A DNA stretch of 26,183 bases from positions 1 through 26,183 of the IMG/VR virus record IMGVR_UViG_3300008448_000542; one strand, 5' to 3'. A program made the position numbers and the translations under genes. Shown piece by piece: positions 1-26,183 of the stretch (position 1 is the first letter of the stretch; each line of letters opens with the position of its first letter). This DNA comes from a virus. The notes under the pieces are model-generated. The model did no database searches, was not told where the DNA came from, and worked only from the letters and a program-made list of their open reading frames with translations.

Positions 1-6
1 GTTACT

Positions 7-360
7 TTATTTGTCATCTTTAATAATGTGAATATGTATTTTTAATCCTTTTTTTGTGGCATAGTCAATCATATTTTTAGTGCCACGACTTTCTCCATCC
101 CAAACAGCGATCAATGCGTCTGCATAGTCTCCCATTTGAGCGTTGCGAATAGGTCCAGCAGCCTTGCCAAGATTTTTCCAATCAGCAGGAAATTCTTTGA
201 CAGGGACACCCATCTTCTTTGCCCACATCTCGCCAAAAGTATCTGCTCCTCTTGCTTTGCCGCAAACAACTTCTGTAATTGTCCATGGACAGCTTTCAAT
301 AGCATTTACTACATCTTGATAGGAAACTTTGTCTCGACTCCCAGCTATTATATTTTTCAC
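7..360 (-). CDS. DUF2493 / SLOG-family (YpsA-related) nucleotide-binding-like protein
   Basis: A 117-residue protein with the small Rossmann-like SLOG/DUF2493 pattern. A glycine loop AGSR is at residues 6-9, GKARGAD at 34-40, AGPIRNAQM at 68-76 and WDGESRGTKNMI at 87-98. The family is thought to bind a nucleotide or a related ligand, and YpsA-like members turn up often in phages and in conflict systems; the exact ligand is unknown. Length matches the single-domain family, so it appears complete. The start is GTG at 358-360 and overlaps the stop of the upstream metallophosphoesterase as GTGA, which points to translational coupling. It is the last gene of the minus-strand block. Family call is firm, function is not. 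Confidence 0.85.
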   Translation of the reverse strand: MKNIIAGSRDKVSYQDVVNAIESCPWTITEVVCGKARGADTFGEMWAKKMGVPVKEFPADWKNLGKAAGPIRNAQMGDYADALIAVWDGESRGTKNMIDYATKKGLKIHIHIIKDDK

Positions 361-887
361 TTGATGTTTAGTTTTGCTTTAATTTCTTCGAGAGAGGTAA
401 AGATCGTATATCCACCAGTCTTTTCATACACATGATCAACGCACGTATTGATGTATTGAGGATCATCTTTCCAAGCGCCATACCATGTTTTCTTTTTGAT
501 GCTTTTGGAGTGAACGTGACCGTGAACATTTGCAACTCGACCGCGCATTTCGTGCGGGTGAATTGGGCAATGCGTTAGCCACAGTCGCTTGTATGAAATC
601 ATGCCGTGAATCTCATCAAACACTTCTGCTTGAAGTTTTGTCGAAACATAATCATCGTGATTACCTTTGATTAGAATTTTGCGACCACGAAGATTTTTGA
701 ATACTGCCAAAGTTTCATCAGAGAACGCTGCATCGCCCATGACATATACAATATCGTTTTTGCGGATAGTGTGCTGCCAAAAATGACAAAAGATTGTCGT
801 ATTATCTTCCATAGATTTGACCCACGGACGAAATTTTGCAATATTTTTGTGACCCAAGTGTGGATCGCCTACGAAATAAACACTCAT
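357..887 (-). CDS. calcineurin-like metallophosphoesterase
   Basis: A 176-residue two-metal phosphoesterase. The expected metal-ligand motifs appear in order: GDPHLGH (7-13), GDAA (51-54), GNHDD (75-79), THCPIHP (105-111) and HGHVH (122-126). This is a complete single-domain enzyme with no signal peptide. Phages often carry small members of this fold, which act on nucleotides, nucleic-acid ends or other phosphoesters; the substrate cannot be read from the sequence. The gene overlaps its downstream neighbour by GTGA and its upstream neighbour by ATGA, so three consecutive minus-strand genes are likely translated together. An AAGG element lies about 10 nt before the ATG, one of the few SD-like sites in this window. 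Confidence 0.9.
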   Translation of the reverse strand: MSVYFVGDPHLGHKNIAKFRPWVKSMEDNTTIFCHFWQHTIRKNDIVYVMGDAAFSDETLAVFKNLRGRKILIKGNHDDYVSTKLQAEVFDEIHGMISYKRLWLTHCPIHPHEMRGRVANVHGHVHSKSIKKKTWYGAWKDDPQYINTCVDHVYEKTGGYTIFTSLEEIKAKLNIK

Positions 888-1090
888 TTTGATTTACCTT
901 GATCTACGAAATCGTAGAGTTTAAATGGATTCGTGCCATTGGCAAAATCGAACTCGCTATATTGAAAAACATAGCCGCCGATTTTCTTGGCGCAATCTCG
1001 CGCCCACTGTTCTGCACCTTTTAATGCTCCATCATACGATTGATGGAAGTTATTTTTTTTGTCGAATACTCTGTATTTGTTATGTGCCAT
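884..1090 (-). CDS. small hypothetical protein
   Basis: A 68-residue soluble protein, mixed charge and rich in aromatic residues (Y, F, W), with a helical stretch GALKGAEQWARDCAKK near residues 21-36. I do not recognise a family. It is supported as a gene by its ATGA overlap (884-887) with the metallophosphoesterase and by the same codon style as its neighbours. The leader before the ATG is A/T-rich with no Shine-Dalgarno. The reverse complement of 1091-1146 contains TATACT, a possible -10, but no convincing -35. It may accompany the phosphoesterase and SLOG protein in one transcript. Confidence 0.65.
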   Translation of the reverse strand: MAHNKYRVFDKKNNFHQSYDGALKGAEQWARDCAKKIGGYVFQYSEFDFANGTNPFKLYDFVDQGKSK

Positions 1091-1149
1091 ATTGTTATTT
1101 TATTGTTTCTAGTATAATCAGAAGAATAATTGCTGTGATTGTTTGAAAG

Positions 1150-1395
1150 TTATTCATAAGTCAATTTAAACGCAATCCGTCCCGTGTCAAAATTGTTGGT
1201 CATGTAGCATTCGATGAATATTTCATTTCCGTGAATCTTGGCGGAGTTAATTTGCGCTATGTATTTGACTTTGTCAAGAACTATTTTGTGCAAATTTTCG
1301 GGCAGAGGCTCGAATTCTTCGCAGACAGGTTGATCACCCAACTTCCATGGGAACAATTTGTTCTCACCGATTACTGTCACTGTAGGCATTTTCAT
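1150..1395 (-). CDS. small hypothetical protein
   Basis: An 81-residue protein, acidic in the middle (CEEFEPLPENL) and beta-rich at the end. No family recognised. The likely start is the ATG at 1395, which overlaps the stop of the upstream nuclease-like gene (1392) as ATGA. A second ATG lies two codons in. Coupling to the upstream gene is the main support that this is a real gene. No signal peptide or membrane segment is visible. Confidence 0.6.
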   Translation of the reverse strand: MKMPTVTVIGENKLFPWKLGDQPVCEEFEPLPENLHKIVLDKVKYIAQINSAKIHGNEIFIECYMTNNFDTGRIAFKLTYE

Positions 1396-1910
1396 TGTTT
1401 TTTAAGTATTGTGTGTTTGATTCCGTTGACAATGTCCGTCATTTTAATCAAAGAAAGAAGATCTTTTCGTCCTTTTCTTTGGTAGCCAGTATAGAGTGGT
1501 ATGCGAACATCGACGTTGAGCTGAGAAAGGTCGCAGAGCTTTTCGCATAGCCGCGCCAAAAGCTTTCTATCGACGAGCAGGAAGTCGTGTTCACGCTCAA
1601 ATGCGATGATGGTAGAAGCGCCGTAAAGCCATCCTCTCTTGCCTTGAACATTGGCGAACTCAATCCAAACTACATCGTCATTATATTTGTCGTCGGCGCG
1701 TTTAACTTTCTTTCGAGCTTTCACATCGACTGGCGTTCTGGGAAGCTTTAACCCTTCAATCCAATAATCAATGTGGCGAATCTCTTCTTGAAAAGAGGAT
1801 TTCTCGCAAGACAAACCAGCTTTCGTGATTGCGGATTCAAATGAAGACTCAGCTTTGTCGCCGCTTTCGAATGCTTCGCCTGTCTTGTCGTATCTGTTTT
1901 TATAAGCCAT
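1392..1910 (-). CDS. putative PD-(D/E)XK nuclease-like phage protein
   Basis: A 172-residue protein whose centre resembles a PD-(D/E)XK nuclease core. Acidic residues E21/E25 are followed by HIDYWI (D48) and then VDVKARKK, where D62 and K64 form the D-x-K pair; VWIEF (E84) and the GWLYG strand follow. I recall the same HIDYWI / VDVK / WIEF / GWLYG layout in many uncharacterised phage proteins, but cannot confirm it here. If active it would cut DNA or a recombination intermediate. It overlaps the next upstream gene by 11 nt and the next downstream gene by ATGA. The purine-rich GCAGAG just before the ATG may serve as a weak RBS. Fold call is an inference from motif spacing. Confidence 0.5.
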   Translation of the reverse strand: MAYKNRYDKTGEAFESGDKAESSFESAITKAGLSCEKSSFQEEIRHIDYWIEGLKLPRTPVDVKARKKVKRADDKYNDDVVWIEFANVQGKRGWLYGASTIIAFEREHDFLLVDRKLLARLCEKLCDLSQLNVDVRIPLYTGYQRKGRKDLLSLIKMTDIVNGIKHTILKKQ

Positions 1911-2358
1911 CTCTGCTATATGATACTAAAATCTTGCCGTTGTCAAGGGAAAATTTTGCATTTTTGTCTCTTTTTTTTATGTAATTTAAATAGGTTTTTA
2001 ATTTGTAGTGCCGCCGCACTTCTCCAACGAATGGTTTATTGTGATTGAATTTATTCCAGTGGAACTCTCTAAATACTCTAAAGTTTTTTTCTATATCAAA
2101 TGGGCTGCTGAAAATAAATTGTATTTCGATATGTGTATCGTAGTTGGATATGGCGATAAAAAATGTGACTTTCTTATTTTCGCTGCAATAGTAGATGTCG
2201 CATTCGTTTAATAGAAATTCGTAATATTTCTTAATTTGAATAATCTTCAGTGATTGGCTTTTGATAGAACAGAAGTCGTAGGGTTTTGAGCGGACACAAT
2301 AATCCATCACAGCCGATGCAATCATTTCATTATCATTCTTTAACTGCTGAAAGTTCAT
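1900..2358 (-). CDS. hypothetical protein
   Basis: A 152-residue lysine-, tyrosine- and phenylalanine-rich protein with no family I can name. Residues 60-95 look like beta strands (VTFFIAIS, HIEIQFIFS). The second half has a basic stretch with VGEVRRHYKLKTYLNYIKK near 111-130. There is no signal peptide or membrane segment. It is the first gene of the minus-strand block, divergent from the gpL-like gene with 31 bp between the starts. That gap has A/T-rich promoter-like elements on both strands. The start codon follows a run of A with no Shine-Dalgarno. Confidence 0.6.
   Translation of the reverse strand: MNFQQLKNDNEMIASAVMDYCVRSKPYDFCSIKSQSLKIIQIKKYYEFLLNECDIYYCSENKKVTFFIAISNYDTHIEIQFIFSSPFDIEKNFRVFREFHWNKFNHNKPFVGEVRRHYKLKTYLNYIKKRDKNAKFSLDNGKILVSYSRDGL
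1915..1946 (-). promoter_or_regulatory. possible sigma70-type promoter before nuclease-like gene
   Basis: On the minus strand a perfect TTGACA (1946-1941) is followed by TATCAT (1925-1920, 15-bp spacing) and TATAGC (1920-1915, 20-bp spacing), just before the ATG at 1910. Neither spacing is ideal. The layout resembles that at 24385-24416, which also has TTGACA followed 20 bp later by TATA-R-C. It lies inside the end of the upstream gene. Weak call. Confidence 0.3.
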
Positions 2359-2389
2359 TTTTTTGATTTATAATAGTGTAAATTAGAGT
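2359..2389. promoter_or_regulatory. divergent A/T-rich promoter region
   Basis: This is the only spacer between the minus-strand accessory block and the plus-strand tail operon. It holds TATAAT at 2369-2374 on the plus strand, about 16 nt before the gpL ATG. The complementary strand reads TATTATAAAT before the minus-strand gene. No good -35 hexamer is visible on either side. It could be a host sigma70 -10 box or a phage late promoter. Assigned by position and composition only. Confidence 0.3.
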
Positions 2390-4675
2390 ATGGCGCAAGG
2401 ACAAGATCGGATAGCAAGCAGTTTATTGGAACTGCAACCCACAGCTATTATAGAGCTTTTTTTACTCTATTTCAATACTGTTGACAATCCAAGCGCATTT
2501 ATTGCTTTTCATGGAGGTTCTGTTTATAATAAAGGTGTTGTATGGCAAGGTATTGAATACTTGCCAATTCCAGTAGAAACAGATGGATTCGAAGTCAATG
2601 CAAATGGTCAATTGGCGCGACCAAAAATGCGCATCTCTAATAAAGATTATTTCGCCACTGATCTATTGATTAATAACGATGACTTGCAATTTGCGAAAGT
2701 TGTTCGTAAAAGAACTTTTGTAAAACACTTAGACGATGTTAATTTCGATGGAGGAAATCCATGGGGACAGGCAGATGCATCAGCAGAGCTTTCTAATGAT
2801 GCTTTCGTTATAGGTCAAAAGACCGCAGAAAATAAAGTTTTTATTGAGCTGGAATTGACTTCGCCGTTGGATTTAGAAAACTTTGAAGTGAATAATCGTT
2901 TGATTATGTCTCGATATTGTTCGTGGCATTATCGCGGTAATGGTTGTAATTATAACGGAATACCAATTGCCACCGAAGAAGGCGAAAGCTTAATTGTGGG
3001 CAACCCTATTGATTGGTTTGCTAATCAAGCGCAAAAAAAATGGTCAGAACAGGGATCGTATACATCTGGCGAAGCGGCGTATATTGAAAATCAAAAAATT
3101 ACAATTGTCAATCCAAAAGATCCTCTGGAAATAGAGTTTGCCAAAATTTGGTATGTTTGCCAATCAGGTCATGCCAGCTCTCCCTCCACGATACCAGATA
3201 AAAATCCATCTCTTTGGAAACGAGATGGCTGCAATAAAAAACTAGACGGCTGCAAATTACGCTTCGGCAAAGGAGCTATTGAGTTCAACGCTGCGACTGA
3301 GCAAAGAACAGCTTATTTCGTTGATTTTACGCAGCGCACAGGAACTTTACGTTATAATAATATTGCGCCTAATGCCACAATATCTGGATCATCTTTTATA
3401 TCTGGATCGCCACCAACTAATTTAGTAAATTTAACTACAGGAACTGATAGCTCATGGACTGCATCTGGTAGTGCAAAAACAGGCGGCATGATTGGATTAG
3501 AGTGGTCGAGTGCAAAAAATATCAATCGTATTGATTTGTATGATAATCCATCAACACAGCTTCACTTTAACAACGCATATATTCGTTTATTTGATAGCTC
3601 TAATACTGTTGTCCGTAGTGGCGTATTGAGCATTCCAACTAATGGAACGCGAGCGACTACTGGCTTTGCCAATACTTCAGTCAAAAAAATCATTATTTCG
3701 GGCAGTGGTGTTACTACTGTGCCATCATTGAGTGAAGTGGCTGTTTTTGAGGCTAATCCGCCCAACTTGATTTACAATGATCAAGAATCTATCCCACTAC
3801 ACAGAAATGATTTTTTTCAAATTTCAACATGGGTGGGTTTAACTGGGCGAGATTTATACCCCAATGAACTATATTCAGTCTTTCACAATGTGAGCGGCGG
3901 ATGCCGTTATAGCGGTTTGAATTTGTATCTTTCTGGACAAAATCTTCTGCTAGACTTTGCGACTCGCACTACAGGCGCTACACCGCAGCAAATCAATAGA
4001 ACTTTAAGTATTCCATGGAAGAATGATGAATTGAGACCATTGCATCTGATTTGCTATGGTGGAAATGCGACTGGTTTAACTCCAACAGGCGTTACTTCTG
4101 GCTATATTGAATTGACTGATGGTGTATCAGAAACAGGTCGTTTTACTTTATCTGGATCGACGGGTGAATATTTTAGATTTAAAAACCCTAACTATCAAAG
4201 TGGTATTGTCGGCAATCAGTATCGTCTCAAATTTGGATTAAATGATTGGCAATTTCCAACAGGCGGTGAATTTGTTCCGAATCCTGTGGGCGCTTCTAAT
4301 CAAATTGTGAGTAATATGGAGCTTATAAGCCCAATTAAATTTGGTCCTACGGCATTTTGGACTGGTTCAAGTGGAATTAATGTAAGAATTGATGACCACA
4401 ATCAATCTATGTATAGAGACTACAGCGATTTTACAGGAAAACAAACCAATACAGAAGACTTGATAGGCTGGTGGGAAATGGAAATTAATGATTCGACCAC
4501 TGGTATTAGCGGCAGAAACAACGCTAGTAAAAAACTAATAGTATCTGGAGATAATCCATCAACATTGAATACCTATGACACTGCATCGGTATCTTTTACT
4601 CAGATAATTAACTCTCCAAAACAAAATATAGATCTACCATTTGGTGGATTTCCTGGAACTGAAAAATATGGTTAA
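2390..4675 (+). CDS. L: tail-tip protein L-like (Fe-S), with carbohydrate-binding-like extensions
   Basis: Residues 1-190 plus 276-300 match the lambda minor tail protein L pattern, including the four cysteines that in lambda hold an iron-sulphur cluster: C177 and C186 (YCSWHYRGNGC) and C281 and C288 (CNKKLDGC). The 9- and 7-residue spacings within each pair match my recollection of lambda. Between the pairs sits an insert of about 90 residues (about 190-278) with a CBM5/12-like W..G.Y..G-E-A..Y pattern ending YVCQSG...SLWKRDG. Residues 325-455 look like a discoidin/F5-8C beta-sandwich and 458-735 like a concanavalin-A-type domain. At 761 residues it is about three times the lambda protein. 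It should cap the tail tube at the tip, next to gpJ; the added modules may bind surface glycans. It is the first gene of the tail-tip operon. Confidence 0.85.
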   Translation: MAQGQDRIASSLLELQPTAIIELFLLYFNTVDNPSAFIAFHGGSVYNKGVVWQGIEYLPIPVETDGFEVNANGQLARPKMRISNKDYFATDLLINNDDLQFAKVVRKRTFVKHLDDVNFDGGNPWGQADASAELSNDAFVIGQKTAENKVFIELELTSPLDLENFEVNNRLIMSRYCSWHYRGNGCNYNGIPIATEEGESLIVGNPIDWFANQAQKKWSEQGSYTSGEAAYIENQKITIVNPKDPLEIEFAKIWYVCQSGHASSPSTIPDKNPSLWKRDGCNKKLDGCKLRFGKGAIEFNAATEQRTAYFVDFTQRTGTLRYNNIAPNATISGSSFISGSPPTNLVNLTTGTDSSWTASGSAKTGGMIGLEWSSAKNINRIDLYDNPSTQLHFNNAYIRLFDSSNTVVRSGVLSIPTNGTRATTGFANTSVKKIIISGSGVTTVPSLSEVAVFEANPPNLIYNDQESIPLHRNDFFQISTWVGLTGRDLYPNELYSVFHNVSGGCRYSGLNLYLSGQNLLLDFATRTTGATPQQINRTLSIPWKNDELRPLHLICYGGNATGLTPTGVTSGYIELTDGVSETGRFTLSGSTGEYFRFKNPNYQSGIVGNQYRLKFGLNDWQFPTGGEFVPNPVGASNQIVSNMELISPIKFGPTAFWTGSSGINVRIDDHNQSMYRDYSDFTGKQTNTEDLIGWWEMEINDSTTGISGRNNASKKLIVSGDNPSTLNTYDTASVSFTQIINSPKQNIDLPFGGFPGTEKYG

Positions 4676-5072
4676 AGAGATCAGAAATAAATCAATCGCC
4701 AAAATACGCGATTTTATAGTTAATGCTTGCAATGAACAAGTAGCTCAAGAAGTTTGTGGATTCATTGGTTGGGATCATGCGCAATATATCGCAACTATAG
4801 AAAAGAATGATGCCATAGATCCAAAAAACTTTTTTGCTATTAATCCTGCATCATATTTAATGTTCGCTGGAGACAACGATATGTTGGCTATTTTTCATAG
4901 TCATATTGCAGGAGATGAAATGCCCTCTGAGTTTGATATTAAAATGGCAGAGGCGTGTTGTGTTCCTTTTGTGATTTATTCCCTCAATACCAAAAAATTC
5001 CATATTTATGAACCTAGTGAATGCGAATTAGATGTAAAAGCATTTGCAAGGTTAAAGGAGGCTCTGAAATGA
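4668..5072 (+). CDS. K: tail assembly protein K-like, JAB/JAMM metallopeptidase
   Basis: A 134-residue JAB/MPN domain with a full zinc-peptidase signature: E28 (QEVCGFI), then H77-S-H79, seven residues, S87 and D90, an exact HxHx7SxxD motif. In lambda-type phages this protein acts in tail-tip assembly next to gpI and gpJ. Lambda-type K proteins normally carry a second, NlpC/P60 domain at the C-terminus; here it is absent. The ATG at 4668 is chosen because it overlaps the stop of the L-like gene as ATGGTTAA. A TTG nine codons upstream would also be in frame but lacks a ribosome site. The stop overlaps the gpI start as ATGA. Confidence 0.88.
   Translation: MVKEIRNKSIAKIRDFIVNACNEQVAQEVCGFIGWDHAQYIATIEKNDAIDPKNFFAINPASYLMFAGDNDMLAIFHSHIAGDEMPSEFDIKMAEACCVPFVIYSLNTKKFHIYEPSECELDVKAFARLKEALK
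5054..5061 (+). promoter_or_regulatory. strong Shine-Dalgarno for gpI-like gene
   Basis: AAAGGAGG lies 7 nt before the ATG at 5069 and inside the end of the K-like gene. It is the best Shine-Dalgarno in the window and fixes the gpI start at 5069 rather than the in-frame ATG at 5021. Confidence 0.8.
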
Positions 5073-5743
5073 TGAACGTAACACTACATGGAATATTAGC
5101 TAAAGAGTTTAAAAAAGCTTTTTGCTTGGAAATCAAACGCCCCAAAGAAGTGTTTGATGCTATTTCATGCTCTTATGGTAATTTTCGCAATAGAATTGTC
5201 GAATTAGCTCATCAAGGAATTCATTTCGTTTTACTTGTAGATGGGAAAAAAATCACAACAATGGAAGAGCTTTCTATTGCATCAGATAATCAACAGATTG
5301 ATATTGTTCCATTAGTATGTGGAGCGGGTAGAGCGGGAATGGCTATTGCAGTGATAGCTTTGGGCGTGTTGACTGCGGGAGCTGGATTTGCAATTGGCGC
5401 TGGTATGGGCGCAGCTTTTTTGGGAAGTTCAGCTGGATTGGTTGGTCAGAGTTTAGTCAGTATTGGTGTTGGCATCGCTATGATGGGTATTCAAATGGCA
5501 CTTGCTCCAAAACCAAAAATGGATAGACCATCTGCGGATGTTAATTCAGCAAAACAGTCTTTCTTGTTTTCTTCCAAAGCGAATACTGCGGAACAGGGCA
5601 TTCCAGTTCCTGTAGGTTATGGACGTTTACGAGTTGGTTCTGCTGTGATACAGTCAACAATTAAGTCTTATCCCCAAGCATTTGAAAAAGAAAATTCTTT
5701 ATTTGTGGATGGACAATCTCGTAATAATGATAGAAATTCGTAA
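5069..5743 (+). CDS. I: tail assembly protein I-like
   Basis: A 224-residue lambda gpI-like protein. The N-terminal ~80 residues look like a ubiquitin-type beta-grasp ending in IDIVPLV. A Gly/Ala-rich hydrophobic segment follows (about 84-146). The C-terminus has the family pattern NTAEQGIPVPVGYGRLRVGS (about 172-191). In lambda-type tails gpI works with gpK and gpJ during tip assembly and is thought not to remain in the mature virion. The start at 5069 is set by AAAGGAGG seven bases upstream and by the ATGA overlap with the K-like stop. Its TAA overlaps the ATG of the gpJ-like gene as TAATG. The L-K-I-J order is strong independent support. Confidence 0.85.
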   Translation: MMNVTLHGILAKEFKKAFCLEIKRPKEVFDAISCSYGNFRNRIVELAHQGIHFVLLVDGKKITTMEELSIASDNQQIDIVPLVCGAGRAGMAIAVIALGVLTAGAGFAIGAGMGAAFLGSSAGLVGQSLVSIGVGIAMMGIQMALAPKPKMDRPSADVNSAKQSFLFSSKANTAEQGIPVPVGYGRLRVGSAVIQSTIKSYPQAFEKENSLFVDGQSRNNDRNS

Positions 5744-8700
5744 TGAAACATATTAATAAAAAACTTTTAATTAGAGGAGCTGGTGGTGGAGCGCCGAAAC
5801 CAAAACCAGCCATCTTAAATCCGCCAAAACTGGGTGGATTCAAATCTGTTTCTTCGTATAGCGTTGCAGAGATTATTGATTTGATTTCTGACGGTCCAAT
5901 TGAAGGATTGGTCGATCAAAATGGCCAGCCGCTTGATGATAGTATTTTTAAAGGTATTTATTTAGATAACACTCCAATTCAAAATACCGAAAGCCTGAAT
6001 CTAGCAAAAAGTTACGCAAGCGTGTCGATTGCTAATTTAACCAATGCTATCAGTAGTATTTGGATGAAAAATGGTAAGTTTAAAACTATCACAAAACAAC
6101 AATTGCCGACTGAAGGTGTTTTTGTTTCAAAATATAAAGAAAGCGTACGCCAAACAACAATTCCATTGTATGAAGCTAGCTGGAATGACTTGTTTAATAT
6201 TTCAGCATTTAATCCTTTGCCGCCATACTGGACATTGGAGAGTAATAAAATTGAAATTCACCATGGTTCTCCTATTGCTAAGAAATCGGCCATTTTAAAC
6301 TCTTTTCAAAGCCATGTTGTGAATGAATCTAAATTCAATGGAGATTCAACGGCTCGATTAATCGCTCAAGAAAATATTAAAACATTAGATAAAATAACAA
6401 ATCTAATGAATCAATCGAATTATGTATCTGAAACTCGCGTTTCTGGATTAGTTAACACTTCTTTTATTATTATTGATTTGAGCAATTTGCAATTAAATTT
6501 TTCACCACCAATATCAAGCGAGCAGCAAATTGATTTCTCGATTAATGGTTTATCTAATAAATTCGATTATGTATATACGTTGACTCAACCAGTTATTACA
6601 AATAATAAATATACAGGAGCGGTTAGAAGCATTGTTGTAATAGCTGCTCCACTGATTGAATTGCGCAATCCAAAGCAAAAAAAAAGCAATTGGTATTATT
6701 TTTCCAAAAGTTTATTGATCGCACTGAATCAACAGAATGTTAGATTCGAGGCGACTGAAAAAGTATCACAAATATCCACACGGACGAATGAATTATTTAA
6801 TTTTTCTAATGTATCATGCCAGTTTAAAAACGGAGAAGAGTTTCAAGAAAGTTTGAGGGGCTTTGACAAAGTAGTGAACGACTACGCTTATGAGGCTAAG
6901 TTATTGGGACCATTTGTCAAATCACAAGCGATACAAAGAATTGTCATTAATAATTCAGACTCTCGGTTTAGATTGGGCGCTGCTGGTTTAACTGCTGATA
7001 ATTTGAGCATATCTCAAACTGCTTTGATTGCTGGGCAAGAAGGTTCGACAGATCAAAGACCTTATGGAACAGCGCCTAATAATTATTCTGATTGGAATAA
7101 TGAAAACGAGAAAAAAGATTACGATGCATTAGCTGTAACCCATACTATTGAAAATCCCTTTGTTGATAAAGTTTCTCTTTCAATTATTGTCAACTCTCTG
7201 TCAGATACTATCCACATTACGACTGATAAAGTTAGAGATGTCGGAAAATTAGAAGCTGGTTCAAAAATTCCATCTATTGTGGCAATAAAAATTGAAACTG
7301 GCAAAATCTCTAATGGACAAAAGAAAGATGATAAATCTTACTCCTATTCAATTGTTGGTTTGATTGAGGGATCGTGTATAATTGATTTTGGTGCAGATTA
7401 CAGCGCAGCGGAAAATTTGTTAAAAGATTCAGTAAAACTGATTGATGGAGAAAATTTGAATGATGCAAATTTAACACGACCATTTGATCTTCCAGCCTTG
7501 GTTAATGGTGAAGATCCATCGACAACAAAACGATATATCAAAGTTGTCAAGTTGTCATGTGAAACCAATTCGACTCTAATAAATAAAGATATTGCTCTGG
7601 CAAAAGTTACAGAAATCATTGATCAACGACTTTCTTATCCATTTTCAGCAATTGCTGGAATCAAATTAGATGCACGTTCCTTTGGTTCTATTCCAGAACG
7701 CAGTTATGATTGTAAGTTAAAGAAAGTAAAAATACCATCGAACTATAAAGTAATTGACACCGCAACTAGATTGGATATTCGATATGTCAAAAATGCCAAA
7801 GACTATTCTACCATAAAGCAAATTTATGATGGAGATTGGGACGGTTCATTTACTCTTGGTTGGACGGATAATCCAGCGTGGATATTGTATGATCTATTGA
7901 CAAGCAAGCGCTATGGATTAGGGGCGTATATTGACGAATCACAAGTCAATAAATGGGAGCTTTATAAGATCGCTAGATTCTGCGATGCGGTAAATGACGA
8001 AGGTTATTTTATTGGTGTTAGTGATGGAGTGGGCGGATTAGAGCCGCGATTCTCTTGCAATATTTTGTTCAAAGAGCAAACAAAAGTTTATGACGCAATT
8101 AACATCATCGCGAACTTATTTCGTGGTATAGTATTCTTCGGTGGTTCTGAAATCCACTTTCTTGATGATAGACCAAGAACACCTATAGCTTTGTTTAATA
8201 ATGCTAATGTCAAAGAAGGAATCTTTAACTATAGCAATGTTCGTAGAGATTTGCAATTTAATACTGTTGAAGTTGTATACTTGGACCGTTTTGACAACTA
8301 TAAAACAAAAGTCGAATATATTCAAGACGAACAAGATATTCGAAAAAGAGGCGTTTTCAAAACGACAATCAACACATCTGGCGTTACATCGAGAGCAATG
8401 GCTCGACGCATTGGTCAACACATTATTTATCAAACAACAAAAGAAAATCAAAGTGTTGATTTTGCCGCAGGATTAGAAGCTTTATTGTGTAGACCTGGAG
8501 ATTTGATTGTGATTGAAGATGAAATGAAAACCCGTGCTTCTAACTATGGAAGGGTTTTAGATGTCGATCTACCAAATAAAAAACTGCGAATTGATAATCA
8601 ATTTCTTAGTGGTCAATATACAGGATTCATTACTCTTTATACTCCAACTGGATATTCTACATCATCTGAATTAGAGCAGTTAGCCATCACGGGAAGACAA

Positions 8701-9819
8701 AGAGCCGAACAGTTTACTATTACTGGAGCCTTGTTAAGTAATAACAATTTGAGCGGTGTATATAAGTTTTCTGGCTATACAAATGGATTTGTTAATTCTG
8801 AGACTTATCCATCACAATTTCCAGCTTATACGGGAACTGGCGCAGCAGGTCAAAAATTATTTTGCTACTATAATACTGGAGCTACGGGCTTTGTTTTTGC
8901 AACTGGATTGGCATTCCAAAACAATAATACATACGATAAAATTATAACCAACACGGGCGTATTCTATGGCGCTGATATTTCTCCATTAGCTGTCGGAGAT
9001 AGCGGTAATTATACTGGATTTACTTATAATTCAGCTGCCACAAATAAACGTGGCGCACCATCTGGCGCAATATCTGGAGCTATCAACTGGGATAGTGATT
9101 TATATCCAGTTACACAAGGAATTCTTGATCAAGAAATCAATGCGTACAACATATCGCAAATCACAAAAATATCATTAACTGGCTACGATAACACAGTAGA
9201 TTATGGAAGTATTGTTTATTTAAACCAAAACGATCCTAATGTCAACTTCTTGGCAGCCGTGAAGCCTGGTAGTGTTTATAGAATTGAGCGAACATTAGCG
9301 TCTGATCAAATATACAAAATCATTTCCATTCGCGAAAATTCCCAAAACGAATATGGTGTCACAGCTTCTCGTTATGATACAGGAAAATTTGAAACTATTG
9401 AAAAAGCCATAACGCAAGATTTCCTTGAAAATACTTACTACACTGGAATTATTGCAGTTGGAAATGCACAGGTTAGACAATTGGCTACGCCAACTATCGC
9501 CGCATTCTCAGGATTCAATCAGACAACAAACAATTTCAAACTCACTGGTCGATGGGCATCGGATGCAAATGCGACAGGCTATAGCGTTTCTATCGAAAAC
9601 TCTTTAGCGGGTTACTTTGAATCCGCTGCTACCAATCAAACAGGAGTTCAATTCACTGGATTGACTAATATTGGCAATTGGACATTGTCTGTCACTGCCT
9701 TGGCAGCATCTCCATATATTAACTCTTCTACCGCCACTACGGGAACATTTGTTGCTTATACTGGCGCTAGTACCACAAGTATTACTAAACCAGCCGTTGT
9801 AGGCTTTTCTTTACAATAA
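5743..9819 (+). CDS. J: tail tip attachment protein J-like (host specificity / central tip protein)
   Basis: A 1358-residue homologue of lambda gpJ, longer than lambda's ~1130. The N-terminus has the hallmark glycine-rich RGAGGGAPKPK (11-21) and AEIIDLISDGPIEGLV (42-57). The central region carries further J-like signatures: SFTLGWTDNPAWILYDLLTS, KRYGLGAYID, FCDAVNDEG and YRIERTLASDQIYKI. A fibronectin-III-like beta domain occupies about 1243-1340. gpJ forms the central tip that contacts the host receptor and tail tube; receptor specificity usually lies in the C-terminal part. It starts at the TAATG overlap with gpI and is followed 3 nt later by the next gene. Family assignment is secure; the receptor is unknown. 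Confidence 0.9.
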   Translation: MKHINKKLLIRGAGGGAPKPKPAILNPPKLGGFKSVSSYSVAEIIDLISDGPIEGLVDQNGQPLDDSIFKGIYLDNTPIQNTESLNLAKSYASVSIANLTNAISSIWMKNGKFKTITKQQLPTEGVFVSKYKESVRQTTIPLYEASWNDLFNISAFNPLPPYWTLESNKIEIHHGSPIAKKSAILNSFQSHVVNESKFNGDSTARLIAQENIKTLDKITNLMNQSNYVSETRVSGLVNTSFIIIDLSNLQLNFSPPISSEQQIDFSINGLSNKFDYVYTLTQPVITNNKYTGAVRSIVVIAAPLIELRNPKQKKSNWYYFSKSLLIALNQQNVRFEATEKVSQISTRTNELFNFSNVSCQFKNGEEFQESLRGFDKVVNDYAYEAKLLGPFVKSQAIQRIVINNSDSRFRLGAAGLTADNLSISQTALIAGQEGSTDQRPYGTAPNNYSDWNNENEKKDYDALAVTHTIENPFVDKVSLSIIVNSLSDTIHITTDKVRDVGKLEAGSKIPSIVAIKIETGKISNGQKKDDKSYSYSIVGLIEGSCIIDFGADYSAAENLLKDSVKLIDGENLNDANLTRPFDLPALVNGEDPSTTKRYIKVVKLSCETNSTLINKDIALAKVTEIIDQRLSYPFSAIAGIKLDARSFGSIPERSYDCKLKKVKIPSNYKVIDTATRLDIRYVKNAKDYSTIKQIYDGDWDGSFTLGWTDNPAWILYDLLTSKRYGLGAYIDESQVNKWELYKIARFCDAVNDEGYFIGVSDGVGGLEPRFSCNILFKEQTKVYDAINIIANLFRGIVFFGGSEIHFLDDRPRTPIALFNNANVKEGIFNYSNVRRDLQFNTVEVVYLDRFDNYKTKVEYIQDEQDIRKRGVFKTTINTSGVTSRAMARRIGQHIIYQTTKENQSVDFAAGLEALLCRPGDLIVIEDEMKTRASNYGRVLDVDLPNKKLRIDNQFLSGQYTGFITLYTPTGYSTSSELEQLAITGRQRAEQFTITGALLSNNNLSGVYKFSGYTNGFVNSETYPSQFPAYTGTGAAGQKLFCYYNTGATGFVFATGLAFQNNNTYDKIITNTGVFYGADISPLAVGDSGNYTGFTYNSAATNKRGAPSGAISGAINWDSDLYPVTQGILDQEINAYNISQITKISLTGYDNTVDYGSIVYLNQNDPNVNFLAAVKPGSVYRIERTLASDQIYKIISIRENSQNEYGVTASRYDTGKFETIEKAITQDFLENTYYTGIIAVGNAQVRQLATPTIAAFSGFNQTTNNFKLTGRWASDANATGYSVSIENSLAGYFESAATNQTGVQFTGLTNIGNWTLSVTALAASPYINSSTATTGTFVAYTGASTTSITKPAVVGFSLQ

Positions 9820-9822
9820 TTT

Positions 9823-11343
9823 ATGTTTTCGTATCAAAATAAAGTAGTTGGGATTACTATTTCAGAAGTGTCAGTGTTTGATACTTCTGATACCTATGAT
9901 GTTTTAATCAACAATCAATATGTCGCGACCACAAATGATAGCGGTATTTATTTAATTGGCTCAATTGATAGTTCAATTAATTTCAATCCATCGCAGTCGG
10001 AAACATATTACTTTAGTGAATTAGCATTAAATGAAGGAGTTAATACATTAACATTTTTTAAAGAGAGTGGCAATGGAGGCGATTTTGAATATGCTGTTCA
10101 GCTTTATGATTTGAGCGGGTCGTATTTAATTAATCCTTATAATGTTGAATCAGGAACATTGATTATTGATTCTGGAGATGGGTCGGGCATTGAATTCACT
10201 TTAACATACCCAACTCCAGGAGGTTCAATTAATTTGTTTGAGTTTGATCCTGTATTTGATGTTGATACTGGCAACCTAAACCAAATCTTCACAGGCAGCG
10301 GCGTTCACTTGCAAAAAGATGTCACTTTTTTCTTTGATATTTTAGACCAACAACTCAATACTGTTTCTTCTAATCAACAGTTCTTAGAAAATCCTTTAAT
10401 CAGCGGGTGTGTATTTGATGTTTTGAACATAGACGGCTCAGTTGCTGCCGCGAATTTCTTCACTGGAAAATACTCGCGCTCCGTGACGGTTTCTGAGCTT
10501 GATAATGAAAACATTTTTGGTGTTTACAAAAAAGATTTCGGCGTAAGATGCAAGCTTCCTAATTCATTTGACGGCTCAACATTTACAGGGGTATTTTTGG
10601 CGTATGGCAATGTTCCAAATATTTTAGATATTGTGCCAAATCACGTAGAGTTTAGTGGAGCGCCACAAGCAACAGAATCGTTTAGCTCTTCTGTAGTGTT
10701 GCAGAATGACTTGCGATTTACGCGAATGGATCGCTACGATGTGTATGCGTTGACTGGCAGCGGCTCAGCTGTGAATGAATTGACTTATCTCAATCCTACA
10801 GCTCAAGAAGGATATTTATTTTCGCAAAGTGCAATCAACGTGTCCGATGTTTATACGCTCACAATCAATAAAAATACACTGACCGAAAACATTCCATACT
10901 ACTTCACGGTCGTGCCATACGGAACTTTGGGTTCTGGAAAACCTTTTGTATTGGGACCAGCGACATTCGTCACTAAACAAACAAATCTATTGCTACCAGC
11001 CGCCGATGTAAGCGCTGTAAACGTATATGATGGAACTGGATTTAGCAGCACAATTTATCGAACAGGCGTGTTTTTCAGCGATACAGGTATTTTGCATCAG
11101 TTCTCTTCGGGGCAGTTTACTTCTGTGAATTATTTCGTAGAAATTCGTAGTGGAGACCTCAGACAGCTTTCTGAATTGAAAGGTGTAGTAAATACAACAG
11201 GTCTTCACTTAACGCATGAACCCGTAAACGATACATCAACGACATATCAGCTTACGGGTCTTGCGGGGGGATTGTGTGGATTGTATGCGAGTGGAGATAG
11301 CTACACTAATGCGACATACAAGCTACAAGCTACAATGATTTAA
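9823..11343 (+). CDS. beta-rich tail-associated protein, unknown family
   Basis: A 506-residue protein that begins 3 nt after gpJ, so it belongs to the tail-tip operon. It is almost entirely predicted beta: short Gly/Ser/Thr-rich strands, many aromatic residues, no cysteine-rich motif and no signal peptide. Residues about 280-390 (DRYDVYALTGSG... PYYFTVVPYG) look like a fibronectin-III-type domain, and the last ~110 residues like another beta domain. A role as a tip or fibre subunit decorating gpJ is inferred from position and composition. Its last bases overlap the stop of the convergent 52-aa gene (11340-11343), leaving no room for a terminator between them. Confidence 0.6.
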   Translation: MFSYQNKVVGITISEVSVFDTSDTYDVLINNQYVATTNDSGIYLIGSIDSSINFNPSQSETYYFSELALNEGVNTLTFFKESGNGGDFEYAVQLYDLSGSYLINPYNVESGTLIIDSGDGSGIEFTLTYPTPGGSINLFEFDPVFDVDTGNLNQIFTGSGVHLQKDVTFFFDILDQQLNTVSSNQQFLENPLISGCVFDVLNIDGSVAAANFFTGKYSRSVTVSELDNENIFGVYKKDFGVRCKLPNSFDGSTFTGVFLAYGNVPNILDIVPNHVEFSGAPQATESFSSSVVLQNDLRFTRMDRYDVYALTGSGSAVNELTYLNPTAQEGYLFSQSAINVSDVYTLTINKNTLTENIPYYFTVVPYGTLGSGKPFVLGPATFVTKQTNLLLPAADVSAVNVYDGTGFSSTIYRTGVFFSDTGILHQFSSGQFTSVNYFVEIRSGDLRQLSELKGVVNTTGLHLTHEPVNDTSTTYQLTGLAGGLCGLYASGDSYTNATYKLQATMI

Positions 11344-11498
11344 TTACTTGTCATTGCTTCAAGTCCAGCCAAAAAATCAGCTTTAGCATTTTCGGGCAAT
11401 CGCGAGTAAAATTTCTTTGCTCGACGATATGCACGTTTTGCCATTGCATTTTCTGGTGGCAGTATTTTTCTCAGTTTTTTTGCTTTTTTATTATTCAT
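11340..11498 (-). CDS. small basic protein, 52 residues
   Basis: A short gene found by translating the minus strand by hand: ATG at 11498, TAA at 11340. The product starts MNNKKAKKLRKILPPENAMA and continues with KRAYRRAKKFYSRLPENAKA, so it is strongly basic and mostly helical. Two PEN boxes (PPENA and LPENA) flank the central KRAYRRAKKFY helix. Support: its ATG overlaps the stop of the upstream acetyltransferase as ATGA (11495-11498), and the frame is open exactly to the convergent tail gene. No family recognised; a nucleic-acid-binding role is possible from charge alone. Last gene of the minus-strand operon. Confidence 0.6.
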   Translation of the reverse strand: MNNKKAKKLRKILPPENAMAKRAYRRAKKFYSRLPENAKADFLAGLEAMTSN

Positions 11499-11950
11499 AG
11501 TTTGCTAATGTATGTTTCAATATCTTTAAGGAAGCCCATTTGTTTGTAGAATGATTTTACTTTTTGGTGAGAAGGGTTATTTACAGCGGTGGACATTGTG
11601 ATATATTTGCACCCCATTTGTCGCGCCGTATCAACTGCCGTCTTAAACAATTTGTAACCAGCTTTTGGATTTTTTGATAACCATAAAAATTCGTGAATCA
11701 TTTCTTCATTGAATTTCGGGCATCGCACTTTATTAAATGCGATCATGGCATCAAACTTTCCATCTTTCAAGTTACCCCATACCAAGAAATCCCAAGCCAA
11801 AATAGAAGGATGAGAGAAGTTAGCCTTGATAGTCTCTGGACTGTGAGATACCAAGGCATGACCTTCACCAGAATCATGTTGTTTAAAAAGCTCATACATA
11901 TCGTCAATGAGCTTTTCAAACTCTACAGGATTTGTAATCCGCTTAATCAT
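11495..11950 (-). CDS. GNAT-family N-acetyltransferase
   Basis: A 151-residue GNAT-type protein. The C-terminal half has the diagnostic arrangement: a helix with GYKLFKTAVDTARQMG (98-113), a strand YITMSTAV, then NNPSHQKVKSFYKQMGF (124-140) and the terminal strand ETYISKL. The acetyl-CoA pyrophosphate loop is degenerate (KNPKAGYK instead of the usual R/QxxGxG/A), as in several phage-encoded members. The substrate is unknown. It sits between the SSAP-like gene (8-nt overlap) and the 52-aa gene (ATGA overlap), so it is coupled to both. Small phage GNATs sometimes modify host proteins or DNA bases, but nothing here decides that. Confidence 0.75.
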   Translation of the reverse strand: MIKRITNPVEFEKLIDDMYELFKQHDSGEGHALVSHSPETIKANFSHPSILAWDFLVWGNLKDGKFDAMIAFNKVRCPKFNEEMIHEFLWLSKNPKAGYKLFKTAVDTARQMGCKYITMSTAVNNPSHQKVKSFYKQMGFLKDIETYISKL

Positions 11951-12722
11951 TGATTTTCTTAATCAGAACACGCGCAGTTTTTGCTGGAATGTCTGTAAAG
12001 CCACTCCAACTTTTGGCTTCTGCTAGAAGTTCAAGAGTCGTTGTGTCATTTGCTTCTGTCGCAGTTGTCCACATATTACGGAGATACGCTTTGAAGTCTT
12101 CAAACGAAAAGATTTTAAGCTTGTCGTTAACATTCTTTTCCAGTGCGCCTTGCGGCGTAATGGGGATAACGCTCGATTGAACAAGGTCGGAAATATCAAC
12201 CGCTTTATTTTTCGATTTGTCGATTTCATCTGCCCCGACAATGTAGATATTAAGGAAGTTGCGAACGCAGCGAACAAATGCACGATTACACGCAATAGTC
12301 TCTAGGAACTTCAAGCAGAAGTTATCTGTGTTAGCTTCTGTCGCATTGGCAACGTCTTCAAAGAGAACAGTTTCTCCTGATGTTTCATAGTTACCCATCC
12401 ACTCGATAGAACAGATTGCGGTAACGTAATTGAGGGATTGGTGATTGAGGGATTCATGCTTAATGTTGTAACGAACGCTTTTGAATCCTCGAAGGCGAGC
12501 CAATTCCTTAATGCCGCCAAGCATAATGAGTAGCTGTTTGTCATCAAGACCTTCAATAGATGTTGGAACTTGTTGTTTTCGAATCTCAAAGTAATCTTTA
12601 TTGGGGTAAAGAAACTGTGGATCAATCATGGCTCGCCAATCGACAAAGCCATCTTGAGTAAACTTGTATTCTTTTCCTTCGATGAGTCCATCGGAACCCC
12701 TTGTTATTTTATTTTGTGTCAT
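11943..12722 (-). CDS. possible Rad52/Sak-like single-strand annealing protein
   Basis: A 259-residue protein I cannot place with certainty. Residues 62-165 have the layout of Rad52-type annealing proteins: a helix ending KELARLRGF, beta strands (SVRYNIKHE, YVTAICSIEW, GETVLFEDVANA), then a helix with TIACNRAFVRCVRNFLNIY (142-160), comparable to the A-x-x-RA-x-R-x-x-x-x-x-G helix of Sak/Rad52/ERF families. The C-terminal ~85 residues are probably a separate, variable part. If correct, it would anneal ssDNA during phage recombination, which would fit with the putative ssDNA-binding protein at the head of the same operon. It overlaps the upstream GT gene by 14 nt. Fold inferred, not demonstrated. 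Confidence 0.4.
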   Translation of the reverse strand: MTQNKITRGSDGLIEGKEYKFTQDGFVDWRAMIDPQFLYPNKDYFEIRKQQVPTSIEGLDDKQLLIMLGGIKELARLRGFKSVRYNIKHESLNHQSLNYVTAICSIEWMGNYETSGETVLFEDVANATEANTDNFCLKFLETIACNRAFVRCVRNFLNIYIVGADEIDKSKNKAVDISDLVQSSVIPITPQGALEKNVNDKLKIFSFEDFKAYLRNMWTTATEANDTTTLELLAEAKSWSGFTDIPAKTARVLIKKIND

Positions 12723-13872
12723 AAATATATAAATGGTTTAATTCGCTAAGAAGCAACTCATTATCTTCTATGACGAGGTTCTTGTCAAGAATATTTTTAT
12801 CTTTTTTCCAGTGGTAAGTGCTGGGGTATTTTTTACCGCGAGATACGATAGTTTTTTGAGAGTGGAAAAATGACTTATTAAAAGTGATTTTTTTGTCATT
12901 TAAAATAGACTTATCGGCAGTAGCATAAAGTTGCACATTAAAATTAAAATACTTATTACGCACCGCTGGAAGAATAGCGGCATCTTTAACCAAAAGATTG
13001 ACACTAATCCCTAGACCACTGACATAATTAATGTAATCATCAGAAATGAGACTATCCTCGTTTACTAGGAAAGAAATATTCTTGAGCTTGCCGCGAACTT
13101 TCTGAACAAATTGATGTGGAATTATCTTCTCTGTGAAAAATGAAAACGATTGCAAATACTCGCACCAAGACTCTACATACGAGAACGAGTCGAGATAATC
13201 TAGTCTCATGAACCAATGCTTATCCAACATTCCTGGCATTTGCGCGAAAAAGTCTGGAACCAACTCAAAAACAGGATGATGATAGAAATCACCAATAAAA
13301 CGAGTCGTGAGCGGAATCGACTTTTCGGGCGTAAACTTTTTAATAATCGCATTTGCAATATCCTCTGGTAAAATTTTGTTGATTGAATCTTGTTGATCGA
13401 CAGCACTGAAGCATGGTTTAACTGACCAAGGTGCTTCAATATTTGTTTTATTTGAACTCCAATAACCATCTGAACAAGCGGCATAAGAATCGCCAAACAG
13501 AGTAACGATTGGAACGTCATTGGCACTGGCGAAATGCATCAGCGCATCATTGCTGCCAATATGAACAAGACTATTCTTGACGATGTATGCTTGTTTTTTG
13601 AAATCAAGATCAAAGATCAACTCATCAACCGATGTTAATTTAGGCGATTTCGAAGAACCAATTTGAATGATCTTGATCGACTGCTTGCTCAAAAATGAAC
13701 GCACAGCGTCAAAAACAATGTCAAAATACTTATACTGTTTTGATTGAGCTTGTGGCTCAACAGATACGGTAATATACTTCTCTGGAATTACTGGAAAGAA
13801 ATGTTCTGCCAGAATAGGTTTGCCAATTTTCACGCCAAGATTCTTGGCATATTCTTCTACTAGGTGACTCAT
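12709..13872 (-). CDS. GT9-like glycosyltransferase, C-terminal half, with extra unknown domain
   Basis: A 387-residue protein. Residues 33-180 match the nucleotide-sugar-binding half of GT9 (heptosyltransferase-type) enzymes: ITVSVEPQ, the KIIQIGSS strand, and VHIGSNDALMHFASANDVPIVTLFG (103-127), the most conserved GT9 stretch. The GT-B N-terminal Rossmann half is missing, and a fitting one lies at the end of the upstream protein. Residues 190-387 form an additional domain I do not recognise, rich in aromatics and lysine. The ATG at 13872 overlaps the upstream stop as ATGA, so the two proteins are probably made together and may form one enzyme. The sugar and acceptor are unknown; phage DNA, virion proteins or host surface glycans are possible. 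Confidence 0.65.
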   Translation of the reverse strand: MSHLVEEYAKNLGVKIGKPILAEHFFPVIPEKYITVSVEPQAQSKQYKYFDIVFDAVRSFLSKQSIKIIQIGSSKSPKLTSVDELIFDLDFKKQAYIVKNSLVHIGSNDALMHFASANDVPIVTLFGDSYAACSDGYWSSNKTNIEAPWSVKPCFSAVDQQDSINKILPEDIANAIIKKFTPEKSIPLTTRFIGDFYHHPVFELVPDFFAQMPGMLDKHWFMRLDYLDSFSYVESWCEYLQSFSFFTEKIIPHQFVQKVRGKLKNISFLVNEDSLISDDYINYVSGLGISVNLLVKDAAILPAVRNKYFNFNVQLYATADKSILNDKKITFNKSFFHSQKTIVSRGKKYPSTYHWKKDKNILDKNLVIEDNELLLSELNHLYIYDTK

Positions 13873-15764
13873 TGTAAATCGAATTGAATTTTGTCTTTGC
13901 CGTTATGGATATAGCAAATGTTCTTTTGAGTGGTTGTTGTTGGCATAAATGCTAAGTCGAAATAGCCTTTATGATTCCCAGCCCCCTCTAAAATAAATGA
14001 ATTCTCCAACATTTCAGAATATAAAATACATTTATGAATAAAAGGATTGTCTTCAATCAATGCAAAATATTCTTGCCGTGTCGCAAAGTAAATATTGTGC
14101 TGTGGGTATTGCTTGTGCAAATTTTCCATAAGACTATTCAAAAGAAGAACGTCTGATTCTGTGCCTTGAGCTAATACACAAATGCGTCTGCCTTCGTCGT
14201 CTTTATCCAGAACACTCTCAAATGCCAATGGTTTTTGTTGATGTTGAATACACACGTTGCGAAAATGATTGTACATTTGTTCGCGATTGATTTCTTGCTG
14301 TAGTTTATTTTTCCATATCTTGAACGAGGTATGATTTTCGTCAACCGATTCACCAAGCATTTCCTTGTGCAGAGAAATGATAAAGTCTTTTTCATCTGCT
14401 TCGAAATTAGGCTTATAGTCAGCATTAAAGCGAGAAGGTGGATTGTCGAAGTCGTAATCAACTTCTGGCATAGAGTCAATGAGAGACTCAAGCTCTTTGC
14501 CAATTGCTTCAATAGAGCAGTAGTCTACTACGAATTGACGAGCCTTAATTCCAATCGCTGCACGTTCAATCGAGGGCATATTATAAACAGCAAGTAACTG
14601 TTCGGCAATATGATCAGGATCAGTAGACGCTTTGATGAATTGAGTTCCAGGTTCTCTATACTCTGCCCAATTGAGTGGCAAACCACCGCTTTCTTCAGTG
14701 CAATACTCTTCGCCGCAAGAATAGTTTGTGACGAGCGTGATAAGCTCTGTGAGTTTAGCTTCTTGAATTGGAATCTCTTGACCACCGCTTGTGAATGGAT
14801 GACAATACACATCCATCAAGTTATAGATTTCGTTCAGTTGGGCTTCACTTACTCCATGATTAATGTTGGTTGTGCTTACTGTTTTCTTGCCGCCACATGC
14901 TGGGCAGTCGCGATCTTGTCCTACAAATGGAGCAATAAAATAGCTCTTGCATTGTTTGCAGAAATAGGTCGTGAGAACATCTTTGCTGTCGATGCCTTTT
15001 TCTTGCAGGAAAGTCGGAATGTCCCAACCCTCAGACCAGTGAGTGTGAAGCAGTAGTTTAGCGTGAGGAACTTGTTGTTTAAATTTTTTGAAACCATCCA
15101 ACAAATTAGGAACGCTTTTTCTAAGCTGATTTCTAAACACAAAGCCCACAATATATTCATTAGACAAATTAAACTTCTGACGCAATGCAGCTCGTCTATG
15201 ATCGTCCATTCTATAGAATTGATTTACGTCTAAGCTTCCCCTCAGAGTTTTAATATGATTATAACCCATTCTTTGAAACGCTTTCTCCGCGAAAGAAGAC
15301 CATACATAGTAGTGTTTGATTTTGGGCGCAGCATCTACAGCAGACTGTAGGATAGGCAAGCTATCAAGCGTAGTCCAAATCATCGAGTTCACTTTATTCC
15401 ACCATGGTTTTTCGTAAAACCCATCGAATGCCCAAATATCCTCAATGCCAATATAAACATCTGGTCGAACAGTATTGATAATATCGTCGATACCAAAAGC
15501 GCCATACGCTGCTTGACGTTGCTTGTGTTGGTCTTGATTGATTTCTGCCATTTTTTGGACATCTGGCAAAGAGCCATAAGTAGTCCATGGAGTGCTATCA
15601 GTTTCGGGGCAGCGCTTCATCAAGCCATTAGCAAGCTCAAAGATTTCATACTTTCCTGTATTAAACAGATAGCGCAGAATATTCTTTTTGTGCTTACCAA
15701 ATCCAGTAAAGGCTTTGCAGAAATTTGAATGAGCTAACACTCTTTTTTTTCTAGGAGAGTTCAT
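13869..15764 (-). CDS. GT4-like glycosyltransferase with zinc-ribbon insert and C-terminal half-GT9 domain
   Basis: A 631-residue protein in three parts. Residues 6-430 resemble a GT-B glycosyltransferase of the GT4 type, with IVGFVFRNQLRKSVPNLLDG (205-224), KLLLHTHW and a donor site SGGQEIPIQEAK (326-337). E335 fits the second Glu of the EX7E motif while the first is Gly327. A zinc ribbon C269-x2-C272 ... C287-x2-C290 interrupts the C-terminal lobe. Residues 435-515 are a helical linker. Residues 526-631 look like the N-terminal Rossmann half of a GT9 enzyme (RRICVLAQGTESDVLLLNSL, NIYFATR, NPFIHKCIL). The rest of GT9 is encoded by the next gene. The start is 5 nt after the upstream gene, without a clear RBS. 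Confidence 0.7.
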   Translation of the reverse strand: MNSPRKKRVLAHSNFCKAFTGFGKHKKNILRYLFNTGKYEIFELANGLMKRCPETDSTPWTTYGSLPDVQKMAEINQDQHKQRQAAYGAFGIDDIINTVRPDVYIGIEDIWAFDGFYEKPWWNKVNSMIWTTLDSLPILQSAVDAAPKIKHYYVWSSFAEKAFQRMGYNHIKTLRGSLDVNQFYRMDDHRRAALRQKFNLSNEYIVGFVFRNQLRKSVPNLLDGFKKFKQQVPHAKLLLHTHWSEGWDIPTFLQEKGIDSKDVLTTYFCKQCKSYFIAPFVGQDRDCPACGGKKTVSTTNINHGVSEAQLNEIYNLMDVYCHPFTSGGQEIPIQEAKLTELITLVTNYSCGEEYCTEESGGLPLNWAEYREPGTQFIKASTDPDHIAEQLLAVYNMPSIERAAIGIKARQFVVDYCSIEAIGKELESLIDSMPEVDYDFDNPPSRFNADYKPNFEADEKDFIISLHKEMLGESVDENHTSFKIWKNKLQQEINREQMYNHFRNVCIQHQQKPLAFESVLDKDDEGRRICVLAQGTESDVLLLNSLMENLHKQYPQHNIYFATRQEYFALIEDNPFIHKCILYSEMLENSFILEGAGNHKGYFDLAFMPTTTTQKNICYIHNGKDKIQFDLQ

Positions 15765-15769
15765 TTTAA

Positions 15770-16291
15770 TTATTGATCATCGGAGCGGTTTTGCATTTGA
15801 GCGTTTGAGCGAGCTTCGTAAAGTTTGTGCAAAATCATTTTGCAAAACTCACGAATAGCATAAGCCTCACCAGGCTCGATACCAATACCAAATTTCAAAG
15901 CTGAATTTTTAGTGATGGAAAATGAAAAAGCTTTTGTACCATCATTTTTCTGATAAGGTTTAAAAGAGATGGTTGTCTTATTTGTTTCGTGGGTATGAAA
16001 TGCTTTGTATTCAGCATAGTTTTCAATGGCGTTGATAATGCCGCCAACCTCAAATTCATTTAGTTTAATGACTACTGTTTTTTCGGGGTTTTTTGCATTC
16101 TCAGCAAACGAGCCGTTTTTGGTTTTTTCATCCCACGAATGCTGCATAATAGCGTTGACATAGAGACATGGATCTTTGAATTTGCCAGTAGTGCCAAGAC
16201 GGAAAGCGAATGCGCATCCGCTCGATTTTGAATTGGGTTTATAGAGTTGAATCATACCTGATTTTAAATAGTGCGTAAAAATTTTCCACAT
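15770..16291 (-). CDS. putative PC4/Whirly-like ssDNA-binding protein
   Basis: A protein of 173 residues, or 161 if it starts at Met13 (16255). The body MIQLYKPNSKSSG... QHSWDEKTKNGSFAENAKNP ... KTVVIKLNEFEVGGIINAIE ... TTISFKPY ... FGIGIEPGEAYAIREF recalls phage proteins I associate with PC4/Whirly-type single-stranded DNA binding; strand-rich halves and a C-terminal helix fit that fold. The C-terminus is polar and Q/N/D-rich. Met13 may be the true start because the recalled family begins at MI-x-LYKPN, but neither start has a good ribosome site, so the longer form is given. It heads the six-gene minus-strand operon and is divergent from the gene at 16309, with only 17 bp between. Function inferred. 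Confidence 0.5.
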   Translation of the reverse strand: MWKIFTHYLKSGMIQLYKPNSKSSGCAFAFRLGTTGKFKDPCLYVNAIMQHSWDEKTKNGSFAENAKNPEKTVVIKLNEFEVGGIINAIENYAEYKAFHTHETNKTTISFKPYQKNDGTKAFSFSITKNSALKFGIGIEPGEAYAIREFCKMILHKLYEARSNAQMQNRSDDQ

Positions 16292-16308
16292 AAAGTGTAA
16301 GATAAGAT

Positions 16309-16956
16309 GTGCCTTATTTAAATCATAATATTCCCACGATTACTTGCCTGTTGCGTAATGAATATCTTTTTAATCACGAAAAAGGACGTGGTGAGTATAC
16401 TCCATGTGATGTTCATTCTGTAGCGTCAATTGAAAAGAGAGTTCCTTTGTTTGAGGCATTCTTAACCAATGGAGTCAATTGGACTCGCAGACCTATTACA
16501 GCGTTTTGCTGGAAACCTTGTGATCCAGTGCCGCTAGAACATGCTATGTATTGGGATTGTTTTAGTCCTTATGTTGATGTTCAGGTTCGCACACGAATGA
16601 AAGGATTGAGGGCTTTATTGATTACCCCATCCAATACCAAAGAAGCGGGAGAGTATATGTTCACTCTTGATTGGGGATGGGAGAACAAGAGTATCTTGGA
16701 CACCAACTTCTCTGAAACGCCAGAACATAAATGCGCTCATGTATTCAAGATGGACAATGGTAATTTTTATGCTTACCCGAACAATCGTATTGTATGGCAT
16801 GACAATGCATGGGTGGATAAACCAATTGACAAAAACCCAGGATATAAAATCGACTTGACAGTATACAGTGTTGAAAACAAACGCACACTATTCACTGATT
16901 ACAGTTACATGACGGAATTCACCACCCAACCAAAAGATAAAGATGTCTCTCAGTAA
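16309..16956 (+). CDS. conserved phage protein of unknown function
   Basis: A 215-residue protein starting with GTG at 16309. Recognisable blocks are YLNHNIPT near the start, PITAFCWKP...PLEHAMYWDCFS (63-86), the strand-rich middle MKGLRALLITPSNTKEAGEYMFTLD (98-122) and HVFKMDNGNFYAYPNNRIVW (144-163). I recall similar proteins in environmental phage genomes, always unnamed; this is memory, not a search result. It is beta-rich and soluble, with no catalytic motif visible. It opens the second plus-strand block and overlaps the SET gene by 14 nt, so it is probably cotranslated with it. Confidence 0.65.
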   Translation: MPYLNHNIPTITCLLRNEYLFNHEKGRGEYTPCDVHSVASIEKRVPLFEAFLTNGVNWTRRPITAFCWKPCDPVPLEHAMYWDCFSPYVDVQVRTRMKGLRALLITPSNTKEAGEYMFTLDWGWENKSILDTNFSETPEHKCAHVFKMDNGNFYAYPNNRIVWHDNAWVDKPIDKNPGYKIDLTVYSVENKRTLFTDYSYMTEFTTQPKDKDVSQ

Positions 16957-17353
16957 GAAAGAATTAACAAATCAAATACGAAATGGCATATTAGTAAAGC
17001 TAGTGCCAAGTTCTATTGTCGGGGCGGGAGTTGGAGTGGTAACTCTTACTGAAATTCATAAAAACGAAGTTGTTTTCGCGCCAAAAGATTTGCACTTTAT
17101 TCGATGGACTGAGGTTGGCGATATTGAGCATGGTGTTTTAGACCATATTAAAAAAGTTTGTAACAACAATGAATATGGCTTTTGGATTGATTGTAACATT
17201 AATGATATTGGCGCGGCTTATTTCGTAAATCACTCTGATGATCCAAATTTAATTCACGATAAACAATGTGATATTTACTATGCCGCCAGAAAAATTGCAA
17301 TAGGAGAAGAACTTACGTGTAAATATTCTCCAGACGAGATTGATTGGGTGTAA
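16943..17353 (+). CDS. SET-domain protein (putative lysine methyltransferase-like)
   Basis: A 136-residue protein that is almost exactly one SET domain. Motifs in order: SSIVGAGVGVVT (23-34, the SAM-side G-x-G strand), NEVVF, AAYFVNHSDDPN (91-102, the NHSxxPN pseudoknot motif), YYAARKIAIGEELTCKY (112-128, the GEELTxxY motif with the catalytic-position Tyr128). There is no pre-SET and no post-SET cysteine cluster, as in short bacterial and viral SET proteins. SET enzymes transfer methyl groups from S-adenosylmethionine to lysine; the target here is unknown and could be a virion or host protein. It lies between the unknown protein at 16309 and a tail-associated gene, overlapping the former by 14 nt. 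Confidence 0.82.
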   Translation: MSLSKKELTNQIRNGILVKLVPSSIVGAGVGVVTLTEIHKNEVVFAPKDLHFIRWTEVGDIEHGVLDHIKKVCNNNEYGFWIDCNINDIGAAYFVNHSDDPNLIHDKQCDIYYAARKIAIGEELTCKYSPDEIDWV

Positions 17354-17362
17354 TAGTTGTTA

Positions 17363-17695
17363 ATGAGCGCATCATTGACAGGGATTTATATTGAGCAAAG
17401 GGCATGTTTTAATTTGACTGCGCAGTTGCAGAAAAACGGCAGCGTTTACAACCTTAGTGGGGCAACCGTCACGGGACAAATTCGTCGTGATTTTGATGAT
17501 GAATTGCAAGCTGTGTTGCATACTGAAATACTTAGCATACCAAGTGGTATAGTAAAAATCAGTTTGGATGGCTCAGCCACGGCAAATATTGATCTAGCTC
17601 CTTGTAGTTGGGACTTGTATGTCGATAAAGAGTCGGAGTGTCCAGACAAGTTATTGTATGGGCCTGTTTATGTAGCAAAAAGCAATACTAAATAA
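17363..17695 (+). CDS. small beta-rich tail-associated protein
   Basis: A 110-residue protein starting at the ATG at 17363; a TTG two codons upstream is also in frame. The pattern YIEQRACFNLTAQL...YNLSGATVTGQIRR...GIVKISLDG...SWDLYVDKE...LLYGPVYV looks like a small immunoglobulin-like or baseplate-upper-type beta-sandwich. In many phages such proteins sit directly before a fibre gene and end in a G-x-V-x-V strand, and here the next gene is the 807-aa fibre, 2 nt away. It may connect or assist assembly of that fibre; this is inferred from position. No Shine-Dalgarno is evident. Confidence 0.55.
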   Translation: MSASLTGIYIEQRACFNLTAQLQKNGSVYNLSGATVTGQIRRDFDDELQAVLHTEILSIPSGIVKISLDGSATANIDLAPCSWDLYVDKESECPDKLLYGPVYVAKSNTK

Positions 17696-17697
17696 AT

Positions 17698-20121
17698 ATG
17701 TCTGATTCTGTTGTTGTTAATGTGATTTCGCCTGAAGTAACCAATATCAATGTTACTGATACTGGCGAAAACATTTACATTAATCCTTTGACACTTAATC
17801 AAGGCATTATTAATCACTCAGTAACGCATCAAAGCGGTGGAAGCGATGAACTGCTTCATAATCTTTTGGGCGGATTGCAGGGTGGCTCTGGAGGTAACTA
17901 CTATCACTTAACATCAGGTCAATATGCTAATTTAGTAACTGGCGCGGTCATTCGACCATCTGATACTGGTGCTTTTTATCCTAGTTATAATCCTTCTGGT
18001 TTTATTACTGGAGTTGATTTGTCGGCGTATGTGACAGGTGATGTAGTGAGGCCATCAGAAACTGGCAATTTCATCACCACTTCTCAGACGGACGCATTCT
18101 ATCCAAGAAGCAATCCGTCTGGCTTTATAGTTCCATCACAAACAGGAGCTTTTTACGCTGCTAGCAATCCTTCAGGATTCATCACAGGCGTTGATTTATC
18201 TGCCTACGTGACAGGAGATGTGGTAAGACCATCTCAGACAGGAGCATTTTATCCTGCAAGTAATCCATCTGGTTTTATTACTGGTGTTGATCTTTCTGCT
18301 TATGTTACTGGTAGCGTGGTTCGTCCTAGCGAAACTGGTAATTTTATCTCTTTTGCTGCTTTAACAGGTGATCGTGGCGATATTACAATCACTGGCAATA
18401 GCCCAACTAACTTAAATTTTTCAATAGATAGCTCGGCAGTTACTAATACCAAGATTGCTGACGGTGCAATCACTACCGCCAAAATTGCAAGCTTTAACGT
18501 CACTACAGACAAGCTTGGAAGTCTTGCGGTGACAACCAATATTATTGCCTCAAACGCTGTTACCAATACTAAATTGGCAGACATGGCTTCTCAGCGTATT
18601 AAAGGTCGTATTTCTGCGGGAACAAGCGATCCAGAGGATTTGACGGCTAGCCAAGTGAGAACACTTATTGATTTCGACAATACTGTTAGCGGTCTGTTGT
18701 CGGGATATGTCACTGGATCAGTAGTGAGACCATCAGAAACGGGAGCGTTTTACGCTGCTAGCAATCCTTCAGGATTCATCACGGGTGTTGATTTATCTGC
18801 CTACGTGACAGGAGATGTGGTAAGACCATCTCAGACTGGCGCTTTTTATCCAATTTCCAATCCTAGCGGTTATGTAACTGGAAGTGTTGTGAGACCTTCT
18901 GAAACAGGCTCGTTTATTACAATCTCTCAAACTGGAGTATTTTATCCAACTTCCAATCCAAGTGGATTTGTAACTGGTTTGGTCGTGCGACCATCCGAAA
19001 CAGGAAGTTTCATTACCACGGCGCAAACTGGCGTTTTTTATCCTGCTTCTAATCCTAGCGGTTTTGCAACGGCAGTTGACCCAGTTCGAACTACGCTTAC
19101 TGGCAATGGCATAGTATCTGGTTATGCAATCAGTGGAGCAAATAACCTAATTAATCCAAGCGCTTTAATTGTCGCAATTGACGGTGCGTTACAAGAACCA
19201 AGTGTTGACTATACTGTAAACAGTGGACAAATTACATTCACAAGTCCATTGCCAAGTGGTAGTAAGGCGGTTGTGATCTCTCCAAGTAATTCACTAATCG
19301 CTGGACAGGTCGTGCCAAGTGATGGCAGTGTAACAAGTGCTAAGATTGCGGGTGGTCAGACTATTAGCGATTTGACGTTAGCATCGTCTACGACTTTTAA
19401 TTCAACTTCTTACACATATGGAGCAGGAGCAGCATCAGCGCACCGTGCTTCACTTGGTATTGTCTCTGTATCGGCACTTATTCCTGTTTTTTATGCGTAT
19501 GCAACGCTCTATACTTATAATGTTAGCAATCAAACAACAAATAGATTATGGAAAAACACAACAACAATACAGAATGCTCCCGCTATAACACCATCGGCAA
19601 GTTTTACAAAAGGAGCGAGAGGTGAAATTATTGCTTCTGGTAATTCATATACATTTAATAATATAAATAACCCATCGCCGTCAACAACATACGAAGCACC
19701 ATACACCCTTTTAGTTGTTTTACGTCCAATAGCTCAGACTACAAATAATGGCATATTTAGACATCGCAATTGGGACCCAAATTATACAACTGGTAATTTA
19801 CTACAAGCACGATTTTTAGGTGGCACTTATCAAATTTTAACATCAAAGGTTGTCCCTACGACTGATTTTGTGTGTATTGCTTATACTGGAAATAATTTAG
19901 TTCAAAGAGCTGCAATATGGCATAATAATGAAATCGTTTCAGGGAGTAGCGAGGTGACAATGACAGCGAATCAGTCTCTCATTGATATGACAATCAATGC
20001 TGGTAGTGGTGGATCTGCCAGCGGAGTGGAGTTTGTGGCAGCACAGGGCTTATATGGAATGTTGAGCGAAACAGATTTGCGAGCGTATGCTGAAGCATTT
20101 TTTAAATCAGTTATTAATTAA
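17698..20121 (+). CDS. repeat-containing tail fibre with lectin-like C-terminal domain
   Basis: An 807-residue fibre. The N-terminal ~45 residues probably attach it to the tail, followed by THQSGGSDELLHN..GGLQGG..YYHLTSGQY, a block I recall from fibres of environmental phages. Residues about 80-460 hold eight NPSGF/Y units embedded in repeats such as ITGVDLSAYVTG (four copies) and VVRPSETG. They are interrupted at about 245-320 by a TNTKIADGAITTAKIA-type segment and QRIKGRISAGTSDPEDL. The last ~230 residues (from about 575) resemble a concanavalin-A/LamG-type sandwich (TLLVVLRPI, NGIFRHRNW, GVEFVAAQGLYG, LSETDLRAYAEAF). It most likely mediates adsorption. It starts 2 nt after the small gene at 17363 and is followed by the LRR fibre. 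Confidence 0.8.
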   Translation: MSDSVVVNVISPEVTNINVTDTGENIYINPLTLNQGIINHSVTHQSGGSDELLHNLLGGLQGGSGGNYYHLTSGQYANLVTGAVIRPSDTGAFYPSYNPSGFITGVDLSAYVTGDVVRPSETGNFITTSQTDAFYPRSNPSGFIVPSQTGAFYAASNPSGFITGVDLSAYVTGDVVRPSQTGAFYPASNPSGFITGVDLSAYVTGSVVRPSETGNFISFAALTGDRGDITITGNSPTNLNFSIDSSAVTNTKIADGAITTAKIASFNVTTDKLGSLAVTTNIIASNAVTNTKLADMASQRIKGRISAGTSDPEDLTASQVRTLIDFDNTVSGLLSGYVTGSVVRPSETGAFYAASNPSGFITGVDLSAYVTGDVVRPSQTGAFYPISNPSGYVTGSVVRPSETGSFITISQTGVFYPTSNPSGFVTGLVVRPSETGSFITTAQTGVFYPASNPSGFATAVDPVRTTLTGNGIVSGYAISGANNLINPSALIVAIDGALQEPSVDYTVNSGQITFTSPLPSGSKAVVISPSNSLIAGQVVPSDGSVTSAKIAGGQTISDLTLASSTTFNSTSYTYGAGAASAHRASLGIVSVSALIPVFYAYATLYTYNVSNQTTNRLWKNTTTIQNAPAITPSASFTKGARGEIIASGNSYTFNNINNPSPSTTYEAPYTLLVVLRPIAQTTNNGIFRHRNWDPNYTTGNLLQARFLGGTYQILTSKVVPTTDFVCIAYTGNNLVQRAAIWHNNEIVSGSSEVTMTANQSLIDMTINAGSGGSASGVEFVAAQGLYGMLSETDLRAYAEAFFKSVIN
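18151..18239 (+). repeat. near-identical direct repeat, copy 1
   Basis: An 89-base direct repeat matching 18748-18836 at 87 of 89 positions by eye (differences at the third base of one Thr and one Gly codon). It encodes the FYAASNPSGFITGVDLSAYVTGDVVRPSQT segment minus its ends. Copies lie 597 bases apart. Confidence 0.85.
18748..18836 (+). repeat. near-identical direct repeat, copy 2
   Basis: Second copy of the 89-base direct repeat at 18151-18239. Recombination between the copies would remove 597 bases, a multiple of three (199 codons), so the fibre would stay in frame and lose most of its repeat core. Confidence 0.85.
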
Positions 20122-20130
20122 ATAATCACA

Positions 20131-22605
20131 ATGGCAATCACACAAATATCAAACAATGTAATTCTTGATGGTACGATATTACCAGCTAAGTTAAATATAT
20201 CATCAGCACTAAGAACTTTTTTTGGTAGTGCTACGAGTGCTAATTTAGCATCTGCTGTTAGCGGAACGACTGGAAGTGGCAACTTAGTGTTTGGTGTATC
20301 GCCAACGATCACGACTCCGACGATTGCATGCTCTGGCAACGGCACAATAGCAACTTTTCAAGACGGCAGTGGCAAAACCGTTACAGTTGAAACTGCATCA
20401 TTCGGCACTCAAATCAGCATCAACGCCACGGGCGGCACGCTTGGAGCTTATGCCACGCTGAATGGTCAGAACGAATCATGGGTTAATGTCATCGCGGCAT
20501 CGAATACAACCGATCTGAGATGGATGAGGTTCGGCAATGGCAGCAATGCCCAGCGCGACCGATTTTCCATTCAGCGCCTCAATGACACAGCAACAATCAT
20601 CCGCGCAACGCCCTTTTCCTTTGCTAACAACGCACCGACAAATAGCTTCTACATGGAATCTGATGGTCGCGTTGGATTTGGAACTGCAACGCCTAATGCC
20701 AGTGCGATTATTGACTTAACCAGCACCAATAAAGGATTTTTACCTCCGCGCATGACAACTACTCAGCGGGGAACAATTAGTTCCCCAGCTTCTGGTTTAA
20801 TGCTTTATAATTCGACCACAAATGCTTTTAATGTCCGCACCAACACTGGTTGGTTTGATTTGTTCAGCAGTGCGACAAGCTCTATAACCAGCTCAACGTT
20901 GATAAACGCAATGACTGATGAAACTGGAACTGGTTCTTTGGTCTTCAACACTTCACCGACATTAAACAATGCGAGCCTTAACACGTCTACATTGAATAAC
21001 TGCACAGTCCTTAATAAGATTTTTGTAAATGTAAACGGTGTATTAGTAGAGTGCAGTGGAATAGTGAATGATAGCTTGTTTAATACAAGCCCACCAACTT
21101 CAAGTAATGACTCAGCTCAAGGGTTTGTGGTTGGTAGTCGTTGGCACATGCTAAATGGTGATCGTTATATTTGCCGAGACAATACTGCGAGTTCGGCTGT
21201 TTGGAAAAAATACGCGCATAATGCCGCAATTGCAGTGATTGAAGGGTATTCAAATCTCGATAATACAATTTTGGCTGACGGAGGACTTTTGACCGTGAGA
21301 AAAAATTCTATTAACGATGTTTACATCTCAAACAATCAAATTTGTAACAGTTTAGTTATTAACGCAGCGAATTTTAGCGCAGACACTATTAACTTCTCAA
21401 CGTTACCTCTATTACAAGCGCTTTCGATATACGATCTTAACAATTTGGAAACTATCAATTTAACAGCAAATATTGATGTCGCTGCGATCCATTTGGAAAA
21501 CTTAAGTGATCTCAATTTGTTTTTAACTCCAGAAGTCACCAATTTAACATCATTGACCATCATTAATTGCCCAGCGATTGATTTTGATACACTAAATATG
21601 GGGACGGGTGATTTGGGGAAATACGATTACTTAAGCGATCTAATCGTTGACGGCGTTAGCAATTCGATGGGAGACCCTTTTAGCTTGGATAGTGTTCCTG
21701 CCGCTACATCTATAACATTTAAGAATGTAACAAACTTACCTTTTTATGGAATGGTTGAGAGCTATCACCCAGTCCAACAATTATATATCGAGAGATGCTA
21801 CGGAGTGTCTACATTGCCGTTTGCTTATCTAACTTCGTTAAGCAGTTTGACTTGGCGCGGCGAAGACCCAATGAACAGATTGGGAATCCTTTCGATCTAC
21901 GACTTGGATTTAACTATTGCTACCAATTTAGATATGCAATTTAGTTCGATTGATTCTATATCTACGATCAATTTGCCAACCACCCTAACCCATTGGGACT
22001 TGACTGGTTCCTATCTTGGGAGTAACACAGTATTGTCCGCTGCCCCTTCTGTGACTCATTTAACTTTGGACGGGGCTGAAGTGGCATCTACGCAGACATT
22101 CGACTTAACGCAAACCGTATTTGATAGCGTGACGCACTTGAGTGCAGATGGGGCGATTGGTTTATTTGCTTCCACTGGTGGTCTTACAGATGGTATGACT
22201 GGTCTTTTGGATTTGGATTTAAGTAATTCTAATATAGCTATTGACCTTACGAATAACACTGCTCTGACGCATTTGCATCTAAGCGACTGGGCAGGCAACG
22301 ATTTGGTGAACGCTAACGGAAACCCCAATACCGACACCTTAGTGAACTTGATTCACATGAATGTTGCTTACTCAAGCTCTATTACCAGTCTGGATGTGAG
22401 CAATAATGTTCTTTTGACTTTTCTGAATGCCTCTGGATGCGCCGTCTCCAACGTGGATACTATACTGATTGATATAGATACTGCGGGATTAAGTGATGGG
22501 TTTTTGGATTTATCTGGAGGAACCAATGCAGCCCCCACGGGAGGAGCTAGTAACGCGGAAGTTCTTAGCCTCCAAGGAAAGGGATGGACAGTAAACCACA
22601 ACTAA
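20131..22605 (+). CDS. tail fibre / adhesin with C-terminal leucine-rich repeats
   Basis: An 824-residue modular fibre. Two copies of the fibre motif GTGSLVF-x-x-SPT are seen (about 47-58 and 266-277). Between them is a segment with LRWMRFGNG, FSIQRLND and FYMESDGRVGFGTATP (129-189), and GFLPPRMTTTQR (202-213), which I recall from trimeric phage and adhesin fibres. Residues about 320-365 form a short linker domain (RWHMLNGDRYICRDN). From about 395 to the end the protein is built of leucine-rich repeats with spacing around 20-23 residues (for example LQALSIYDLNNLETINL and LTHLHLSDWAGND), capped by NAAPTGGASNAEVLSLQGKG and a final GWTV. LRR domains bind proteins or glycans, so this is a likely receptor-binding fibre. 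DNA near 20400-20700 is clearly GC-richer than its surroundings. Confidence 0.8.
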   Translation: MAITQISNNVILDGTILPAKLNISSALRTFFGSATSANLASAVSGTTGSGNLVFGVSPTITTPTIACSGNGTIATFQDGSGKTVTVETASFGTQISINATGGTLGAYATLNGQNESWVNVIAASNTTDLRWMRFGNGSNAQRDRFSIQRLNDTATIIRATPFSFANNAPTNSFYMESDGRVGFGTATPNASAIIDLTSTNKGFLPPRMTTTQRGTISSPASGLMLYNSTTNAFNVRTNTGWFDLFSSATSSITSSTLINAMTDETGTGSLVFNTSPTLNNASLNTSTLNNCTVLNKIFVNVNGVLVECSGIVNDSLFNTSPPTSSNDSAQGFVVGSRWHMLNGDRYICRDNTASSAVWKKYAHNAAIAVIEGYSNLDNTILADGGLLTVRKNSINDVYISNNQICNSLVINAANFSADTINFSTLPLLQALSIYDLNNLETINLTANIDVAAIHLENLSDLNLFLTPEVTNLTSLTIINCPAIDFDTLNMGTGDLGKYDYLSDLIVDGVSNSMGDPFSLDSVPAATSITFKNVTNLPFYGMVESYHPVQQLYIERCYGVSTLPFAYLTSLSSLTWRGEDPMNRLGILSIYDLDLTIATNLDMQFSSIDSISTINLPTTLTHWDLTGSYLGSNTVLSAAPSVTHLTLDGAEVASTQTFDLTQTVFDSVTHLSADGAIGLFASTGGLTDGMTGLLDLDLSNSNIAIDLTNNTALTHLHLSDWAGNDLVNANGNPNTDTLVNLIHMNVAYSSSITSLDVSNNVLLTFLNASGCAVSNVDTILIDIDTAGLSDGFLDLSGGTNAAPTGGASNAEVLSLQGKGWTVNHN
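22574..22578 (+). promoter_or_regulatory. Shine-Dalgarno for gene at 22584
   Basis: AAGGA lies 5 nt before the ATG at 22584, inside the LRR fibre gene. It supports that ATG over the next in-frame one at 22611. Confidence 0.5.
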
Positions 22606-23027
22606 AAGATATGAAACTCGATATTGGACAAACAACTGAAGAATTTGAAAAGGATTTGACCCGCAAAGCAGTCAAGGCAGTAATCCATTTACAAGTGGTA
22701 TTAAGTAGTTGCTACTACGAGTTTTGGGACAGACCAACGCAAGAAATTCTTGACTCTATCAATTCAGACGTTCCAGAAACAATGGCGCGATTTTCAGGGA
22801 ATACTGCGATTGGTATGGCAATCAATGAAAGACTGGAAGCGACAGATTGGGAAGGTCGGGTTCCTGTTACCATGCCAGAAGGCTATAGTTTTGATAGCAC
22901 AACAAATACATTTAATTATACCGCTCCAGTGGTAATTGTGCCAGAACTAGAAGTAATTGAAGAAATTGTTACTTCAGATCCTGAGCCAGAAGTCATTGTT
23001 GAAGAACCTGACGATGAGGTAGCTTGA
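22584..23027 (+). CDS. small fibre-associated protein with acidic tail, unknown function
   Basis: A 147-residue protein overlapping the end of the LRR fibre by 22 nt. Residues 10-110 are mixed helical, with KAVIHLQVVLSSCYYEFWDRPTQEILDSI and a PEGYSFDSTTNTFNY segment (99-113). The last ~35 residues are strongly acidic and rich in Val, Glu and Pro. I recall similar small proteins following fibre genes in other phages; they may act as fibre chaperones or attachment factors, which is inferred only from position. It is the last gene of the plus-strand block, and its TGA abuts the stop codon of the convergent kinase-like gene with no gap. Confidence 0.55.
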   Translation: MDSKPQLKDMKLDIGQTTEEFEKDLTRKAVKAVIHLQVVLSSCYYEFWDRPTQEILDSINSDVPETMARFSGNTAIGMAINERLEATDWEGRVPVTMPEGYSFDSTTNTFNYTAPVVIVPELEVIEEIVTSDPEPEVIVEEPDDEVA

Positions 23028-24191
23028 TTATTGTTCTGAATTGCCAATTAGTGGCTCCATAATATCTCTAATCAAGAAAGTATTGTATTGACTGAGGCTT
23101 GGTATCATTGCCAACGCCTCTTCATTACGTAAAAATACGCTTACCATTTGCAATATCTTTGCTGGGCGCGAACTCTCATATAGATATACTTCGCATAAGT
23201 AATTGAAAATCGTCTCATAAACAAACAGTCGAAGCATTAAATTGGAACAAGAGTTATACTCTTCGATAAACTGCTGCTCATTAAAGTCGGGGAAGAGAGA
23301 TTTATAGTCCATAGCAAATTGCCTTTGATATTCCAAAGGAATTCCCATGTTGATAAAAAGATTGCACAAATCAAACAACTGATTGCCCATGTAACCATGT
23401 TGCAGGTGTTGGAATTTAAATAGATTATTTTTGATTAAAATGTTATCTGGAATAAGCTTTCCGTGGCAAAAGTCAGAAGTCTTACAGAAACTTTGCCGCG
23501 AAAGATATTCAACTTCATTCTTGAGAGTTTTGAGAATCGACCGCAGATTGTCAATGTTGGTGTGATCAGCGATAGCAGCAAGAGAATGTTCTGGTAATTG
23601 CTCTATATCATAACGAGCGAATACATCATTGAGATAATGGGAAAATGTTCTATCTACTTTTACGCCGCGCAGTTTATCAAAAGTATACAGAAATGAATCG
23701 TTATGTTCAAAGATGGACGAAAGACCAAATTCAGCAACAGTATCAGCAGATTCAAAAGATGTTACGATATATTGCACAGATTCTCCATACTTTGTTTTGC
23801 CGTGCTTATAAGCAACAGGAGAAAATGGTGCGAGTTGTTTTAGGATATTATATTCATGCGCAAAAAAAGATCCATCACCATCAAATGAATACTTAAAATA
23901 ACGAGCTTGTCCTTCAATTACCGCTTTGAAGCAGTCGAAATCCATTTGGGAATCCAAAAATTTAACATTTTCAGCAGATGAGAAACCAATCTTTTTTAAG
24001 ATATTTTGCGCCAAAAGTTCATTCTCCGTATCTGTTTGATTCAAAGAAAATAAATATGGTCTATTAGTGTTAGTGATAGATTGCACGTTGTATTGTAACG
24101 AAAAAACCCAGTCTTTCGACTGGGTTTTAGGTTTTTTATGTTCGACCAACTTATGCAGCGTACGCTCTGCTATTAGTAAAGACGAGGTCAA
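23028..24191 (-). CDS. APH/choline-kinase-fold protein, probable pseudokinase
   Basis: A 387-residue protein with the aminoglycoside-phosphotransferase fold. The N-lobe shows a likely ATP-binding lysine K100 (RYFKYS) and helix Glu E113 (FFAHEYNILKQL). The C-lobe has the catalytic-loop block FCHGKLIPDNILI (241-253) and GNQLFDLCNLF (269-279). Active enzymes read HGDxxxxN and then a metal-binding Asp in the I-D-W position; here they are K245 and H262. N250 and the FDL motif are kept. Loss of both Asp residues suggests no kinase activity, or an altered reaction. The first ~30 codons overlap an intrinsic terminator (24103-24128), so the true start may be later; GTG at codon 36 (24086) is one option. 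It abuts the convergent gene at 23027. Confidence 0.7.
   Translation of the reverse strand: MTSSLLIAERTLHKLVEHKKPKTQSKDWVFSLQYNVQSITNTNRPYLFSLNQTDTENELLAQNILKKIGFSSAENVKFLDSQMDFDCFKAVIEGQARYFKYSFDGDGSFFAHEYNILKQLAPFSPVAYKHGKTKYGESVQYIVTSFESADTVAEFGLSSIFEHNDSFLYTFDKLRGVKVDRTFSHYLNDVFARYDIEQLPEHSLAAIADHTNIDNLRSILKTLKNEVEYLSRQSFCKTSDFCHGKLIPDNILIKNNLFKFQHLQHGYMGNQLFDLCNLFINMGIPLEYQRQFAMDYKSLFPDFNEQQFIEEYNSCSNLMLRLFVYETIFNYLCEVYLYESSRPAKILQMVSVFLRNEEALAMIPSLSQYNTFLIRDIMEPLIGNSEQ
24101..24128 (-). terminator. intrinsic terminator, GAAA tetraloop
   Basis: On the minus strand an 11-bp perfect stem (AAAACCCAGTC paired with GACTGGGTTTT) encloses a GAAA tetraloop and is followed by six T. It lies 23 bases past the stop of the small gene at 24151. 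It could also act on the other strand through a TTTT run. It overlaps the annotated 5' end of the kinase-like gene, which argues that that gene starts later or has its own promoter downstream. Confidence 0.85.
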
Positions 24192-24378
24192 TACTCGACT
24201 TATTGATCAGTCGCTCACGACCATTGTTGCGATCATAAATCGACACTTTCTGCGGAGTTTCGCGACGAAACTGAGCATTGATTGTTTCTCCGTTTTTGAG
24301 ATAAAGACCAAAGAAGCGACCTTTTGCTTGTTTCATTGCGTCCACTGCCGATGTTTTTTTATTTTGTTTGTTACTCAT
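24151..24378 (-). CDS. small SH3-like beta-barrel protein
   Basis: A 75-residue protein with a basic N-terminus (MSNKQNKKTSAVDAMKQAKG) and then GRFFGLYLKNGETINAQFRR, VSIYDRNNGRERLI and SSIDLVF. The order of short strands with a central basic patch resembles small SH3-like phage proteins that may bind nucleic acid. The fold call is low-resolution. It lies 12 nt after the ClpA-like gene, has its own promoter-like TTGACA element overlapping the end of that gene, and ends 23 bases before an intrinsic terminator. This is one of the few genes here with a clear promoter-terminator unit, suggesting high or separately timed expression. Confidence 0.6.
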   Translation of the reverse strand: MSNKQNKKTSAVDAMKQAKGRFFGLYLKNGETINAQFRRETPQKVSIYDRNNGRERLINKSSIDLVFTNSRAYAA

Positions 24379-24384
24379 TGCGCT

Positions 24385-24416
24385 GTTATACTAAGCGATT
24401 ACCACCGACTTGTCAA
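24385..24416 (-). promoter_or_regulatory. sigma70-type promoter for small SH3-like gene
   Basis: On the minus strand, perfect -35 TTGACA (24416-24411), 17-bp spacer, and -10 TAGTAT (24393-24388; 4 of 6). A TATAAC lies just after it. The expected transcript start would be about 3-5 nt before the ATG at 24378, so the mRNA would be leaderless or nearly so. It overlaps the last codons and stop of the ClpA-like gene. Confidence 0.45.
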
Positions 24417-26183
24417 GAACTTTTATCGTTAAATTGCGACTTTTTTTACCAGATGCGATAAACTTCGCTAGCGATGTTTGAACTTTGTTGCGGAAGATTG
24501 TTTTGATTTCGCGAGCGTGTAGCTTGCTAACATCATCGACAAGATCCGACAGAGTGATTTGGCAGTTGATTTTTATTCCTTTTTTATCTGCTCTTTCTTT
24601 GAGTTCTTGAAGGCACTGTTCAAAAATTCGCGAGAGAGATTCTTCGTTGATTTTCTCAAACACGATAACTTCATCAATTCGAGACAGCATCTCTGGAGAT
24701 AGAGTCTTTTTGATTGAAGACTCAAAAGATAGCGAAATATCCTCTGCGTGAGACATAAAGCCCATAGACGGCTTACTTGCTTCTACAGCACCAATGTTAC
24801 TCGTAAGAACGACAATCGTGCGAGAGAAGTCAATATCGCGTCCATATCCATCCTTGAGCTTTCCTTCATCGAGGATTTGAAGCAACAGATTAAGAACAGT
24901 AAAGCTACCCTTTTCGATTTCGTCAAACAAGATGAGACTATTGGGATTATTGCGCACGAACTCTGTAAGAATACCTCCTTCATCGTGACCGACATACCCT
25001 GCGCTTGCCCCAAGAAGACGCGATACAGAAGCTGATTCTTGGTATTCACTCATGTTGAGTTGTAGATAGCTACTATCGTTGCCAAAGAATTCTTTTGCGA
25101 TTTTCTTGGCGGTGTGAGTTTTACCCACGCTCGTTGGACCAACAAACAGAAAGCTCGACAGTGGTTTGTTTGGCGCATTGAGTCCAGCTTTGGCACATGC
25201 TAAGCAATTGTAAATTTTGTCGATTGCTTTGTTTTGACCGAAGATTTCTTTTTTGAAGTTGTCTGCCAGATCAGAGAATTTTTTGTCCATGTTGTTTCTG
25301 AGCGTATCTACATTCACGCCAGAAAGATCAGACACAACTTTGAGCAAGTCTTCGATAGTAACAACGGCGATTGGTTCTTCTCCCGTTTGATTAGTTGTAT
25401 TGAAGATGCGGATTTTCGCCTTAGCAAAAGCGCGATCAATCACATCGAAAGCTTTGTCGATAAATTTTTTGTGCGGCAAATAAGTCTCACACATATCGAC
25501 GGACATTTTTAGCATTTTTTTCGGGAATTTGATTCCATGATGCCGCTCATAAGCTGGAGCGGCTTTTAGCACGATTTCTTTCATTTGTTCCAGATCTGGT
25601 TCTTTAATATCCAAGACATGGAATCTGCGAGTTAGTGCTGGATCTTTTTCAAAGTATTTTTTGTATTCTGAATAGGTTGTCGCGCCAATGCATTTGATTT
25701 CGCCGCGAGCTAATGCTGGTTTAATGAGATTGGCAAAGTCGGGTGATGCTTCTCGACCACTGCCAGCACCAATAATGCTGTGAATTTCATCAATAAACAG
25801 AACAGCGTTAGCATCAGCTTTTAGCTCTTCGACAAGCTTGCTAAAGCGCATTTCGAATTGACCACGATATTTGCTACCAGCGATCAGTGACCCAACATCA
25901 AGAGAATATATTTTTTTGTTTTTTAATGGTCCATTATACTTTGGCGATGAAATGTTTTGAGCTAGACCTTCAACCACTGATGTTTTTCCTGTTCCTGCTT
26001 CTCCCAAAAGAACGCAATTGCTTTTGATTTTGCAGCTAAGAATTTCTTCTAGGTTTCCAATTTCTTTTTCTCTGCCAGAGATAATGCCAAAACCTGGCTT
26101 CATTACAACTTCATTAAGCAATGTGCAAAATCTGTTGATTTGTGATTGACCAAGTTCTTTTGATTCTGACGCATTATCCAGAT
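24391..26183 (-). CDS. ClpA-like double AAA+ unfoldase (5' end outside window)
   Basis: A partial gene: the frame stays open to the window edge (upstream codons read ...QINRFCTL before LNEVVMKPGFG), so the N-terminal part is missing. Counting from the TTG at 26121, AAA1 has Walker A GEAGTGKT (40-47), pore-loop SKYRG (83-87), Walker B LFIDE (108-112) and arginine finger LTRRF (163-167). AAA2 has Walker A GPTSVGKT (328-335), pore loop GYVGHDEGG (375-383) and Walker B ILFDE (397-401). There is no ClpB-type coiled-coil middle domain between them (about 235-290 is short), so it is ClpA/ClpC-like. An M-G-F tripeptide (453-455, 24757-24765) sits where ClpA has IGL and ClpC has VGF, the ClpP-docking loop. 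It would unfold proteins using ATP, possibly feeding the host ClpP. Confidence 0.9.
   Translation of the reverse strand, partial: LDNASESKELGQSQINRFCTLLNEVVMKPGFGIISGREKEIGNLEEILSCKIKSNCVLLGEAGTGKTSVVEGLAQNISSPKYNGPLKNKKIYSLDVGSLIAGSKYRGQFEMRFSKLVEELKADANAVLFIDEIHSIIGAGSGREASPDFANLIKPALARGEIKCIGATTYSEYKKYFEKDPALTRRFHVLDIKEPDLEQMKEIVLKAAPAYERHHGIKFPKKMLKMSVDMCETYLPHKKFIDKAFDVIDRAFAKAKIRIFNTTNQTGEEPIAVVTIEDLLKVVSDLSGVNVDTLRNNMDKKFSDLADNFKKEIFGQNKAIDKIYNCLACAKAGLNAPNKPLSSFLFVGPTSVGKTHTAKKIAKEFFGNDSSYLQLNMSEYQESASVSRLLGASAGYVGHDEGGILTEFVRNNPNSLILFDEIEKGSFTVLNLLLQILDEGKLKDGYGRDIDFSRTIVVLTSNIGAVEASKPSMGFMSHAEDISLSFESSIKKTLSPEMLSRIDEVIVFEKINEESLSRIFEQCLQELKERADKKGIKINCQITLSDLVDDVSKLHAREIKTIFRNKVQTSLAKFIASGKKSRNLTIKVLDKSVVIA

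What the first reader, a model, noticed from the sequence alone, without database searches (positions are those of the whole stretch)
13800..14290. A GT9 glycosyltransferase fold split across an ATGA junction between two genes
The C-terminal ~105 residues of the 631-aa protein look like the N-terminal Rossmann half of a GT9 enzyme, and the first ~180 residues of the next protein look like the C-terminal half. The break lies near the interdomain linker. The two frames overlap by ATGA, so the subunits would be made together and may reassemble. The first half is fused to a complete-looking GT4-type transferase, giving a possible two-enzyme assembly. Alternatives are a single-base sequencing error or a programmed frameshift, because the two frames are offset by one base here.
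Basis: partly seen in the sequence, partly recalled or inferred. Interest (0 to 1): 0.72.

Follow-up and report, generated by a model that had tools for sequence, protein, structure and literature searches.

The report
Phage sugar-transferase split across two proteins
Many uncultivated water-dwelling phages make one of their sugar-attaching enzymes (GT9 type) as two separate proteins encoded by two neighbouring, mostly overlapping genes, with the first half welded to a second, complete sugar-attaching enzyme; the split is old and conserved, not a sequencing error.

Summary
Confirmed. Gene A (15764-13869, minus, 631 aa) is a full GT4 transferase (res. 5-436, Z 30.9 to BshA) followed by a ~105-aa N-lobe of a GT9 enzyme. 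Gene B (13872-12709, minus, 387 aa) starts with the GT9 C-lobe and ends in an unassigned ~190-aa domain. The genes overlap by ATGA (13872-13869). The tail matches positions 1-53 of NCBI's heptosyltransferase III model; B matches C-terminal parts of GT9 models. A relative's tail plus B, folded as one chain, gives a GT-B model (pTM 0.86) that matches whole GT9 structures at Z 20-23 (next unrelated folds 12.6). Among 402 loci, 398 hold both genes (164 non-redundant); none is fused, the break is always at the same place, and B lies in all three frames relative to A. In 20 of the 164 a third gene separates the halves. That rules out a sequencing error or frameshift. The tail is under strong purifying selection (dN/dS 0.03-0.04); the WaaC D13 equivalent (A D538) is kept in 108 of 109. 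So the GT9 active site is most likely built across two chains. Physical assembly, donor, acceptor and purpose are not shown. It is a new variant of the split GT-B theme known from Alg13/Alg14.

The parts
13869..15764 (-). Gene A, 631 aa: GT4 glycosyltransferase fused to a GT9 N-lobe
   Evidence: family of more than 500 viral loci
14457..15752 (-). GT4 domain (A residues 5-436), with an invariant Cys4 zinc-ribbon-like insert at residues 269-290
   Evidence: VIA-align Z 30.9 over 355 residues to BshA 3mbo; Pfam Glycos_transf_1 2.9e-5; C269/C272/C287/C290 in 109 of 109
13872..14222 (-). GT9 N-lobe (A residues 515-631, core 527-606) with D538, equivalent to the WaaC catalytic base D13
   Evidence: NCBIfam heptosyltransferase models from position 1; 3tov residues 8-64 (weak); D538 in 108 of 109; structure
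13869..13872 (-). ATGA overlap: stop of A and start of B
   Evidence: no Shine-Dalgarno motif upstream
12709..13872 (-). Gene B, 387 aa: GT9 C-lobe plus an extra C-terminal domain
13318..13872 (-). GT9 C-lobe (B residues 1-185): H3-Y8 linker helix, K45 (WaaC K192 position), N108 (WaaC D261 position; D in 97 of 108 relatives)
   Evidence: Pfam GT9; 1psw residues 241-338, E 1.2e-4
12712..13317 (-). Extra C-terminal alpha/beta domain of B (residues 186-387), fold not assigned
   Evidence: predicted well-ordered alpha/beta in relative L139; dN/dS 0.07-0.10
15770..16291 (-). Conserved upstream operon neighbour, 173 aa, function unknown
   Evidence: in 103 of 108 loci directly upstream, median overlap 1 base; very weak Whirly-like match
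11943..12722 (-). Conserved downstream operon neighbour, 259 aa, function unknown
   Evidence: in 99 of 108 loci, median overlap 14 bases
11495..11950 (-). GNAT-like acetyltransferase at the end of the same gene run
   Evidence: Pfam Acetyltransf_1 E 0.0025; in 52 of 108 loci

Best explanation
A and B together form a two-enzyme assembly. A contributes a complete retaining-type GT4 glycosyltransferase plus the N-lobe (acceptor side, catalytic base D538) of an inverting GT9-type enzyme. B contributes the GT9 C-lobe (nucleotide-sugar side) and an extra domain. The two chains associate across the GT-B cleft, as Alg13 and Alg14 do, so that the GT9 active site exists only when both are made. Overlapping genes without Shine-Dalgarno sites give coupled translation and roughly equal amounts. 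The likely role is two consecutive sugar additions to one glycan, most probably a host-surface polysaccharide or LPS, or a virion protein. Shown: the lobes, the conserved split, co-occurrence, selection, and one-chain structural compatibility. Inferred: physical assembly, activity, order of reactions and target.
For: Sequence: the tail matches heptosyltransferase models from position 1 and B matches their C-terminal half; 1psw, 3tov, Pfam GT9. Structure: the joined chain of L139 has pTM 0.86 and matches GT9 enzymes end to end (3tov Z 22.7, 1psw 21.7, WaaC 21.4, TibC 20.2; next non-GT9 GT-B fold 12.6). GT4 domain Z 30.9. Conservation: 398 of 402 fetched loci have both genes (the other four: the window's own fragment, two cut contigs, and L104 with a short GT4-only ORF), 164 non-redundant, 0 fused; dN/dS of the tail 0.03-0.04 and of the C-lobe 0.034 in the one pair where dS was measurable; D538 in 108 of 109 and K/R45 in 92 of 108. 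D13, K192 and D261 are the key heptosyltransferase residues, and the donor binds the C-domain and the acceptor the N-domain (PMC5713226). Precedent for split GT-B: Alg13/Alg14 and EpsE/EpsF (PMC4973528).
Against: No complex was predicted or measured. The joined model used a relative's pair read through its stop, and joining forces proximity. The window's own B has N108 where most relatives and the heptosyltransferases have D. The Pfam GT9 score of the window's B is just under its cut-off. The tail's single-sequence matches are weak (E 0.003). In 20 lineages a third gene lies between the halves, so strict ATGA coupling is not universal.
Confidence: 0.8

Rival explanations
1. The A tail and B are degenerate, non-catalytic GT9 remnants that serve only as a docking or regulatory module for the GT4 enzyme.
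For: The window's B has N in place of the WaaC D261 aspartate and some relatives lack the motif histidine. B evolves faster than A (identity to the window 27-63% for B against 54-83% for A in the same 49 relatives). No enzyme of this kind has been assayed.
Against: D538 is kept in 108 of 109, K/R45 in 92 of 108 and D in 97 of 108 at B position 108; dN/dS of the C-lobe is 0.034 where measurable. The catalytic positions are on both chains and are kept on both.
Confidence: 0.15
2. Sequencing or assembly error: one indel breaks a single GT4-GT9 protein.
For: The two frames overlap by only four bases in the window.
Against: The same break occurs in 164 non-redundant relatives from independent assemblies, with stop-to-start offsets from -14 to +400, and with another gene between the halves in 20 (DUF6165-like or cupin in those inspected).
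Confidence: 0.005
3. Programmed frameshift or readthrough makes some fused GT4-GT9 protein in addition to A.
For: The frames overlap in the window and in many relatives.
Against: The relative frame of B is not conserved (117 in one, 43 in another, 4 in frame), an intervening gene occurs in 20 lineages, and the junction sequences listed share no obvious slippery motif.
Confidence: 0.01
4. The halves do not pair with each other: the A tail binds another partner and B pairs with another N-lobe protein (for example a host GT9).
For: No interaction data. A few records hold a further GT9-like match elsewhere (G006, G015).
Against: A and B are always close neighbours in the same order, and each lacks exactly the lobe that the other has.
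Confidence: 0.04

Closest known systems
GT9 heptosyltransferases (WaaC, WaaF, RfaQ; 2gt1, 1psw, 3tov)
   Same: Both lobes by sequence profile and fold; catalytic-base aspartate and lysine positions kept (PMC5713226)
   Different: Known GT9 enzymes are one chain; here two chains, the N-lobe fused to a GT4 and the C-lobe carrying an extra domain; donor unknown
Alg13/Alg14 and EpsE/EpsF (split MurG-like GT-B enzymes, GT28)
   Same: A GT-B enzyme divided between its two lobes into two proteins (PMC4973528)
   Different: Different family, in phages, and here the N-lobe is fused to another complete glycosyltransferase instead of a membrane anchor
TibC/Aah autotransporter heptosyltransferases (4rap, 4rb4)
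   Same: GT9-like catalytic lobes, Z about 20 to the joined model
   Different: Single chain with N-terminal beta-barrel and iron finger, dodecameric, protein acceptor (PMC4358343)
GT4 enzymes BshA / PimB' / HepE
   Same: Fold of A residues 5-436 (Z 29-31)
   Different: A has a Cys4 insert and the fused GT9 lobe; sequence identity about 15%
phrog_2170 phage glycosyltransferases
   Same: A matches at E 1e-17 over its GT4 part
   Different: The family profile (374 positions) ends with the GT4 domain; no GT9 lobe

Membership tests
GT9 glycosyltransferase | N-lobe with the GT9 start motif and catalytic-base Asp | tested here: met
   TIGR02201 positions 1-53 matched by the A tail; D538 in 108 of 109; on a separate chain from the C-lobe
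GT9 glycosyltransferase | C-lobe recognised by Pfam PF01075 | tested here: inconclusive
   Window B 20.2 bits against cut-off 22; 46 of 50 relatives match and 9 of 16 large records pass the cut-off
GT9 glycosyltransferase | Lysine (WaaC K192) and aspartate (WaaC D261) of the donor site | tested here: inconclusive
   K45 present; window has N108 at the D261 position, D in 97 of 108 relatives
GT9 glycosyltransferase | Whole GT9 fold (both lobes in GT-B arrangement) | tested here: met
   Joined tail+B of relative L139: Z 22.7 to 3tov over 281 residues, model 8-301 against chain 2-345
GT9 glycosyltransferase | Both lobes on one polypeptide | tested here: not met
   0 fused among 398 loci with both genes; hence called a split variant of GT9, not a standard member
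GT9 glycosyltransferase | Transfer from ADP-heptose or a related donor | not testable with these tools
   Needs an assay
Split GT-B enzymes (Alg13/Alg14 type) | Two genes, one per Rossmann lobe | tested here: met
Split GT-B enzymes (Alg13/Alg14 type) | GT28/MurG family membership | tested here: inconclusive
   Best structural and sequence matches are all GT9; MurG/Alg13 not among the rows shown
Split GT-B enzymes (Alg13/Alg14 type) | Physical heterodimer | not testable with these tools
   Complex prediction not available; one-chain model only
GT4 glycosyltransferase (A residues 5-436) | GT4 fold and Glycos_transf_1 signature | tested here: met
   Z 30.9 to BshA; Pfam 2.9e-5, 24.1 bits against cut-off 26.4; SGGQEIPIQEA motif conserved

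The most novel reading that the evidence does not exclude
An obligate two-chain GT9 enzyme, apparently the first split GT9 (none was found in the papers searched), with its acceptor lobe built into a GT4 enzyme, so that two successive glycosylations are channelled within one assembly whose donor-binding subunit is a separate, faster-evolving and possibly exchangeable protein across a large uncultivated phage group.
Probability: 0.55. Interest if true: 0.72.

Novelty: new variant of a known kind. Interest (0 to 1): 0.6.

Why it matters
Splitting a GT-B enzyme at its cleft is known mainly from the MurG-like family. A second, independent, ancient case in GT9 gives a natural test of how a two-lobe active site can be divided between proteins, and of why (control of stoichiometry, exchange of donor-binding subunits, coupling to a second transferase). 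The pair is present in more than 500 environmental viral loci but was found in none of the 50,697 GenBank phage records searched, so it also marks a sugar chemistry of uncultivated phages that, as far as I could find, nobody has assayed.

Tried and rejected
Sequencing error and frameshift: rejected by 164 non-redundant relatives in all frames, with inserted genes. DNA-base glycosylation as the purpose: no thymidylate synthase/dCMP hydroxymethylase (PF00303) in 16 large viral records, so no support, although those records may be incomplete. Phage-made donor: nucleotidyltransferase family PF01467 in only 5 of 19 records, so the donor probably comes from the host. Pfam scan of the tails found no GT9, as expected if the Pfam model starts after this segment; the NCBIfam full-length models did. 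A first mixed alignment put B onto the tail columns and was replaced by A9. Profile scans with the tail or B alignments alone failed for lack of conserved stretches. Literature searches for a split GT9 found none. A long BFVD protein (A0A7S9XE01, Virus NIOZ-UU157, 985 aa) resembles both models and might be a multi-GT chain; its sequence could not be read here.

Full report
WHAT IS THERE. The window is a 26-kb fragment of an uncultivated tailed phage (lambda-J-like tail protein and minor tail proteins). On the minus strand, gene A (15764-13869) encodes 631 aa and gene B (13872-12709) 387 aa, overlapping by ATGA. Reading the other frames through the junction shows B in the -1 frame of A with no long open extension.

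GENE A. A structure prediction from 50 homologues (mean pLDDT 85.6) places a complete GT4 glycosyltransferase at residues 5-436 (Z 30.9 over 355 residues to BshA 3mbo). A helical linker (about 458-518) and a small alpha/beta lobe (strand 527-531, helices 536-552, strand 557-562, strand 578-581) follow. The last 22 residues have low confidence when A is folded alone. The lobe's profile matches GT9: NCBIfam heptosyltransferase III, positions 1-53 of 344, from the window's own tail (E 0.003), and heptosyltransferase I, II and III from position 1 in relatives (E down to 1.5e-4). The aligned aspartate D538 falls on the WaaC catalytic base D13 position and is present in 108 of 109 non-redundant members. 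That D13 is the proposed base, that K192 and D261 are important, and that the donor binds the C-terminal and the acceptor the N-terminal domain is from PMC5713226; the mapping of D538 onto D13 follows from the ungapped model alignment and the known WaaC sequence.

GENE B. Residues 1-185 match the GT9 C-lobe: Pfam Glyco_transf_9 172-243 (E 4e-4), 1psw residues 241-338 (profile E 1.2e-4), and C-terminal parts of the heptosyltransferase models in relatives. 46 of 50 homologues match Pfam GT9, best 3.8e-12; in 16 large viral records the match exceeds Pfam's cut-off in 9. K45 sits at the WaaC K192 position (K or R in 92 of 108). The WaaC D261 position is N108 in the window but D in 97 of 108. Residues 186-387 form a further alpha/beta domain that could not be assigned.

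DO THE HALVES FIT? Tail plus B (493 aa; alignment A9 of 2 joined, 10 tail and 28 B rows) gave mean pLDDT 88.1 and pTM 0.86. The stretch around the natural break (residues 97-105 and 111-118) holds the only segments under pLDDT 50. VIA-align gives GT9 structures at the top and well separated: 3tov 22.7, 1psw 21.7, WaaC 21.4, TibC 20.2, and plant NDH-PSI subunits of the same fold 17.8-19.3, against 12.6 for the next GT-B fold. The alignments run through the junction from the first to the last residues of the GT9 chain (Foldseek agrees). This shows compatibility of the two halves with one GT9 enzyme; joining the chains does force proximity, so it is not proof of a complex.

IS THE SPLIT REAL AND OLD? 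Scans of IMG/VR and of one genome per species report more than 500 viral relatives of A, plus contigs in metagenome-assembled cellular bins (12 loci). Of 402 loci in hand, 398 hold both genes. Of the other four, L001 is the window's own fragment, L012 and L096 are cut by contig ends, and L104 has a short GT4-only ORF near a contig end. Many loci are repeat fetches of one contig or near-identical; after removing these 164 remain. None is fused. The break is always after the same conserved 'HN(G)' region and before 'M(S)H' (alignments). Stop-to-start offsets range from -14 to +32, and from +350 to +400 in 20 lineages with room for a whole gene in between. In the seven such loci inspected the insert was DUF6165-like in six (two checked by Pfam) and a cupin in one. 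Relative frames are mixed (117, 43 and 4). These facts exclude a sequencing error and make a programmed frameshift untenable. Selection is strong on both halves: dN/dS 0.03-0.04 for the tail, and 0.034 for B's C-lobe in the one pair where dS is measurable.

CONTEXT. A-B sits in a tight gene run conserved across loci: a ~165-aa protein (103 of 108; median overlap with A 1 base), A, B, a ~260-aa protein (99 of 108; median overlap with B 14 bases), often a GNAT-like protein. The ~165-aa family has only a very weak resemblance to Whirly single-strand DNA-binding proteins (E 0.13), the ~260-aa family no meaningful match. Other glycan genes occur nearby in some relatives: a second GT4, WavE-like, DUF6165. 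One of 15 inspected window genes and none of 72 B starts has a Shine-Dalgarno motif (background 8.6%). From general knowledge this fits Bacteroidota hosts, as do several of the bins, but bin labels are unreliable for phage contigs. No thymidylate synthase/dCMP hydroxymethylase was found in 16 large records, so DNA glycosylation is not supported. No GenBank phage was found to carry the pair; only distant GT4 matches appear.

MECHANISM. Most likely A and B assemble so that D538 of A faces the nucleotide-sugar site of B, giving a GT9 activity that needs both chains, while A's GT4 acts on the same glycan before or after it. Overlapping genes without ribosome-binding motifs fit coupled translation. 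Shown: lobes, conservation of the split, co-occurrence, selection, one-chain compatibility. Inferred: complex, activity, donor, acceptor, purpose.

RELATION TO KNOWN SYSTEMS. GT-B enzymes split into two proteins are known in the MurG-like family (Alg13/Alg14; EpsE/EpsF; PMC4973528). Searches of the paper library found no split GT9, which is weak evidence of novelty since subscription papers are missing. The present pair is therefore a new variant: another family, in phages, with one half fused to a second enzyme.

Noticed in passing
window 14895-14960 (A residues 269-290): Invariant Cys4 zinc-ribbon-like insert inside the GT4 domain (C269, C272, C287, C290 in 109 of 109 members).
   Followed up: partly
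L160:5673-6077, L099:6902-7309, L046:6862-7254: A DUF6165-like or cupin gene sits exactly between the two GT9 halves in the loci inspected; 20 of 164 lineages have a gap of this size.
   Followed up: partly
window 15770-16291: Highly conserved ~165-aa neighbour of A; profile faintly resembles Whirly single-strand DNA-binding proteins (E 0.13).
   Followed up: partly
window 11943-12722: Highly conserved ~260-aa neighbour of B without any convincing family match.
   Followed up: partly
window 12712-13317 (B residues 186-387): Extra alpha/beta domain after the GT9 C-lobe, unassigned.
   Followed up: no
whole window: Almost no Shine-Dalgarno motifs before genes (1 of 15), hinting at a Bacteroidota host.
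   Followed up: partly
window 4641-5743: ORFs 4641-5072 and 5021-5743 overlap by about 50 bases in the listing, so the true start of the second (tail region) is uncertain.
   Followed up: no
window 23028-24191: 387-aa protein without family match in Pfam or PHROGs; a similar-looking ~356-aa protein lies near A in 45 of 108 relatives.
   Followed up: no
L104:4762-6079: A GT4-only version without the GT9 tail, near a contig end in a bin labelled Bacteroidetes.
   Followed up: no
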